DNA of 64,000 nt from Bacteroidota bacterium (GTDB lineage: Bacteria > Bacteroidota > Bacteroidia > B-17B0 > Aurantibacillaceae), in contig JAUXTT010000011.1 in the NCBI GenBank assembly GCA_030684395.1, positions 248,001 to 312,000 of the forward strand. Direction: 5' to 3'. The position numbers and the translations under genes were made by a program. This document shows positions 1 to 64,000 of this stretch, in pieces (within the stretch, counting starts at the first letter, position 1; each line of letters begins with the position of its first letter). Below the pieces are notes generated by a model. That model had not been told where the DNA came from, did not search any database, and worked only from the letters and a program-made list of their open reading frames with translations.

Positions 1-215
1 GGCACATAAATAATATTGAGAGTTATCCTGACAATGAGGTCACGGTGTTTAACCGGGAAGGAAATATTGTTTTTAAAACAAGTGCTTATAAAAATGACTG
101 GGAAGGAACCTTCAACGGGAAAACTTTGTCGGATGGTGCATATTTCTATATAATCAAATTTGAGAAAAGTGACAAAGTATTAAAAGGAGACATTAACATA
201 TTAAGCAACAAATAA
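1..215 (+). CDS. T9SS type B (gliding motility-associated) C-terminal sorting domain, 5'-truncated gene
   Basis: The window opens inside a gene read in frame 3; 71 codons remain before the TAA at 213-215. The peptide contains VTVFNREGNIVF, then DWEGTFNG and GAYFYIIKF, which is the end of the gliding-motility/CHU_C type C-terminal domain that directs Bacteroidota proteins through the type IX secretion system. The two complete type B proteins later in the window carry the same pattern (NIFNRWGQ, WDG, EGTYFY). Only the sorting domain is visible, so the function of the exported protein is unknown. A PorP/SprF homologue follows 14 bp downstream on the same strand; this pairing of a type B cargo gene with a PorP/SprF gene is common in the phylum and suggests co-transcription. 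Confidence 0.85.
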   Translation, partial: HINNIESYPDNEVTVFNREGNIVFKTSAYKNDWEGTFNGKTLSDGAYFYIIKFEKSDKVLKGDINILSNK

Positions 216-229
216 AAAAGATAAAGAAT

Positions 230-1561
230 ATGAAAAATTTATATATATATCTACTAATAATTGTTGCTACCACAGGTTTTAGCCAACAATTACCTTTGTA
301 CTCTCAGTACTATAATAATCCTATGCTGATCAATCCGGGGTTCACTGGGAATTCCGAAAACATTGAAGCTAATGTTATTCACCGCAACCAATGGAAAAAC
401 ATTCCGGGTGCGCCTATAACAAGTGTAATGTCTGTTGACGGAACTACGCTGGATGATAAAGTAGGATTAGGTCTTGTTATTATGGATGATAAAATGGGTT
501 TATTTGCAAGACGGGGGATCTACACTTCCTACTCATACAGAATTCAGGTTGCGACTGACCATTATATCAAACCGGGAATTTCTTTTGGTGTGCAGGATGT
601 GATGATTGATTTTTCAAGAGCAAACATCAGCGACAACAACGATCCGAACTTATACACTAATACACACAGAAAAAGTTCGTTTGATGCCAACTTTGGTGTT
701 GCTTACAAATGGAAGGACCTAAATGCCGGTGTTTCTGTTATGCAATTATTTGGAAACAAATTCAGACTGAATAACGATACAGGTTCTTACTACCGTGCAA
801 CCCAAAAAATCAATATCTACGCATCGTATGTTGTGCCGATCAGTAAAGAATATAAAATTAATGCCCGCCCTTGTATGGCATTGAATATTAATCCACAGGG
901 ACCTTTTCAGGCAGATGTATTTGCCAATTTTGATTATGATGAAATGGTTTATGCGGGATTTGGGTTCAGATCCAATAGTGCTGTTAGTTTTAATTTAGGT
1001 TTTAAATGGAACAAAACCCTACGCATAAGTTACAACTACGATATGGTAGTGGGCAAGCTTAAAGGTTACACAGGTGGCTCTCATGAGATCCTTTTAGGAT
1101 ACTCTTTTGGTAAATCGGGGAAAGGTGAAGAAAAACCAAATGATGCTTATACTTCTAATCAAAACTCATCTGCCGTTGATTCATTACAAAATCAGGTGAA
1201 CAAACTAAAACAGGAAATGCAAGTTGTAAAAGCTGAAATGGATTATCAGAAAAAAGGAAACATTGCAGATCAGGTAAAAGACGACTTGGTGATTCAATAT
1301 GCTAAAGATTACAAAGATTACAATGGAAATGTTCCTGCAAAAGGTTTTTATGTTGTATTAGGTCAGTTTAAAACTTTACCTCAAGCTGAAGCTGATGAAA
1401 AAGAACTCGACAAAGCAGGTATTCACGCGAGCCTTTTATTACATGCGATAAAAGGTTACTTTGTATATTCCCAAATTCTTCAGGACAGAGTTACAGCTGA
1501 CGATGAGCTGAAAAAAGTTCGTTGGAAAAGAATTGACAGTTATGTGCTAGAGCTAAAGTAG
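230..1561 (+). CDS. PorP/SprF family T9SS outer-membrane protein with C-terminal SPOR-like domain
   Basis: A 443-residue protein with a signal peptide (cleavage near residues 18-19, TGFSQ). It has the PorP/SprF opening QLPLYSQYYNNPMLINPGFTG and aromatic, alternating beta strands to about residue 300, as expected for an outer-membrane barrel of the type IX secretion/gliding family. A charged coiled-coil linker follows (about 315-345), then a segment of about 75 residues beginning KGFYVVLGQF that resembles a SPOR peptidoglycan-binding domain. That tail is not part of minimal PorP/SprF proteins and could anchor the barrel to the cell wall. PorP/SprF homologues are thought to help attach or export the type B cargo encoded beside them; here that cargo gene ends just upstream. 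The barrel call is firm; SPOR is inferred from pattern. Confidence 0.88.
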   Translation: MKNLYIYLLIIVATTGFSQQLPLYSQYYNNPMLINPGFTGNSENIEANVIHRNQWKNIPGAPITSVMSVDGTTLDDKVGLGLVIMDDKMGLFARRGIYTSYSYRIQVATDHYIKPGISFGVQDVMIDFSRANISDNNDPNLYTNTHRKSSFDANFGVAYKWKDLNAGVSVMQLFGNKFRLNNDTGSYYRATQKINIYASYVVPISKEYKINARPCMALNINPQGPFQADVFANFDYDEMVYAGFGFRSNSAVSFNLGFKWNKTLRISYNYDMVVGKLKGYTGGSHEILLGYSFGKSGKGEEKPNDAYTSNQNSSAVDSLQNQVNKLKQEMQVVKAEMDYQKKGNIADQVKDDLVIQYAKDYKDYNGNVPAKGFYVVLGQFKTLPQAEADEKELDKAGIHASLLLHAIKGYFVYSQILQDRVTADDELKKVRWKRIDSYVLELK

Positions 1562-1579
1562 ACCGAAAAAGGTCTTTTT
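1560..1579 (+). terminator. Intrinsic terminator after the PorP/SprF gene
   Basis: A 5-bp stem AGACC/GGTCT overlaps the stop codon, has a six-base GAAAAA loop and is followed by a run of five T. It is short but correctly placed between two convergent genes. Confidence 0.6.
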
Positions 1580-1611
1580 ACTCAGAACCTTTTAGTGATA
1601 AGGTTAGCGGG

Positions 1612-3123
1612 TTAATCTAATGCGAATCCTGAATGTTCTTTCAGGATTTGCATAAAAGGTTTTTGTTCAATTTTACTCTCGAGCCAGGCTGTGATATTGA
1701 AATAGTCAAGTACATTGGATTGCAACGGATCTATTTTAATATCATTTTCTATCTGTTTTTGCAGTTGAATAAACATATCTTTACCAGGTTTGGAAGAATT
1801 TAGTTTAATCGCCTTTTTCAAAAATTCCAATACATGCGTAATGGTAGATTGCAAACAATCTTTTTTGCTTAAAAACCGGTAAGCAGATTTAATTCTGTAA
1901 TTCAACAGTTCAGAATTCCCCATTTCATAATGGATCACCAAACTCATTAACTGAGCTATGCAGGTAATATCTGTATTATATTCTACCGTGCTATTGATGA
2001 TCTCATTTATATATTTATTCGCAGCTTTAAAATCCTCTACTCCAAAGTAAATATTTGCCAGGTAAAAATGATAACGTTGCTCCGAGTTAAGATTTCTAGC
2101 AGTAACTGGCATAAGATCACGGGCGGTTTTGTACTGATCAATAATTTTTAGTGCTTTATCAAAATACCCACATGCATTATATATATTAGCCTGCAGGTTG
2201 TATACCATAAAATATTGAAAGGGATTTTCACGCCTTAAAGTTTGCAAACGCTCCAATAACTCGTTGGTGCTTTCAATGGCTTTTACATATTGTTTGTATT
2301 GAAATTCAATAAGTGCTTTGTTGTATAATGTATTGTAATATCCTCCGAAACGGGTATTGATCATCCATGGGTTTTTATTCCACATTTTCAATAGTTCGTT
2401 TACCATGATATAAGCCTTTTCAAAGTCACGCTTGGCAAAATACACAATACCTTTAGAAAGAAAGAAATACAGTTTATGGTGAAAATTATAATTTGAATCA
2501 CTCTCTAATAATTCTTCCTCATGAACGGCTTTAAATTCCTTAGCATTCTCTATATCTTTAATAAAAGAACTCTGATGATGTTTTCCCCTCACCAAAGAAA
2601 ACAATTTTCGGTAATGATAAAACCGTTGCTGAGCAGAAAGTATCCTACGATACTTTGCTATCAATTCCTCTTTATTTAATTGAAAAGCACCGGCATATTT
2701 TACTTTGATTTGAATAACTGTTGCCCACATTTCGTAGAGCTGGCGTTTTGCAACGTCTTCCTCTACTTCGTTCAACAATAAAAGTGCAATCGGGAATAGT
2801 TTTTTTTCGATCATTATTTCTGCCTGAGTAATTTTACTACGCAGGTGTTTTAAGAAATAACGGCTTCTTTCCTCTAAAGCATCTAAAATAAAGTTATAGG
2901 TGTAGTTTTTAAGAAAAGCAAATTTATTGAGTTCCTTAGTAAGTTTAAAGTGTTTCACCAGCACCTCTTCGTTATATTCAGTCTGTTCCTCAATCAACTT
3001 ATACAACGTAACATATTTATTTTCTTCCCCTTTCACGTGAAAGTTAGCAGAGTTCATAATGATCTGCTTTTCACGGGGAGTGAGTACTTTTATTAACTCA
3101 AATATGTTCTCTGATGGTTTCAC
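1612..3123 (-). CDS. Helical TPR-like repeat protein of unknown function
   Basis: A 503-residue protein without signal peptide or membrane segment. It is rich in helix pairs with TPR-like spacing, for example NKALIEFQYKQYVKAIEST, YNACGYFDKALKIIDQY and YLANIYFGVEDFKAANKYI between about residues 265 and 385. The N-terminal 100 residues (LTPREKQIIMNSA and on) are charged and helical and match no enzyme that I recognise. TPR proteins usually serve as scaffolds for protein-protein contacts, but no partner is shown here. It converges with the PorP/SprF gene and lies 42 bp upstream of nothing else on its strand, so it is probably monocistronic or the last gene after the cytochrome gene at 3166-3783. 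The reading frame is long, unique and has normal codon use, so the gene is real. Confidence 0.75.
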   Translation of the reverse strand: MKPSENIFELIKVLTPREKQIIMNSANFHVKGEENKYVTLYKLIEEQTEYNEEVLVKHFKLTKELNKFAFLKNYTYNFILDALEERSRYFLKHLRSKITQAEIMIEKKLFPIALLLLNEVEEDVAKRQLYEMWATVIQIKVKYAGAFQLNKEELIAKYRRILSAQQRFYHYRKLFSLVRGKHHQSSFIKDIENAKEFKAVHEEELLESDSNYNFHHKLYFFLSKGIVYFAKRDFEKAYIMVNELLKMWNKNPWMINTRFGGYYNTLYNKALIEFQYKQYVKAIESTNELLERLQTLRRENPFQYFMVYNLQANIYNACGYFDKALKIIDQYKTARDLMPVTARNLNSEQRYHFYLANIYFGVEDFKAANKYINEIINSTVEYNTDITCIAQLMSLVIHYEMGNSELLNYRIKSAYRFLSKKDCLQSTITHVLEFLKKAIKLNSSKPGKDMFIQLQKQIENDIKIDPLQSNVLDYFNITAWLESKIEQKPFMQILKEHSGFALD

Positions 3124-3165
3124 CGATGCATAAAACAGTTTTTATCCGAAGTAACGGAACACTAA

Positions 3166-3783
3166 TTATTTTCCTTTTACCGAAGTAAGCACATATTCTG
3201 CAATTGCAGCAGCCTGCTCCTGACTTAAAGGTACAGCCTTCATTGTGCCTTTTCCGGTAAGGATAGTTTGTTGAATTGAATCTTTAGGCATTTGTGTAAC
3301 AGAAAGATCCTTCGCTCCGGTCATGCCCAATTTTCCGTCTGAACCATGACACAAAGCACAATTATCGGTATATAAAACCTCTGCATTAATTGTACCTTCA
3401 GGAGTAACCGCCCCTGCACTAACTTTCGCTTTATTTTTAGCAGCAATTTCTGCCAAACCATAAGAAGCTGTGATCATTAACAATGCAAGTGCACCTAATA
3501 TTTTATTCCGTTTTTTAAATCCGATAATTGCAATTGGAATCGACAAAAACACCAAGCCGATTTTAGCGATTAACAACGGTTTGATCTCCGGGATCTGAGT
3601 CAGTAAATAAACACCTGTTGCCAGAAAAACAAAACTCACTATCATTTCAGGCACCTTAAGAGCCTTGGTTAGTTTTGTTAATGCATCTTCTTTGTTACTG
3701 ATCAATAAAATTGTTTTCACAAAATAGATCAGTAAAAAAAGGATAACGGATATTACGTGTATGAGTTTAATTGTTTCAAACAT
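3166..3783 (-). CDS. SirB2-like membrane protein fused to a cytochrome c domain
   Basis: A 205-residue protein. Residues 1-115 hold four hydrophobic helices in the SirB2-like layout (LIHVISVILFLLIYFVKTIL at the start). Residues 130-205 form a small class I cytochrome c with a CALCH haem site (Cys142, Cys145, His146) and a probable axial Met181 in GTMKAVPLS. The haem domain should face the periplasm, anchored in the inner membrane, and probably carries electrons to or from a respiratory partner. The family role of SirB2 is poorly known, so a specific reaction cannot be named. On the minus strand a TACATTTG box at 3803-3810 gives a short leader before the ATG. The fusion is read through without interruption; the stop falls in a normal position after the last cytochrome helix. 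Confidence 0.85.
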   Translation of the reverse strand: MFETIKLIHVISVILFLLIYFVKTILLISNKEDALTKLTKALKVPEMIVSFVFLATGVYLLTQIPEIKPLLIAKIGLVFLSIPIAIIGFKKRNKILGALALLMITASYGLAEIAAKNKAKVSAGAVTPEGTINAEVLYTDNCALCHGSDGKLGMTGAKDLSVTQMPKDSIQQTILTGKGTMKAVPLSQEQAAAIAEYVLTSVKGK

Positions 3784-3889
3784 GGCTTAACTTTTATTCG
3801 TCCAAATGTAACAAAAAACATACAGGAAACATAAAAAATACCCTGAGGAATTCAACAGAAATTGTCAGAAAACACAGTCCAAAAGCCCG

Positions 3890-6800
3890 TTAAACCACAA
3901 TATTGATAATCCTTCCGGGAACAACAATTACTTTTTTAGCAGGTTTTCCTTCCAGATAATTCCCCGTTTGTTCTAAAGCAAGCACTTCCTTTTCCACATC
4001 TTCTTTGCTCAGGCTCAGATCAAATTCAATATTGAAACGAACTTTACCATTGAAAGAAACAGGATAAGAGAACGAACTTTCCTTTACATACTCTTCGTTA
4101 AAAGCAGGAAATGGAGCCCAGGCAATACTTTCCTTGTGCCCCAATTTTTCCCAAAGCTCTTCAGTAATGTGAGGAGCATAAGGAGAAATTAAAACCAATA
4201 ATTGTTCAAGAATTTCTTTTTTAGAACACTTAAGATCCGTTAATTCATTTACACAGATCATAAAACTACTCACCGAAGTATTGAAAGAAAAACGATCGAT
4301 ATCGTCCGTGATCTTTTTAATGGTTTTATGAAGTGATTTTAATTCATCTTTAGTAGGAGCATCAGTTGAAACAATAAATGTATCTCCATTATAAAACAAT
4401 CTCCAGAGTTTTTTCAGGAAGCCGGCAACACCCGTGATACCGTTAGTATTCCAAGGCTTGCTTAGTTCCAATGGACCTAAGAACATTTCGTACAAGCGTA
4501 GGGTGTCGGCACCGAATTTCTCGCAAATTAAGTCTGGAGTAATAACATTGTATTTTGATTTCGACATTTTCTCTACTTCTCTTCCAACAATATATTTCCC
4601 ATCCGATTCTGGAATAACATCATCAATATGTAAAGATTTATATCTGTCTCCATTTTTAAATCGCTCAATATCTAATTCATTTGTAATTGGATCAACATAT
4701 TCTATTTCAACATGAATTGGAATTAATGATGTTAATTCTTTGCTTTGTTCTATTTCAGTGAATCCTTCCGCTTTTAAACTTTCTAAGCGTTCATTTATAA
4801 TTTTATTAAGCAAAGAATCTTCTCCATTTTTCTTAAAATTATCGTAGGAACTTTTTGGAACAATTAGCTTTTCCAATCTAGGAAGCGGGTTTCCTGATCC
4901 TGCCGTATACGGCATTTTCAATCCTACTCCAAACCCATAGGCAAATGCGGAAACACCCTGTATCATCCCTTGATTGATCAACTTCTTAGCCGGTTCATCA
5001 AAAGAAATGTATCCCATATCATGTAAGAACATAGTCCAGAAACGTACATACAATAAATGTCCTGTTGCATGCTCGCTCCCTCCTAAATACAAATCAATTT
5101 GCCCCCAATATTCTGCCGCATTTTTACTTACAAATTCTTTGTCGTTATGAGCATCCATATAACGTAAAAAATACCAGGAGCTTCCCGCCCAGCCCGGCAT
5201 GGTAGTAGTTTCATATTCAAACTCTCCTTTGTACTTCCAGTTATTTGCACGTGCCAAAGGTGGCTCTCCGTCTTCAGTTGGAAGGAATTTATCTACTTCA
5301 GGTAAACGTAATGGAAGTTCTTCGTTAGATAATACATAAGGAATTCCATTCTTGTAATAAACAGGAATTGGTTCACCCCAATAACGTTGTCTTCCAAAAA
5401 CGGCATCACGCAAACGGTAATTTATTTTTCCTTTTCCAAGTTCACGTTTTTCAATTTCTTCGATGATCTTTTTCATGGCAGGTTTTACATCCAAACCATT
5501 TAAAAAATCAGAATTAATCAATTTACCTTCCTTAGCATCGTAAGCTTCAACACTAATATCTCCACCTTCAATTACTTGAGGAATGGGAAGATCAAAATGT
5601 TTTGCGAATTTATAATCACGTCCGTCGTGCGCAGGAACCGCCATAACAGCTCCTGTACCATAGCCTGCTAAAACATAGTCACCTATCCAAACCGGAATTG
5701 AAACACCCGTGAATGGGTGTTCTACATAAGCTCCTGTGAACACACCCGTAATTTTATTTACGTCTGCTTGTCGTTCACGTTCACTTCTGCTTTTTGCAGC
5801 GGTAACATATTCAACAACTGCTTTTTTCTGTTCGGGTGTTGTAATGATATCAACTAATTCGTGCTCGGGTGCAAGTGTAACAAATGAAACTCCGAATACG
5901 GTGTCGGGACGGGTTGTGAATACCTCGATGGTTCGCGCCTCTCCCTCCGCCTCCCTCTCCAAAGGAGAGGGAATCGTTTCCAGTTGCGCTTTGATCGAGA
6001 TAATGACATTGTCTAAATCATTCAGAACTTGTTCATTTGTAAAGCGTATAACCTTAAAGCCCAATTGATTTAGGACTTCTGTTCTCGCTGCATCCTTTTC
6101 TTTTGTATCATCATGAATTTCTCCATCAACTTCAATGATCAACTTTTTATCCAAACAAATAAAATCAGCTATATATGGTCCAATAGGGTGTTGCCTTCTG
6201 AATTTACTTTCCAGTCTTCTATTTCTTACACTTTGCCACAATGCATCTTCTGCTTTTGTTTGTGGCTGCCTGTTTTCTCTTGCATACTTTTTTAGGGCAG
6301 CGTAGATGGTAGGATCCGCTGTCTGCCAGCCGAATCTATCGCTCTTCTCCCTTGGAGAAGGGCTGGGGATGAGGCTGAACCTCAGGCTCGACCCTTCACT
6401 TCTTCCTATCCAATGTCTTTGTGATTCTTTTAAACTATCTGTCCAGTCAATTTTATCCAATCCATCTAATAAACGTTGAGAGTACGCAGTGATACGCATA
6501 CTCCATTGTTTCATTAATTTTCTTTCTACCGGATATCCTCCACGCTCACTTACTCCGTCTTTCACCTCATCGTTTGCAAGTACTGTTCCCATTGCAGGGC
6601 ACCAGTTCACATAGGCTTCACCTAAATAGGCAATACGGAAATTCATCAACACATCGCTGCGCTTTTTCTCATCAAATGTTTTCCAGTCTGCGGGAGTGAA
6701 TGCATGCAATTCCTGTTCAACGTCTCCGGTTAAAATATCATGTGTTAACCCCTTAAAGCCTTCCGTTTCAAAAATGTGGATCAGGGTTTCAATTGCTTCT

Positions 6801-7300
6801 GCTTTGTTGTTACGTGGATTATACCAGCTATTAAATAGTTGAATAAAGATCCATTGTGTCCATTTATAATATTCAGGGTCAGACGTACGAACTTCTCTAT
6901 CCCAGTCAAATGAAAAACCTATTTTATCCAACTGCTCGCGGTAACGTGCAATGTTTTGTTCAGTTGTAACTGCAGGATGCTGGCCTGTTTGAATAGCATA
7001 TTGTTCAGCAGGTAAACCAAATGAATCGTAACCCATTGGATGCAATACATTAAATCCTTTGTGACGTTTGTAGCGCGATACAATATCAGAGGCAATATAT
7101 CCAAGAGGATGTCCAACGTGTAAACCTGCCCCTGAAGGATACGGAAACATATCTAATACATAGTATTTTGGTTTATCAGCCCCGATAGCTATCGGGGTAT
7201 TAGTTGCTTTAAATGTTTTCTCGCCGTTGTTCCATGCAAGATCTTTTCCTGCCCAACGAGCCTGCCATTTCTTTTCTATATCGGTAAAATTGTATTCCAT
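3890..7300 (-). CDS. leuS: Leucyl-tRNA synthetase carrying an in-frame DUF559 nuclease insertion
   Basis: The enzyme charges tRNA-Leu with leucine in the cytoplasm. The class I signatures are intact: HVGH at residues 61-64, KMSKS at about 911-915, and the CP1 editing-domain motifs TTRPDT and [12 protein letters not shown]. At 1136 residues it is longer than the roughly 920-990 usual in the phylum. The excess is mainly at residues 306-453, where an endonuclease-like domain of the DUF559/Vsr type ([15 protein letters not shown], then [12 protein letters not shown]) separates [12 protein letters not shown] from [14 protein letters not shown], which are adjacent in normal LeuRS. A short extra TPIAIG at residues 35-40 is encoded by a perfect palindrome, and an enlarged loop around residues 785-860 contains another. 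The insert near residues 165-210 is normal for Bacteroidota. All frames stay open, so the protein is probably made and active. Confidence 0.97.
4901..4914. repeat. Perfect 14-bp palindrome within an enlarged leuS loop
   Basis: TGCCGTATACGGCA is its own reverse complement. It encodes part of [12 protein letters not shown] (about residues 794-805), within a segment that is longer than in typical Bacteroidota LeuRS between MIQGVSAF and [11 protein letters not shown]. Confidence 0.75.
5952..5972. repeat. Palindrome at the downstream end of the DUF559 insert
   Basis: Perfect 9-bp inverted repeat (TCCCTCTCC, AAA loop, GGAGAGGGA). In the leuS frame it encodes part of [12 protein letters not shown] further CTCCCTCC stretch lies just outside it at 5941-5948. 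Confidence 0.85.
6344..6384. repeat. Palindromes at the upstream end of the DUF559 insert
   Basis: A 7-bp inverted repeat CTTCTCC-CTT-GGAGAAG (6344-6360) is followed by a smaller one, TGAGG-CTGAA-CCTCA (6370-6384). The first resembles the palindrome at the other end of the insert in sequence and loop size. It encodes PSPREK in leuS. Confidence 0.8.
7180..7197. repeat. Perfect 18-bp palindrome within the leuS N-terminus
   Basis: CCCCGATAGCTATCGGGG is its own reverse complement. In the leuS frame it supplies TPIAIG (residues 35-40), directly before the conserved [16 protein letters not shown] block, at a place where most LeuRS sequences have a short linker. Confidence 0.85.
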
Positions 7301-7381
7301 ATTATTTTTGTAAGAGCTGCGAATTTACGAATAAAGCGCAGGATTTTTGAGCATTTTTAGAAAATTGTAGTATATTTAAAT

Positions 7382-9520
7382 ATGCTTACCTCCACAAAGA
7401 AAAGAACATTTACAGCGCTGATTTTCGTTTTAGTAACTATCCTCTGTAATGCCCAAAACAAGCGAATCATAGACAGTCTAAATAAGGTATTACAAACCAG
7501 TAAGCATGATACCGTTTCCATTAAAGCACTTAATTCTATTGCAAAACAATACTGGACATCCAACCCAGACACTTCCATGTCCATACTAAAGCAATCAATT
7601 GAATTGAGCTGGAAACAACGAGACAAAAAATTTCTCTGCAGTGCATTGCTTTACAAAGCTTATACCTTTTCGGCACTCGATCAGTTCGACAGCTCAATTG
7701 CTGTTTATAAAACGGGAATTACTTTAGCTGATAAATACAAGCAAGTAAAAGCTAAGGGCCAATTGCTTTCAGGACTTGGAAATGTATATAATATTTTGGG
7801 CGATTATGAAAAGTCTATCAACTATTATATGCAGGCCGTAAAAATTCAGGAATCGGAAAACGAAAAAAATGGCCTCGCAAAAACATATAATAGTCTTGGG
7901 GTGCTATTCGATTGGCAAGGCGACCATTTAAAAGCACTTGAATATCACTTTAAAGGTTTAAAATTAAAAGAAGAAGTACAGGACTCTAATGCAATTGCCA
8001 TGTCGTTAAACAATATTGGAAACGTTTATGGTTCTTTAAAAAAATTAGACTCCGCTCTTTTATTCCATCAAAAAGCGCTTGCTATCCGTATACTAACAAA
8101 CGACCGAAACGGAATGGGATTATCCTATAACAATATCGGCAATGCCCTTTCCCAACTAAACAAACCTAAAGAAGCTCTTGAAAATTACCTTACCTCTTTT
8201 AAACTATTTGAAGAAAATGGAGATGAATTAAATATGGCGCGCTCTTCATTTAATATTGGAAATGAATATTTTCTTTTGAAAGAACCCGAAAAAGGTTTTC
8301 CTTACGTGAAAAAATCTGAAAAACTGGCAGATGAATTAAAGATCAAAGAACTTCAAAAAGATGTTTTCCTGACCTTATTAAATTATTACTCTGCAAAAGG
8401 TGACTTTAAAAACGGTTTCGAATATTCCGAAAAATTCCGGGTCGTGAATGATAGTTTGTATAACGAAAACAAATCGAAAGAAATCAATGAATTAAACACG
8501 CGCTACGAAACAGAGAAAAAAGAGCAGGAAAACAAATCCCTCCAGCTTGAAAACGATCTTTCGAATAAAACTATTAAACAACAGAAATTAGTTTCCTATT
8601 TCATTATCACTGGTTTATTATTAGTAAGTGTACTTGCATTTTTTATTTTCAGAGGGCTTAAGCAACAAAGAAAAGCCAATCAAATTATCTCTGCCCAAAA
8701 ACATGAAGTGGAACATCAAAAAGAACTGGTAGATGAAAAAAATAAAGAGATCACTGATAGTATTAATTATGCCAAACGAATCCAAACAGCATTGCTTCCT
8801 TCTATAGAAACATTTAGTGAAATACTACCAGACTCTTTTGTATTATTTAAACCAAAAGATATAGTATCCGGAGATTTTTTCTGGATCACACAAAAAGATA
8901 ATTATGTTTTTTATGTGGCTGCTGATTGTACCGGACACGGTGTCCCTGGTGCTTTCATGAGTATGCTCGGAACTTCTTTCCTTAATGAGATCATAAATGA
9001 CAAAAACATTACGGAACCATGCGATATTTTGGACTTGCTTAAGGTAAAGATTATTAAAGCACTAAAACAAAAAGGAGAAATTGGAGGGAGTAAGGACGGA
9101 ATGGACATGGTGTTATGCAGATTAGATAAAAACAAAAATGAACTGGTTTTTTCCGCCGCCAACAACCCTCTCTGGCTTTTACGAGCTTCAACAGGATCTG
9201 CCTCTCTTCAAATAATTGAATACAAAGCAGACAAACAACCTGTTGGAATTGGATCAGAAGGATTTGAACATTTTACTCAACACACTATTCAATTAGAAAA
9301 AGGAGATGTTATTTACACTTTTAGCGACGGTTATGCAGATCAATTTGGGGGCGCTAAAGGAAAGAAATTTAAGTACAAACAATTAGAAGATACACTCATC
9401 TCTTTGTGCAATACTCCTATGCAGCAACATGCCGAGACACTCAATCAGAAATTTGAAGAATGGCGGGGAAGTCTTGAACAGGTAGATGATGTTTGTGTAA
9501 TTGGCGTAAAAATCAGCTAG
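7382..9520 (+). CDS. TPR sensor protein with SpoIIE-type PP2C serine phosphatase domain
   Basis: A 712-residue membrane protein. It has an N-terminal signal sequence (to about residue 25, LCNAQ) and six or so TPR units between residues 60 and 340 (repeated pattern YNNIGNALSQLNKPKEALENY). A coiled coil follows, then one membrane helix at about 405-424 (LVSYFIITGLLLVSVLAFF), a second coil and a cytoplasmic SpoIIE domain from about 470 to the end. The phosphatase motifs GDFFW, AADCTGHGVPGAFMSM and FSDGYADQFGG supply the metal-binding aspartates. Such proteins sense a periplasmic signal through the TPR part and dephosphorylate a serine on an anti-sigma-factor antagonist. A STAS protein lies 10 kb away at 19946-20287, but a direct link is only a possibility. 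It is divergent from leuS. Confidence 0.9.
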   Translation: MLTSTKKRTFTALIFVLVTILCNAQNKRIIDSLNKVLQTSKHDTVSIKALNSIAKQYWTSNPDTSMSILKQSIELSWKQRDKKFLCSALLYKAYTFSALDQFDSSIAVYKTGITLADKYKQVKAKGQLLSGLGNVYNILGDYEKSINYYMQAVKIQESENEKNGLAKTYNSLGVLFDWQGDHLKALEYHFKGLKLKEEVQDSNAIAMSLNNIGNVYGSLKKLDSALLFHQKALAIRILTNDRNGMGLSYNNIGNALSQLNKPKEALENYLTSFKLFEENGDELNMARSSFNIGNEYFLLKEPEKGFPYVKKSEKLADELKIKELQKDVFLTLLNYYSAKGDFKNGFEYSEKFRVVNDSLYNENKSKEINELNTRYETEKKEQENKSLQLENDLSNKTIKQQKLVSYFIITGLLLVSVLAFFIFRGLKQQRKANQIISAQKHEVEHQKELVDEKNKEITDSINYAKRIQTALLPSIETFSEILPDSFVLFKPKDIVSGDFFWITQKDNYVFYVAADCTGHGVPGAFMSMLGTSFLNEIINDKNITEPCDILDLLKVKIIKALKQKGEIGGSKDGMDMVLCRLDKNKNELVFSAANNPLWLLRASTGSASLQIIEYKADKQPVGIGSEGFEHFTQHTIQLEKGDVIYTFSDGYADQFGGAKGKKFKYKQLEDTLISLCNTPMQQHAETLNQKFEEWRGSLEQVDDVCVIGVKIS

Positions 9521-9551
9521 TTTTTTCCAAAAATCCATCCGGATATGTGCT

Positions 9552-9581
9552 TTGAGTTCCCAATAAAAAACCTTATTTTTG
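9552..9581 (+). promoter_or_regulatory. Bacteroidota-type promoter of pdhB
   Basis: TTG at 9552-9554, a 19-bp spacer and TATTTTTG at 9574-9581 match the TTG-N19-TAnnTTTG consensus. Transcription should start near 9586, leaving a leader of about 18 nt. Confidence 0.6.
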
Positions 9582-9603
9582 TTTCCCTAACAATAGTTAC
9601 AAT

Positions 9604-10581
9604 ATGAAGACAGTAGAATTCAGAGAAGCCCTTAGAGAAGCAATGAATGAAGAAATGCGCAGAGATGAAAGCGTATTTTTAATTGGTGAAGAAGTAGCTG
9701 AGTACAATGGTGCTTACAAAGTGAGTAAAGGTATGCTTGCTGAATTTGGTGCTAAACGTGTGATCGACACTCCCATTGCAGAGCTTGGTTTTGCAGGTAT
9801 TGCAGTTGGTGCAGCTTCAAATGGTCTTCGTCCTATTGTTGAATTCATGACCTTCAACTTTTCGTTGGTTGCTATTGATCAGGTGATAAATTCTGCTGCA
9901 AAAATGTTGAGTATGAGTGGCGGACAGTATTCTGTTCCTATTGTATTCAGAGGTCCTACTGCAAGTGCGGGTATGTTGAGTTCTCAGCATTCGCAAGCAT
10001 TTGAGAACTGGTATGCAAATACTCCGGGTTTAAAAGTGGTTGTTCCTTCTACTCCATATGATGCAAAAGGTTTATTAAAAGCTGCTATCCGTGATAATGA
10101 TCCGGTGATCTTTATGGAGAGTGAACAAATGTATGGTGATAAAGGAGAAATTCCTGAAGGAGAATATATTTTACCAATTGGTGTTGCTGATATTAAACGT
10201 GCAGGTACAGATGTTACTATTGCTACTTTCGGTAAGATCACCAAAGTTGCTTTAAAAGCTGCAGAAGAATTAGAAAAAGAAGGAATCAGTGTAGAGGTTG
10301 TTGACCTTAGAACTGTACGTCCAATAGATTATAAAACCATTATTGAATCGGTTAAAAAAACAAACCGTTTAGTAGTTGTAGAAGAAGCATGGCCATTGGC
10401 AAGTATCTCTTCTGAGATCGCTTACATGGTTCAAAAAGAAGCATTTGATTATTTAGATGCTCCCGTAAGACGTGTAACAACTGCTGACGTTCCATTACCT
10501 TATGCTCCAACTTTGATCGAAGCTTCATTACCAAATGTACCAAAGGTTGTGAAAGCTGTGAAAGATGTGATGTATAAATAA
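9604..10581 (+). CDS. pdhB: Pyruvate dehydrogenase E1 component, beta subunit
   Basis: A 325-residue protein of the E1-beta/transketolase family. Visible landmarks are GEEVAEYNGAYKVSKGM and VIDTPIAELGFAGIAVGAA in the pyrimidine-binding half, FRGPTASAGMLSSQHSQ with the conserved histidine region, and ATFGKITKVALKAAEELEKEG with VVDLRTVRPID in the C-terminal half. With an E1-alpha subunit it decarboxylates pyruvate on thiamine diphosphate and feeds acetyl groups to the E2 component. The alpha and E2 genes are not adjacent here, which is common in this phylum. The length equals the family norm, and the gene has its own promoter 20 bp upstream. Closely related E1-beta proteins act on branched-chain 2-oxo acids, but the sequence fits the pyruvate type best. 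Confidence 0.93.
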   Translation: MKTVEFREALREAMNEEMRRDESVFLIGEEVAEYNGAYKVSKGMLAEFGAKRVIDTPIAELGFAGIAVGAASNGLRPIVEFMTFNFSLVAIDQVINSAAKMLSMSGGQYSVPIVFRGPTASAGMLSSQHSQAFENWYANTPGLKVVVPSTPYDAKGLLKAAIRDNDPVIFMESEQMYGDKGEIPEGEYILPIGVADIKRAGTDVTIATFGKITKVALKAAEELEKEGISVEVVDLRTVRPIDYKTIIESVKKTNRLVVVEEAWPLASISSEIAYMVQKEAFDYLDAPVRRVTTADVPLPYAPTLIEASLPNVPKVVKAVKDVMYK

Positions 10582-10653
10582 TTTCTGATTTATTATTTCT
10601 GGTTTCTGATTTAAGGAAAAATATCTAAAATTTTTAATCAGTATCTTTATTCA

Positions 10654-10923
10654 GTGAAGAAAAAGAAAATTACCCTGGGAATTATTTTGATCGTTATTGG
10701 TTCTGGAATTGCAATCCAGGCTACACTTACAATCATTACACCGATAAAAAGTCTGATGAATGATCAGAACAACTCCTCTGTAGGTTTTTATTTAGGAAGC
10801 ATTGTAGCTGCAGTTTTACTATGGTTTCTTGTTTTCGCACTTATTATTGGAGGAATAAAACTGATCAAATCCACACGAAAAAAGAAAAGCACCTATGTGT
10901 CGCCATTTGATAAGTTCAAATAA
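10654..10923 (+). CDS. Small two-helix membrane protein of unknown function
   Basis: An 89-residue protein that starts at GTG. Two hydrophobic helices lie at about 6-28 (ITLGIILIVIGSGIAIQATL) and 46-68 (FYLGSIVAAVLLWFLVFALI), each flanked by lysines. The C-terminus is very basic (KKKKSTYVSPFDKFK), so both ends are probably cytoplasmic. No enzymatic motif is visible. A TATCTTTA box at about 10642-10649 lies very close to the start. It follows pdhB by 72 bp and need not be co-transcribed. Confidence 0.6.
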   Translation: MKKKKITLGIILIVIGSGIAIQATLTIITPIKSLMNDQNNSSVGFYLGSIVAAVLLWFLVFALIIGGIKLIKSTRKKKSTYVSPFDKFK

Positions 10924-10961
10924 TTACTCATTCACCTTTCCTAAAAACCTGCATAAATCCT

Positions 10962-10994
10962 CGCCTGAACGGAGGGGCAGGCGCGAAATCTGCG
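10962..10994. repeat. REP-like dispersed repeat, copy A
   Basis: CGCCTG-N10-CAGGCG (arms 10962-10967 and 10978-10983) followed by CGAAATCTGCG. The same core with one base change occurs in reverse orientation at 49327-49357. Its GC-rich character is unlike the surrounding DNA. It lies between the end of a plus-strand gene and the end of a minus-strand gene. Confidence 0.7.
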
Positions 10995-11001
10995 GGACAC
11001 A

Positions 11002-12663
11002 TTATTCATTCACTTTCTTAACGGCTTTCAGATTCAATAGATTAATTGGATTTGCAGTCAGGTTCTTAATGTTCGGTTTTACCAAACGCACTACCTGATC
11101 ATAGTACAAAGGAATTACCGGTGCATCATCCATTACCATTTGATCCATTTGTTGATAGAGTGCTGTCTTGATAGAGTCGTTGTTTTCTCTTCTTGCTCTT
11201 TCAAATAATTTATCGAAATCGGGATTTTTGTAATGTGTGTAGTTAGATCCTTCCGGAGAAAAATTCTTTGAATAAAACAAACTCATAAAATTTTCTTCAT
11301 CTGCGTAATCACCTACCCACGATTTTTTGAACATATTAAATTCGTTCTTTGCTACATTGGTTTTTAATACTGTTGCATTCTCAATGCTGATCTTCATAGT
11401 AATATGATTCTCCGATAACTGCCCCTGAATAAACTCAACGATCTCAATATAATTTTCGGTAGTATGTAAAGTAATTTCCGGTAATCCTTTTCCTCCCGGG
11501 TATCCCGCTTCTTCTAATAATTGATTTACTTTTTCAGGATTGTAGTGATAACCTTTCACTTTTGTTTGACTATAAGAAGGCAAACCAGCAGGTATAAAAC
11601 CCGACGTGGCCGGCACACCTAAATTATTGTGAAAAAATTTGATCAGCTTCTCTCTGTCAAAAGCATAATTGATTGCTTTACGAATTGCTTTTTGTTTTAA
11701 GGGACTTGACTTTACAATATTGATATTCTCATCAATCAAAATTCCTATGTAATCTGTTTTGATATAGGGTTGTGTTTCTAATGAAAATTTCCCTTTGTAT
11801 AGAGGTTTTAATTTTCCATCTGCATCCAATACTTCCGACGGGTTAAATGCATCTATACCTGAAAGCATATCAATTTCTCCGCTCAAAAATTGCATGAACG
11901 CAGTTTCTTTTTCTTTTATGAATGAAACTGCAACAGCATCCAGGTAAGGCAAACGATTAGCACCTTCGAACTCAAAATAATTATCGTTTTTATGCATTAC
12001 CAAACTCGTTCCTTCTTCCCAGAATTTTAATTTAAAAGGTCCGGTTCCAACTGCATTCCTTCTGAACTCTTCTTTGTAATGATCAACAGCTTCCTGAGGT
12101 ACAACTGAGAAGTACTTCATGGTAAGGATTCCTAAAAACGGGCTAAAAGGTTCTTTCAAATAAATAACAAAGGTAGTATCATTAACTGCTACAAAGCCAT
12201 TGTTAGTGTTCTTATTTTGTTTATCAACGTTATATAAAAGTGTGGAAGCGCTTGATACTTTTGTATCGTACAAACGGTTAAAACTATACACAAAATCTTT
12301 TGCTACAACCTTTCTTCCTTTACTATTTGGAAACACATCGCAATTGTGAAAAAACACATCATTTCTTAAATGAAATGTATACACCAATCCATCTTCACTT
12401 ATTTCCCAGCTTTTAGCAATACATGGCAATACTTTCAGTGAATCATCCATTTGCACCAATCCATTGAATAATTGATTAACCGCCCAGATATTCTCAAAAT
12501 TGCTTGATGCGGCAGGATCCAGAGAAGAAATTCCGCCCATTGCTTCATTGTATTTAAAAACAGTACGCGGGTCTTTCTCTTTATCCTTCCCTCCACAGCT
12601 CGCCAACACCAATACCAGCACTATCTGCAGGTACACGACCAGGTATATTTTATTTTTAAACAT
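11002..12663 (-). CDS. ABC transporter substrate-binding lipoprotein, peptide (OppA/DppA) family
   Basis: A 553-residue protein with a lipoprotein signal (VLVLASC, lipidated Cys23) and the solute-binding family 5 fold: SSLDPAAS, WEISEDGLVYTFHLRNDVFFHN, TGPFKLKFWEEG and AIRKAINYAFDREKLI. It should sit on the outer face of the inner membrane and bind oligopeptides or similar ligands for an ABC importer. No permease or ATPase genes are adjacent, so it is either an orphan receptor or works with a distant transporter. The length is normal for the family. Downstream of its stop lies REP-like repeat copy A, which could protect the transcript end. Confidence 0.9.
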   Translation of the reverse strand: MFKNKIYLVVYLQIVLVLVLASCGGKDKEKDPRTVFKYNEAMGGISSLDPAASSNFENIWAVNQLFNGLVQMDDSLKVLPCIAKSWEISEDGLVYTFHLRNDVFFHNCDVFPNSKGRKVVAKDFVYSFNRLYDTKVSSASTLLYNVDKQNKNTNNGFVAVNDTTFVIYLKEPFSPFLGILTMKYFSVVPQEAVDHYKEEFRRNAVGTGPFKLKFWEEGTSLVMHKNDNYFEFEGANRLPYLDAVAVSFIKEKETAFMQFLSGEIDMLSGIDAFNPSEVLDADGKLKPLYKGKFSLETQPYIKTDYIGILIDENINIVKSSPLKQKAIRKAINYAFDREKLIKFFHNNLGVPATSGFIPAGLPSYSQTKVKGYHYNPEKVNQLLEEAGYPGGKGLPEITLHTTENYIEIVEFIQGQLSENHITMKISIENATVLKTNVAKNEFNMFKKSWVGDYADEENFMSLFYSKNFSPEGSNYTHYKNPDFDKLFERARRENNDSIKTALYQQMDQMVMDDAPVIPLYYDQVVRLVKPNIKNLTANPINLLNLKAVKKVNE

Positions 12664-12687
12664 GATGCAATTTTAATACATCAAGTT

Positions 12688-12723
12688 TAAAAAAAAGTAT
12701 GGCTGCTTTGGAGTGAAGCAGCC
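12688..12723 (-). terminator. Terminator of the enoyl-CoA hydratase gene
   Basis: On the minus strand an 8-bp stem GGCTGCTT/AAGCAGCC with a 7-base loop is followed, after four bases, by a run of T (A run at 12688-12696 on the plus strand). Confidence 0.75.
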
Positions 12724-12760
12724 TTGGGTTTTAAACAAATGGATGTTTATAGATTGACAA

Positions 12761-13537
12761 TTATTCTCCCTTAAAAACAGGCTTTCTTTTTTCCAGAAAA
12801 GCTTGAACACCTTCCTTATGATCATGTGTATTAGCAGCTTCAACCTGCAATTCACCTTCACGTTTCAATTGTTGATCGTAATTATTTGTCATTGATTCAT
12901 TTAACAAACGTTTTGTCAAACCAATTCCTATTGTTGGCATATCGGCCAGTGTATTTGCCAATTGCATACCTGCAAGATCCAATTCATCGGAACCTACCAC
13001 TTTGTATAACATTCCGAATGTATAAGCTTCCTGCGCCGTTAATTTATCTCCCAACATCATTAATGCTGATGCTCTTTGAAAACCCACTAAACGAGGTAAA
13101 AAGAATGTTCCTCCACTATCAGGGATCAAACCAATTTTACTGAATGCCTGAATAAAAGAGGCACTTTCATTCGCGATCACAATATCACAAGCCAATGCAA
13201 TATTTGCTCCCGCTCCTGCAGCAACACCATTTACTCCGCACACAATTGGTTTTTCGATACTACGAATAAGTTTAACAATAGGGTTATAGTGTTCTTCAAC
13301 AATTTTCTTAATTCCGGGACCTTGAGGATCAACTGCTTCTGCAAGATCTTGCCCCGCACAAAAAGCTTTTCCTTCCGCTGTAAGATAAACTGCACGGATC
13401 GTTTTATCGTCTTCTGCTTTTTTAAGAGCATCTTGTAACTGCAATGCCATCTCACGATTAAAACTATTGAATTTATCGGGACGGTTTAATTTGATTTTTA
13501 AAACCGCATTTTCTATTTCCGTAATTATAAAACTCAT
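12761..13537 (-). CDS. Enoyl-CoA hydratase/isomerase family protein, PaaG-like
   Basis: A 258-residue crotonase-fold protein of usual length. The oxyanion-hole segments are FCAGQDLAE and NGVAAGAGANIALACD, and the catalytic-loop region IGLIPDSGGTFFLPRLVG carries an aspartate. That DSGGT loop, together with FIQAFSKIGL and the YNPIV segment, is typical of PaaG, the isomerase of phenylacetate breakdown, and of related 2,3-dehydroadipyl-CoA hydratases. No other phenylacetate genes are nearby, so a general beta-oxidation role is equally possible. The gene stands alone, with a clear terminator about 40 bp after the stop. Confidence 0.88.
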   Translation of the reverse strand: MSFIITEIENAVLKIKLNRPDKFNSFNREMALQLQDALKKAEDDKTIRAVYLTAEGKAFCAGQDLAEAVDPQGPGIKKIVEEHYNPIVKLIRSIEKPIVCGVNGVAAGAGANIALACDIVIANESASFIQAFSKIGLIPDSGGTFFLPRLVGFQRASALMMLGDKLTAQEAYTFGMLYKVVGSDELDLAGMQLANTLADMPTIGIGLTKRLLNESMTNNYDQQLKREGELQVEAANTHDHKEGVQAFLEKRKPVFKGE

Positions 13538-13594
13538 GATCGATTATTTTTGATTGCAAGGTAAATATTTTACTTCAACATAAAAATACTATTA

Positions 13595-13670
13595 AACCAT
13601 ATAAGGCATGTAAGGTCATATAAGTTTGTACAACTATTGGCTTACATGTTCTTAAATGCCTTATATGGTT
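13595..13670. repeat. Large imperfect intergenic palindrome
   Basis: Perfect 15-bp outer arms (AACCATATAAGGCAT at 13595-13609, its complement at 13656-13670) enclose inner arms ATGTAAG/CTTACAT (13608-13614, 13641-13647). The structure reaches the stop codon of the minus-strand DUF255 gene. It has no T run, so it looks more like a REP/BIME-type element or a 3'-end stabiliser than a terminator. Confidence 0.7.
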
Positions 13671-15691
13671 CATTTTAGAAGTCCCAGTACCGCACTCACA
13701 TTTTCCACCGGCAATTTACATGTATTATTCTCACAAACGTACATCACTGTTTTACCTTCCACAAAACGATCTTTTATCAAAGGCAAATCAGATTTACCTT
13801 CACTCATTGCAAATAAACAATTCGGTAAATAATTCTCATTCAAGGTCTCGAACAATTGCTTGCTGTCTTTTCCTACAATAGCAATTTCTTTATATGGAAA
13901 AAGAATCTCACAAGCCAACATTGCCCAGTTGCTATATCCCGAAACATAATGACTGATCTCGTCCTGCAATTTAAAACACATTCTTTTAGCCTTTTCTTCC
14001 AAATCCGGTAAATGTAAATAGTGATGCAGTTTAAGCATATTCCTGGCCATCTGAGAATTGGAAGCCGGAATTACATTATCACTGATCTCTGTTTTACGAA
14101 CAATCAAACCTTCATCCTCATCAGAAGTAAAATAAAAGAAACCGCTTGTTTTATCATAAAAATGTTGAATGGTGTATTCACACAAACTCTTTGCTTTCTT
14201 TAACCATTCCTCTACTCCGCTTATCTCATAATAATTCAAATACCCTTCTATTACAAATGTGTAATCTTCCAGAAACCCATTGATCTTAGCTTTTCCATTT
14301 TTATAACTATGAAATAACACTCCGTTCTTTGTCATTTGCTCCTCTATGAATACACATAATTCTCCACAGCGTTTAAAAAAATCAGGATCAGGAATAGCTT
14401 TGTAAGCATCACTGTATCCTGTTATCATTAGTGCATTCCAGGAACAAAGTGTTTTATCATCAAGACCCGGTCGGACACGTTTATCACGCGTTTTCACTAA
14501 TACATTTTTTGCTTTATAAAGTTCCCTGACCAATTCATCTTCTGTAATTTGTTTACGCAAACAGAATTGTTTCTCTGTTTCTTTACGAAGTAATATATAG
14601 TTATCGTGTTCCCAGTAACCGATATCATTTATATTATAAAATTCACAAAACACTTCTAATGTTCTTCCTTCAAGTAGTGTTTCTATCTCAGCTTGTTGCC
14701 ACACATAATACTTCCCTTCTACTCCTTCGCTATCAGCATCCAGTGCCGAGTACAAATAACCTTTTTCATGTTTCAGCTCTCTTTCTATAAAAGCTATAGT
14801 GTCATAAACAACTTGCTTATACAGGTCCGTTTTTGTTTCGCGATAAGCCTGCGAATATAGTGTGATTAGCTGCGCATTATCGTACAGCATCTTTTCAAAG
14901 TGCGGAATTTTCCATTCTGCATCCACTGAGTATCTGGCAAAGCCTCCACCCAACTGATCATAAATTCCACCGAAAGCCATTTTTTGCAAAGTGAAGTGCA
15001 AGTGTTTCATTGCTTCAGCATCCTTTGTTAAATGAGCGTATTGCAATAAAAAAAGGTAATTGTTCGGGAGCGGGAATTTTGGGGCCCTGCTCATCCCTCC
15101 CTCTTCATGATCAAAAAGCTTTTTCCAATTGCTTACACTTTTCTCTACTATTTCTTTTGTGATCCCCTCCTTTACTTCATCTACATAAATACTCTCTGAT
15201 TTCAACATTCCATTGGTAAGTTCTTTTGCATAATTAGCAACCTTTTCATAATCATTTTGATGAATATCCGATATACTTTGAAGTACATGCATCCATTTCT
15301 CTTTCGGGAAATAAGTACCGCCGTAAACAGGCCTTCCATCAGGCAATGCAATACAGTTAAGCGGCCAACCACCTTGCTGTGTCATCAATTGAACCGCGGT
15401 CATATAAACCTGATCAATATCGGGTCGTTCTTCTCTATCAATCTTAATATTAATGAAGTTCTTATTCATTAACTCAGCCACACTTTCGTCTTCAAAACTC
15501 TCATGTTCCATTACATGGCACCAATGACAAGCTGAGTAGCCTATACTGATTAATATCAGTTTATTCTCTTTCTTTGCCTTCAATAAAGTTTCTTCAGTCC
15601 AGGGATGCCAGTCAACAGGATTATGCGCATGCTGCAATAGATACGGGCTTGTTTCGTGTATTAATAAATTGGTGTACTTGTGTGGTTGCAT
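13670..15691 (-). CDS. DUF255 thioredoxin-domain protein (YyaL/SSP411-like)
   Basis: A 673-residue protein with the invariant N-terminal block [15 protein letters not shown] followed by [14 protein letters not shown], where Cys55 and Cys58 form the thioredoxin-like CxxC. The region [19 protein letters not shown] and the motif GGWPLN are also family signatures. Residues from about 190 on form an alpha/alpha-toroid like that of N-acylglucosamine epimerases and glycosidases ([31 protein letters not shown]). The protein is cytoplasmic. The biochemical role of this widespread family is not settled; a redox-linked sugar-modifying role has been proposed. The length is normal. A TACATTTA box lies directly before the start, so the leader is very short. 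Confidence 0.92.
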
Positions 15692-15729
15692 GAAGTAAAT
15701 GTACTAAACGAAAGTTAATTGTTAAATTA

Positions 15730-15759
15730 TTCGACTATACAGGGTAAAAATTAGTCGAA
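15730..15759. promoter_or_regulatory. Inverted repeat upstream of ilvE (possible operator)
   Basis: TTCGACT (15730-15736) and AGTCGAA (15753-15759) form a perfect 7-bp inverted repeat with 16 bases between, so the half-site centres are about 23 bp apart. It lies between the divergent ilvE and DUF255 genes. The regulator is unknown. Confidence 0.35.
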
Positions 15760-15822
15760 AAAACGTTTCAAATTAAAAAATTATCCCCTTATTTGCATGG
15801 TATAGTTTAAACAATATTATAA

Positions 15823-16890
15823 ATGATAGCTAGTGCTGAAATTAAAATAACACCGACTACCAAGTCGAGGTTAAGTGAGTACGACATTAACAATGTTCCT
15901 TTTGGAAAAATATTTGCCGACCATATGTTTGTTGCCGAATACGAAAACGGGAAATGGTCGAAATGTTATATACAACCTTATCAGGATGTTCCCATGAGTT
16001 ATGCATTATCTGCATTACATTACGGGCAAGCCATCTTCGAAGGGATGAAAGCGTACAAGTCGGATGATGGGCACGTTTCCCTTTTTCGCCCGTACGAAAA
16101 TTTTAACCGTTTAAACAAGTCTGCAATACGTATGGCTATGCCGGAGGTTCCAGAAGAGATTTTCATTGGTGGTTTAAGAGAGTTATTAAAACTTGATCAG
16201 GGTTGGGTTCCTACCAGCGATACAGGTTCTTTATACATTCGCCCATTTATGATCTCTACTGATGAGGCTATCGGGGTAAAAGCATCTGACACTTATAAGT
16301 TCATTATCATCTGTTGCCCTGCTGGTAAATATTATGCAGAGCCGGTAAAGGTTTTGATAGAGCATCACTACTTCCGTTCAGTTAGAGGTGGTGTTGGCTA
16401 TGTAAAGGCTGCCGGTAATTATGGTCGTTCTTTATACCCTACCAAACTTGCACAGGAAAAAGGATTCCAACAAGTAATATGGACTGACTCTGAAACAAAC
16501 AAATATGTGGAAGAATCAGGAACAATGAATTTAATGTTTGTGATTGGAGATACATTATTAACTCCTGCATTAAGTGATACTATCCTTGCGGGTATTACCA
16601 GAGACTCTGTATTGGCAGTAGCACGTGATTGGGGAATGAAAGTAGAGGAAAGAAAAATTTCTACTGAGGAAATTATGGCTGCTCATGCAAACGGCACATT
16701 AAAAGAGGCATTTGGTACCGGAACTGCTGCTACTATTGCACACATCCGTGCTATCGGATATGAAGATAATTTATATGAACTTCCTGCTATTGAAGACAGA
16801 AAGTTCTCTCCAAAAGTAGATGAGTTTTTGCGTAATCTCAGAAAAGGAAGAGAAAACGATATGCATCATTGGATGCTTCAAGTTTGCTAA
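15823..16890 (+). CDS. ilvE: Branched-chain amino acid aminotransferase
   Basis: A 355-residue fold-type IV PLP enzyme. It catalyses the last step of leucine, isoleucine and valine synthesis and the first step of their breakdown, with glutamate/2-oxoglutarate as partner. Visible landmarks are ALSALHYGQAIFEGMKAY near the N-terminus, LYIRPFM, the PLP lysine Lys195 in GYVKAAGNYGRS, WTDSETNKYVEESGTMNLMFV and the phosphate-binding GTGTAATIAHI. Length and motif spacing match the longer (about 355 aa) bacterial/eukaryotic BCAT type. The gene is monocistronic and closed by a strong terminator four bases after the stop. A 7-bp inverted repeat upstream may be regulatory. Confidence 0.95.
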   Translation: MIASAEIKITPTTKSRLSEYDINNVPFGKIFADHMFVAEYENGKWSKCYIQPYQDVPMSYALSALHYGQAIFEGMKAYKSDDGHVSLFRPYENFNRLNKSAIRMAMPEVPEEIFIGGLRELLKLDQGWVPTSDTGSLYIRPFMISTDEAIGVKASDTYKFIIICCPAGKYYAEPVKVLIEHHYFRSVRGGVGYVKAAGNYGRSLYPTKLAQEKGFQQVIWTDSETNKYVEESGTMNLMFVIGDTLLTPALSDTILAGITRDSVLAVARDWGMKVEERKISTEEIMAAHANGTLKEAFGTGTAATIAHIRAIGYEDNLYELPAIEDRKFSPKVDEFLRNLRKGRENDMHHWMLQVC

Positions 16891-16893
16891 AAC

Positions 16894-16925
16894 AAAAACC
16901 CTGATCCAAAACGTCAGGGTTTTTT
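16894..16925 (+). terminator. Strong terminator of ilvE
   Basis: An 11-bp perfect stem AAAAACCCTGA/TCAGGGTTTTT with a 9-base loop (16905-16913), ending in the T run. Confidence 0.9.
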
Positions 16926-16966
16926 ATGGAATATATCTCAACCAACGTCTTACTGAAAACTGGTTT

Positions 16967-18307
16967 GTGAACTACTTTAAATACATACTTTTATTTTTAA
17001 TTCTGTCGGGTACACTTAGAGGTCAATCGCAGGAAAAAAATCAATCTGTATTTATTTCAGGCAAAGTAATTGACAGGGACACTAAACTTCCTTTAAAAAA
17101 CATTTCTGTCAGAATCAATAATTCCACTATAGCAACGGAAACTGATAAGAAAGGAATATTTGAATTTTTTATACCAAAAGTAAAACATGTTACGCTTCTA
17201 TTCTCCAATTTGAATTACAAAAAAGAGATCAAAGAAATTGAAGTTGATGAAGACGATACCATTCGTATTTCTGTTTCTATGAAAAATTTCACTTATGAAC
17301 TTCCTATTATGGATATTACCTCCAAACCAAAGCCAGATACGGTTTTCGGGACACAAAAATTCAGCATTATTGATTTTGATTTTTTTGAAGACAAATACTT
17401 TTTATTAACTATAGACAGAAAAACTGACAAGCCATTTATACGCCTGGCGGATGAAGCAGAAAGTATTTTGCATTCACTGCCTATTCCCGAAGAAGCAGGT
17501 AAAATAAAAGATTTGTATCATGATTTTATGGGTTATACTAATATTATGTGCGAGAAAACCATTTACCGTTTATTAGTAAGAAACGATAAGATATTATTAG
17601 CAGCTTTGCCTGTAGAGGATTATAATGCATTAGTAAAGCCGATTATTGATACGGTAAATTCTCAATTACTCTTTAGTAATTACAGTAAAGATTATCCGCT
17701 CTTTAACTATTTCTCATACAATATGAATGATTCCACTAAAAAAGAAATTCATACTGTGGAAGACGCTGAACTCATGCATGCTTATCGTTTTGAATATTAC
17801 AGTCTAAAAACAAGAGACAAATTAATAGCCCGGGATATTGAACGGGAATACGGAGTTGACAAACATATTGCTGCTGCCATGATCTCGGGTTTTACACAAT
17901 CACTTTTCTATACACCCTTGTATGCTCCATTATATATTATTTCAGACACCATTTGTGTGTTTGATCATTACAAGGATTGCCTTTTTCACTACAACAATAA
18001 AGGGATAAAAATCGACTCCGTTAAGATCAATTATCACCATCCTAAAAACTGGAAAGAGTGGAAACGTATGATGTTAAAAGATTTTACCGAAGACAAAATC
18101 TATGCTGTATACGACAACAGCGGCCACAAATACCTAAAAAAAATAAACACCAAAAACGGAAAAGACGAAGGAAAATATCCGATCATTCATTATTCGGCTG
18201 ATAAAATCCGAATCAGGGATGGATACATCTATTACGTTTACAGGCCTTTTGGAACTATGCAGGAAAAATATCTCTATAAGGAAAAGATTCTTTTGGATAA
18301 AAAATGA
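16967..18307 (+). CDS. Secreted protein with N-terminal carboxypeptidase-regulatory-like domain
   Basis: The open frame extends back into ilvE, but the region 16894-16925 is a terminator, so I place the start at the GTG at 16967. That gives a clean signal peptide (VNYFKYILLFLILSGTLRGQ) and a 446-residue protein. After it comes a domain beginning ISGKVIDRDTKLPLKNISVRI and ending near residue 110, the CarboxypepD_reg-like beta sandwich often found in Bacteroidota outer-membrane proteins. The remaining 330 residues alternate short strands and loops (FGTQKFSIIDFDFFEDKYFLL, ISDTICVFDHYKDCLFHY) in a way that suggests a beta-propeller, but I recognise no family. There is no T9SS C-terminal domain. 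The product is probably periplasmic or bound at the outer membrane. Confidence 0.7.
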   Translation: MNYFKYILLFLILSGTLRGQSQEKNQSVFISGKVIDRDTKLPLKNISVRINNSTIATETDKKGIFEFFIPKVKHVTLLFSNLNYKKEIKEIEVDEDDTIRISVSMKNFTYELPIMDITSKPKPDTVFGTQKFSIIDFDFFEDKYFLLTIDRKTDKPFIRLADEAESILHSLPIPEEAGKIKDLYHDFMGYTNIMCEKTIYRLLVRNDKILLAALPVEDYNALVKPIIDTVNSQLLFSNYSKDYPLFNYFSYNMNDSTKKEIHTVEDAELMHAYRFEYYSLKTRDKLIARDIEREYGVDKHIAAAMISGFTQSLFYTPLYAPLYIISDTICVFDHYKDCLFHYNNKGIKIDSVKINYHHPKNWKEWKRMMLKDFTEDKIYAVYDNSGHKYLKKINTKNGKDEGKYPIIHYSADKIRIRDGYIYYVYRPFGTMQEKYLYKEKILLDKK

Positions 18308-18353
18308 TACGCTGATCTAAATCAGTTCCCTAAACCGATTCTTTGACAAAATT

Positions 18354-18387
18354 TAGATTTGTTCTAAACTGCAAGTGTTTACATTTG
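18354..18387 (+). promoter_or_regulatory. Promoter(s) of the di-haem peroxidase gene
   Basis: TTG at 18359-18361, an 18-bp spacer and TACATTTG at 18380-18387 fit the Bacteroidota consensus; transcription from here would start within a few bases of the GTG start codon at 18392. A second box, TAGATTTG, overlaps at 18354-18361 and would give a leader of about 25 nt. Confidence 0.55.
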
Positions 18388-18391
18388 TTGT

Positions 18392-19363
18392 GTGAAAAAA
18401 ACAAGCATCCTTTTAGCAATAATAAGTACGATAGCATTTTATTGTTGCACAAACGAAACCAGCGAAGCAAAAAAAATTGTTGTTTTAAAAGAACCGGGTT
18501 CTATTGAGGAATTGGGAGAATTACTTTTCTTCGATCCTATTCTTTCCAAAGATTCAAGCATTAGCTGTGCATCATGCCACAAACCCGCATTTGCCTTTTC
18601 AGATAATGTGCCCTTTAGTTTTGGAGTTGATTCATTATTGGGCGGCAGAAATACACCAAGTGCAATGAACCTTGCTGATCAATCTTTTTTCTTTCACGAT
18701 GGACGTGCGGAAAGTTTAGAAGATCAGGCAAAAGGCCCCATTGAAAATCCGGTTGAAATGAATTTACCACTAAGTGTTGCGATCGATCGTCTGAAAAGGC
18801 ATTCACAATACAAAGCATTTTTCTTAAAGCAATTCAATCAAGCTCCTACAATAGAAAATCTAACCAAGGCAATTGCCGATTATGAAAGAAGCTTAGCTAC
18901 AGCCGATACTCCTTTTGATGACTATATGAGCAAACTGGACACAACTCAATTTTCTGAAGCAGCAAAAAGAGGAAGACAAATCTTTAATCATAAAGCAAAA
19001 TGTTTTGATTGCCATTTTGGCCCTGACTTTAACGGCGGGCAATTCAGAAATATTGGTTTGTTTAACGGAAAAGACCTTAACGATTCGGGTCGCTACGTAG
19101 TAACAAAAAAGCCGGGTGATATTGGGAAATTTAAAACTCCCGGTTTGCGGAATGTAACCGTTACAGGCCCATACATGCACAACGGCATGTTTAAAACCTT
19201 AAAAGAGGTAATTGATTATTACGATACTCCTGATAAGTTTGTAGCTAACTCAATTAACAGAGACTCTTTATTAAGCAAACCTCTGGGCTTAACGACTCAG
19301 GAAAAAAACGATCTGGAGACTTTTTTAATTTCACTTACTGATAGGCAATTCTTGAAGAAATAA
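18392..19363 (+). CDS. Di-haem cytochrome c peroxidase (CcpA/MauG family) lipoprotein
   Basis: A 323-residue exported protein that starts at GTG. The signal peptide ends in a lipobox-like FYCC, so it is likely to be lipidated at Cys18 or Cys19 and held at a membrane facing the periplasm. Two haem c sites are present: CASCH (Cys59, Cys62, His63) and CFDCH near residues 204-208. Other family signatures are LLFFDPILSKDSSISC, FFHDGRAESLEDQA, PIENPVEMN and GKFKTPGLRNVTVTGPYMHNG. The family reduces hydrogen peroxide to water with electrons from small cytochromes. The SirB2-cytochrome c protein earlier in the window is not linked to it. A bidirectional terminator follows the stop. Confidence 0.92.
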   Translation: MKKTSILLAIISTIAFYCCTNETSEAKKIVVLKEPGSIEELGELLFFDPILSKDSSISCASCHKPAFAFSDNVPFSFGVDSLLGGRNTPSAMNLADQSFFFHDGRAESLEDQAKGPIENPVEMNLPLSVAIDRLKRHSQYKAFFLKQFNQAPTIENLTKAIADYERSLATADTPFDDYMSKLDTTQFSEAAKRGRQIFNHKAKCFDCHFGPDFNGGQFRNIGLFNGKDLNDSGRYVVTKKPGDIGKFKTPGLRNVTVTGPYMHNGMFKTLKEVIDYYDTPDKFVANSINRDSLLSKPLGLTTQEKNDLETFLISLTDRQFLKK

Positions 19364-19392
19364 AAAGACTATCCCTTTCAAGATAGTCTTTT
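19363..19392. terminator. Bidirectional terminator between convergent peroxidase and RidA genes
   Basis: An 11-bp perfect stem AAAAGACTATC/GATAGTCTTTT with an 8-base loop; A and T runs on both sides let it work in both directions. Confidence 0.85.
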
Positions 19393-19412
19393 ACCATTTT
19401 TAGAGAAGTTCA

Positions 19413-19790
19413 TTATTTAACTGCTTCCATGCTGATTTCAACATTTGCATCTTTAGGCAAACGTTTTGCCTCTATAGTTGCACGTGCAGGGAAATCCTTC
19501 GTGAAAAACGAGCTATATACCTCATTTACCTGAACAAAAGCATTCATGTCGCTTAAAAAAATACTGGTTTTAACCACATTATCAAAGGTCATACCGGCTT
19601 CATTTAAAATAGCTCCTAAATATTCCATTACCTGTTTGGTTTCATCTTTCACAGATAACTTCATTAATTTATTCGTTTCCAGATCAAGAGCGATCTGCCC
19701 TGACATGTATAAGGTTTCGCCCGCAAGAATTGCCTGGTTGTAAGGCCCTATTGGGGCCGGAGCTTTTGGAGTATTTATAATTTTTTTCAT
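19413..19790 (-). CDS. RidA/YjgF-family enamine/imine deaminase
   Basis: A 125-residue protein of exactly family length. It has the N-terminal IINTPKAPAPIGPYNQAI, the central GQIALD and QVMEYLGAILNEAGMTFDNVVKTSIFL, and the C-terminal FPARATIEAKRLPKDANVEISM, in which the conserved arginine binds the substrate carboxylate. RidA proteins hydrolyse reactive 2-aminoacrylate and other enamines released by PLP enzymes, protecting enzymes such as the branched-chain aminotransferase encoded 3 kb away. The protein is cytoplasmic and trimeric in the family. A TACATTTG box on the minus strand at 19810-19817 gives a short leader. Confidence 0.93.
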   Translation of the reverse strand: MKKIINTPKAPAPIGPYNQAILAGETLYMSGQIALDLETNKLMKLSVKDETKQVMEYLGAILNEAGMTFDNVVKTSIFLSDMNAFVQVNEVYSSFFTKDFPARATIEAKRLPKDANVEISMEAVK

Positions 19791-19903
19791 GTGTATGTAG
19801 TTGATTTCACAAATGTAGTATTTTTCTGTAATTTTTCTTTTTCCTTTATTTCAATGCTTATCTGGGATAAACGAATATTTTTCCCCGATAAAGAGAGGAT
19901 TTT

Positions 19904-19933
19904 TTGGTATCTATTTTTTTTTCTGTACTTTTG
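19904..19933 (+). promoter_or_regulatory. Promoter of the STAS-domain gene
   Basis: TTG at 19904-19906, a 19-bp spacer and TACTTTTG at 19926-19933, with the ATG 12 bp downstream at 19946. Confidence 0.6.
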
Positions 19934-19945
19934 TAAATTCAAACT

Positions 19946-20287
19946 ATGACCGAATTTACTATAAATAAGAAGGAACAGCATGCCGAGGTTTTGATAAACG
20001 TAGAAAAACTGGATAGCAGTATTTCCCCCTTGTTAAAATCCGAATTGGTTATTTTAAATACAGAAGGGATTAAATACATTCTTTTTGACCTTAAAAGTGC
20101 CCGTTATTGTGACTCATCAGGGCTTAGCGCAATTTTAGTAGGAAATCGTTTATGTAAAAATGCAGGGGGTAAATTTGTTATTTGTAATCTAAATGACACT
20201 ATTAAAAAGCTGATATCTATTTCTCAACTGGATTCTATCCTTCATATTGCAACTTCTGCCGAAGAAGGTTTGCAAAAATTATCTTAA
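19946..20287 (+). CDS. STAS-domain anti-sigma-factor antagonist
   Basis: A 113-residue cytoplasmic protein of SpoIIAA/RsbV size. The key segment is YILFDLKSARYCDSSGLSAIL, with the phosphorylatable serine (57 or 58) in the DSSG loop at the start of the helix, followed by NAGGKFVICNL. Unphosphorylated antagonists bind an anti-sigma kinase; SpoIIE-type phosphatases restore the active form. A SpoIIE-type phosphatase is encoded at 7382-9520, but no anti-sigma kinase is visible in the window. The gene has its own promoter. Bacteroidota often use such STAS proteins outside classical sigma-B pathways, so the target is open. Confidence 0.85.
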   Translation: MTEFTINKKEQHAEVLINVEKLDSSISPLLKSELVILNTEGIKYILFDLKSARYCDSSGLSAILVGNRLCKNAGGKFVICNLNDTIKKLISISQLDSILHIATSAEEGLQKLS

Positions 20288-20399
20288 TATCTTATCTTAG
20301 CTAAATAAACTATTTAATTTACCGGATAGTCATGTACCAAACACAAATAAAAAAAGTACGTGATATTTTCTGTACAACTAAAAAACAATAAAATAACAT

Positions 20400-21176
20400 A
20401 TGAAAAAAATCTACTTTGTATTTTCTATACTTCTTTTGGGTGTTTCGTTTGTATCAAAAGCACAGGCGCCTGCTTGTCAGTATGACTATGCATGGCTTAC
20501 ATTGGGTAAAGACGGTGTTTTTCCTGATAGCGCAACTAATTTTATTAGCGGAAATGTAGGCTCGCCCTATGTTCAACATATAACAGTAAAAGTTCCTTAC
20601 GACACTACTGTTTCTCCTCTGGGAACAGTGCAGTTCGACCATATTGATCTTCAAACAAATATTTCAAACCCGGTAAATTATGGTTTGCCTCCAGGGCTAT
20701 CTTTATCCGGAACACCATCTAACTTTCATTTCCCCGGTAATGACACAAGTTGTATGGTTATATACGGAACACCAACAGTAGCAGGTACTTATAATTTATC
20801 TTTTACCCTTAAAACTTATATTGTAGGTTCGCCCTTTGCTGTAAATACCCAAACACTAACATATTACAAAATCATCATCAATACTCCGGTTGGAATAAGT
20901 GAAAATATTACTTCTAAATTTGAAGTTAGCAACCCAATCCCGAATCCTTCAAATACTCTCTCTGCCATTAAATACTTTTTACCTAAAAACGGAACTGCTA
21001 AGCTTTCAGTGTATAGCACTATTGGAAAATTAGTTTATTCTAAAAAATCGGAAGGAAAACAGGGAGAAAACGAGTTTGATATAAATGTTAATGAACTAGC
21101 TTCAGGAATGTATATTTATTCAGTAGAATTTGAAGGAAAATCTATCACCAAACGATTGATAGTTAATAAAGATTAA
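20400..21176 (+). CDS. Secreted protein with T9SS type A C-terminal sorting domain
   Basis: A 258-residue protein with a signal peptide (to VSKAQA). The middle of the protein (about 25-165) is a beta-rich domain with the phrase GLPPGLSLSGTPSN, as in Ig-like putative cadherin folds, and VAGTYNLSFTLK. The last 80 residues are a T9SS type A domain: VSNPIPNPSNTLSAIKYFL, AKLSVYSTIGKLVYS, and the end GMYIYSVEFEGKSITKRLIV. The product is therefore exported across the outer membrane and probably anchored on the surface. Its stop codon overlaps the start of rnz by one base (TAATG), so the two are translationally coupled although unrelated in function. Confidence 0.88.
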   Translation: MKKIYFVFSILLLGVSFVSKAQAPACQYDYAWLTLGKDGVFPDSATNFISGNVGSPYVQHITVKVPYDTTVSPLGTVQFDHIDLQTNISNPVNYGLPPGLSLSGTPSNFHFPGNDTSCMVIYGTPTVAGTYNLSFTLKTYIVGSPFAVNTQTLTYYKIIINTPVGISENITSKFEVSNPIPNPSNTLSAIKYFLPKNGTAKLSVYSTIGKLVYSKKSEGKQGENEFDINVNELASGMYIYSVEFEGKSITKRLIVNKD

Positions 21177-22090
21177 TGCAACGGTTTGAGGTAACAATAT
21201 TAGGTACCGGTTCAGCCTCTCCCACAACTAAAAGAAATCCTACCGCTCAGTTGTTAAATGCATCTGAGCGTTTTTTTTTAATAGATTGTGGAGAAGGAAC
21301 ACAAGTGCAATTGAGAAAAAATAAGCTCAGTATGCACCGAATCGACCATATCTTTATTTCGCATTTGCACGGAGATCATTACCTGGGTTTACTGGGGCTT
21401 TTACAAAGTTTACATCTGTTAGGACGAAAAAATCCTCTCACACTCTATTGTTTTCCTGAATTAAAAGAAATTATTGATGTTCAAAATAAATATTCGCAAA
21501 CTGTTCTCAATTACCAGATCAACTATGTATATACAAATCCAAAGAAAAGCGAAGTGATCTTTGAAGATAACAAGATTACCATTACCTCTTTTCCACTTCA
21601 ACATCGTATTCCTTGTTGTGGTTTTATATTTCGTGAAAAAGAAACGGGCCGAAGGATAGTTAAGGAAGCTTTGGAACAACATCATGTTTCTACCGCTGAG
21701 ATTTATAAATTGAGAAAAGGAATTAATGCGATAAACGATAATGGGGTAGAAATAGATTTTAAATTACTCACCAAAAGCCCCGATAAAACCAGATCCTATG
21801 CTTTTTGCAGCGACACCTGTTATAACGAAGATATTATTCAATACATTATGGGCGTTGATCTCTTATATCACGAATCAACTTTTTTAAAGGACATGAAAGA
21901 GAGAGCAAAAGCAACTTTTCACTCAACCGCCGAAGAAGCAGCCCTGATCGCCCAAAAAGCAGGTGTAAAAAAACTACTTTTAGGTCACTTTTCCGCTCGT
22001 TATGATGATGTTACACCTTTTTTAACCGAGGCTCAGTCAGTGTTCGAAAACACGCTTTTGTCGAATGAAGGTGAAAAATTCAAAATTTAA
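21176..22090 (+). CDS. rnz: Ribonuclease Z (tRNA 3' processing endonuclease)
   Basis: A 304-residue metallo-beta-lactamase-fold nuclease, the usual length for the short bacterial form. It opens with the tRNase Z block VTILGTGSASPTTKRNPTAQ, followed by FLIDCGEGTQVQLRK, the zinc motif FISHLHGDHYLGLLGLL, CSDTCYNEDI, LLYHESTFL and the C-terminal HFSARY. It cuts tRNA precursors after the discriminator base. Near the start (21271-21279) a run of nine T lies in the coding strand, a possible slippage site, but the frame here is intact. It overlaps the preceding type A T9SS gene by one base. Confidence 0.95.
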   Translation: MQRFEVTILGTGSASPTTKRNPTAQLLNASERFFLIDCGEGTQVQLRKNKLSMHRIDHIFISHLHGDHYLGLLGLLQSLHLLGRKNPLTLYCFPELKEIIDVQNKYSQTVLNYQINYVYTNPKKSEVIFEDNKITITSFPLQHRIPCCGFIFREKETGRRIVKEALEQHHVSTAEIYKLRKGINAINDNGVEIDFKLLTKSPDKTRSYAFCSDTCYNEDIIQYIMGVDLLYHESTFLKDMKERAKATFHSTAEEAALIAQKAGVKKLLLGHFSARYDDVTPFLTEAQSVFENTLLSNEGEKFKI

Positions 22091-22091
22091 T

Positions 22092-22122
22092 TTGGTGGTA
22101 TAGGATTCCCTTTGTATTTTTG
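22092..22122 (+). promoter_or_regulatory. Promoter of the response-regulator gene
   Basis: TTG at 22092-22094, a 20-bp spacer and TATTTTTG at 22115-22122; the ATG is at 22148. The -33 element begins just after the rnz stop codon. Confidence 0.6.
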
Positions 22123-22147
22123 TTTAAAATTATTCTAAATAAGGAAA

Positions 22148-22822
22148 ATGATCAAATTATTAATTGCAGATAATAGTGTATTGGTTCGAACAGGGCTCAG
22201 AACTTTATTGGCTGATGTTAATGATTTTGTTTTCGTAGGTGAAGCAGAGAACAGTATAGAACTTAAAGAAAAGAATAAACTATTTAGACCGGATGTGTTG
22301 ATTGTTGACTGTTATTCACTACTGTTATCAAATACCGACCTAAAAACACTAAAAAAAATCAACAAAAGCCTTCAGATACTTGCCATCACTCAGTTACTTC
22401 CTAAAAAAGACATTGCCTCTTACCTAAATGGTGAGGTACTTAGTTATCTTTTAAAAGAATGTGACAGGCAGGAAATTATTGAAGCAATTAAAGCTACACA
22501 AAATGGCAATCAGTTTTTGTGTGGAAAAATCGCTCACGTACTTACTGCACCTGAAGAGATCTCCATTACACCATCTTATGTAAAAGGTGTTTCCTGTGAA
22601 GGTATCCAGGTTACCGAACGAGAAGCAGATGTTATCAAATACATCTCTGAAGGTTTGTCGAATAAACAAATTGCAGATAAACTTTGTTTGAGCACACATA
22701 CTGTAAATACGCATCGCAAAAACATTATGGCAAAACTGGGAGTAAATAACACTGCCGGGATTGTAATGTATGCAGTGAAAAACAATCTATTGGAACAAAA
22801 CTCCTTTTTGTTCGCAAATTAA
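22148..22822 (+). CDS. NarL/FixJ-type response regulator
   Basis: A 224-residue protein with an N-terminal receiver domain (KLLIADNSVLVRTGLRTLL; Asp54 in DVLIVDCYS as phosphoacceptor) and a C-terminal LuxR helix-turn-helix (VTEREADVIKYISEGLSNKQIADKL, HTVNTHRKNIMAKLGV). The acidic pocket is reduced: an IADN motif takes the place of the usual DD pair, so only one acidic residue is there. The lysine loop is not obvious either. Phosphorylation may therefore be weak or absent. No histidine kinase gene is adjacent. It has its own promoter and a terminator about 210 bp downstream. Its target genes are unknown. Confidence 0.88.
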   Translation: MIKLLIADNSVLVRTGLRTLLADVNDFVFVGEAENSIELKEKNKLFRPDVLIVDCYSLLLSNTDLKTLKKINKSLQILAITQLLPKKDIASYLNGEVLSYLLKECDRQEIIEAIKATQNGNQFLCGKIAHVLTAPEEISITPSYVKGVSCEGIQVTEREADVIKYISEGLSNKQIADKLCLSTHTVNTHRKNIMAKLGVNNTAGIVMYAVKNNLLEQNSFLFAN

Positions 22823-23030
22823 TCTACTTCCAAATTTCCAGTTAAGCAAATTAATTGAAGGTCAGAGATCTTCGCGGTAATTCATTCGTACAAATTTTCG
22901 TTTCCACAACTCTCGAAAATTTATACCCGAAAGCGTTCTCCGAAAAAACAGACCAATTGAAAACGAAAAGTGATGGCTGAACATTTTAAATTTTCAATCC
23001 TTCAAAAAAACCATCGGAAATTCATAAACA

Positions 23031-23069
23031 AAAAACCCCGTCCTTCTGAGCTCGAAGAACGGGGTTTCA
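23031..23069. terminator. Bidirectional terminator between the response regulator and the 3126-aa surface gene
   Basis: Outer stem AAACCCCGT/ACGGGGTTT (23033-23041 and 23059-23067) with inner arms CTTC/GAAG. A-rich and T-rich flanks are found on the two sides. It lies 18 bp past the stop of the minus-strand giant gene. The rest of 22823-23030 shows no coding or structured signal that I can support. Confidence 0.8.
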
Positions 23070-23086
23070 ATTATATTTTCTTAATT

Positions 23087-26000
23087 CTATTTAACCAACA
23101 TTACAGGACCTTGTGCCTCATATGTCTTAGCATCATAACCCGTTGCTTTTAACAAATAGAAATATGTTCCTTCTGCCGCTTGCTCACCGTTAGATAATAA
23201 ACCATCCCAGTTTTGTCCCGGACGATCAATTACATATACCTGTTGACCCCAACGGTTAAAGATATTAATACTTAGATCTTTTAAACCTGTACTCTGAATG
23301 GTTAATTCATCATTCAAACCATCGCCATTAGGAGAAAAGATATTAGGAATAACGATTGAGGAATTCTCGCTCACAATAATAGTTACTGTAGCAGTTGCAG
23401 TACAACCATTTGAAGCGGCTGTTAACGTTACTGTATACGTTCCGTTTCCTGTAAACACATTAGAAGGGTCAGTAGCAGTTGATGCATTTCCATCACCAAA
23501 GTTCCATGCATAAGTTAATGCTCCGGTACTTTGATTTGTGAAGTTCACAGCCAATGGAGAGAACCCACTTGTAACATCCTGTGTAAAGCCTGCAACAACA
23601 ACATCGGAAGTAACATCTAATGTTGCAGTTTCAGAGCACAACGTAATATTGTCAACAACAGTTAATGTATATTGTCCCGGTGCACCTATTGTCGGCGACA
23701 AAGTGCTTCCACCCGCCGTAATTAATGGTCCGGCCCAGGTATAAGTTGCATTTGTAGAAGAACTTGAAGCTCCTGTAACAACATAACTTGTAGAACCACA
23801 AGGAATAGTGGCAGTAACACCTGTAGCAACAGTTGGAGGATTATTAACAGAAACGTTCACGGTAAATGTGTTCACACAATTATTTGCGTCGGTACCTGTA
23901 ACTATATACGATCCATTACCTGTAGGAGTAAATGCAACACCATCAACAACACCGTTATTCCATGAATATGTAGAAGCTCCCGTACCGGTTAATGTTATTG
24001 TTCCTCCCGAACAAACTGCAGTTGTAGAGCCAACCGTTGCGCTCACCGTAGGAAGGTTATTTACTGTTACGTTTGTAGTGAATGTATTCACACATTGCGT
24101 AACACCATCAGTACCTGTTACAATATAAGAACCGCTGGCAACCGGAGTAAATGCAACACCATCAACAACACCATTATTCCATGAATATGTTGTAGCATTA
24201 CCGGAAGCATTAGTTCCTGCCAAAGTAACCTGTCCGCCTGCACAAACTGAAGGGCTGTTTGCAGAAATACTCGGTAAACTATTAAAGGTTATTGAAACAG
24301 GAACTGAATCACTGTTACAGCTATTATTGTTAGCCACTAAATAAATAGTAGTACTCGATGTTATACCTGATGGAGTAAACGGACTTCCTGTTCCAATCTG
24401 GGTTAATAAAGTTGCATCCGAATACCATATAAGTGTTCCGGAAGAAGAACTTGCCTGCAATGCAGTAATCGTTTCTCCTGCACAATAAACAGTATCACTT
24501 GATGTTACGAATACCGGAGTAACAGGATTAGTGTATGTATTTATTGTTATCGCACTTGAAGTAACTGAGCAAGCCGGTGTGTTACCATCTGTTACCATTA
24601 AGGTATATGAACCAGCGGCCTGATTCAAGAGATCAGCACTTGTTGTAGATGTGCTCACGACACCTGTAGCATTACTCCATGTATAAGTAAATCCTGGCGT
24701 TCCGGTAACCGTTGCACCTGTTATACTACCATCAGAAGAAGTAGCTCCACAAGAAGCAGAATCAACAACTAAACTCGTTGTAATATCCAGTACCGGTAAA
24801 TTGTTTATTGTAATAGTAACCGATCCTGTATCACTTCCACAAGTAATTCCGGTGTAAGAAATGCTATCAGCGTACCAAATTGTTGCTGTATTAGTTAATC
24901 CTGATATATTGAAAGGTGATCCTGAACCAATATTAACTGTTGTCATATTATCAGCAAACCAGTTTATAGTTGTACTACTTGATACCAAATCAGCAATAAC
25001 ATCACCTCTACAATATGTCGCTCCATTTACGATTGGCACAACAGGTACCGCATGAAAATCAATTGCTACAGCTAATGGAGTACTTAAACAACCACCATTG
25101 TTAGCAATAGCGTAGAACGTTGTATCGGTAGATAATCCTATCGGAGTGAAACTTGTTCCGGATCCAACCTGAGTTGTTAGGGTAGCATCAGAGTACCAAA
25201 AGATTGGGTCACTTGATGTTGCCGTAAGTGCAGTAACTGTTTCTCCATCACAATATAATAAATCGCTTGATACATTTAGTACCGGAACCGGTGGTTGATT
25301 AAATGCATTGATAACAAGATTTGATAATGTTGCCGAACATGCAGGTGTATTTCCATCGGTTACCACTAAAGTATATGTTCCTGTAGGGAAAGGTGTAAGA
25401 TCCGGAGTACTTCCTGAAGTACTAACTACACCTGTTGCATCGGACCATGTATAAGTTAAAGGACCTGTTCCGGTAACATTGATAAGTGTTAAACCACCAT
25501 CAGCACTTCCATCACAAGAAGCAGTATCGATCACCATATTAGTTGTATCAATCAAAGGATTTGCGTTAACTGTAACATCCACCTGAGTATAATCACCTAA
25601 ACAACCCAGTGCTGTTTCGGCAACATAAAAAGTAGTTGTACCGACAACTGTATTTGATACGCCTGAAGCAAAAGGTGTTCCAGTACCAACTGGTGTTGTT
25701 AATGCTAAATCGCTATACCATGTTACTGTTCCTGTTATTGCACTTGTCACTGTTAGATCGTTTATTGTTTGACCTGCACAATATGAACTGCCTAATGAAG
25801 CAGGAGCTGCCGGTTTAGGATTAACAGTTACTGTTACAGTAGTTGCAGCACTTGAACAACCTGCTCCTGTAGAAGTTACATAAAGAGTATGTGTAGTTGT
25901 AGTAACCGGAGTAAAAGGGTTACCTGTCCCGACAAATGTTGTTAATCCTGCATCTGAATACCAATTAATAGTATTTACAACATCATCAACAGTTATCGGA

Positions 26001-29000
26001 CTCATTGGAGAACCTGCACAATTACTATTGTTTGCGGTAACCAATGGAGATGAAGGAGCTCCAATATTATTAATAGTGAATGCTAAAGAAGTATCGTTAC
26101 AACCATTAAAATCTTCAATTGTTAATGTATACGAACCTGCAGGTACACCTGTTAAATCAAGTGCATTTGTAGATGCCGTAGTTAATGTTGAAATAACTCC
26201 CGAAGCTCCCGTCCATGTGTAAATATAATCGGCTATTCCACCACTTACTGTAATACCAGTAATTGAGCCTGTGAAAGGAGCCGTACAAGCAGAACTTGAA
26301 TTTACAGCACCTGTAGTATCCATAACTGGTTCAGAGAAGAAAGTTACAGGATAACCTGCACTTGTGTTAGAACAAGTATTTGAATTCGTAACCATTAATG
26401 AATATGTACCGGGAGTTGTAACTGTAAGTGTTGAGCCTGTTTGACCAACCAATATTCCTGAACCATCATACCATTGGTAACCAGTTATTGTTGCTGTACC
26501 TCCCGGATTTGAACCCGTTCCATCCAATACAATATTTGATTGCTGACAGAATGAAGTTGCTATACTTGATATTGCAGCAGATGGGTTTGCATTAACCACT
26601 AATGTAGCCGCTGCCGCAGGATTTGTAGATCCGGTACAACCTGCCGCCGTAGTAAACACATTATAAACACCTGCATCCGCCAAAGTAACAGGATTAATAG
26701 TAATTGAATTTCCTGTTCCTAAAGAACCACTAGGTCCCGTCCAGTTATAAGTTTGTCCGCCAACCGGAGTTGTTACTGTAAATGTAGCTGAACCTCCCAC
26801 ACAAAGCGATGAAGGCGTAAATGTAAATGCGGGTGGAGCCGGTGATGTTGGGTCGGTTAATGAATAACTTGCTGAAACCGCACAACCATTACCATCCGTT
26901 GCAGTAACACTAAATGTGCTTGCATTCAAACCTATAGCATTTTGAGTATTTTGCACAGGAGCTGTATTCCATGAATAACCAATAGCACCAGATCCGGTAG
27001 CTGTAAATCCTGTTAAAGATCCATCTGCTCCACCACAACTTGTTGGGTCATTTACTGTAGCTGTTTGAGTAATAACCGGAAGCGGGTTAATTGTATATGT
27101 AGCAGCCGGAGCTGAAACACTCACACAACCTGTACTTGTATTGGTTGCAATAACTGAAATCACACCTACTTCTTGAGCACCAACAACCGGAGCGGTATAT
27201 CCTGTAATATTACTGTTTCCAGTAGATGTAAATCCACCAGATGCAGCTAAACCAATTGCAGTATTAGAATTTGTCCAATCCACAGTAACCCCAGTTGCAG
27301 GAGTTGTAGTAAAGTTCATTGCCGGAACTAATGAACCTGCACAAACCGCAGTACTTGTTCCTACAGCACTTGGTAAAGTATTAATTGTTACCGCAGTAGT
27401 TGCTGTTCTTTGACAACCGTTCCCATCAATAATTGTAACTGTATATGTACCTGCCATACCTGCCGTTGCTGTTGCTGATACTGTTGGACTTTGAGTTCCA
27501 TTAGCGTAAGCACTTGGACCCGACCATGTATATGAAGTCATTCCGTTATTTCCACCTGTTAAGGTTAAAGGATTACCTATACAAACAGGGCTATTACTTG
27601 CGGCTGTCGCAGTTGGCAGAGCATTCACTGTTACAGCAACTGTTGCGGTATTAGAACATGTACCGTTAGAAACCGTTAATGTATAAGTTCCAGCCATACC
27701 TGCTGTTGCACTGGCTGATACAGTTGGACTTTGAGTACCACTTCCGTATGAGCTTGGTCCTGACCATGTATAAGAAGTCATTCCGTTTGTACCACCGGTT
27801 AAATTTAATGGAGTTCCAACACAAGGTGTATTACTTGACGCAGTAGCACTTGGCAATGCATTAACTGTAACGGCAACCGTTGCAGTATTAGAACATGTAC
27901 CATTTGAAATTGTTAATGTATATGTTCCAGCCATACCTGCTGTTGCTGTTGCAGATACTGTTGGACTCTGCGTTCCACTAGCATAAGCACTCGGACCCGA
28001 CCAAGTATAAGAAGTCATTCCATTTGCACCACCGGTTAAGTTGAGTGGAGCTCCAACACATGGTGTATTAGCTGATGCTGTTGCATTTGGTAATGCAGTA
28101 ACTGTTACCGTGGTTACTGCAGTATTAGTACAAGTACCATTAGAAACTGTTAATGTATATGTTCCTGCCATACCTGCCGTTGCTGTAGCAGACACCGTTG
28201 GGCTCTGTGTTCCGTTAGCGTATGCACCCGGACCTGACCATGAATAACTGGTCATTCCATTTGCACCACCTGTCAAGTTGAGTGGAGCACCAACACAAGG
28301 AGTGTTACTGGATGCAGTTGCATTTGGTAATGCATTAACTGTTACAGCAACTGTTGCTGTGTTAGAACAAGTACCATTTGAAATTGTTAATGTATAAGTT
28401 CCAGCCATACCTGCTGTTGCAGTTGCTGATACCGTCGGGCTTTGCGAAGCACTTGCATATGTGTTAGGTCCCGACCACGAATAAGAAGTCATTCCATTGT
28501 TTCCTCCTGTTAATGTTAGAGGAGATCCAACACAAGGTGTATTACTTGAAGCTGTTGCAATAGGAAGAGTATTCACAGTAACCGCAACTGTTGCCGTATT
28601 AGTACAAGTACCATTGGAAACAGTTAAAGTATAAGTTCCGGCCATACCTGCAGTTGCACTAGCTGATACGGTTGGACTTTGAGTCCCACTTGCATAAGCA
28701 CTTGGTCCTGACCATGTATATGAAGTCATTCCGTTTGCACCACCTGTTAAGTTTAATGCTGCCCCAACACATGGTGTGTTAGCTGATGCCGTTGCAGATG
28801 GAAGAGTATTCACTGTTACCGCAGTTGTTGCTGTATTTGAACAGGTACCATTTGAAATAGTTAATGTATATGTTCCGGCCATACCTGCAGTTGCAGTTGC
28901 CGACACGGTTGGACTTTGAGTTCCATTAGCATAAGCACTTGGACCTGACCATGTATATGAAGTCATTCCATTTGTACCACCAGTTAAATTTAATGCTTGA

Positions 29001-32000
29001 CCTGCACATACAGGGCCATTATTTGAAGCTGTTGCGGAAGGAAGAGCGTTTACTGTTACCGCTGTAGTAGCTGTATTTTGACATCCACTTCCATTAGTAA
29101 CTACCAGTGTATAAGTTCCTGCCATGGCTGCTGTTGCAGTTGCCGATACTGTCGGACTTTGTGATCCACTGCTATATGTATTAGGCCCTGACCATGCATA
29201 AGTTGTCATAGCAGCAGGTCCACCTGTTAATGTTAAAGATTGGCCTGCACATACAGGGCCGTTATTAGATGCAGTTGCTACCGGTAAGGCATTTACAGTA
29301 ACCGTTAGATTACTTGCCCCTGTACATCCGTTATCATCAATAACTGTATAAGTTAAAGCATAAGTTGAGGCAGTACTATTATTAAACACGGGGTTAACAA
29401 TATTCACATTTGATAAACTTCCCGATCCTGCACCAGTCCATGTATGTGTAGAATATGCGCCTGCACCACCAGCCGGATTACCATTCAAAGTTAAATTTAC
29501 TCCCGCACAAACGGATGCCGGATTAGGAGTTATACCCGCTGTAGGATTAGCGTTTACGACCACAGCGACCGTTGAAGTTGTTGTTGGACATCCATTAAAA
29601 AGTGAACTTACAGAATAGGTTCCTGCCATTGCTGCCGTTGCAGGTCCACGCGTTGGATTTTGTAACGCCGAAGAAAATGCTGAAGGTCCTGTCCAAGATA
29701 CGTTAGTGATACCAGGTCCTGTAGTTGAAAATAAATTTATTGTTGAGCCTACACAAACCGGTGAGTTTGATGTAGCAACAGGTCCTGTTGGAATTGCAGG
29801 ATCAGTTAATGTAACTGTAACTGTTCTTGTACACAAGATCATATCTCTTATAGTAATAGTGTACGTTCCTGCAGCTAATCCGGTAAAATTACCTGATGCT
29901 CCAAAAGCACCTGCGTTTAACTGATAACTCAACGTACTATAACCACCTGAACCAACAACTGTAATTGAACCATTGGAATTTCCGTTACAAACAGGATTTA
30001 CAGAAGTAACAGCAGCTAATATTGGAGCAGGTGAAGGAGCAGTTTGTGCTCTGACAAATGGTTGATCTACTGTGCAACCAACTTGATCCCAGTTACCAAT
30101 TTCTCCGTCAGCAAATGTTTCCACACTAACTCTAAAGTTTTCAGGCGAATTACAATCATAAGCCGCCTTTGTTCTAATAGAAAACTCAAAAGTCCAGGTA
30201 AAGTTAAATCCATCAACCGGGTCGGTCATACAACCAAATAAGCAATTGCCTGCCCCCTGCCAGGTTCCCCCTGAAGCCGCACAACCTACTGCTGTATAAC
30301 CCGATTGTGTTTGAGACGTACATCCATCTCCCCAACTATCATCAGGATCAAGAGCTGCAATACCTCCAGCACTGGTAGTACCAAATGCATTGTTTCTGCT
30401 TTTAAAGAACCAACCTGCTCCTAATAAAGTCCCGGCCGGATACTTACCTGGTGAAACATTATTATAATCAACCGATCCTGCAGGCATAAAACTCCAAATT
30501 GAATTAGCTTCATTGTTTGCCTGTTTCAAAGGTGTAGAGGTTGGAGTTAAAGTAGTTAGATCCCATGCTCCACCAAAACCAGGCACAACTCCTTGTAAAA
30601 AATTAAGGTTAATGTGTCTGTACTTGTTTATAGTATATCTAAAAGTAACTAAAGTATTAGGCAAATAATTACCATTACCGTCAGCAGCCGGCACTGCAGA
30701 AAGTACGTAAAGCGTATCACTGATATTACATGCTGTTAAATCAGGGTATGAGTTAACACACAAATCAAAAGTTCCGGTATTCACACCACTAGCAGAAGTA
30801 ATTGAAATGGTATACGAAGTACTTGGAACACAATCAAAATTTAAAGTTGCCGTTCCTCCTGTCCCACTAACACATGCTCCGGTAAGCATTGTTCCACAAC
30901 TCGACCAGATCTGAATCATTGGATCAGTAAGTGTAGAATTGGAAACAGATACCTGCAAGAAATCACCGGTAGCAGGAGTTGTTACACTGTACCAAACTTG
31001 TCCACCCTGAAACGTACCACAACTTGTTGGAGTTGCTGCATAAGTGATCGGAGCTCCAATATTACACTGTGCAGCTTTACAAACCGTTGTACTAGCAGCT
31101 ATTGCTCCAAAAGCAGAAGGTGCGGCACAATTTCCACTTAATGTTGGACAAGGATTAGGATAAGATTGTGCACATAAATTAAATGTACCAGAACCAATAC
31201 CTGAAGCAGGGGAAACACTTACATAATAAGTTGTTGATCCTGTTACCGGAACGCTGTTTAAAGTAGCAGTACTTCCGCTCGCAACATTACAATAACCCGA
31301 CATGTATGTTCCACAAGCTGACCATAATTGAATATGAGGACTAAATCCTGTTCCTACAGCACTTAAATTTAATAACTGGTCACCAGCATCTGTTGTAATC
31401 TGATACCACAATGTTGGTCCTGAAACATCGCCACAAGAAGAGAAAGAAGTATTCCCTGAATTATCAGGAGCCCCGGTATTACAAATATTATTTAAACATA
31501 CCTGAGAATTTGAACCTGTCAAACCTGGTATGCTTGCAGCTGTAGCACAAGAAATATTAGAATAAGAACAATTTGATTGAATATTTAAGGTCCAGTTACA
31601 TTGCGCACCAGCATTACCATCTATAACAATATAATAGGTAGTTCCGGCTGTTGCGGTAAAAGTAACGTTACCAGGTCCATCACCACTTGTACAATTAACT
31701 GCTGTATAAGGTCCAGGGCAAGCGCCTGTAACTATACCAACCTGCAGACCTGTTTCAACTGAAGAGCATGAGTAACCTGAAATGATTGTAGTATATGATC
31801 CAGTTTGAACAGGAGTAAATGCATACCATACCGTGTTTTCTATTGTTAACGCACAAATTTGACCAATAGTGGGGTCATCTGCACCGGTGGAGGCACAAAC
31901 GTTTGTTCCGACTAAGGGAGTATTTGCAACAATAGCAGTTGCTGTGGTACAAGCATTATTTGCCGGTTTAGTATCACAAGAAGTAGCACAGATCTGGAAA

Positions 32001-32467
32001 GCACCACCTGTGGTACTGTTGTATCTCCAAACTCTGATATAAACTGTTTGCCCTGCCAAACCAGGATTTGCAACGTTTAATAGGGAGTGATTTCCTGTTC
32101 CGCCATCATCATCACAACTAACTAAAGTTAAAGATCCGCAGGCTCCTGAATAAATTGCCATTCCGGCATCTGCAAATCCACCCGCAGCCTGATTAGTTTG
32201 CACTGTTAAATTTCCTGCAGAACCAACTACGGCAGAAAACCAAACATCAGCTCCGGTGTAACTTGCGCATCCGGGAGCCGGCACGCCAGCTGAAGCTGTA
32301 GCGTTGAGATTGGTAGAGTTAACATAGGTACAAGTACCACTTACAGTTAAAGCGGTTGCTGAACAAGGATTATCGTTGGCCGGAACCTGAGAAAATAATG
32401 AATTTACAAGAAATGTAAATATTCCGATAAAAAGTAGTTTTTTGAACGAGTAGTAATTAGAATTCAT
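23087..32467 (-). CDS. Giant T9SS type B surface protein with Ig-like and PKD repeats
   Basis: A 3126-residue exported protein. Order of parts: signal peptide (to SLFSQ); four or five PPC-like domains to about residue 590 (CSATALTVSGTC, YIRVWRYNS); a region of about 250 residues containing YAAVGCAASGGTW-like Cys-rich text; Ig/SprB-like repeats; eight near-identical units of 78-81 residues (about 1060-1700); further Ig-like domains with WYSDA(T)LTT and VTVN signatures; one PKD domain (YAWNFGDGNASTATDPS); and the gliding-motility type B CTD (VIPNIFSPNGDGLNDELTI, IFNRWGQQVYV, EGTYFYLLKATG). Such proteins are adhesins or matrix components carried by the type IX system. Asp-rich loops suggest calcium binding. 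The start is preceded by a gene for a small secreted protein (32536-32973). Confidence 0.93.
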   Translation of the reverse strand: MNSNYYSFKKLLFIGIFTFLVNSLFSQVPANDNPCSATALTVSGTCTYVNSTNLNATASAGVPAPGCASYTGADVWFSAVVGSAGNLTVQTNQAAGGFADAGMAIYSGACGSLTLVSCDDDGGTGNHSLLNVANPGLAGQTVYIRVWRYNSTTGGAFQICATSCDTKPANNACTTATAIVANTPLVGTNVCASTGADDPTIGQICALTIENTVWYAFTPVQTGSYTTIISGYSCSSVETGLQVGIVTGACPGPYTAVNCTSGDGPGNVTFTATAGTTYYIVIDGNAGAQCNWTLNIQSNCSYSNISCATAASIPGLTGSNSQVCLNNICNTGAPDNSGNTSFSSCGDVSGPTLWYQITTDAGDQLLNLSAVGTGFSPHIQLWSACGTYMSGYCNVASGSTATLNSVPVTGSTTYYVSVSPASGIGSGTFNLCAQSYPNPCPTLSGNCAAPSAFGAIAASTTVCKAAQCNIGAPITYAATPTSCGTFQGGQVWYSVTTPATGDFLQVSVSNSTLTDPMIQIWSSCGTMLTGACVSGTGGTATLNFDCVPSTSYTISITSASGVNTGTFDLCVNSYPDLTACNISDTLYVLSAVPAADGNGNYLPNTLVTFRYTINKYRHINLNFLQGVVPGFGGAWDLTTLTPTSTPLKQANNEANSIWSFMPAGSVDYNNVSPGKYPAGTLLGAGWFFKSRNNAFGTTSAGGIAALDPDDSWGDGCTSQTQSGYTAVGCAASGGTWQGAGNCLFGCMTDPVDGFNFTWTFEFSIRTKAAYDCNSPENFRVSVETFADGEIGNWDQVGCTVDQPFVRAQTAPSPAPILAAVTSVNPVCNGNSNGSITVVGSGGYSTLSYQLNAGAFGASGNFTGLAAGTYTITIRDMILCTRTVTVTLTDPAIPTGPVATSNSPVCVGSTINLFSTTGPGITNVSWTGPSAFSSALQNPTRGPATAAMAGTYSVSSLFNGCPTTTSTVAVVVNANPTAGITPNPASVCAGVNLTLNGNPAGGAGAYSTHTWTGAGSGSLSNVNIVNPVFNNSTASTYALTYTVIDDNGCTGASNLTVTVNALPVATASNNGPVCAGQSLTLTGGPAAMTTYAWSGPNTYSSGSQSPTVSATATAAMAGTYTLVVTNGSGCQNTATTAVTVNALPSATASNNGPVCAGQALNLTGGTNGMTSYTWSGPSAYANGTQSPTVSATATAGMAGTYTLTISNGTCSNTATTAVTVNTLPSATASANTPCVGAALNLTGGANGMTSYTWSGPSAYASGTQSPTVSASATAGMAGTYTLTVSNGTCTNTATVAVTVNTLPIATASSNTPCVGSPLTLTGGNNGMTSYSWSGPNTYASASQSPTVSATATAGMAGTYTLTISNGTCSNTATVAVTVNALPNATASSNTPCVGAPLNLTGGANGMTSYSWSGPGAYANGTQSPTVSATATAGMAGTYTLTVSNGTCTNTAVTTVTVTALPNATASANTPCVGAPLNLTGGANGMTSYTWSGPSAYASGTQSPTVSATATAGMAGTYTLTISNGTCSNTATVAVTVNALPSATASSNTPCVGTPLNLTGGTNGMTSYTWSGPSSYGSGTQSPTVSASATAGMAGTYTLTVSNGTCSNTATVAVTVNALPTATAASNSPVCIGNPLTLTGGNNGMTSYTWSGPSAYANGTQSPTVSATATAGMAGTYTVTIIDGNGCQRTATTAVTINTLPSAVGTSTAVCAGSLVPAMNFTTTPATGVTVDWTNSNTAIGLAASGGFTSTGNSNITGYTAPVVGAQEVGVISVIATNTSTGCVSVSAPAATYTINPLPVITQTATVNDPTSCGGADGSLTGFTATGSGAIGYSWNTAPVQNTQNAIGLNASTFSVTATDGNGCAVSASYSLTDPTSPAPPAFTFTPSSLCVGGSATFTVTTPVGGQTYNWTGPSGSLGTGNSITINPVTLADAGVYNVFTTAAGCTGSTNPAAAATLVVNANPSAAISSIATSFCQQSNIVLDGTGSNPGGTATITGYQWYDGSGILVGQTGSTLTVTTPGTYSLMVTNSNTCSNTSAGYPVTFFSEPVMDTTGAVNSSSACTAPFTGSITGITVSGGIADYIYTWTGASGVISTLTTASTNALDLTGVPAGSYTLTIEDFNGCNDTSLAFTINNIGAPSSPLVTANNSNCAGSPMSPITVDDVVNTINWYSDAGLTTFVGTGNPFTPVTTTTHTLYVTSTGAGCSSAATTVTVTVNPKPAAPASLGSSYCAGQTINDLTVTSAITGTVTWYSDLALTTPVGTGTPFASGVSNTVVGTTTFYVAETALGCLGDYTQVDVTVNANPLIDTTNMVIDTASCDGSADGGLTLINVTGTGPLTYTWSDATGVVSTSGSTPDLTPFPTGTYTLVVTDGNTPACSATLSNLVINAFNQPPVPVLNVSSDLLYCDGETVTALTATSSDPIFWYSDATLTTQVGSGTSFTPIGLSTDTTFYAIANNGGCLSTPLAVAIDFHAVPVVPIVNGATYCRGDVIADLVSSSTTINWFADNMTTVNIGSGSPFNISGLTNTATIWYADSISYTGITCGSDTGSVTITINNLPVLDITTSLVVDSASCGATSSDGSITGATVTGTPGFTYTWSNATGVVSTSTTSADLLNQAAGSYTLMVTDGNTPACSVTSSAITINTYTNPVTPVFVTSSDTVYCAGETITALQASSSSGTLIWYSDATLLTQIGTGSPFTPSGITSSTTIYLVANNNSCNSDSVPVSITFNSLPSISANSPSVCAGGQVTLAGTNASGNATTYSWNNGVVDGVAFTPVASGSYIVTGTDGVTQCVNTFTTNVTVNNLPTVSATVGSTTAVCSGGTITLTGTGASTYSWNNGVVDGVAFTPTGNGSYIVTGTDANNCVNTFTVNVSVNNPPTVATGVTATIPCGSTSYVVTGASSSSTNATYTWAGPLITAGGSTLSPTIGAPGQYTLTVVDNITLCSETATLDVTSDVVVAGFTQDVTSGFSPLAVNFTNQSTGALTYAWNFGDGNASTATDPSNVFTGNGTYTVTLTAASNGCTATATVTIIVSENSSIVIPNIFSPNGDGLNDELTIQSTGLKDLSINIFNRWGQQVYVIDRPGQNWDGLLSNGEQAAEGTYFYLLKATGYDAKTYEAQGPVMLVK
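27380..29290 (-). repeat. Eight tandem Ig-like repeats of about 237-243 bp within the giant gene
   Basis: The units share the phrases GMTSYTWSGPSAYA, TQSPTVSATATAGMAGTYTLT and NTATVAVTVNALP. Units 3-7 start with a shortened CVG (NTPCVG) and units 1, 2 and 8 with a longer PVC(A/I)G form. Protein identity between units is high, while DNA differs mainly at third codon positions, so the array is repeated but not freshly copied. One diverged relative precedes it. Confidence 0.85.
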
Positions 32468-32535
32468 ACTTACTTTTTTATTTTTTTAATTAATATAAAT
32501 GGATTTTCAAAAATGATAAACGCGAATTTTAATTA

Positions 32536-32973
32536 TTATTCGCCATAATTTTCTTTCATTATTTTTTGATAGAGTGGAGTATCTAATTCCTTAACGAACT
32601 TCATATAAACATCCCTATCTTCTTCCTGAAGAGAATGAAAATTTTGTGAAGACTTATCGGAAATAAATTCCCTTTTCTTTGAAATTATATTTTGACTGAT
32701 ACGCGTATAGTTTGCGTCGTCAATTTTAGTAGCGGCCAATTCCTGCTCCAGGTCAGCAATCTGAGCCACCAAACCTTTTCCTTGATTAACTATTACAGGT
32801 GCTTCTTCCTCCGCCTTTACATTTTGATTCATTGGCTGAACTACTTGAGGATATCCAATTACATGGAGGCTACTTGTTTTTTTTGATTGTGCTTCCATTG
32901 AAGCTGAAGTAATAATGGTAAAGAATGTTACAAATAACACCTTTACAAATGCAACAGTAAATGAATTGTTCAT
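32536..32973 (-). CDS. Small secreted protein upstream of the giant adhesin, unknown function
   Basis: A 145-residue protein with an N-terminal hydrophobic signal (FVKVLFVTFFTIITSASMEAQ). The mature part is polar; residues 75-105 are helical and charged (LVAQIADLEQELAATKIDD), followed by another helix (DRDVYMKFVKELDTPLYQKIM). No family is recognised. It lies 68 bp upstream of the 3126-aa gene on the same strand and is likely to be co-transcribed with it. This layout, a small secreted protein then a giant T9SS protein, recurs at 39662-40102/33090-39620, although the two small proteins do not resemble each other. A chaperone or attachment partner is one idea only. Confidence 0.7.
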   Translation of the reverse strand: MNNSFTVAFVKVLFVTFFTIITSASMEAQSKKTSSLHVIGYPQVVQPMNQNVKAEEEAPVIVNQGKGLVAQIADLEQELAATKIDDANYTRISQNIISKKREFISDKSSQNFHSLQEEDRDVYMKFVKELDTPLYQKIMKENYGE

Positions 32974-33026
32974 TGGACGGATTAAATAATTTAACCACTA
33001 AAGTAATGTTTTTATCTGATAAACAA

Positions 33027-33067
33027 AAAAAGACGGGCACCTTTTTTTTAAAGTTACCCGTCTTTTT
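33027..33067 (-). terminator. Terminator after the 2176-aa surface gene
   Basis: Stem AAAAAGACGGG/CCCGTCTTTTT (33027-33037, 33057-33067) with a 19-base loop, followed on the minus strand by a T run. It separates the 2176-aa gene from the next small secreted gene, so the two adhesin units are separate transcripts. Confidence 0.8.
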
Positions 33068-33089
33068 AACATTTAAGGTTTTAACAAAA

Positions 33090-36000
33090 CTATTTCACTA
33101 ACATCATTGCGCCTTCTTGTGAGTATTCTTTTCCATCTAACCCAATTGCTTTCAGCATATAAAAATAGGTTCCTTCAGATGCATTGTCCCCATTATTCAA
33201 CTTGCCATCCCAACTTTGACCAACTCCTTCAATTAGGGCAACTTTTTGGCCCCAACGATTGAATATATCTACAGCAAGCGTTTTAATACCTGTACTGTAT
33301 ATTGTAAACTGGTCATTTAAATTATCTCCGTTTGGCGAGAAAATATTAGGAATAACAATGCTGGACGGAACCTCGGTAGTTATTACAACTGTCGCAGTTT
33401 CTGTACATGTTCCATTGCTCGCAACCAATGTAATAGTATAGGTTCCGGAATTTGTATAGGTTACCGGGACAGGATTTTGAGTAGTGGATGTTTGTCCATT
33501 TCCAAAATTCCATGAATAACTATTGGCTCCCGTGGTATTGTTATCAATTGTAACTACCAAAGGAGTTGTTCCTGAAACCACATCTGTTGTAAAATCTGCC
33601 ACAACAGTAGGTCCACTTGCCACAGTATAAATTGGTGAAGTAAATGTACAAGAATTCGCATCTGTAACTGTTAATTGGTAAGCACCAACAGCAAGTCCGC
33701 TTAAATCTTCTGAAGTGCCAACGGTAGTTCCTGCAGGTAAGCTAACCCAGTTATAAACATATGACGGAGTTCCATTTGCAATAGTAACATCAACCGCACC
33801 ATTATTTGTGTTACAAGTAGTATTGGTAGCAGTTCCTGCTCCCTGAGGAGATTGATTTACATTCACTGTAACAGAAGCAGTATTTGAACAGCCTGCAATG
33901 GTTCCAACTACCGAATATGTTGTTGTTGTGGCAGGAGATACATTTTCAGAAGCGTTTGCAGAGCCTGTTGACCAAGCATAGGTTGATCCACCAGAAGCAG
34001 AAATAGTAGTACTATTACCAGAACAAATTGTTGAAGAAGAAGCCACAGCATTAATTACAGGTGGAGCAGTTGCCGTAACATCAACTGTAACAGAGTTTGT
34101 ACAAGTTGTTGCAGCATCTGTACCAGTTACTGTATAAGTTGTAACACCGGTTGCAGATGGTGTTACAGAAATTGTATTTGTTGTAGCTGTAGTACTCCAT
34201 ACATAAGAATCAGCACCTATTGCGGTAACCGTTACTGGGCTTCCTACACACACAGACACAGGAGAAGCTGCCACTGGTGGTAAGCTATTAACGTTAACAG
34301 TGAAGGTTACACTTAAACTACAAGTTGTAGCTGTTTCAGTACCTGTAACAGTGTAAGTTGTTTGAGTAGTTGGTGAAACTTCAGCTGTATTTACACCTGT
34401 TGATGTAACTCCTGCCGACCAAACATAAGTGTCAGCATTATTCGCAGTTAAAGTCGCTACCGAACCATTACATATTGTAGGGCTGTTTACTGTAACCGCA
34501 GGCAAAGCGTTTACTATAACAGAAACAGTTGCTGTATTAGAACATCCGGAAGTTGTTCCGGTAACCGTATAAGTTGAAGTACCTACACCAGGTGTCACGG
34601 TTTCCGTATCTGTAGCTGATCCACTTGACCAACTATAAGTAGTTCCACCGGTTGCGGTTAAGGTTGTTGATGCTCCGTCGCAAATTGAAGACGAGGCGGC
34701 TGTTGCTCCAACAACAGGAAGATCTGTTGCGGTAACATCTACTGTAACCGAATTTGTACACGTTGTAGTAGCATCTGTTCCGGTAACTGTATAAGTTGTA
34801 ACTCCTGAAGTTGCAGGTGTTACAGAAATAGTATTCGTAGTTGCAGTAGTACTCCAAACATAAGAATCGGCCCCTGTAGCAGTAACCGTTACCGCACTTC
34901 CTACACAAACTGATTCGGGAGATGCAGCTACCGGAGGTAAACTATTTACATTAACAGTAAAGGCTGTAGTATCGCTACATCCCGTGGCTGTAACTGTTCC
35001 TGTAACAGTATAAGTTGTTTGAGTAGTTGGTGAAACATCAGCGGTATTAACACCGGTTGATGTAGCCCCTGTTGACCACGTGTATGTATCGGCATTGTTG
35101 GCAGTAACAGATGCTGTAGCTCCTGAGCAAATTGCAGCAATATTATTCACAGTAACCGCTGGAACAACATTTACGGTAACATTGTAAGCAGTTGATGGGT
35201 TTGGACATAAAGATCCATCATTTACAAAAACGTTGTAGTTTCCTGAATTTGCTATAGATGATGCCGGTATCACTAAAGTATCATTTACGCTGATTCCTGT
35301 ACCGGTTGGACCATCCCAAGAATAAGTTGCTCCTGAAACTTCCGGTGTTATCAATATTATTGAATCTCCCTCACAAATTGTATTTAGTCCTGTAATAGTT
35401 GGAGGAATTCCGTTTGATCCAACAATCAAAGGTGTTGGTACCATAATAGCACATGCACCATCGTCGATTATAACACTATAAGCTGTTGAATTTGTAGCCG
35501 GGGAAATGCTTATTGAGTTTCCGATTTCTCCATTTGGAGCCCACGTATAAGTATACGCTCCACTACCTCCTGAAGGGTTTACTGTTATGGTAACATTCGT
35601 TCCTGCACAAACTGTATCGTTTGTACTATAAACAGTATCTGCAAGTATTGGATTATTTGAAACACTTGCAATAACAGGAATAAGAATCGACTCATTGCAA
35701 CCTGCAATACTATCAGAAACATAAACTGTTACTGAACCGCCAAGAGCTAATACATCAACTCCATAGGTAAGGCTAGGTCCACTCTGCAATAAAGTAGTTC
35801 CTAATGCATCATCATACCAATTATAAATTGTAGAGCCCGGAACAGCTGTTGCACCCACCTGAATAGTTCCAGGTTCACATTCTATTACATTAATAGCAGT
35901 AGGAGGATCAACAAGGGTATCAGAAACAGTTACAGGTACTCTGTTACTTGGACAGCCTCCTGTATTAATTGATTCTACATAATATGTCAGATTACCGTTT

Positions 36001-39000
36001 ACAGGATTAACAGAATAAGTTGTTCCTGTGTGAAAAGCTGTACCTCCACTTACATTTGTATACCAGTCAAAAGACTCACCTACCGGTGCAGTTACTGTGA
36101 AAACCGCTGATCCACCCGAACATGTTACCTCATTGGCAACAGTTGGGTCAGAAGGAATAGGATTTACAGTAATTATTGTATCAATAGGAGAAAGATCTCC
36201 ACAGCATGATGTATTTATTGTAAGTGATAAGGTATATTGAATAGCACTGGACCCTGTGTTTGGTAATGAAATTACAGTTGCAGAATCAGTTGCTCCACCT
36301 ATAGTTACTCCGGCAGAAGGGCTAACTGCCCACTGATAAGAGAAACCTGCGGTACCAGCAGCTGAACTAATTACAGAAACGCTACCCGGGCAAATTGTTG
36401 TTGCTGAAGCCATAATAGTTCCAGTACTTGGAGGAGCTATCAACATGTTATTAAATCCGGTGTATGTATTTCCATTCATAACAAGATCTTTTCTTCCTAA
36501 TGTAGTGTACTGAGTAATTGCCGGAGATCCCGATCCTGAAGTAGGATTTGAACCTGAGCCAAAATCGGTCCAGCTAGGCGCACCTGCAGAAGTTGTGTGA
36601 TCCATATCTGTATTTATACAGGCAACATTTTCTGCTACAATTACAGGTTGGGAAGTCATTGCCAAAGTTGTGTTAGTAGCTAATGCAGAACCTCCAACCA
36701 ATCTAACGGTGGTTGCCACACCGGGGCTACCTGCGCCACCTATTCCTCCGGTTCCACCTTGTCCGCCTGCACCGCCTGCACCACCATTTCCTTCTCCGGT
36801 ATTTGTACAAGCATCCGCACAACCGGCTGTTCCACCTGTTCCACCATTTGCACCAGTAACTCCGGCACCGCCCAGTCCACCTGCACCTGCAGCTCCGTTC
36901 ACAATCTCACAGTCAATTACATTTCCATTAGCTCCACCATTATAAATAAAAATTCCATATGTTGATCCACCACCAGTTCCGCCAAAACCACCGGATCCAC
37001 CTTGTCCGCCGCCGCCGCCGCCGCCGCCGCCTGCACCTGTTCCGTTAGTATTAAAACAAAGAGAGCCATCGCCGCCGCCGCCGCCGCCGCCTGCTCCACC
37101 GCCACCACCTGCTCCATCGCCGCCAATACTCCCTGCTCCACCTGGTATAAAGAAACCTGAAACATCAGTTCCGGCTGCGCCAATAGCACCAACAGCGCCA
37201 GTTGCTCCATTCGCTCCATCATTTCCATCGTAACCATCCATATTAAGATTCCAACCGCAATCATACCAACCTCCAGAAAACGCAGGAACTGTACCCCCGG
37301 CAGCACCTCCACCACCTGTTCCTCCAGGACTTCCATATCCTCCATCTTCTTCATAATATCCTCCGGAACCCCCAGCACCACCTTCTCCACCGCTACTCAA
37401 GGATCCGTTAGCAGCTTCAGCAGGTATGGTAGTTGTTCCATTAGAAGCAGGGGTTAACGTTGCAAAATTCCAATACATAGAAGTGTGCGTAGATCCAGCT
37501 CCTGAAGCCTCTGCTCCACCGTCACCAAAAGTTCCGGCATTGTTTGCAGCATTACTTCCGTTTCCACCATTTCCGCCTGCTTTACCATTAGTACCTGTAA
37601 GAGGTGTACCTGTGCCGGCAGCACCATTCACTCCTGCACCTGCATTACCTGAATAAATATAGCACCTTACAATATTGTAATTTGAACACCCATTTCCTAA
37701 ATAAATTCCATAGTTAGAAATAGAAGACTCAGGAGTAGTAACATCGGCTACCTCAACTCGAATATCCTGAAATCTAAAATTACTTGAACCTGCCAATACA
37801 TTTAAGGCGGTTAATCGTTTTGTTCCTGTTGGGTCTTCCACGTTTGCAGTTGTACGTAAGATTCTTGTTCCCTGCGCCGGAAAACCACCCGCTGTAGCTT
37901 TAGCAGAAGTTTTTTGGGTAAAAGCTGTATTATAACCTCCTTCTAATGTAATATCGCTACCTATATCAATAGGAAGACTTGTTGAATAATCACCTATTTG
38001 CATTTTAATCGTTACAGAATTACAAGCTGCAAGTGTTAAAGCAGATAAAAGATCTGTTGGAGAAGAAGGTACTAAACCTGTACCTCCACCAGTTGGGCTA
38101 ACAAAAACAACATCACAAGTTGCAACGTTATAAACAACGTTTGAGACAGCAGTATTTCCTACGCATCCATCAGCTGAAGTTACTGTTACACTGTATGTTC
38201 CAAGTCCTGCAGGATTCACAATCGAATTCGCAACACCAATATCAGTTTGCGATACCGTTCCCGTCCAGTTATATGTACAATTGGTACATGCAGCGCCATT
38301 TAATATGGACGTTGCAGTAAGGGTAGTTGTTCCCGCGGGTGAACAAAGGTATGCTGTAGGTGGAGTAACTGAAACTAAAGGAGGTTGACCAATAGCAATA
38401 TTTTGACTGATTGAAGAAGAGCAGCCACCAAAAGAAACATTCACGTTATAATTAGTACTTACCAAAGGAGAAACCGTGATAGCATCATCAGTATCTGTAA
38501 CAGGGCTCCAGTTATATGTAGCGGTTGGACCACCACCTGTAACAGTTATAGTAGAAGAACTACCAACGCAAATAATCGGTGGAACGGCTGCAATACTTAA
38601 TGCACCTAAATGAGAAAAAGTTTGAGTAAGACCGGTATTCATAACATTACCACAATTATCAAGCATTGTGTTTCCGTCTGAGCCTGTTTGTGTTGTTACT
38701 GTATATGTGCCAGTAGTCATACCGGCATTATTATACGTTAAAGTTAATTGATTTGTAAAACCTGCACCGCCTGAACAATTTCCAACTGCTGCAATTACAG
38801 GTACATTTCCGCTTGGTCCTGCAATTGTAAAGTCAGATCCATTCGCAGCAATTGAATTACAACGAATAGGCTCGTTCAACATTATTGTAATACTGCCTGT
38901 AGTACATGAAGCGTTTATTGAAGCAAGAGCCGGAGGAGTGTTATCAAAGATAGAAGCACTGTTTCCTCCGGTTCCAAATGTAATGGTGTAACCATTTGAA

Positions 39001-39620
39001 TTTGCGGAATAATTATCGATAATCAAAGCAAATGTTTGCCCGGGTGATACTGAAATTCCGGGCATAGTTGGAGCACCACTTGCAGGAATTCCGTTTGGTG
39101 TATTCGATCCTACAGGTGCAGTTAAACCTGTACTTCCATATGTTGCAGAGTAATTACAACGTATTGGTGTGGCAGAAGGAACACCTGCGCAACCAATGGT
39201 AGTAATATCATATAAGGCAAAATCGTAATCGTTTGCTGTGTTCAACATAAAAGTGAAATCTCCTGCAGTTTGGGCCGTAAATGTGTACCATACAGAATTT
39301 GTTTCATCACTACTCAAACACGTTGTAGATAATTCCTGTATTGTTCCATTCCCTGTATAAGAAGAAGTTTGTGTATAAGATGGGGCGCAAATAGGAATTG
39401 CATTATTACAGTTCTGCTCAGGCCCTGTTATCATCAAATGGTTTGAACCATTTCCAAGCCTTACAATCGAATTGCTTTTGTATAATTTCTCAAGCACTGC
39501 CTTTTTATTCAACTCTTCCTTAGTAGGCAGCCTACCCTCCTGTGAAAACCCTATTTGACAAAGGAAAAGAGCAAGCGTTATTAAAACTGCCCCCGACGAA
39601 AAACGTACTTTGTTTTGCAT
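33090..39620 (-). CDS. Giant T9SS type B surface protein with beta-helix, glycine-rich and Ig-like regions
   Basis: A 2176-residue exported protein. After the signal peptide and a PPC-like domain (ETNSVWYTFTAQTAGDFTFML) come Ig-like domains, then a parallel beta-helix-like part (FRFQDIRVEVADV, SNYNIVRCYIYSG, GNVIDCEIVNG). Two helix turns of it are separated by a glycine-rich stretch of about 320 residues (about 655-975) with many GGXGG and GAAG runs. Residues 1030-2080 are Ig-like domains with ICSG and TYTVTGT signatures. One PKD domain (NSYSWNFGNGQTSTTQNPVP) and the type B CTD (IPNIFSPNGDNLNDQFTI, IFNRWGQKVAL, EGTYFYMLKAIG) close it. It is probably a surface or matrix adhesin. The glycine-rich block has high GC and simple repeats unlike the rest of the gene. 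Confidence 0.93.
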   Translation of the reverse strand: MQNKVRFSSGAVLITLALFLCQIGFSQEGRLPTKEELNKKAVLEKLYKSNSIVRLGNGSNHLMITGPEQNCNNAIPICAPSYTQTSSYTGNGTIQELSTTCLSSDETNSVWYTFTAQTAGDFTFMLNTANDYDFALYDITTIGCAGVPSATPIRCNYSATYGSTGLTAPVGSNTPNGIPASGAPTMPGISVSPGQTFALIIDNYSANSNGYTITFGTGGNSASIFDNTPPALASINASCTTGSITIMLNEPIRCNSIAANGSDFTIAGPSGNVPVIAAVGNCSGGAGFTNQLTLTYNNAGMTTGTYTVTTQTGSDGNTMLDNCGNVMNTGLTQTFSHLGALSIAAVPPIICVGSSSTITVTGGGPTATYNWSPVTDTDDAITVSPLVSTNYNVNVSFGGCSSSISQNIAIGQPPLVSVTPPTAYLCSPAGTTTLTATSILNGAACTNCTYNWTGTVSQTDIGVANSIVNPAGLGTYSVTVTSADGCVGNTAVSNVVYNVATCDVVFVSPTGGGTGLVPSSPTDLLSALTLAACNSVTIKMQIGDYSTSLPIDIGSDITLEGGYNTAFTQKTSAKATAGGFPAQGTRILRTTANVEDPTGTKRLTALNVLAGSSNFRFQDIRVEVADVTTPESSISNYGIYLGNGCSNYNIVRCYIYSGNAGAGVNGAAGTGTPLTGTNGKAGGNGGNGSNAANNAGTFGDGGAEASGAGSTHTSMYWNFATLTPASNGTTTIPAEAANGSLSSGGEGGAGGSGGYYEEDGGYGSPGGTGGGGAAGGTVPAFSGGWYDCGWNLNMDGYDGNDGANGATGAVGAIGAAGTDVSGFFIPGGAGSIGGDGAGGGGGAGGGGGGGDGSLCFNTNGTGAGGGGGGGGGQGGSGGFGGTGGGSTYGIFIYNGGANGNVIDCEIVNGAAGAGGLGGAGVTGANGGTGGTAGCADACTNTGEGNGGAGGAGGQGGTGGIGGAGSPGVATTVRLVGGSALATNTTLAMTSQPVIVAENVACINTDMDHTTSAGAPSWTDFGSGSNPTSGSGSPAITQYTTLGRKDLVMNGNTYTGFNNMLIAPPSTGTIMASATTICPGSVSVISSAAGTAGFSYQWAVSPSAGVTIGGATDSATVISLPNTGSSAIQYTLSLTINTSCCGDLSPIDTIITVNPIPSDPTVANEVTCSGGSAVFTVTAPVGESFDWYTNVSGGTAFHTGTTYSVNPVNGNLTYYVESINTGGCPSNRVPVTVSDTLVDPPTAINVIECEPGTIQVGATAVPGSTIYNWYDDALGTTLLQSGPSLTYGVDVLALGGSVTVYVSDSIAGCNESILIPVIASVSNNPILADTVYSTNDTVCAGTNVTITVNPSGGSGAYTYTWAPNGEIGNSISISPATNSTAYSVIIDDGACAIMVPTPLIVGSNGIPPTITGLNTICEGDSIILITPEVSGATYSWDGPTGTGISVNDTLVIPASSIANSGNYNVFVNDGSLCPNPSTAYNVTVNVVPAVTVNNIAAICSGATASVTANNADTYTWSTGATSTGVNTADVSPTTQTTYTVTGTVTATGCSDTTAFTVNVNSLPPVAASPESVCVGSAVTVTATGADSYVWSTTATTNTISVTPATSGVTTYTVTGTDATTTCTNSVTVDVTATDLPVVGATAASSSICDGASTTLTATGGTTYSWSSGSATDTETVTPGVGTSTYTVTGTTSGCSNTATVSVIVNALPAVTVNSPTICNGSVATLTANNADTYVWSAGVTSTGVNTAEVSPTTQTTYTVTGTETATTCSLSVTFTVNVNSLPPVAASPVSVCVGSPVTVTAIGADSYVWSTTATTNTISVTPSATGVTTYTVTGTDAATTCTNSVTVDVTATAPPVINAVASSSTICSGNSTTISASGGSTYAWSTGSANASENVSPATTTTYSVVGTIAGCSNTASVTVNVNQSPQGAGTATNTTCNTNNGAVDVTIANGTPSYVYNWVSLPAGTTVGTSEDLSGLAVGAYQLTVTDANSCTFTSPIYTVASGPTVVADFTTDVVSGTTPLVVTIDNNTTGANSYSWNFGNGQTSTTQNPVPVTYTNSGTYTITLVASNGTCTETATVVITTEVPSSIVIPNIFSPNGDNLNDQFTIYSTGIKTLAVDIFNRWGQKVALIEGVGQSWDGKLNNGDNASEGTYFYMLKAIGLDGKEYSQEGAMMLVK
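33890..35165 (-). repeat. Tandem 657-bp supra-repeat of three Ig-like domains
   Basis: Two copies of a three-domain block lie 657 bp apart (for example the codons for NADTYVWS near 34433 and NADTYTWS near 35090). The shared phrases are TSTGVNTA, VSPTTQTTYTVTGT, VNSLPPVAASP and SYVWSTTATTNTISVTP. Confidence 0.75.
37006..37091 (-). repeat. Two GCC/GGC microsatellites in the glycine-rich region
   Basis: (CCG)8 at 37006-37029 and (GCC)7 at 37071-37091 encode pure glycine runs in the minus-strand gene. Trinucleotide slippage would alter length without loss of frame. Confidence 0.9.
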
Positions 39621-39661
39621 ATTCTTTTATTAAATTATTTTGAATTTTTCTTTAAACCTTT

Positions 39662-40102
39662 TTATTTCGCAATCTCCGGTACTGGCTTATTAGTTGAAGA
39701 TCCTACAATTGTGAAATCCCTAGCCTTCACTCTCACTTTAATTTGATCCGCGGCACTTTTCAATTGGGCTGTAGTTAATTGTTTGGAAAAAGTAACAGAA
39801 AATAAAAGCAGGTTACCGGAAACCGACTCGTTCTTTACCTGCATATTATAAGGAGAAAGAGATTCTGTCAACTTTTTTAGAATCTCTTTTTCAGCATCAT
39901 TCTCAATATTATTAAAAGCCCAGTTATAAATTACTGAAGGCTCAAAAACAATTTCCTTTTCGGTATAATTACCAATACCCAAAACAGATTTACTGTACCC
40001 GGTATGTTTTGCATTGGATTTGTTCTTTGAAGTGCTTGTATCCTGAGAAAAGGAAACCGTTGAAATTGTAAGTAATACAGCAAATAATAATAATCTTTTC
40101 AT
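39662..40102 (-). CDS. Small secreted protein preceding the 2176-aa adhesin, unknown function
   Basis: A 146-residue protein with a clear signal peptide (MKRLLLFAVLLTISTVSFSQ). The mature chain is basic at the start (SKNKSNAKHTGYSKS) and then shows an alpha/beta pattern (EKEILKKLTESLSPYNMQV, GNLLLFSVTFSKQL, KVRVKARDFTIVG) that could form a small folded domain. I recognise no family. The gap to the 2176-aa gene is 41 bp without a terminator, so they should share the promoter at 40128-40157. A role in folding, export or attachment of the giant protein is inference from this arrangement alone. Confidence 0.7.
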   Translation of the reverse strand: MKRLLLFAVLLTISTVSFSQDTSTSKNKSNAKHTGYSKSVLGIGNYTEKEIVFEPSVIYNWAFNNIENDAEKEILKKLTESLSPYNMQVKNESVSGNLLLFSVTFSKQLTTAQLKSAADQIKVRVKARDFTIVGSSTNKPVPEIAK

Positions 40103-40127
40103 TATAGATATGGCATTAAGGGTTTAT

Positions 40128-40157
40128 CAAATTTAACACAATTTAGGACTAAAACAA
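40128..40157 (-). promoter_or_regulatory. Promoter of the 2176-aa adhesin operon
   Basis: On the minus strand TTG (40155-40157), a 19-bp spacer and TAAATTTG (40128-40135) match the consensus fully. The first ATG is at 40102, giving a leader of about 20 nt. Confidence 0.65.
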
Positions 40158-40341
40158 GCACGTTTTTTCTTCCAGTGTTTTGTCAATTATTAGACAGATT
40201 TCATTTCTAAATATCATATATTATTATTAATCAATTATTTAAATCGATTTAGTTTATAAACATTTTCACCAATTTCTTTTCACATTTCACCTTTTATTTA
40301 AGTTAAATACCAATTAAACTGCATCTTTGCATTTAGCTTTT

Positions 40342-42084
40342 ATGAATAAACAAATTATGAGCAATACACAAATAGAAAATCAACTAAAACTTAAACGGAG
40401 TTTTTTACCACTTACGATTGAAATAAAAGACTGGAATATAATTGAACCTTTTTATAATGATCTTTTAACCAGGGAGCTTTCTAACATTGCAAAAATAGAG
40501 CAGTGGCTTAAAGATTGGAGTGAACTGGATGCTGTGGTGAGTGAGGATTACGCGTGGCGCTATATCAAAATGACCTGTGACACATTGAATGAAACACTGG
40601 TAAACGATTACACTTTTTTTGTTGAGAATATAGAACCGAAAATTTCCCCGATCTCTAACAAGCTTCAGAAAAAGTTAATAGAATCTCCTTTTTTGGGTGA
40701 ATTGGATAAAGATAAATACTTTGTTTTTATTCGTGGCTTAAAGAAAAGTTTAGAGTTATTCAGAGAAAAAAATATTCCTTTACAAACAGAGATAAGCAAC
40801 GAGTCTCAAAAATATGGCGCTATCTCTTCTGCTCAAACCATTGAACACGAAGGAAAACAGATCACCCTCCAAAAAGCAGCAAGTTTCTTAAAATCTACCG
40901 ATCGTTCTTTAAGAGAAAAGATTTACCGAAAAATACAAGAAAGAAAAGCACAGGATGAAACTGTTCTTAATGAGCTTTATGACAAACTAATCGATCTCAG
41001 AACACAGGTTGCAAAAAATGTAGACTTTAAAAATTACCGTGATTATAAATTCGAGGAGTTAGGAAGATTTGACTACACTGTTGATGATTGCTACAATTTT
41101 CACAACGCAATAGCATCTGCCATTGTTCCAATTAATAAAAAATCGGAACAAGCACGTAAGCAAAAATTAAATTACGATTCATACAAACCCTGGGATACTG
41201 AATTTGACATTACCGGAAAAGAAGCGCTAAAGCCATTTGAAACAGGAAAAGAACTTACTGAAAAAACAATCGAATGTTTTAAATCAATAGATCCATTTTT
41301 TGCTGATTGCATAAATACTATGCGTGACTTACAACATCTTGATCTGGAATCGAGAGTTGGTAAAGCTCCGGGTGGTTACAATTATCCGTTATACGAATCA
41401 GGTGTTCCGTTTATTTTCATGAACGCTGTTGGTACATTAAAAGATGTAATTACCATGGTGCATGAAGGCGGACATGCTGTTCATGCGTTTTTATGTAATG
41501 ATCTGGAATTAACCGATTTTAAAGGTACTCCATCCGAAGTAGCGGAATTGGCAAGTATGAGTATGGAATTAATTTCTATGGAACACTGGAATATTTTCTT
41601 TGCTGCTGATGAAGATTTGAAAAGAGCTAAAGCTGAGCAGTTGGAAAAAATATTAAAAACCCTTCCGTGGATAGCGAGTATAGATAAATTTCAACATTGG
41701 ATTTATCAACATCCTAAACATAGCATACAAGAACGTTATGAAGAATGGATGAAAATCATTAAAGAATTCGGAACAGGAGAAGTTGATCATACAGGATTTG
41801 AAGACGCTCAAAAAAGAGGTTGGCAAGGACAATTGCATTTATACGAAGTTCCGTTTTATTATATTGAATATGGCTTCGCTCAATTGGGTGCTATTGCAGT
41901 TTGGAGAAATTATAAACAAAACCCTTCAAAAGCGCTTGAACAATACAAAGCAGCATTAAAATTGGGTTACACAAAAACAATTCCTGAAATATATAAAACA
42001 GCGGGAATTAAATTTGATTTCTCAGAGGCCTACATCAAAGATCTGATGGATTTTGTGGTGAGTGAATATGAGAAGGTGAAGTGA
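40342..42084 (+). CDS. M3-family oligoendopeptidase (PepF-like)
   Basis: A zinc metallopeptidase of about 580 residues. The active site HEGGHAVHAF (His374, Glu375, His378) is followed by the third ligand region GTPSEVAELASMSMELISMEHW. The N-terminal helical lid and the segment FIFMNAVGTLKDVITMVHEGG fit the family. It should cut short cytoplasmic peptides. There is no signal peptide. The frame is open from a TTG at 40327, but that TTG lies in a likely promoter box (CATCTTTGC at 40322-40330), so I prefer the ATG at 40342; a second ATG at 40357 (MSNTQIEN) is also possible and would shorten the protein by five residues. Monocistronic. Confidence 0.92.
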   Translation: MNKQIMSNTQIENQLKLKRSFLPLTIEIKDWNIIEPFYNDLLTRELSNIAKIEQWLKDWSELDAVVSEDYAWRYIKMTCDTLNETLVNDYTFFVENIEPKISPISNKLQKKLIESPFLGELDKDKYFVFIRGLKKSLELFREKNIPLQTEISNESQKYGAISSAQTIEHEGKQITLQKAASFLKSTDRSLREKIYRKIQERKAQDETVLNELYDKLIDLRTQVAKNVDFKNYRDYKFEELGRFDYTVDDCYNFHNAIASAIVPINKKSEQARKQKLNYDSYKPWDTEFDITGKEALKPFETGKELTEKTIECFKSIDPFFADCINTMRDLQHLDLESRVGKAPGGYNYPLYESGVPFIFMNAVGTLKDVITMVHEGGHAVHAFLCNDLELTDFKGTPSEVAELASMSMELISMEHWNIFFAADEDLKRAKAEQLEKILKTLPWIASIDKFQHWIYQHPKHSIQERYEEWMKIIKEFGTGEVDHTGFEDAQKRGWQGQLHLYEVPFYYIEYGFAQLGAIAVWRNYKQNPSKALEQYKAALKLGYTKTIPEIYKTAGIKFDFSEAYIKDLMDFVVSEYEKVK

Positions 42085-42246
42085 TAATTTGATGATACGT
42101 GAATGGCACGCGGATTTAGCAGATGCTTACTGATTTTGATAGATGTTGAGTTGGCAGGCAGATGAGGATTGAGTGATTCGAGATGATAAGAGTGCCACAC
42201 TAATAATAATTGTATTGCAAGATTTTAATGCGAAGGTAATTTGAGT

Positions 42247-43158
42247 ATGGAAGAATTAAAGGAACAAATAATGAATAAACATAAGGCACCATTGTGGTTT
42301 CAGTTGGGGCTTGCTTTGATGTTCTTGCTGGTGATTGCTTTTTTTAGTGGATTGGGAGAAGACAATGGGTCAATTCAGCAGTTTAAAAACGATCTAAGAA
42401 TGATCACTATGCTGAAAGTTATGCAAGCAGTGGCTGTTTTTTTTGTTTTTATTCTGCCTGTAATTTTATTCAGTATTGTTCTTCGCAAAGAGAAAATGAA
42501 ATTTTTAAACTTAGGGAGATTGCCTAAAGCTTCACATTTTTTTATTGGTTTATTGATTTGCATTGTTGCATTACCATTGGTGAGTGGAACATCTGTTATA
42601 AATGAACAAATGCACCTGCCCGCTTCTATGAGCGGAGTTGAGAGCTGGATGCGCATGAAAGAAAAAGCGGCAGGAGATACTATTGCTTTATTTTTTATGG
42701 ACAAATCTACGAGCGGATTAATTATCAATTTAGTTGTTGTTGCCTTTATGGCAGGATTAAGCGAAGAGATCTTTTTCAGAGGTTTGATCCAAAGGCTTTT
42801 TATGGACAACAAAGTAAACTTGCATGTTTCTGTTTGGGTAACTGCAATTCTTTTCAGTGCCATTCACTTACAATTTTTCGGCTTTATTCCCCGCATGTTA
42901 TTAGGTGCGGTGCTTGGATATCTTTATGCCTACACTAATAATTTATGGGTTCCGATACTTGCGCATACGATAAACAATGCTTTCGCCGTTGTTATGGTAT
43001 TTATTACGGGAGAAATAACTGACGATCCATTAAGTAAAAACGAACAAGCTGTTGGCTGGCCTTTAATTCTATTAAGTACTCTTTTGGTAATTGGTATGGT
43101 ACTTTTCCTTTTCAAACGAAGAGACAAAGAAGAAACATCCATTATTGCCTCTCCCTAA
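42247..43158 (+). CDS. CPBP-family intramembrane metalloprotease
   Basis: A membrane protein of 303 residues with about eight hydrophobic helices. The CAAX-protease/bacteriocin-processing (CPBP, Abi) motifs are clear: SEEIFFRGLIQRLF (paired glutamates and arginine), FSAIHLQFFGFIPRMLLGAVLGY with the first histidine, and PILAHTINNAF with the second histidine and asparagine. These residues form the glutamate/histidine active site inside the membrane. Substrates in Bacteroidota are unknown. The frame is open from a TTG six bases earlier; I prefer the ATG at 42247. The gene stands alone, with 470 bp without coding content after it. Confidence 0.9.
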   Translation: MEELKEQIMNKHKAPLWFQLGLALMFLLVIAFFSGLGEDNGSIQQFKNDLRMITMLKVMQAVAVFFVFILPVILFSIVLRKEKMKFLNLGRLPKASHFFIGLLICIVALPLVSGTSVINEQMHLPASMSGVESWMRMKEKAAGDTIALFFMDKSTSGLIINLVVVAFMAGLSEEIFFRGLIQRLFMDNKVNLHVSVWVTAILFSAIHLQFFGFIPRMLLGAVLGYLYAYTNNLWVPILAHTINNAFAVVMVFITGEITDDPLSKNEQAVGWPLILLSTLLVIGMVLFLFKRRDKEETSIIASP

Positions 43159-43372
43159 AGATCTTTCTGCCTCTATTAAAATCAGGAATATTCTTCCCTG
43201 CAATTTTTTTTCAATGAAAATCCCAACCAAAATGTGTTGGACTCCCTAAAAACAGTTAAGCTATCGTTTTACTGTAATTTAAGTATTTTCTCTCTTCCAA
43301 TAAATCTTCATTTTGTGTCAAAAACCTTGTGTGTGGTAGTGAGTTCTTTTTTTGAGAGTGTAAATTTGTAGT
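43159..43372. other. Non-coding gap, first part
   Basis: This is the first part of the 470-bp gap between the CPBP gene and the RsmI-like gene. It is AT-rich, with only very short open frames and no RNA fold that I can support. The rest of the gap holds a candidate RNA with terminator (43373-43468) and a GC-rich repeat (43517-43547). Confidence 0.6.
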
Positions 43373-43468
43373 GTGATTGTTAGAGTGTATTGCACTCATT
43401 TTAGATAATAAAAACAACACAACTAAACCGAAAAAAAGAGCTGATCAAACGATCGGCTCTTTTTTTTA
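43373..43468 (+). ncRNA. Candidate small RNA ending in a strong terminator
   Basis: TAAATTTG at 43361-43368 resembles the -7 promoter box, although the -33 TTG is not convincing. About 95 nt follow without an open frame: a hairpin with arms GAGTG/CACTC (43383-43387 and 43393-43397), an A-rich single-stranded part and a strong terminator at 43431-43468. The nearest upstream plus-strand gene ends about 215 bp before the box. It may equally be only a shared terminator. Confidence 0.35.
43431..43468. terminator. Strong bidirectional terminator
   Basis: Stem AAAAAAGAGC-T-GATC / GATC-G-GCTCTTTTTT with loop AAAC, flanked by A7 and T8 runs. It lies about 160 bp past the end of the convergent RsmI-like gene and about 270 bp past the CPBP gene. 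Confidence 0.85.
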
Positions 43469-43516
43469 GCGGACTCCTAAAAATTGCTTTTTTGTCGTTA
43501 AGCATCAATTTTAAAA

Positions 43517-43547
43517 TCCCCGCCCGGCTTTGCCGTTCGGACGGGCT
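43517..43547. repeat. GC-rich palindromic repeat, possible third REP-like copy
   Basis: GCCCG (43522-43526) and CGGGC (43542-43546) flank GGCTTTGCCGTTCGG-like text. It shares the CCCCGCC and CGGACGGGC elements with copies A and B but differs in the middle, so membership of the same family is uncertain. Confidence 0.4.
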
Positions 43548-43629
43548 CACAGGCCAATGTCTGCTCCGGTTTTAAAATCTTACTCGCCTAAAAAAATCTA
43601 ATTTTTAGAAGCCCACTGAGGAGATTCAA

Positions 43630-44337
43630 TTAACCGATTCCAAAAATGCAAGGACGTTTGCTCAAATTCGGCAAGGTTTGTTTCTTCCAGTCAGCTACAA
43701 ATTTTGTTTTAATGTATTCGTTGGAGGTTGTAATATCACATGCAATCAAAAGCTTAGAAGCAAGTGGCAACACATTCAGTAATTCTTCCAATAATTGTTC
43801 GTTCCTGTATGGTGTTTCAATAAAAAGTTGCGCCTGGTTTTTTGTTGCAGCTAATCGCTCAAATTCTTTTATTTTTCGTGAACGCTCTTGTCTTTCTCTA
43901 GGCAAATATCCATTGAAAGCAAAACTTTGTCCGTTAAAACCACTTGCCATTAATGCCATAAATATAGACGAAGGTCCGACCAAAGGAACAACTTTTATAT
44001 TTTGATCGTGAGCCAACTTTACAATTTCTGCTCCCGGGTCTGCAATACCCGGGCAACCTGCTTCACTCATCAAACCTATATTTTCTCCTGCATGCAGAGG
44101 CTTCATGTATTCAACAAAATCTTTTGCTTCGGTATGATTATTTAATTCGTAGTAAGTTTTTTCCTGTAACACAATTCCGGGAACTGCTTCTTTCAAAAAA
44201 GCACGGGCTGTTTTTCCGTTCTCAACAATAAAATGATTTAGCGTTCCCATTACCTGAACATTGTACGCGGGAATAATTTTAAACGGGTCGTTGGTTCCCA
44301 TTCCTGATGGCAACAAATAAAGAGTTCCTTTAGTCAT
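43630..44337 (-). CDS. Tetrapyrrole-methylase-fold SAM-dependent methyltransferase, RsmI-like
   Basis: A 235-residue protein with the fold of RsmI and the CobA-type methylases. Visible parts are GTLYLLPSGMG at the start, the SAM-binding GLMSEAGCPGIADPGAEIVKLA and VVPLVGPSSIFMALMASGFNGQSFAFNGYLP, then AQLFIETPYRNEQLLEELL. RsmI methylates the 2'-O of C1402 in 16S rRNA. This form is shorter than typical RsmI (about 280 residues) and lacks its C-terminal extension; Bacteroidota often encode such a shorter paralogue, so the exact target is not certain. It starts 8 bp after the SirB1-like gene in an operon. Confidence 0.85.
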   Translation of the reverse strand: MTKGTLYLLPSGMGTNDPFKIIPAYNVQVMGTLNHFIVENGKTARAFLKEAVPGIVLQEKTYYELNNHTEAKDFVEYMKPLHAGENIGLMSEAGCPGIADPGAEIVKLAHDQNIKVVPLVGPSSIFMALMASGFNGQSFAFNGYLPRERQERSRKIKEFERLAATKNQAQLFIETPYRNEQLLEELLNVLPLASKLLIACDITTSNEYIKTKFVADWKKQTLPNLSKRPCIFGIG

Positions 44338-44345
44338 GTGTAAGA

Positions 44346-45242
44346 TTAAGCAATTTTATCGAGTGTATTCAGAAGAACATTCAGCTCTTCGATTTTTTCT
44401 ACATGCCCTAATTTTTCATAACTGTAAATCAAATTCCGGATCACTCTTTTAATAATATCCAGGTTACTGCAGGGCCTGTAGAAAGATGCTTTAGGATCTA
44501 ATTTTAATTGAACCAAAAATTGATCAATATCTTTTTTGCTAAAGATAATGCCTTTGCTAAATGGGTTCACATAAAACAATACATTGTCTGCCTCTGCATT
44601 ACTATCCATAAGGTTCAACAGATTTGCAAACTCGTTAACATAAGCAACAATAAAATGCTCAGGCAGATTAACTCCGTAGATTGGTATTTTTAACTCTTGT
44701 GCAATAATCATGTACAAAATCCCTAATGAAACCGGGTTCCCTTTTTTGCTTTCTAGAACCGCGTTGAAAAATGAATTTTGAGGGGCATGATAATTGGCAA
44801 TATTACCACTGAACTGATGCACATCAAACAAAATATGATTGATAATTTTTACTTTCTCTAAAGCAGTGAGTTCATCGTTTATTTCCAACCAAACATCTTG
44901 CTTTATCTGATTGATCTGTTTAATTATTTTCTCTTCATCCAGATCAGGATATTGATAACGAGCCACAAGCAAAATACCTTTCAGTAAATTATCCTGTTCT
45001 TTCTTTGCCCAATTACAAAGCTCTTTGCTTATGGTTTCGTACTGAATGGTATGGATGATCTCTTCGATGCGTTTTTGCATCATCATATCAAACGAACTTT
45101 CCCATGCCAATTCCAAATGCGGAATTACTTTGGTTCCGAAAGAAATAAATTTATCTTTTACATGCGTATAAATTCCTTCATCCGGATCATCCAACAGGTT
45201 AATCAATGCAGAAATTTCCTTTTTTGATATTCGGGCAGCCAT
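44346..45242 (-). CDS. SirB1-like transglutaminase-fold protein
   Basis: A 298-residue cytoplasmic protein. The central part IINHILFDVHQFSGNIANYHAPQNSFFNAVLESKKGNPVSLGILYMIIAQ followed by IYGVNLPEHFIVAY is the conserved core of the SirB1/transglutaminase-like family. The usual catalytic cysteine of transglutaminases is replaced by serine or another residue in this family. The C-terminus is helical. No enzymatic activity is established. A TACATTTG box at 45248-45255 (minus strand) lies so close to the ATG that the mRNA would be almost leaderless. It is co-transcribed with the RsmI-like gene 8 bp downstream. Confidence 0.85.
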   Translation of the reverse strand: MAARISKKEISALINLLDDPDEGIYTHVKDKFISFGTKVIPHLELAWESSFDMMMQKRIEEIIHTIQYETISKELCNWAKKEQDNLLKGILLVARYQYPDLDEEKIIKQINQIKQDVWLEINDELTALEKVKIINHILFDVHQFSGNIANYHAPQNSFFNAVLESKKGNPVSLGILYMIIAQELKIPIYGVNLPEHFIVAYVNEFANLLNLMDSNAEADNVLFYVNPFSKGIIFSKKDIDQFLVQLKLDPKASFYRPCSNLDIIKRVIRNLIYSYEKLGHVEKIEELNVLLNTLDKIA

Positions 45243-45303
45243 ATATACAAATGTACTTCCGATAAAAGTGTGAAGTGCTATAGCAATTTGTTTTTTTTAA
45301 CAA

Positions 45304-46188
45304 TCAGCTTGTTAATCTCTCAAGGGCTTTTTCAATTAAACCCTCTACGCTCTTGTGGTAGTCGGAAGTAAACTCTTTTCTTACCCTGTTTGCAATAATT
45401 ACACAAACCGTTAAACAGCTATGTCCTAACATCTTACCTAAACCATATAATGCAGATGTTTCCATTTCAAAGTTGGTTATCTTTAAACCATTTAAATCAA
45501 AGGCAGTTAACTTGTCGTTTAAATCGGCTTTAAATGGATTCAGGCGAAGTTGACGTCCCTGTGGGCCATAAAAACCGGGCGCAGTAGCTGTAATACCTGA
45601 ATGATTTCCTTCCTTAAACTTATTAAATAAAGTCTCATTTGCTTTATAACAATATGGATAAGGGAGATTTTTTGTCCAGTCCATGTGTTTCATAAAAGCG
45701 TCCGAAATATGGTTTTCATTTTGCTTTTCATAACCTTCATAAAAATTAAGCAAGCCATCTAGTCCCAAGCCATATTCAGAAACTACCAAACCATTCACAG
45801 GGATTTCAGCTTGCAAAGCGCCACTGGTTCCCAAACGAATAATGTTTAACGAACGCATTTTTTCTTTCAGTATACGTTTTTCCAAATCAATATTTACAGC
45901 CGCATCCAATTCATTTACTACAATATCAATATTATCGGTTCCAATACCTGTTGATAAAACAGTAACACGTTTGCCATTAAACAAACCTGTATGGGTAACA
46001 AACTCACGATGCTCAGCCTTATGCTCAATTTTAGAAAAATACCTGGAAATTTTCTCCACCCTCCCCTGATCGCCCACTACGATAATATCATCAGCAATTT
46101 GATCAGGGGCCAAATCAATGTGATAAACTGTTTTTTTATCGGTAACTATTAATTCTGTTTCAGGGAAAAATTGCTGCTTGGTAGTCAT
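45304..46188 (-). CDS. Nucleoside phosphorylase (uridine phosphorylase-like, PNP/UDP family)
   Basis: A 294-residue protein. It contains DIIVVGDQGRVEKISRYF, the phosphate/ribose-site run VLSTGIGTDNIDIVVNELDA, RLGTSGALQ, and FEMETSALYGLGKMLGH, which holds the conserved Met-Glu pair that contacts the ribose. The family cleaves nucleosides with phosphate in purine or pyrimidine salvage. The overall size and the sequence around the C-terminal ATAPGFYGPQGR fit the uridine-phosphorylase-like branch; substrate preference cannot be settled from sequence. Cytoplasmic; divergent from the Usp gene with 67 bp between them. Confidence 0.9.
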   Translation of the reverse strand: MTTKQQFFPETELIVTDKKTVYHIDLAPDQIADDIIVVGDQGRVEKISRYFSKIEHKAEHREFVTHTGLFNGKRVTVLSTGIGTDNIDIVVNELDAAVNIDLEKRILKEKMRSLNIIRLGTSGALQAEIPVNGLVVSEYGLGLDGLLNFYEGYEKQNENHISDAFMKHMDWTKNLPYPYCYKANETLFNKFKEGNHSGITATAPGFYGPQGRQLRLNPFKADLNDKLTAFDLNGLKITNFEMETSALYGLGKMLGHSCLTVCVIIANRVRKEFTSDYHKSVEGLIEKALERLTS

Positions 46189-46255
46189 AATATACGGTTC
46201 AATCTAAAAAATTTAATAACTTTAAAACGATTTGTAATTTCGCATCACCAAAGTA

Positions 46256-47056
46256 ATGATTAAATCCGAATATAAGATAGTATTACCCATAAAATTTTCC
46301 GCTGCTTGCGAAAGATTGGTTGAGTCGATAAATTCTTTTAAAACGGAAACAAAATTTAAGCTATATGCGCTTACTGTTTGTGGTGAAGAGGAAGAGGAAA
46401 CAGAGGTTTTGGATAAATTAAACAAGTGGCTCGACCGGCATAATTTTTATGCCGAAGCAGTTGTAAGGAATGGGAATATAGCGGATGAAGTAGTGAATTT
46501 TGCTTATGAGTTAAATGCTTCGGCTATTATCATTAATAAGGAAACTACTGAACCCTACAGCACAAAATCTATAGGAGATATATCCATTAAAATTATCGAA
46601 AACTCAACCATTCCGGTTGTAATTTTCAAAAACAGCCTGGAGCTTAATGAAATAAGTTCGATTCTTCTTCCCTTAGATGTTACGCTTGAAAACAAGAAAA
46701 AGATTAGTAATGCTATTTTCTTTTCTAAGTTTTTTAATGGGGCCTTAATACGTTTAATGTGTGTGGTTTTTGATGTTAACGATTATGTGCTTAACCGGTA
46801 CATATATCAACTTCAACACTTGGTTAATTTTATTGAACGTTCGGGATGTGATTGTACAGGCGAAATCATGCGTTGTAGTAAAGATGAAGACGATTCAATT
46901 GGAAAAGCAGTGGTAGATTATGCGGAACGTTCAGAAGCTGAAATTGTATTATTGCTTACCGATGATGAGGAAGACAAACTGTCTTTCAAATTGCACCCTG
47001 CAAGTGCTTATATGCTGGCTCATTTAAGCAATAATATAATTACTCTTACCCCTTAA
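46256..47056 (+). CDS. Universal stress protein family protein, divergent
   Basis: A 266-residue cytoplasmic protein with two UspA-like halves. The first half has KIVLPIKFSAACERLVESI, VVNFAYELNASAIIINKE and the strand STIPVVIFK, but the ATP-binding G-2x-G-9x-G-S/T pattern is not preserved. The second half (ILLPLDVTLENKKKISNAIFF, SIGKAVVDYAERSEAEIVLLL) is weaker still. It probably does not bind ATP in the standard way. A second, more typical Usp lies at 60979-61869. Function unknown beyond general stress association; it is not clearly linked with its neighbours. Confidence 0.75.
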   Translation: MIKSEYKIVLPIKFSAACERLVESINSFKTETKFKLYALTVCGEEEEETEVLDKLNKWLDRHNFYAEAVVRNGNIADEVVNFAYELNASAIIINKETTEPYSTKSIGDISIKIIENSTIPVVIFKNSLELNEISSILLPLDVTLENKKKISNAIFFSKFFNGALIRLMCVVFDVNDYVLNRYIYQLQHLVNFIERSGCDCTGEIMRCSKDEDDSIGKAVVDYAERSEAEIVLLLTDDEEDKLSFKLHPASAYMLAHLSNNIITLTP

Positions 47057-47133
47057 TTCCCAATCAGGTATTTTCATCCGTTAAGAATCCTAAATTTCAC
47101 CGATAATATTATCGTTTTCAGGCAAATCCTTGC

Positions 47134-47141
47134 TATCTTTG
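47134..47141 (+). promoter_or_regulatory. -7 promoter box of rseP
   Basis: TATCTTTG (47134-47141) matches TAnnTTTG; no good -33 TTG is seen. The proposed TTG start codon lies 20 bp downstream. Confidence 0.45.
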
Positions 47142-47160
47142 CAACTTAAATTAATTTGCA

Positions 47161-48516
47161 TTGACACAAGCTCTCCAACTTATACTTAGTTTATCCATCC
47201 TTATCGCATTTCATGAAGGTGGACATTTTATCGCTGCTCGTATTTTCAAAACACGTGTAGAAAAATTCTATCTCTTTTTTGATTTCTTATTTCCATTACC
47301 GGGAGTTTTAAATTTTTCTTTATTCAAGAAAAAAATTGGCGATACCGAATACGGATTAGGTTGGTTCCCATTAGGAGGTTATGTACAAATCTCAGGGATG
47401 ATTGATGAAAGTTTGGATACAGAAGCAATGAAAAAACCCGCTGAACCCTGGGAGTTTCGTTCTAAACCGGCTTGGCAACGCTTAATTATTATGTTGGGTG
47501 GTATCATAGTAAACGTATTACTTGCTTTCTTTATTTATGCAATGGTATTGTTTGCATGGGGTGAAGATAAACTTCCAATGAATCAATTAAAAGACGGGAT
47601 TGCTGTTGATTCATTAGCACGTAATTTAGGATTCAAAACAGGTGACAAAATAATTTCAGTTGAAGGGCAAGAGATCGTTTACTTTAATGACCTACTTGCT
47701 AAAACAATAAGCGCAAAAACAGTTGTAATAGAGCGTGATGGAAAGCAGCAAACGATCAATTTACCTGTAGACCTATTGGATAAAATAGCCAAGAACGAAC
47801 GTGCAGGACTAATTCAACCAAGAATACCATTCGTTATTGACTACATGAATGACACCTTGCTGAATTCAAAAGCAGGATTTCAACGCTTCGATAAAGTAAT
47901 TGCTTTTAACGATTCTAACAAAATAACTTATTTTGATGAATGGAAAAGTTCCATTAAAGGCCTGAAGAATCAAACGATCTCGGTTACCGTTGAAAGAAAT
48001 GGGAAACCAGTTGTTATACCAAATGTAAAAGTATCAGCTGAAGGAAGCACCGAATTGGATTTTATTACTTCATTCAAACAACTTGACAGTCTTAATGCTT
48101 TCCGTCTGGAACACACTTCTTATGGTTTCTTTGCTTCCTTCCCTGCAGGTGTTAAGAAAACATGGAACACACTTCAGTTTTACATCGATCAGTTCAAATT
48201 GATCCTTTCTCCTAGCACAGGAGGCTACAAACATGTGGGAGGATTTATTTCAATGGGTAAAATATTTGAAAGCGAATGGGATTGGCAAGGTTTCTGGAGC
48301 AGAACAGCCTTTATTTCTATTATTTTGGCATTTATGAACCTTTTACCTATTCCCGCTTTGGATGGTGGTCACGTTTTATTTACACTTTGGGAAATGATAA
48401 CACGTAGGGCACCAAGCGTTAAATTCCTCACCTATGCTCAATATGTAGGTATGGCATTTTTATTGCTATTGATGGTTTACGCAAACGGTAACGATATCAT
48501 AAAGCTATTTAAATGA
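47161..48516 (+). CDS. rseP: RIP zinc metalloprotease RseP (site-2 protease)
   Basis: A 451-residue inner-membrane protease. The zinc motif HEGGH (His18, Glu19, His22) lies in the first helix, two PDZ-like regions fall in the periplasmic middle (about 130-310; LGFKTGDKIISVEGQEI is one), and the third-ligand motif LPIPALDGGHVLF is near residue 400 in a C-terminal helix. RseP cuts membrane-bound anti-sigma factors and cleared signal peptides. No ATG precedes the first helix in frame, so the TTG at 47161 is the best start. The stop overlaps the next gene by 4 bp (ATGA). An ECF sigma factor lies 4 kb away but has no anti-sigma gene beside it. Confidence 0.93.
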   Translation: MTQALQLILSLSILIAFHEGGHFIAARIFKTRVEKFYLFFDFLFPLPGVLNFSLFKKKIGDTEYGLGWFPLGGYVQISGMIDESLDTEAMKKPAEPWEFRSKPAWQRLIIMLGGIIVNVLLAFFIYAMVLFAWGEDKLPMNQLKDGIAVDSLARNLGFKTGDKIISVEGQEIVYFNDLLAKTISAKTVVIERDGKQQTINLPVDLLDKIAKNERAGLIQPRIPFVIDYMNDTLLNSKAGFQRFDKVIAFNDSNKITYFDEWKSSIKGLKNQTISVTVERNGKPVVIPNVKVSAEGSTELDFITSFKQLDSLNAFRLEHTSYGFFASFPAGVKKTWNTLQFYIDQFKLILSPSTGGYKHVGGFISMGKIFESEWDWQGFWSRTAFISIILAFMNLLPIPALDGGHVLFTLWEMITRRAPSVKFLTYAQYVGMAFLLLLMVYANGNDIIKLFK

Positions 48517-49310
48517 TAAAAAACAAGCATATATTTAGTGTAGCCTTCTCACTTTGTGTTATGCTTTCTATTGCTCAAACCACCATTAGTAATTCAACAA
48601 CTCCTAACCTAAGTAGTACAGGATTTACTTCCAAACACAAAGTATTAATTGTTCCATTTGAACCTCGTATGTATATGAGCCAAATCGATCATAAAATAAA
48701 TGCCGACACAAAGTGGAATCAAAAAAAAATAAAGGAGAGTTTTCGTTTTGGATTAGATGATGAGCTTTATAAAAGCATTAAAAAGAAAATGGATGTGATG
48801 TCCTTTTTAGATGATACATCTAAGTACAAAAAGGACATTGTGAAAACTTATGAGAACATAAATTTTTCATTCGACAAAATTCCTGATCAAACAAAATATC
48901 AGGCTCCAAAAAAGGAAAAAGAAAAAGCAGGAATTCAAAAAGGTCAGCTGGTTGCAGAAACGGAGGCCACCGGTAAATTCATGAACGCAAAATTAAAGGA
49001 CAAAAGCCTATTAAGTTCTTTCAACACCAAATACAAAGCCGATATTTTTCTTTTCATTAATCAATTTGATATAACCACAGAAATCCCTGCAAACGGTTTG
49101 AGCAACGAGCCTGTAAGAACTTTAACGGTGCACTACACCATTTTCACAACTGATGGAAAAGAAATAAATTCAGGCGTCAGTAAAACAACTTTCCCGGCTG
49201 ATGTAAATAATCCTTCCAAAATCTCCGGGTCTTATCTCTCTAAAATTGCAGATGAGATAGCAATGCGCATGGAAAAAGCTGCAAATCCTGCGGAAACAAA
49301 AAAGAAATAA
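48513..49310 (+). CDS. Exported protein of unknown function coupled to rseP
   Basis: A 265-residue protein with a signal peptide (FSVAFSLCVMLSIAQ). The mature chain has a lysine-rich helical part (KWNQKKIKESFRFGLDDELY, KAPKKEKEKAGIQ-like segment at about 130-145) and an alpha/beta end (KADIFLFINQFDITTEIPAN, TLTVHYTIFTTDGKEINSG). The strand VLIVPFEPRMYMSQIDHKI near residue 45 is conserved in similar periplasmic proteins that I cannot name. It starts inside the rseP stop (ATGA) and so is translationally coupled to the protease. A periplasmic role linked to envelope stress is possible, but rests only on that context. Confidence 0.75.
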   Translation: MIKNKHIFSVAFSLCVMLSIAQTTISNSTTPNLSSTGFTSKHKVLIVPFEPRMYMSQIDHKINADTKWNQKKIKESFRFGLDDELYKSIKKKMDVMSFLDDTSKYKKDIVKTYENINFSFDKIPDQTKYQAPKKEKEKAGIQKGQLVAETEATGKFMNAKLKDKSLLSSFNTKYKADIFLFINQFDITTEIPANGLSNEPVRTLTVHYTIFTTDGKEINSGVSKTTFPADVNNPSKISGSYLSKIADEIAMRMEKAANPAETKKK

Positions 49311-49326
49311 ATCTGGCGTGGATTAC

Positions 49327-49357
49327 AGAATTTCGCGCCTGCCCGTCCGTTCAGGCG
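49327..49357. repeat. REP-like dispersed repeat, copy B
   Basis: On the minus strand the core CGCCTGAACGGACGGGCAGG continues as CGCGAAATTCTG; it equals copy A (10962-10994) except for one base in the loop and one in the tail. It lies between the convergent ends of the rseP operon and tgt. The rest of this 157-bp gap shows no feature. Confidence 0.7.
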
Positions 49358-49467
49358 GGGATAATTTTACGCTTAAAAAAATTTTCTGAAAGTACATTTA
49401 TGGCGCAATTCAATTTCGCTAACACCAATTATAATCGGCGTAATCCGTGCAATCCGCTCCAAAAAAC

Positions 49468-50598
49468 TTACAGTCTCACTGCCATCTGCTTCACCATCTT
49501 GTTTTTCCAATCAACAAAAGTGCCCGCTACTATTTGTTTACGCGCTTCACTAACTAACCATAAATAAAATCCAAGGTTATGAACACTTGCTATTTGTGCA
49601 GCCAGATATTCGTTGCAGATGATCAGGTGTCTTAAATATGCTTTTGTATATTGCTGATCTACATAAGTAGTTCCGTTTTCATCCAAAACAGAAAAGTCGT
49701 TCTTCCATTTTTCGTTTTTAATATTGATGATTCCGTTTTGCGTAAACAATAAACCATGGCGCGCATTACGTGTTGGCATAACACAATCAAACATATCTAC
49801 GCCCAGTGCAATACTTTCCAGAATATTCACAGGTGTTCCTACTCCCATTAAATAACGGGGTTTATCGGTCGGCAATATCCCGCAAACCAATTCCGTCATC
49901 TCATACATTTCTTCGGCAGGTTCTCCAACAGATAAACCTCCAATTGCATTTCCCTCTCTGTTTTTTGAAGCTATGAATTCTGCCGAACGTAACCGAAGGT
50001 CTTTATAAGTACTTCCTTGTACAATAGGAAATAAAGTTTGTGAATAACCGTAAAGAGGATCTGTGGTATCAAAACGGTGAATACATTTATCTAACCAGCG
50101 ATGTGTCATTTCCATACTATTCTTTGCATAACGCTGATCGCAAGGATAAGGAGCGCATTCATCAAAAGCCATGATAATATCAGCACCAATAATTCTTTGT
50201 GTATCCATTACATTTTCGGGAGTGAACAAATGTTTAGACCCATCAATATGCGATTTAAATGTAGCGCCTTCTTCTGTTAATTTACGTTGTGCCGCGAGTG
50301 AAAAAACCTGATAGCCTCCACTGTCTGTAAGTATTGGGCGATCCCAACCATTGAACTTATGTAAACCACCGGCATTTTTCAAAACCTCTAAACCCGGACG
50401 TAAATACAAGTGATAAGTATTACCCAAAATAATTTGAGCTTTTATATCTTCTTTCAATTCACGTTGGTGAACTGCCTTTACAGTTGCTGCAGTACCAACC
50501 GGCATAAATATTGGGGTTTCAATTTGTCCGTGATCTGTTTCTATTAATCCCACACGTGCTTTGCTTTGTGGATCGGTATGTTGTAATGTGAATTTCAT
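49468..50598 (-). CDS. tgt: tRNA-guanine transglycosylase (queuosine tRNA modification)
   Basis: A 376-residue TIM-barrel enzyme that exchanges guanine 34 of certain tRNAs for the queuine precursor preQ1. Signatures: GNTYHLYLRPG, ILTDSGGYQVFSLA (Asp92), GGLSVGEPAEEMYEM, RYLMGVGTPVNILE, and FDCVMPTRNARHGLLFT with the nucleophilic aspartate. The zinc-binding CxCxxC that follows this block in most bacterial enzymes is absent: the region reads LDENGTTYVDQQYTKAYLRH, although a later histidine (ASVHNLGFYL) is kept. This looks like a lineage trait rather than damage, since the frame is intact. It follows the HAD gene by 6 bp in an operon. Confidence 0.95.
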   Translation of the reverse strand: MKFTLQHTDPQSKARVGLIETDHGQIETPIFMPVGTAATVKAVHQRELKEDIKAQIILGNTYHLYLRPGLEVLKNAGGLHKFNGWDRPILTDSGGYQVFSLAAQRKLTEEGATFKSHIDGSKHLFTPENVMDTQRIIGADIIMAFDECAPYPCDQRYAKNSMEMTHRWLDKCIHRFDTTDPLYGYSQTLFPIVQGSTYKDLRLRSAEFIASKNREGNAIGGLSVGEPAEEMYEMTELVCGILPTDKPRYLMGVGTPVNILESIALGVDMFDCVMPTRNARHGLLFTQNGIINIKNEKWKNDFSVLDENGTTYVDQQYTKAYLRHLIICNEYLAAQIASVHNLGFYLWLVSEARKQIVAGTFVDWKNKMVKQMAVRL

Positions 50599-50604
50599 TT
50601 CCTA

Positions 50605-51270
50605 CTATTGTTTACTCTTAACTAATTTTATTATCTCTTCCGTTATTTCATTTAAAGAATTCAACTGAATATCTGCAATTACAAATCGTTTATCACTTGC
50701 GTGTTCCGCGTCAGGAACGGCAATCGCTTTCATCTTTGCTGCTTTAGCCGCTATCACTCCGTTTACCGAATCTTCAATAACTAAACATTCTTCCGGGTGA
50801 ACTTCCAAACTATGGGCGCACTCCAAAAATACTTGCGGGTGTGGTTTACCGAATGGCAAATATTCTGCTGAATGGATCGCATCAAAGTGTTTAGCTATTC
50901 CCAATTTTTTAATAACTGTATTGATCAGTTTATTATTGGAAGAAGATGCCAGGCCGATTTTCATTTTATGGCTCTTGAAAAATTCTACTGCTTCAACTGC
51001 ACCATCCATTGGAACGCCATTTCTTTCTATCATTAAACAGAGATCATCAATAATTTCATCATGTACCTCATACACACTTTTTCCTTCCCAGTTGTGTTTT
51101 TTATGCCAGTACTTAACCACTTCATCCAGTCGCATCCCTGTAGTTTTCCTGCAATCTGCTTCGGTAAAATCCAAACCAACGCTTCCAAAACCCTTTATCA
51201 TCACAACTCTCCACATGGGTTCAGAATCAACTAATACACCGTCCATGTCAAATATTACCGCTTTTAGCAT
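50605..51270 (-). CDS. HAD-superfamily sugar phosphatase/phosphoglucomutase-like
   Basis: A 221-residue cytoplasmic enzyme. Motif I is FDMDGVLVDSEPMW with the nucleophilic and acid/base aspartates, motif II is IGLASSSNN, and motif III/IV is FGKPHPQVFLECAHSL followed by CLVIEDSVNGVIAAKAA. The helical cap between residues 18 and 85 fits the beta-phosphoglucomutase/hexitol-phosphatase (YniC) group. The likely reaction is dephosphorylation of a 2-deoxyhexose or similar sugar phosphate, but the substrate is not certain. It is the first gene of an operon with tgt. A TATCTTTG box at 51299-51306 on the minus strand should be its promoter. Confidence 0.9.
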   Translation of the reverse strand: MLKAVIFDMDGVLVDSEPMWRVVMIKGFGSVGLDFTEADCRKTTGMRLDEVVKYWHKKHNWEGKSVYEVHDEIIDDLCLMIERNGVPMDGAVEAVEFFKSHKMKIGLASSSNNKLINTVIKKLGIAKHFDAIHSAEYLPFGKPHPQVFLECAHSLEVHPEECLVIEDSVNGVIAAKAAKMKAIAVPDAEHASDKRFVIADIQLNSLNEITEEIIKLVKSKQ

Positions 51271-51298
51271 TATTGTTAATTACTTTGTTTAATAAATA

Positions 51299-51341
51299 CA
51301 AAGATAATAGAAAGCCCGACGCCAAAGCAAGGTTAACTTTG
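51299..51341. promoter_or_regulatory. Divergent promoters of the HAD/tgt and glycosyltransferase operons
   Basis: The minus-strand box TATCTTTG (51299-51306) and the plus-strand box TAACTTTG (51334-51341) are 27 bp apart. Neither has a -33 TTG at ideal distance. RNA polymerase could not occupy both at once, so the two operons may compete. Confidence 0.45.
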
Positions 51342-51347
51342 TGCTTT

Positions 51348-52487
51348 ATGCCAAACTTTTCAGAAATAAATATTCAATTGATGCTACTGGGATGTTTGAC
51401 CTTGGTTTTTATACTTCAATTGATTATCTATTTTGGAACGTTTGGTAAGTTGTCCTTTTTCAAAGAATCCCCTTTTGAAAATAACAACACTGCTTCAGCT
51501 CCTGTTTCAGTTATAATTTGTGCGCGTAATGAAGGAGATAACCTCACGGAATTTCTTCCAAAAATTTTAACTCAAAACTATCCAAACTTTGAAGTAATTG
51601 TTGTAAACGATTGCAGTTGGGACAATACAGAAGATGTATTAAGAGAATACAAAGAAGTGTTTACTAACTTAAAAGCAATTACCGTTAAAGAAGATGATTA
51701 TTACAAACATGGAAAAAAATTCGCTTTGATGGTAGGAATCAAAGGTGCTGCGCACGAGCACTTGTTGTTAACTGATGCTGATTGCGTTCCCGATAGTGAG
51801 AACTGGATTACTTCAATGATGCAAGGTTACAACAATGGTGCAGAGATCGTATTGGGTTATGGACCTTATATGAAAGAAAAATCCTTCATCAACAAACTGC
51901 TCCGTTACGATACGTTCCTGATTGCTCTTCAATATATTTCCCTTGCTTTAAAAGGCAAACCTTACATGGGAGTAGGTAGAAATTTATCATATAAAAAAGA
52001 ATTGTTTTTCAAACACAAAGGCTTTGCCAATCATTATCACATTAAGTCAGGTGATGATGACCTTTTTATTAATCAGGCTGCCGATAAAACAAATACAGCA
52101 GTTGTTTTATCCAAAGATAGTTTTACTCATTCTGTTCCATCAAAAAAATACGCAGAATGGCGCGATCAAAAACTAAGGCACCTTAGCACTGCTCCTTTGT
52201 ATAAAAGTTCCACAAAAAACACATTAGGGTTTTATTATATAGTTAATTATCTATTCCACGGTTTAGCTATTGCTTCCCTTTGTTTTAAAGAAACTGTATT
52301 CATTGCTGCGGGAATCTGGTTGCTAAAAATCATCGTCCAAATGTCGATTTTTAACGGCGCAATGAAAAAATTAGACGAGAAAGATTTATTGCCGTTTACA
52401 TTTGTATTTGACATAATATTATTGTTTCTTTATCCTGCCTTGCATGTGAGTCGTAAATTTGTAAAACCGAATAAATGGAAGAGTTAG
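51348..52487 (+). CDS. Membrane-bound family 2 glycosyltransferase
   Basis: A protein of 379 residues. After an N-terminal membrane helix (LMLLGCLTLVFILQLIIYFG) comes the GT-A nucleotide-binding fold: PVSVIICARNEGDNL, VIVVNDCSWDNTEDVL, and LLLTDADCVPDSENWITS with the metal-binding DAD. GDDDLFINQAADKTN and KYAEWRDQKLRHL (Q/RxxRW-like) mark a processive-type enzyme. Two more helices at the C-terminus anchor it in the inner membrane. The frame is open from 51273, but that part overlaps the -7 promoter box, so I start at the ATG at 51348; an ATG at 51381 (MLLGCLTL) is an alternative. The end overlaps the sigma-factor gene by 13 bp. Confidence 0.88.
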   Translation: MPNFSEINIQLMLLGCLTLVFILQLIIYFGTFGKLSFFKESPFENNNTASAPVSVIICARNEGDNLTEFLPKILTQNYPNFEVIVVNDCSWDNTEDVLREYKEVFTNLKAITVKEDDYYKHGKKFALMVGIKGAAHEHLLLTDADCVPDSENWITSMMQGYNNGAEIVLGYGPYMKEKSFINKLLRYDTFLIALQYISLALKGKPYMGVGRNLSYKKELFFKHKGFANHYHIKSGDDDLFINQAADKTNTAVVLSKDSFTHSVPSKKYAEWRDQKLRHLSTAPLYKSSTKNTLGFYYIVNYLFHGLAIASLCFKETVFIAAGIWLLKIIVQMSIFNGAMKKLDEKDLLPFTFVFDIILLFLYPALHVSRKFVKPNKWKS

Positions 52488-53092
52488 AGCCGAACGAAAA
52501 TTTATCAACCAAAGCAGTACACGATTACAAGTTGATAAGACAGGCTTTGGAAAAAGCTGATCAGAAAGCTTATGCAGAACTTATGGGGAGATACCGTGAT
52601 TCAGTATATTACATGCTTCTCAAAATGGTCAACAATAAAGATGACGCGGATGATCTCACCATAGAGGCATTTGGAAAAGCTTTTAAACGTTTACATCAAT
52701 ATACCCCAAATTTCGCTTTCAGTACCTGGTTGTTTAAAATTGCTTCCAATAATGCAATTGACTTTATCAGAAGAAAGAAAAATGAAACAACTTTTTCTTT
52801 GGATAAAACCGTAACCAATGAAGAAGGCGTTGAAATGAGCATGAATGTGAAGGCTGATACGCCCGACCCCGAAGCACATTTTATAAAAAAACAAAAAGTA
52901 GAAATGTTGCGCGAATTGGTTGATAAACTAAAACCAAAGTATAAGCAGCTAATTGAAATGCGTTATTACGAAGAGTTAAGCTACGAAGAGATCGCTGATA
53001 AGCTGGAACTTCCAATTGGGACTGTGAAAGCGCAATTATTCAGAGCACGTGACTTCTTGTACCAGGTTCTAAAAAACACAGACCACAAGTAA
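52475..53092 (+). CDS. ECF-type RNA polymerase sigma factor
   Basis: A 205-residue protein with region 2 (YAELMGRYRDSVYYMLLKMV, DDADDLTIEAFGKAFKRLHQY, FSTWLFKIASNNAIDFIRRKK) and region 4 (LVDKLKPKYKQLIEMRYYEELSYEEIADKLELPIGTVKAQLFRARDFL). Region 3 is absent, as in ECF sigma factors. No anti-sigma gene follows, which suggests an ECF group not controlled by a membrane anti-sigma factor, or one located elsewhere. It begins 13 bp inside the glycosyltransferase gene, so its translation is coupled to it. The role could be control of a cell-surface function, but no target promoter is visible. Confidence 0.92.
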   Translation: MEELEPNENLSTKAVHDYKLIRQALEKADQKAYAELMGRYRDSVYYMLLKMVNNKDDADDLTIEAFGKAFKRLHQYTPNFAFSTWLFKIASNNAIDFIRRKKNETTFSLDKTVTNEEGVEMSMNVKADTPDPEAHFIKKQKVEMLRELVDKLKPKYKQLIEMRYYEELSYEEIADKLELPIGTVKAQLFRARDFLYQVLKNTDHK

Positions 53093-53104
53093 TTTTTGAT
53101 TTTT

Positions 53105-53138
53105 GATTTTTGATGTGTGATATCAGAAATCAAAAATC
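53105..53138. repeat. Intergenic inverted repeat before rsmG
   Basis: Arms GATTTTTGAT (53105-53114) and ATCAAAAATC (53129-53138), with weaker GATGTGTGAT/ATCATACATC pairing outside. TTTTTGA is repeated three times at the left edge. It lies in the 64 bp between the sigma-factor gene and rsmG. Confidence 0.55.
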
Positions 53139-53156
53139 TCACATCATACATCAATC

Positions 53157-53783
53157 ATGAGTTTCGATATTATCACTAAATACTTTCCAGATCTTACTTC
53201 TCAGCAAAAAGACCATTTCGGGCAGCTGCTAGAGTTATATACTTTTTGGAACAGTCAGATAAATGTGATCTCAAGAAAAGACATTGATCTTTTATATGAA
53301 AGACATGTACTTCATTCTTTAGGAATTGCAAAAGTTACGCAGTTTGCAAAAGGAACTAAAATACTTGATGTAGGTACAGGTGGAGGTTTCCCCGGAATTC
53401 CATTAGCTATCTTATTCCCTGAGTGTGAATTTTTATTAGTTGACTCTATCGGGAAAAAAATAAAAGTAGTAACTGAGGTGGCAAGTGCATTGGGATTAAA
53501 AAATGTAAGAGCAACCCACGAGCGCGCCGAAAAAATAGATGAGAAATTCCACTTTGTAGTAAGCCGGGCAGTTACCGAATTTCCCGAATTTTACAACTGG
53601 ATAAAAAATAAATTCTCTAAAGAGCAATTCAACCATTTTGAAAATGGAATCCTGTATTTAAAAGGAGGTGACTTAAGTGAGGAATTAAAATCCTTCAAAA
53701 ACCGTTACTTATTATTCGAGTTGAAGAATTACTTTGAAGAGGAATTCTTTGAAACCAAAAAAGTGGTTTACATGACTGTGTAA
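53157..53783 (+). CDS. rsmG: 16S rRNA (guanine-527 N7) methyltransferase
   Basis: A 208-residue SAM-dependent methyltransferase. Typical parts are FWNSQINVISRKDIDLLYERHVLHSLG, the SAM motif KILDVGTGGGFPGIPLAILFPECEF, LLVDSIGKKIKVV and FHFVVSRAVTEFPEF. The length matches the family (about 205-210). It modifies 16S rRNA at G527 and is a classic site of low-level streptomycin resistance mutations. A conserved gene-neighbour such as mnmG/gidA is absent. It lies 64 bp after the ECF sigma factor and may share its transcript, though the palindrome between them could separate the two. Confidence 0.95.
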   Translation: MSFDIITKYFPDLTSQQKDHFGQLLELYTFWNSQINVISRKDIDLLYERHVLHSLGIAKVTQFAKGTKILDVGTGGGFPGIPLAILFPECEFLLVDSIGKKIKVVTEVASALGLKNVRATHERAEKIDEKFHFVVSRAVTEFPEFYNWIKNKFSKEQFNHFENGILYLKGGDLSEELKSFKNRYLLFELKNYFEEEFFETKKVVYMTV

Positions 53784-53819
53784 CAATAGAAGAAAAATCA
53801 ACTTCCAACCAACTTGAAC

Positions 53820-53896
53820 ATTGATAATTGAAAAGTGATAATTGAAAATGTGATACAACGGTTAACATTTTAACTTTTCAATAATCATTTATCAAT
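53820..53896. repeat. Imperfect 77-bp inverted repeat after rsmG
   Basis: Outer arms ATTGATAA (53820-53827) and TTATCAAT (53889-53896) pair perfectly, as do the inner arms AAAATGT/ACATTTT. The middle contains shifted TTGAAAAGT/ACTTTTCAA blocks, so several pairings are possible. It is AT-rich and may serve as a weak terminator for rsmG. Confidence 0.5.
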
Positions 53897-53944
53897 TTTA
53901 CATTTGCCACTGGCACCAAAATCATAGAAGTGTAGAGCTAAAAT

Positions 53945-54047
53945 AAAAAAAGGCCGGCCACATATCCCCACGATCTGCGCCAACCTTTAATTATAGTTGT
54001 TTAAACTAACAAAACCCTTCTATGAAAGAACTAATGTAAAATTACCA
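53945..54047 (-). ncRNA. Probable structured small RNA on the minus strand
   Basis: On the minus strand the sequence ends in a long GC-rich hairpin (53952-53985): outer stem GGTTGGC/GCCGGCC, inner stem with arms CGCAGATC/GATATGTG, loop GTGGG, then a T7 run. The stem contains U-G and G-U pairs, which would be mismatches on the plus strand, so the minus strand is the RNA. About 100 nt upstream lies a promoter-like TTG-N20-GACCTTTG (54079-54081, 54051-54058). There is no open frame in it, and the next minus-strand gene upstream begins more than 1.4 kb away, so it is not a gene's leftover terminator. It matches no RNA family that I recognise. Confidence 0.5.
53952..53985 (-). terminator. GC-rich terminator hairpin of the minus-strand RNA
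   Basis: Stem of about 14 bp with one mismatch and one bulge, followed on the minus strand by T7ATTT (plus-strand A run 53945-53951). Confidence 0.65.
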
Positions 54048-54241
54048 CCCCAAAGGTCAATTTAAAACATCCAATTGCCAAGTGTTGGTACTTTTCTTTT
54101 AAGTGGTCGTTTTTTACAATTAAGTGGTCACGTTTCGTCAAGCTCAACATAACCTTTTATGCTTAATATAGCTTATTCGAGCTCAAAAAGTCCGATTTAA
54201 CTTTAAATCTTACCTTTGTAAGGCATACTAATCTTACTTTT
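54048..54241. promoter_or_regulatory. Regulatory part of the 458-bp gap before the radical SAM gene
   Basis: It holds the promoter-like elements of the minus-strand RNA, two direct copies of TTAAGTGGTC exactly 21 bp apart (54099-54108 and 54120-54129), and a plus-strand TACCTTTG box at 54211-54218, 24 bp before the TTG start codon of the radical SAM gene. The 21-bp spacing equals two helical turns, as for a dimeric or cooperative regulator; the repeats could also be the remains of an insertion-sequence end. Confidence 0.4.
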
Positions 54242-55258
54242 TTGACTTTTTCAGAAAACATAGCATTCTTAAAAACCCTTAGCCCGGCTAAGATCGCTAA
54301 CTTTATACAGGTTAAACTTAGCTACCACTACTCCAAACTTACCAAAACAAACAAACATTCCGGCTTTCCACTTAGTATTTCCATAGAGCCAACAACCAGT
54401 TGTAATTTACGTTGCCCCGAATGCCCAAGTGGTTTACGCTCATTTACCCGCCCAATAGGAATGCTACAATCGGCATTTTTTGAAAAAAGTATTGATCAGT
54501 TAGCAAATAAACTCATGTATCTTACTTTCTATTTTCAAGGTGAGCCTTACCTGAATCCAAATTTTCTTAAAATGGTGAAGTATGCCTCAAAAAAAAGAAT
54601 TTATACATCTACCTCCACAAATGCACATTACCTCAACGATAAAAACGCACAAGAAACAATAGAGAGCGGATTAAAACGTTTAATTATTTCCATTGACGGC
54701 ACAACACAGGAAACTTACCAGCAATACCGTGTAGGTGGAGATCTGTCAAAAGTAATTGAAGGAACAAGGAATATTATTAAATGGAAAAAACAGTTAGGTA
54801 GTAAAACACCTCACATTGTTTTCCAATTTCTGGTGGTAAAACCAAACGAACATCAATTGGAAGATGTAAAAAAAATGGCGAAAGAACTTGAAGTTGACGA
54901 AGTGGTATTTAAAACCGCACAGGTCTATGAATTTGAAAATGGTAACGAATTAATTCCGGATAATGAAGAATTCAGTCGTTACAAAAAAGGAATAGATGGT
55001 AAATGGCGAATCAAAAATCAATTACTTAATCAATGCTGGAGAATGTGGAGTGGCTGCGTAATTACCTGGGATGGCAAAATCGTTCCATGCTGTTTTGATA
55101 AAGACGCTAAATATCAGTTAGGATCATTAGAGGAAACATCTTTTAAAAAAATATGGCAATCCGAACCCTACAACAATTTCAGGTCTTCGATATTAAGATC
55201 AAGAAAAGAAATAGACATTTGTGCTAACTGCAGCGAAGGGACAAAAGTTTGGGCCTAA
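54242..55258 (+). CDS. Radical SAM enzyme with SPASM domain
   Basis: A 338-residue protein. The radical SAM motif is CNLRCPEC (Cys54, Cys58, Cys61) in ISIEPTTSCNLRCPECPSG, followed by YFQGEPYLN and LIISIDGTTQETYQQYRVGG. A C-terminal SPASM-like domain (QCWRMWSGCVITWDGKIVPCCFDKDAKYQLGSL through EIDICANCSEG) holds further cysteines for an auxiliary iron-sulphur cluster. Such enzymes modify peptides, proteins or other substrates; no precursor peptide gene is adjacent. There is no ATG near the N-terminus, so the TTG at 54242 is the likely start, 24 bp after a TACCTTTG box. Its end overlaps the convergent 77-aa gene by 4 bp. Confidence 0.9.
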   Translation: MTFSENIAFLKTLSPAKIANFIQVKLSYHYSKLTKTNKHSGFPLSISIEPTTSCNLRCPECPSGLRSFTRPIGMLQSAFFEKSIDQLANKLMYLTFYFQGEPYLNPNFLKMVKYASKKRIYTSTSTNAHYLNDKNAQETIESGLKRLIISIDGTTQETYQQYRVGGDLSKVIEGTRNIIKWKKQLGSKTPHIVFQFLVVKPNEHQLEDVKKMAKELEVDEVVFKTAQVYEFENGNELIPDNEEFSRYKKGIDGKWRIKNQLLNQCWRMWSGCVITWDGKIVPCCFDKDAKYQLGSLEETSFKKIWQSEPYNNFRSSILRSRKEIDICANCSEGTKVWA

Positions 55259-55488
55259 ACTTCCTTTGCAGTCATTTGCAAATACATTTCGTTAAAACGC
55301 TTTCTCACCGCTTCAATAAATTCATCATCAATCAAAGCTTTTAAATGGTCAAGCCCCTTAATTTTCTCATTCGAAAATTTAAAGGCTTGTTCCATTGGTC
55401 CGGCTTCAAATTTCACAATAAACTTTTCGTTCATTTGAAACACAGAGATACTTATTGAAGGGTGCGGAATAGTTGCTATAATTCTCAT
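55255..55488 (-). CDS. Small conserved-looking protein of unknown function
   Basis: A 77-residue protein without signal peptide. The first 35 residues suggest three strands (MRIIATIPHPSISISVFQMN, KFIVKFEAG), and the rest is helical (LDHLKALIDDEFIEAVRKRFNEMYLQM). I recognise no family. It lies 5 bp downstream of the 1782-aa surface gene and is surely in its operon. Its 3' end overlaps the last codons of the convergent radical SAM gene. Codon use is ordinary. Confidence 0.65.
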   Translation of the reverse strand: MRIIATIPHPSISISVFQMNEKFIVKFEAGPMEQAFKFSNEKIKGLDHLKALIDDEFIEAVRKRFNEMYLQMTAKEV

Positions 55489-55493
55489 CTCAA

Positions 55494-58400
55494 TTATCTC
55501 GGTTTAATTGTTCTTGGCCCGGGAGATCCTACGTTCTCTTCCTTTTTCTCTTCCTTTTTTGGTTCCGTTACCGGTGTTACCGATTTAGGAGTTGAAGTAG
55601 TTTCTGTTTTTTTTGGAGTAGTAGTTTCCTCTTTTTTAGGAGGTGTTACCGACTCTTCCTTTTTAGGAGTAGTTTGATTGTTATTATTAATAGTTCGCGG
55701 AGAATTATTTACCGGAGTAGTGGTAGTATTTGTTTTACCGCCTCCTGTATTATTTCCATCGTTATTTGTTTTACCTCCGTTACCGTTGTTATTACCATTA
55801 CCGCCTTTATTTGTAGGGCAAGCTCCAAGTACATCGCCATGAGCCTGGTGTGCAGACCAAGCACTGGCAGGAATTTGTATTTGTTGTGGGTTATTGGTAT
55901 TACCAGGAGGATAATGACAAATAGTGATCATCTGTTCATTACTGTTGTTAACACATTTCCCTTGTGTATCTCCATGTGCTTGATGTACCGACCACTCACT
56001 CTCAAGTATTTCTATTGTTTCAAGGCTACCATCTGCCTTGTGGTGACAGATTATCTTTTTCGGTATTACTACAGGGTTAGTAGGTGTTACAGGAGCAACA
56101 TAATTAAAAGTTACAGATTTACTATCCGACCCTGCAGAATTGGTGGCACTTATTGTATAAGTGTTTTGATTGCCGGGCATTGTAGTTGTAACTGTTAGCT
56201 TAAATGTGTTTGCTACATAATTAAATGGTATCACTGCTCCGTTATCTGCAATTACAGTGATCTCAGATGGAGAAGTAACAAACCTAACAGTAGCATTAAT
56301 TGTAATATTCTTGTCATTTACAGTTGCAGGGCTTGAAGCCGGATCATCAATAGTTACTTTAGGTTTCACCATTGGCCTTCTTTTAATTATTACAGACTTA
56401 CTATCACTTCCTCCTGTGTTCGTAGCTGAAATTAAGATTGTGTTATCTCCTACCAATAAGTTAGCATTGAATGTTACATTTCCATTAGAATAGGTGAAAT
56501 TCGGAACAGCAGCTCCGTTAACACTAACATTTATTTGCGACGCGCCTAAAACATTTGTTACAGAAGCATTAATGCCTTCGCTTGTACTTGAAGTGTTACT
56601 TGTTGGTGAATTTGGAGTAATAAATGTTACCACTGGTTTATCTGCAGCAACTGTTCCGTTTCCGCCGTCTGATATTTTCTTATACAACACAGAAACTGTT
56701 TTGCTATCGTTTCCAACAGCGTTTGTTCCAGTAATTGTAATTGTATTATTACCCAAATTCAGGTCTGCATTAAATGTTATAGCTCCATTATTATAAGTAA
56801 AGTTATTCACCACTGCACCATTTACTTTCACACTAATTTGCGATGCGCCTGTTACATTTACTACTGTTGCACTCACATTTTGAAGAGCATTTGTAACGGT
56901 TGTATTTGCTGTGCCAGGAATTAGTATTGTCACTATGGGTTTATCTGCAGCAACCGTTCCGTTTCCTCCGTCTGATATTTTCTTATACAACACAGAAACT
57001 GTTTTGCTATCGTTTCCTACAGCGTTTGTTCCTGTTATTGTAATTGTATTATTACCCAAATTCAGATTTGCATTAAATGTTACGGATCCATTATTATAAG
57101 TAAAGTTATTTATCACTGCACCATTTACTTTCACACTAACTTGCGATGCGCCTGTTACATTTGCTACTGTTGCACTCACGTTTTGAAGAGCATTTGTAAC
57201 GGTTGTATTTGCCGTACCTGGGATTAAAATTGTTACCACAGGCTTATCTGCTGCTACTGTGCCGTTTCCTCCATCAGATATTTTCTTATACAATACAGAA
57301 ACTGTTTTGCTATCGTTCCCAACAGCGTTTGTTCCAGTAATTGTAATTGTATTATTACCCAAATTCAGATTAGCATCAAATGTTACAGATCCATTGTTAT
57401 AAGTAAAGTTGTTCACCACTGCGCCATTCACTTTCACACTAACTTGCGATGCACCCGTTACATTTGCTACTGTTGCGCTCACATTTTGAACAGCACTTGT
57501 AACAGTTGAATTTAATTGGTTCGGCGTAACAAAACTTACTACCGGTTTATCTGCAGCAACCGTTCCGTTTCCACCGTCTGATATTTTCTTATATAACACA
57601 AATACCGTCTTACTATCACTTCCAATAAGGTTTGTTCCGGTTACTGTAATTGTATTATTTCCTAAGTTCAAATTAGCGGTGAAAGTTACAGATCCATTAT
57701 TATAGATAAAATCATTTTTAGGGATCCCGTTAACCAATACCGCAACTTGTGAAGCATTTGCTACATATGTTACAGAAGCCGTAACACTTTGAGTATTGTT
57801 TGTTGTATTTGTATTAACTGCACCGGGATTTGAAATAACAACTACCGGTTTATTAACCTCCACTGGAACGTGGTCATTCACAACCTTTTTTACGTAATTA
57901 ATTGTAACTGTTTTACTATCGCTTCCCGACTGGTTGGTTCCTTTAATTACGTATGTAGCACTTCCTGTTGTAATGTTTGCAGTAAATGTTAACAAATGTG
58001 TTACGTTATCATAATTAAATACAACAGGTGTTTGGCCCTGCATCACTGATATACCGGTACCAGAAGCATTCAACACTTCAGCAGAAACGGTATAACTTGG
58101 TGTTGCTGATAAATAAGGAGAAGTTTGAGGGTTTAGAATTGTAACAACCGGAAGAAGAACTGCCTGTTTTATTTTCTCAACTACCTGCGTTTTACTATCA
58201 GACCCTCCTTTATTGGTCACAGTAACCACTACAATATTGTTCCCAAAATTAAGTGTAACAGGAATTTCAATTTCCTTATTAGTAGAATTAAATGTGAAAT
58301 TAGTACTCACTCCATTTACGCTCACACTCACTTCTTGCTGAGCAGACACATTAACTGTACTGGCTTTAACAACAAGCTGCCCATCTGTTGTAACAAAAGG

Positions 58401-60842
58401 ATTCACTCCCGGATTTACAATAGAAACTGAAGGCTTAGGAAGAACTATATTTCCTACCGACTCCTTATAATCTATTTTAACCATTTTCGAATCGGTCCCC
58501 GCCTGATTTGTTGCCTTAATAGTATATGTATTAAGTCCGAGATTCAGATTAGCATTAAATTCAACTTGTTGGGTAACGTCGTTGTATGTAAACTGAACCG
58601 GTAAATTTGCAGCATTTACAACAGAAATTTGCTTGTAAGCAGAATTCAACACCTGAGCCAACACTGGTACCATCTTCACGCTTGACGCATGTGGATTACC
58701 TAATGGATTTATAACAGTAACTATTGGTTTAGCCTGAGATTCTTTTCTTTCTATGATTTGCGTTTTTGTATCATTCCCAAAATTAGTTGTCGCCGAAATA
58801 GAAACACTATTGTTCCCAACATTCAAACCAACCGGTATAGTTACAGTATGATTGGTAGTGTTGTACGTAAACGGAGCAGTAACATTATTTACTGTAACCG
58901 AAATATTATTTTGATTATCTACATTAACAACAGTTGCCACTACGTTTGTATTTGCAACTGCAACAGTTGCCGGATTTCCAATAGGGTTAACCAATGTTAT
59001 AACCGGAGGGAAGCCTGCTTTCTTAAAATTAACAGTGGCCATTTTTGTATCAGATCCTGAAGTATTTGTACCTGTTACAACAAATGTATTTGAGCCTTCA
59101 TTTAAGGTAACCGCAAAGTTCACGAACCCATACTGATTGAGTGTAAAAGTTGTTAGCGGCAAACCATTATACTGAATAGTTACATCCCGTTCGGTAGTTA
59201 CGTTGGTTACACGGGCAGTAACACTGAATGTATTGGTGGTAGATTCAAACGGTGAACTAGCAGGATTATTGAAAGAAACAACCGGTTTAAGCCCTGGTGG
59301 AACAATTACATTTGTTGGGTTTTGTCCGTTATAATTAACCAATACTTGTTCTGCATCATTACCTGCGCCATTAAATGCGCTCACAATAATGGAATTGCTT
59401 CCTTGAACAAGAGGAGCTACAAAACTTATTGATCCATTGTAAGAATTAAAATTGAAATTTGAAATCGTATATCCATTTGCTGAAATTGCAATGTTAGAAG
59501 AATTCGTAATGTTTGTAACGGTTGCATTTACATTTACAGAAGACGAAGTAGTTGAATAATTATTTGTAGGATAAGTAATTTGAATATTTGGGGGCAACTC
59601 GTTACCAACAACAGGGTTTGTTATATTTTGAGGAGCATAGTTTATAGAAATACTTTCATTATCCTGTCCTGCAGTGTTGGTTGCAGTAATATTAACTGTA
59701 TTGGCTCCACCCAATAAATTAGCACCAAAAGAGAATGAGCCATTATTTGGATTGAAAGTATAATTAGTTACCTGATACCCGTTTACATTAATTGCAATGT
59801 TACTTGCAGAGTTTACATATTGGATCGTTCCCGACACTTGTTGCACATTGTTATAAGAAGTAGAAGGGTTAGTTGTTGGCGAATAAATATTGATAACAGG
59901 CTTTGGCTGATTATTTCCATTAGTTGTTACATTATTAGTATTAACATTAGTGTTCGTATTGGTATTGGTATTAGTGTTGGTATTAGAATTGGTATTAGTT
60001 GAATGAGATTTACCCCAGATAGTAAAGATCAAATTAGCTGAAGTATAATGGTAAATATCATTCCCCTGTAATTTAGAATTGGTATTGGTGTATTGAACAC
60101 CATCAAGTGTATTAGTGAAAGGAAAGGAAACCTTGTGCTCAAACACAAATGCAACATGCTTACTCAATCTAAATCCTAAACCCAAACCAAGAGAAGGTGT
60201 AAATATCAATGTGCCCTGCTTATCATCCCGGTCTGCAAGTGTTTCGAAATTTGTTCCGTAAAATGATTTTAAATTCCCAACTGAAGGATTAGCACTTAAC
60301 GTAGAGTAGTCATACATTTTTCCTTCTTTATCTAAAGCATCTATGCGTGTTTTGTATTTATTGAAACCTAATCCGCCAAACACATGAAAAATTAACTTAG
60401 AACGTTTTTCCATTGCCGGGAAATTTATTTTCAACTCCAGGTCACCTTCCGCCAAATGAGTAAAATAGTTGTTGTAAAAATATCCGGGAATGCTGTCGTA
60501 CTTAACAAGCGAGTCATTTGTTCCGTTAAGAGCTGAGTTTGATTTAAGACCAAGATTTTTGTTATTATCATAACCGCTGCTATTACCGCTTAAGTATCTG
60601 AATCCAAGAGAAAAACCAATCGGAGCATCTTCTTTTCTATTCAAAATTCGTTCAATATTAAAACCAGCCGCAATACCTGCATAATTTTTCTTTACATCAT
60701 TGGTTTGCCACGTTCCGCCACCGTTAAGTCCAAGTCGCCATTTTGGATAAGGATCGGTATACACGTTTTGAGCTAAGCCAACTGACTTTATTCCGGTTAC
60801 TAAAAGTAAAATGAAAGCTATGCGAGTAATGATTGTTCTCAT
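55494..60842 (-). CDS. Outer-membrane beta-barrel fused to 13 Ig-like repeats and a Cys/His-rich tail
   Basis: A 1782-residue exported protein. Parts in order: signal peptide (to GLAQ); an OmpA-like or porin-like beta-barrel (about 25-280; YPKWRLGLNGGGTW, FGGLGFNKYK, LIFTIWGK); an Asn-Thr linker; 13 Ig-like repeats of 85-101 residues (about 310-1590), each ending with a phrase like NTITITGTNAVGNDSKTV; two copies of a motif with CH(H/Y), W(S)xHQAHGD and C (about 1597-1676); and a Pro/Thr/Lys-rich tail. There is no T9SS CTD. If the barrel is in the outer membrane, the repeats should project outward as a stalk with the Cys/His part at its tip. The gene lies 5 bp upstream of a small gene. Confidence 0.88.
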   Translation of the reverse strand: MRTIITRIAFILLLVTGIKSVGLAQNVYTDPYPKWRLGLNGGGTWQTNDVKKNYAGIAAGFNIERILNRKEDAPIGFSLGFRYLSGNSSGYDNNKNLGLKSNSALNGTNDSLVKYDSIPGYFYNNYFTHLAEGDLELKINFPAMEKRSKLIFHVFGGLGFNKYKTRIDALDKEGKMYDYSTLSANPSVGNLKSFYGTNFETLADRDDKQGTLIFTPSLGLGLGFRLSKHVAFVFEHKVSFPFTNTLDGVQYTNTNSKLQGNDIYHYTSANLIFTIWGKSHSTNTNSNTNTNTNTNTNTNVNTNNVTTNGNNQPKPVINIYSPTTNPSTSYNNVQQVSGTIQYVNSASNIAINVNGYQVTNYTFNPNNGSFSFGANLLGGANTVNITATNTAGQDNESISINYAPQNITNPVVGNELPPNIQITYPTNNYSTTSSSVNVNATVTNITNSSNIAISANGYTISNFNFNSYNGSISFVAPLVQGSNSIIVSAFNGAGNDAEQVLVNYNGQNPTNVIVPPGLKPVVSFNNPASSPFESTTNTFSVTARVTNVTTERDVTIQYNGLPLTTFTLNQYGFVNFAVTLNEGSNTFVVTGTNTSGSDTKMATVNFKKAGFPPVITLVNPIGNPATVAVANTNVVATVVNVDNQNNISVTVNNVTAPFTYNTTNHTVTIPVGLNVGNNSVSISATTNFGNDTKTQIIERKESQAKPIVTVINPLGNPHASSVKMVPVLAQVLNSAYKQISVVNAANLPVQFTYNDVTQQVEFNANLNLGLNTYTIKATNQAGTDSKMVKIDYKESVGNIVLPKPSVSIVNPGVNPFVTTDGQLVVKASTVNVSAQQEVSVSVNGVSTNFTFNSTNKEIEIPVTLNFGNNIVVVTVTNKGGSDSKTQVVEKIKQAVLLPVVTILNPQTSPYLSATPSYTVSAEVLNASGTGISVMQGQTPVVFNYDNVTHLLTFTANITTGSATYVIKGTNQSGSDSKTVTINYVKKVVNDHVPVEVNKPVVVISNPGAVNTNTTNNTQSVTASVTYVANASQVAVLVNGIPKNDFIYNNGSVTFTANLNLGNNTITVTGTNLIGSDSKTVFVLYKKISDGGNGTVAADKPVVSFVTPNQLNSTVTSAVQNVSATVANVTGASQVSVKVNGAVVNNFTYNNGSVTFDANLNLGNNTITITGTNAVGNDSKTVSVLYKKISDGGNGTVAADKPVVTILIPGTANTTVTNALQNVSATVANVTGASQVSVKVNGAVINNFTYNNGSVTFNANLNLGNNTITITGTNAVGNDSKTVSVLYKKISDGGNGTVAADKPIVTILIPGTANTTVTNALQNVSATVVNVTGASQISVKVNGAVVNNFTYNNGAITFNADLNLGNNTITITGTNAVGNDSKTVSVLYKKISDGGNGTVAADKPVVTFITPNSPTSNTSSTSEGINASVTNVLGASQINVSVNGAAVPNFTYSNGNVTFNANLLVGDNTILISATNTGGSDSKSVIIKRRPMVKPKVTIDDPASSPATVNDKNITINATVRFVTSPSEITVIADNGAVIPFNYVANTFKLTVTTTMPGNQNTYTISATNSAGSDSKSVTFNYVAPVTPTNPVVIPKKIICHHKADGSLETIEILESEWSVHQAHGDTQGKCVNNSNEQMITICHYPPGNTNNPQQIQIPASAWSAHQAHGDVLGACPTNKGGNGNNNGNGGKTNNDGNNTGGGKTNTTTTPVNNSPRTINNNNQTTPKKEESVTPPKKEETTTPKKTETTSTPKSVTPVTEPKKEEKKEENVGSPGPRTIKPR
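56638..57850 (-). repeat. Four 303-bp units with very high DNA identity
   Basis: The text TCTGC(A/T)GCAAC recurs at 56641, 56944, 57247 and 57550, exactly 303 bp (101 codons) apart. The three central units are nearly identical (KKISDGGNGTVAADKP boundary), whereas the other Ig-like units of the gene are far more diverged. Confidence 0.9.
59934..60002 (-). repeat. Hexanucleotide repeat encoding Asn-Thr dipeptides
   Basis: GGTATT-type 6-bp units (about ten, with some variants) encode the NTNTNTNT linker between the barrel and the first Ig-like repeat. Slippage would vary the linker length without loss of frame. Confidence 0.8.
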
Positions 60843-60924
60843 ATTGAAACTGATTTATCGTGCTAAAAGCACATTTTATGCCAAAAATAAACAATTTGAT
60901 GTATTACAATGGTTTTAATAAAAA

Positions 60925-60958
60925 AAAGCGGGATTTTTCGAATGAAAAATCCCGCTTT
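60925..60958 (-). terminator. Terminator of the universal stress protein gene
   Basis: A 15-bp perfect stem (AAAGCGGGATTTTTC and its complement) with a GAAT loop, followed on the minus strand by a T run. It lies 20 bp past the stop of the Usp gene. Confidence 0.9.
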
Positions 60959-60978
60959 AATATGGTTACTGATGTTTA

Positions 60979-61869
60979 TTACCACATTCCACCTAAAGAG
61001 AAAGGTGCCATTTCATCGTGTGCTTCCGGTTTAAAACATAATACCGGTGTTTTAGAATCATTTAAAATTTCGTGTGCGTAACTTCCCAGCAATATTGAAC
61101 CTCCTGTTTTCTGATCGCTCATAATAGAAATCAAATCAGCCTTTTCTTTATTTACATATTTTAATGTTTGCTCTGCAGGTTGAGTTACATTTTCCAGAAT
61201 TTTAGTAACGCATTTCAAACCACTTTTTTCAGCCATCTTTTCAATTTGACCGAAGATAATTTCCAAATTATATTTATAACCTTCTTCATGTTTACCTAAA
61301 ATTCCCAACAAGTGTATTCTTGAAGCAAATTTTTCGGCAAACTTAAGTGTTGGAACAACCTTTTGACGGGTATGTCCTGATGAGTCAATTACCATTACAA
61401 TATCTCCATAACCAATTTTGTTGGTATTAGCTCTAACTGTAAGAACAGGACAATGAGCCTTTGTTAATACTCTGTAGGAGTTGCTTCCGAGCAATAAGCT
61501 ACTATCCGAATCTCCACCCTGAGTTCCCATTACAATTAATCCGGCTTTATTTTCATCAGCTATATCAACAATTTCAGAGGTTACACTTCCCATAGAAACA
61601 ATAGGGGTAACTTTAATCCCGTATTCTTTTCTAACATCTTCGGCAAGTTCACCTAACTTTTCCTGGATATACTTTGTAATTATTGAAGTATCCTTTAATT
61701 TTATTGCCGGTAAAATAATATCAATAAGATCATTTTTTTTCTGAACGTTCAAAAGAAAAAGCTCTCCTTTGTTTAAACTTGCGATATAAGCTGCATGTTT
61801 TATCGCTTTGAGCGCGGTTTTTGAAAAATCAACCGGAATTACAATTTTTGCTGGGTTTAACTTAATCAT
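60979..61869 (-). CDS. Tandem-domain universal stress protein
   Basis: A 296-residue cytoplasmic protein with two UspA domains. The first has KIVIPVDFSKTALKAIKHA and the ATP-loop-like GLIVMGTQGGDSDSSLLLGSNSYRVL, with VLTVRAN as last strand; the G-x2-G-x9-GS pattern is nearly kept. The second has DIVMVIDSSGHTRQKVVPTL and DLISIMSDQKTGGSILLGSYAHEIL. Both halves could bind ATP. Proteins of this type accumulate in starvation and other stress. It is independent of the diverged Usp at 46256-47056 and ends in a strong terminator. Confidence 0.92.
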   Translation of the reverse strand: MIKLNPAKIVIPVDFSKTALKAIKHAAYIASLNKGELFLLNVQKKNDLIDIILPAIKLKDTSIITKYIQEKLGELAEDVRKEYGIKVTPIVSMGSVTSEIVDIADENKAGLIVMGTQGGDSDSSLLLGSNSYRVLTKAHCPVLTVRANTNKIGYGDIVMVIDSSGHTRQKVVPTLKFAEKFASRIHLLGILGKHEEGYKYNLEIIFGQIEKMAEKSGLKCVTKILENVTQPAEQTLKYVNKEKADLISIMSDQKTGGSILLGSYAHEILNDSKTPVLCFKPEAHDEMAPFSLGGMW

Positions 61870-61934
61870 AAATGTTAAAATTTTAGTACAAGGTAAATTA
61901 AAAAATATAAATATACAAATTCGCCGATGAATTT

Positions 61935-62402
61935 TTACTTCTTATCGGTTTTAAGCTTATTGTAGTCTCTTGTTTCAACCATTTTTCCGGTGCTGTCATA
62001 AAAATTCCACACGCTATCGGCAATGTCCATTTTATAATGTCCGCTATACATTTTTTGACCATTGGCATGATAAACATTCGATTCACCATTCATTTTATCT
62101 GAGCTAAAAAAAGCTTCGCTCCAAAGTAATCCATTCGGGTAAAAATACATCCACTTTCCACTTTTTTTCCCAAAGCGGAAATTACCTCTCACCTTGATAA
62201 CACCGCTCGGATACTTTTCGAAATAATCACCGGTATAAGTTGAATCAGGTGGTTCAAATTTCCCTGACGAAACGTGTGCCGAATTAGCTTTCTTTACCGA
62301 ATCAATGGATGATTTATCACCCATACTATCGCTTTGGTCCGGGCTACATGCATCCAACAATAAAACAAACCCTACTCCTATTATTGCAATAAACTTTAAC
62401 AT
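61935..62402 (-). CDS. Lipoprotein with MORN/YwqK-like repeats
   Basis: A 155-residue protein with a lipoprotein signal (VLLLDAC, Cys19). From about residue 50 there are four or five MORN-like units: YFEKYPSGVIKVRGNFRFGKKSGKWMYFYPNGLLWSEAFF, GESNVYHANGQKMYSGHY and VWNFYDSTGKMVETRDY. The same pattern occurs in the YwqK family, sometimes labelled an antitoxin, though in Bacteroidota it is mostly found in exported proteins of unknown role. It starts two bases from the end of the polyprenyl synthase gene and shares its operon. No toxin gene is adjacent. Confidence 0.85.
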   Translation of the reverse strand: MLKFIAIIGVGFVLLLDACSPDQSDSMGDKSSIDSVKKANSAHVSSGKFEPPDSTYTGDYFEKYPSGVIKVRGNFRFGKKSGKWMYFYPNGLLWSEAFFSSDKMNGESNVYHANGQKMYSGHYKMDIADSVWNFYDSTGKMVETRDYNKLKTDKK

Positions 62403-62403
62403 C

Positions 62404-63378
62404 CTATTTCTTTCTGTTTGTTGTATAAATTACTAACTGTCTCAATGAATTTTTTGCATCTGAATCAGGAAACCCACTCAATATTTCTAATGCTTGTTCC
62501 TTGTATTCATTCATCCGTTTTTCCGCATATTGAATACCTCCCTTTTCAAACACAAAACTAACTACCTCCGCAACTTTTTTCGGGTTATCATTGTGATTTT
62601 TTACAATATTTATGATTTTTCTTTTCTCCGATTCAGTAGATTGATTTAATGAATAGATCAAAGGCAAAGTCATTTTTTTCTCTTTAATATCAATGCCGGT
62701 TGGTTTACCAATATCACTTCCATCACCGAAATCAAAAAGATCATCCTTTATTTGGAAAGCGATACCGGTAAGTGTTCCAAACTTACTCATAGCTTCAATT
62801 TGAGTTTTATCACTGGTAACTGAAGCCGCTCCACAAGCACAACAAGCTGCAATCAAAGTAGCCGTTTTTTGGCGAATGATCTCAAAATAAATATCTTCCG
62901 AAATATCCAGTTTACGAGCTTTTTCGATCTGCAACAATTCTCCCTCACTCATTTCCCTCACTGCATTACTTACTATTTTCAACAAATGAAAATCATCGTT
63001 ATCCAATGAAAGTAAAAGCCCGCGCGACAATAAATAATCACCAATTAAAACTGCAATTTTATTTTTCCAGAGGGCATTAACGGAGAAAAAACCTCTACGT
63101 TCATTACTATCATCAACCACATCATCATGAACCAGAGTAGCGGTGTGCAAAAGCTCTATCAAAGCCGCAGCTCTATACGTAGAGTCATTAAAGCCGCTCA
63201 TTGTTTTTGCAGCCAGAAACACAAACATAGGACGTAATTGTTTCCCCTTACGCTTTACAATATAGGTGGTTATTTTTTCGAGTAAAGGAACATTACTTCG
63301 CATGGAATCACGAAACCTTCTTTCAAAAATTTCTATGTTCTCTGCAATAGGAGCCTTTATTTTATCTACTTCCGACAA
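62404..63378 (-). CDS. Polyprenyl diphosphate synthase
   Basis: A 324-residue trans-isoprenyl diphosphate synthase. The first aspartate-rich motif is LVHDDVVDD (Asp85, Asp86, Asp89) with ERRG after it, and the second is QIKDDLFDFGD near residue 208. GKQLRPMFVFLAAK near the N-terminus is also typical. It adds isoprene units to an allylic diphosphate, here most likely to form the side chain of menaquinone; the chain length cannot be read reliably. It is cytoplasmic or at the membrane face. The downstream gene for the YwqK-like lipoprotein starts two bases after its stop. Confidence 0.93.
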   Translation of the reverse strand: MSEVDKIKAPIAENIEIFERRFRDSMRSNVPLLEKITTYIVKRKGKQLRPMFVFLAAKTMSGFNDSTYRAAALIELLHTATLVHDDVVDDSNERRGFFSVNALWKNKIAVLIGDYLLSRGLLLSLDNDDFHLLKIVSNAVREMSEGELLQIEKARKLDISEDIYFEIIRQKTATLIAACCACGAASVTSDKTQIEAMSKFGTLTGIAFQIKDDLFDFGDGSDIGKPTGIDIKEKKMTLPLIYSLNQSTESEKRKIINIVKNHNDNPKKVAEVVSFVFEKGGIQYAEKRMNEYKEQALEILSGFPDSDAKNSLRQLVIYTTNRKK

Positions 63379-63506
63379 GTTTTAGTTTTGGATGAAGCCT
63401 TGACCCCATCAATTTCGCCGAAAGATACAAAACATAACGATTTGATGATTTGTTGAATGACTTAATTTATCGATTTTAAACTTTTTCCCAAATTACGTCA
63501 ATTAGG

Positions 63507-64000
63507 TTAAACTTTAGGATTATCCCAATCAGTAGAAGAAAATGTTTTACTTCTGCCAAAAACATAAAATATGGTAAAACCGGTTGCTAAAATTAACACA
63601 TGAAAAAAACAAGCTATTCGATACAACGAAAAATAACCGGCTCTTAAATCGGTTGTGAGGTATTTGTTTGGTAATATGAAAGTAACAGCAGCAGTAAACA
63701 AAATCACACATAAAAAAAGTGATTCAAAATTTCTCAGTGGAAAGCTTATCCATTTCCTTTTTGCAGGTAAAGAATCTCCCCAGCGATGGATAAGAAAGTA
63801 GTTTCCATAAATGGTTTGACAAAACAGCAATGCATCCTCATTTTTCTCAGGATCTCTTATTTTTTCTTTTGTAGTAAGAATTTTAAAATGCAGTAGATCC
63901 TTTCTCTGCAAGGCATTCAAGTCCTTGATCTTTAGTAGTGATTCGTAAGGAAACTCTCCTGTGTATAGTTGGCTATCAACAAAACGCAATCGATAACGTA
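63507..64000 (-). CDS. Membrane protein of unknown function, N-terminus beyond the window
   Basis: The frame is open to the window edge, so the start is not visible; an in-frame TTG at 63987-63989 is unlikely to be the real one. About 164 residues are present. Residues of the first half are soluble (LYTGEFPYESLLKIKDL, LFCQTIYGNYFLIHRWGD). Two hydrophobic helices follow (SLFLCVILFTAAVTFILPN and IACFFHVLILATGFTIFYVFG). The end is polar (FSSTDWDNPKV). No family is recognised. It is separated from the polyprenyl synthase by 128 bp. Confidence 0.65.
   Translation of the reverse strand, partial: RYRLRFVDSQLYTGEFPYESLLKIKDLNALQRKDLLHFKILTTKEKIRDPEKNEDALLFCQTIYGNYFLIHRWGDSLPAKRKWISFPLRNFESLFLCVILFTAAVTFILPNKYLTTDLRAGYFSLYRIACFFHVLILATGFTIFYVFGRSKTFSSTDWDNPKV

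Follow-up and report, generated by a model that had tools for sequence, protein, structure and literature searches.

The analysed window (the whole 64-kb stretch of DNA, positions 248,001-312,000 of the forward strand of contig JAUXTT010000011.1, Bacteroidota bacterium GCA_030684395.1) contains an AT-rich gap between rsmG and a gene for a Radical SAM/SPASM protein (54242-55258). Read on the minus strand, divergent from the Radical SAM/SPASM gene, this gap holds an A/U-rich leader followed by a G+C-rich hairpin and a run of seven T residues, and the features assigned to it are collected in Table 1. Short AT-rich repeats (gataattga / tatcaatttt) between rsmG and the terminator (53819-53903) perhaps represent a decayed repeat element. 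On the other side of the Radical SAM/SPASM gene, the minus strand encodes a protein of 1782 aa with many internal repeats (55494-60842).

Table 1. Features of the predicted small RNA gene and its control region, in window coordinates
Feature	Position	Strand	Basis
Operator repeat 1, ACCACTTAA	54120..54128	-	21-bp period in 50/50 homologues; published LytTR site type
Operator repeat 2, ACCACTTAA	54099..54107	-	as repeat 1; 21-bp period
Degenerate third repeat, AACACTTGG	54078..54086	-	this genus only; 33 bp before the -7 box
Predicted -7 promoter box, TAATTTTA (TAnnTTTR)	54037..54044	-	aligned in 50/50 homologues, fixed distance to operator
Small RNA gene, ~88 nt	54032..53945	-	covariance-model homologues and start placement; predicted +1 is A at 54032
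Unpaired 5' segment GUUCUUU, candidate seed	54025..54031	-	50/50 distinct homologues
Terminator-type hairpin, 16 pairs (10+3+3)	53949..53988	-	fold; 12 modelled pairs, changes on both sides
Loop motif GGGGAU (family form GGRGAU)	53964..53969	-	49/50 distinct homologues
T7 tail of intrinsic terminator	53945..53951	-	sequence

The preliminary description had proposed an unannotated, independent minus-strand RNA of about 100 nt that ends in a 14-bp hairpin with a T7 tail in an AT-rich gap. The hairpin and its minus-strand sense are borne out, a 111-nt stretch folding with -26.0 kcal/mol on the minus strand versus -13.3 kcal/mol on the plus strand, partly because two of the pairs are U-G pairs whose plus-strand equivalents are A-C mismatches. 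The seven T residues are also found as described (53951-53945), and the number of pairs is corrected from 14 to 16, in runs of 10, 3 and 3. As a single sequence, the fold is moderately unusual (z about -2; 3 to 11 of 200 shuffles equally good), and the energy of the 91-nt minus-strand RNA (53945-54035; -22.4 kcal/mol) was equalled by 11 of 200 shuffles. Comparative evidence, and not the fold of the lone sequence, is what lifts the predicted hairpin above chance. No reading frame is present in the ~88-nt RNA. A search of the 64-kb window against Rfam 15 gave no match at the gathering score, and the best sub-threshold matches at permissive thresholds were at chance level. While 6S RNA is a long hairpin of ~180-200 nt with a central bubble, the RNA here is of another type, with 88 nt, a single terminal hairpin and no Rfam 6S match.

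A first DNA search in the family detected the element in both remaining genomes of the genus and also in another genus. A covariance model (R1) built from a 12-sequence alignment found the sRNA in 54 of 87 family genomes, and a second model (R2), derived from 52 matches, found it in 58 of the 87 (45 of 62 good-quality genomes), these counts coming from related genomes that are not phylogenetically independent. With model R2, one copy per genome was observed except in G006, which has two. The latter copies (L119, contig C27, 521009-521112 and 522830-522931) lie 1.8 kb apart, and each has its own operator. No model match was obtained in 377 other genomes of the class outside the family, and when 396 class genomes were drawn evenly, all 14 matches fell within the family. 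An exact-pattern scan of 84,980 species returned 71 stretches, among which the covariance-model homologues came from uncultured Bacteroidota; all 26 of these homologues have an operator score of 13-18 versus at most 12 in the other stretches, and this score had played no part in the pattern search. We found no prior description of this sRNA in searches of open-licence papers.

Covariation in relatives, which had been suggested as a check, was observed throughout the stem: each of the 12 modelled pairs is changed at least once on either side in the 52-sequence alignment, a count that leans upward since the alignment was fitted to the structure. In the same alignment, 92.3% of cells are paired, compared with 35-56% when the columns are slid by 1-3 positions, and the covariation score is 0.898 versus 0.226 after shuffling and at most 0.200 after sliding. 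Three segments are constant in sequence, namely GUUCUUU at the 5' end (50 of 50 distinct homologues), UUUUGUU (49 of 50) and the loop GGRGAU (49 of 50), and the conserved parts include a single-stranded A/U-rich stretch. The constancy of the loop inside a drifting terminator stem suggests that the loop is in use. Judged by these sequence comparisons, the small RNA gene of ~88 nt is real, had not been listed before and has the hairpin at its 3' end.

All 50 homologues examined have a -7 box of the TAnnTTTA type whose first T lies 12 nt before an invariant A, and no clear conserved -33 element was seen among them. In Flavobacterium, the -7 box spans positions -12 to -5 (PMC9723704), and by this rule we set +1 at a distance of 12 nt from the box, counted from its first T. 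The predicted +1 is an A in 50 of 50 distinct homologues (position 54032 of the window). The -7 box ends in A, the consensus being G. The earlier proposal had placed the promoter at TTG-N20-GACCTTTG; this string is present, but the TA that marks a Bacteroidota -7 box is missing from it, and its conservation does not extend beyond one sister genome. Lying upstream of the conserved box TAATTTTA, GACCTTTG was rejected as the promoter in favour of the TAnnTTTR box. Read-through from an upstream gene, for which no source had been thought possible, is unlikely because the nearest upstream minus-strand gene ends at 55255, 1.2 kb away, although this distance does not make it impossible.

Further upstream, direct repeats of the form ACCACTTAT-12 bp-ACCACTTAT, exactly 21 bp apart, precede the -7 box in 50 of 50 homologues. 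The distance from the end of repeat 2 to the -7 box is 32-33 bp in 47 of them and 54 bp (33+21) in G000, G001 and G002 of the window's genus. Binding sites of LytTR regulators consist of two repeats of 9-11 nt with 11-13 nt between them (PMC4847170), and the sRNA operator, with 9-nt repeats and a 12-nt spacer in all 50 homologues, agrees with this rule. Moreover, the repeat sequence, ACC(A/G)CTTA(T/C), matches Tables 2-3 of PMC6193735, and published LytTR repeats include ACCACTTAT-12bp-ACCGCTTAT and ACCACTTAC-12bp-ACCACTTAT (PMC6193735). Such repeats are mostly located 10 bp before the -35 element (PMC6193735); the position found here is only compatible with that rule, 32-33 bp leaving room for 10 bp plus 4 plus about 19 and a clear -33 element being absent. 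When both strands of the 64-kb window were scanned, repeats 1 and 2 of the sRNA were the sole operator pair reaching at least 13 bits. The whole genome contains eight exact CCACTTA-N14-CCACTTA sites, whereas about 0.04 would be expected at equal base frequencies (our own estimate). The combined geometry of operator and -7 box was observed at 4 sites in this genome versus none in the reversed control, and at 49 sites versus 4 in 14 relatives, some genomes without the sRNA included. An exact operator match within a transporter gene (L217) looks like chance and was discarded. In the sister species G001, too, the sRNA has next to it a stretch similar to the start of the Radical SAM/SPASM gene, so that sharing of the operator with this gene is possible.

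The operator-promoter unit of the sRNA is also present upstream of an operon encoding a propeller histidine kinase and then a receiver-LytTR response regulator (Pfam), and most of the genomes inspected show the operator ahead of the kinase gene itself, with the same spacing to a TAnnTT box. Another operator lies upstream of exbB, behind which come two exbD-like genes and one TonB-like gene. Further operator-preceded genes encode a second TonB (tonB), two TonB receptors, proteins with type IX sorting tails, propeller proteins and lipoproteins. The sites at the kinase, exbB, tonB and receptor genes recur in other genera. The predicted family-wide LytTR regulon (L246, L248, L242, L250, L245, L249 and L247 in the same genome; L254, L259, L260, L280 and L281 in relatives) shows a fixed operator-promoter geometry and covers exbB/exbD/tonB, TonB receptors, type IX cargo and the kinase/LytTR operon, also in genera without the sRNA. 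At L241 (1296-2006), a gene for an RRM-type RNA-binding protein (86 aa) lies 560 bp after an exact operator pair; the -7 box at this place is unconvincing, no proper one standing at the expected distance, and this putative site is only a lead.

Orthologues of the LytTR regulator (E below 1e-60) were identified in 73 of the 87 family genomes. All 58 genomes with the sRNA have such an orthologue, and the 14 genomes without it are also without the sRNA (Fisher p 1.4e-8, relatedness ignored). The regulator gene is followed by the sRNA, on its own strand, after 66-300 bp in 25 genomes, and the two are no more than 5.1 kb apart in 31. G031, which was first scored as sRNA-less, has a diverged copy directly behind the regulator and is the 59th genome, and an unfiltered model search of the regions behind the regulator in the other regulator-positive, sRNA-less genomes gave no sRNA. 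In the window's species, a different contig carries the kinase/regulator operon (regulator gene at G000 contig C8, 8491-9237), which is thus not near the sRNA, so the link between the two rests there on the shared operator; the same genome also encodes LytTR regulators other than that of the operon. Taken at the level of sequence, it looks as though a single sensor/regulator pair switches on the sRNA and, apparently, also governs genes for membrane transport and secretion.

In our opinion, the best explanation, and a probable one, is that the RNA is an Hfq-independent, trans-acting sRNA that would serve a LytTR envelope regulon as its RNA arm. On this view, the LytTR response regulator encoded in the kinase operon would bind the repeats and thereby activate its own operon (positive feedback), the envelope genes and the sRNA. 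The sRNA may then act in trans by base pairing without Hfq, most likely through the invariant 5' GUUCUUU, the G-rich loop or both as seeds, and by analogy with the sRNAs of envelope regulators elsewhere it would most likely be the repressing arm of the regulon. Hfq was detected in none of the 87 family genomes, compared with 5 of 14 control genomes, so any chaperone of the sRNA must be another protein. A target screen of 113 start regions by duplex energies and seed complements gave no enrichment, and genes of the regulon ranked no better than others; in view of this result, base pairing and repression remain putative.

It might also be supposed that the LytTR-controlled sRNA acts by protein binding through the GGRGAU loop, serving as a scaffold or sponge like the RNAs that bind CsrA/RsmA, rather than by base pairing. 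The loop that stays constant while the stem drifts and the null target screen would both fit such a function, and GGGGAUGU resembles the CsrA consensus, ARGGAUGU. However, Csr/Rsm sponge RNAs carry several GGA motifs and each RNA here has one GGA loop, CsrA is not known from Bacteroidota, and the 5' GUUCUUU, likewise unpaired, is conserved to the same degree. We regard this possibility as unlikely. The same judgement applies to the view that the histidine kinase-LytTR-sRNA cassette would be the core of an undescribed envelope circuit of Bacteroidota, in which the G-rich loop of an Hfq-free sRNA binds a protein (e.g., an RRM-type RNA chaperone whose gene is close to one of the operators) instead of a seed pairing with targets.

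Far less probable than protein binding is a terminator without any separate RNA, either bidirectional and serving rsmG or stopping minus-strand read-through. A hairpin with a T7 tail is indeed the standard form of an intrinsic terminator, and rsmG ends convergently about 160 bp away, but neither the two U-G pairs nor the T tail function on the plus strand. In addition, the 5' segment, start, -7 box and operator are conserved together with the hairpin where rsmG is elsewhere, and the conserved loop sequence is something that termination does not need. We would give even less weight to the idea that the RNA is a leader acting in cis (riboswitch or attenuator) on a downstream gene. Some members of genus g2 have guaB next, in the same orientation and about 110-150 nt past the terminator. 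Overall, 10 of 34 homologues are followed by a same-strand gene (guaB in five), and read-through is conceivable in those 10. Against this, 24 of the 34 have a convergent gene next to them, and the identity of the following gene varies by genus (asd-like, rsmG, guaB and others), which argues against a leader, and no minus-strand gene lies directly downstream in the window. A repeated or mobile element (REP, IS end or attC-like) can practically be dismissed because, despite the GC-rich palindrome in an AT-rich gap and the nearby AAGTGGTC repeat, a DNA search found a single copy in the same genome, there is usually one copy per genome, and the AAGTGGTC repeats, rejected as an IS end, are the 21-bp-period LytTR-type operator that stands in the same geometry before other genes. 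An independent minus-strand sRNA of about 100 nt with its own promoter and terminator, as the preliminary description had it, is thus supported by the homologues in 58 genomes, the compensatory changes, the fixed promoter and operator and the variable downstream genes, only the exact promoter having been wrong.

The LytTR-controlled sRNA predicted here invites comparison with several known systems. In Staphylococcus aureus, the LytTR regulator AgrA, acting on paired direct repeats, drives its own operon and RNAIII, a peptide-encoding RNA of 514 nt with many hairpins. The predicted arrangement is similar in that a LytTR regulator with paired repeats would control its own operon and a regulatory RNA; in contrast, the RNA here has ~88 nt, one terminator hairpin and no ORF, the kinase is a propeller kinase and not AgrC, and no peptide signal genes were seen. 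Enterobacterial envelope sRNAs (sigmaE-RybB/MicA, OmpR-OmrA/B/MicF and CpxR-CpxQ) are short and have a terminator hairpin and a conserved 5' seed. Their likeness to the present sRNA lies in short length, terminator hairpin, conserved 5' segment and a (here predicted) envelope regulator, whereas the regulator family is different and the lineage here is Hfq-free; no sequence relation between them is known. The sRNA belongs neither to the RNAIII family nor to the enterobacterial families, and the working principle is alike. Within Bacteroidota, Rfp18 of Flavobacterium psychrophilum is described, in the available part of its source, as an independently transcribed intergenic sRNA conserved within its lineage (PMC9723704). 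Compared by description, both are intergenic sRNAs of Bacteroidota with lineage-limited conservation; the present model has no match outside the family (377 class genomes), and a LytTR link is not reported for Rfp18 in that part of the source. HdrR/BrsR LytTR Regulatory Systems are autoregulatory and use 9-bp repeats with a 12-bp spacer just upstream of the -35 element (PMC6193735). The repeat sequence (ACCACTTAT and near variants) and the 12-bp spacer are the same here. HdrR and BrsR are paired with an inhibitory membrane protein, whereas the regulator here combines a receiver with LytTR, goes with a histidine kinase, occurs in Bacteroidota and has an sRNA in its candidate regulon.

The number of sRNAs known in Bacteroidota is small, and for fewer still is the regulator known. 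For the present one, a regulator, an operator, a feedback loop and a protein co-regulon (TonB/ExbBD, TonB receptors and secreted proteins) are all predicted, and in an Hfq-free lineage the role of an Hfq-independent envelope sRNA can be asked directly. The large propeller-kinase/LytTR class of Bacteroidota also gains a concrete candidate binding site and regulon. In two g6 genomes (L274 and L275), the operator is located before a lipoprotein that resembles PstS-like phosphate-binding proteins by eye.
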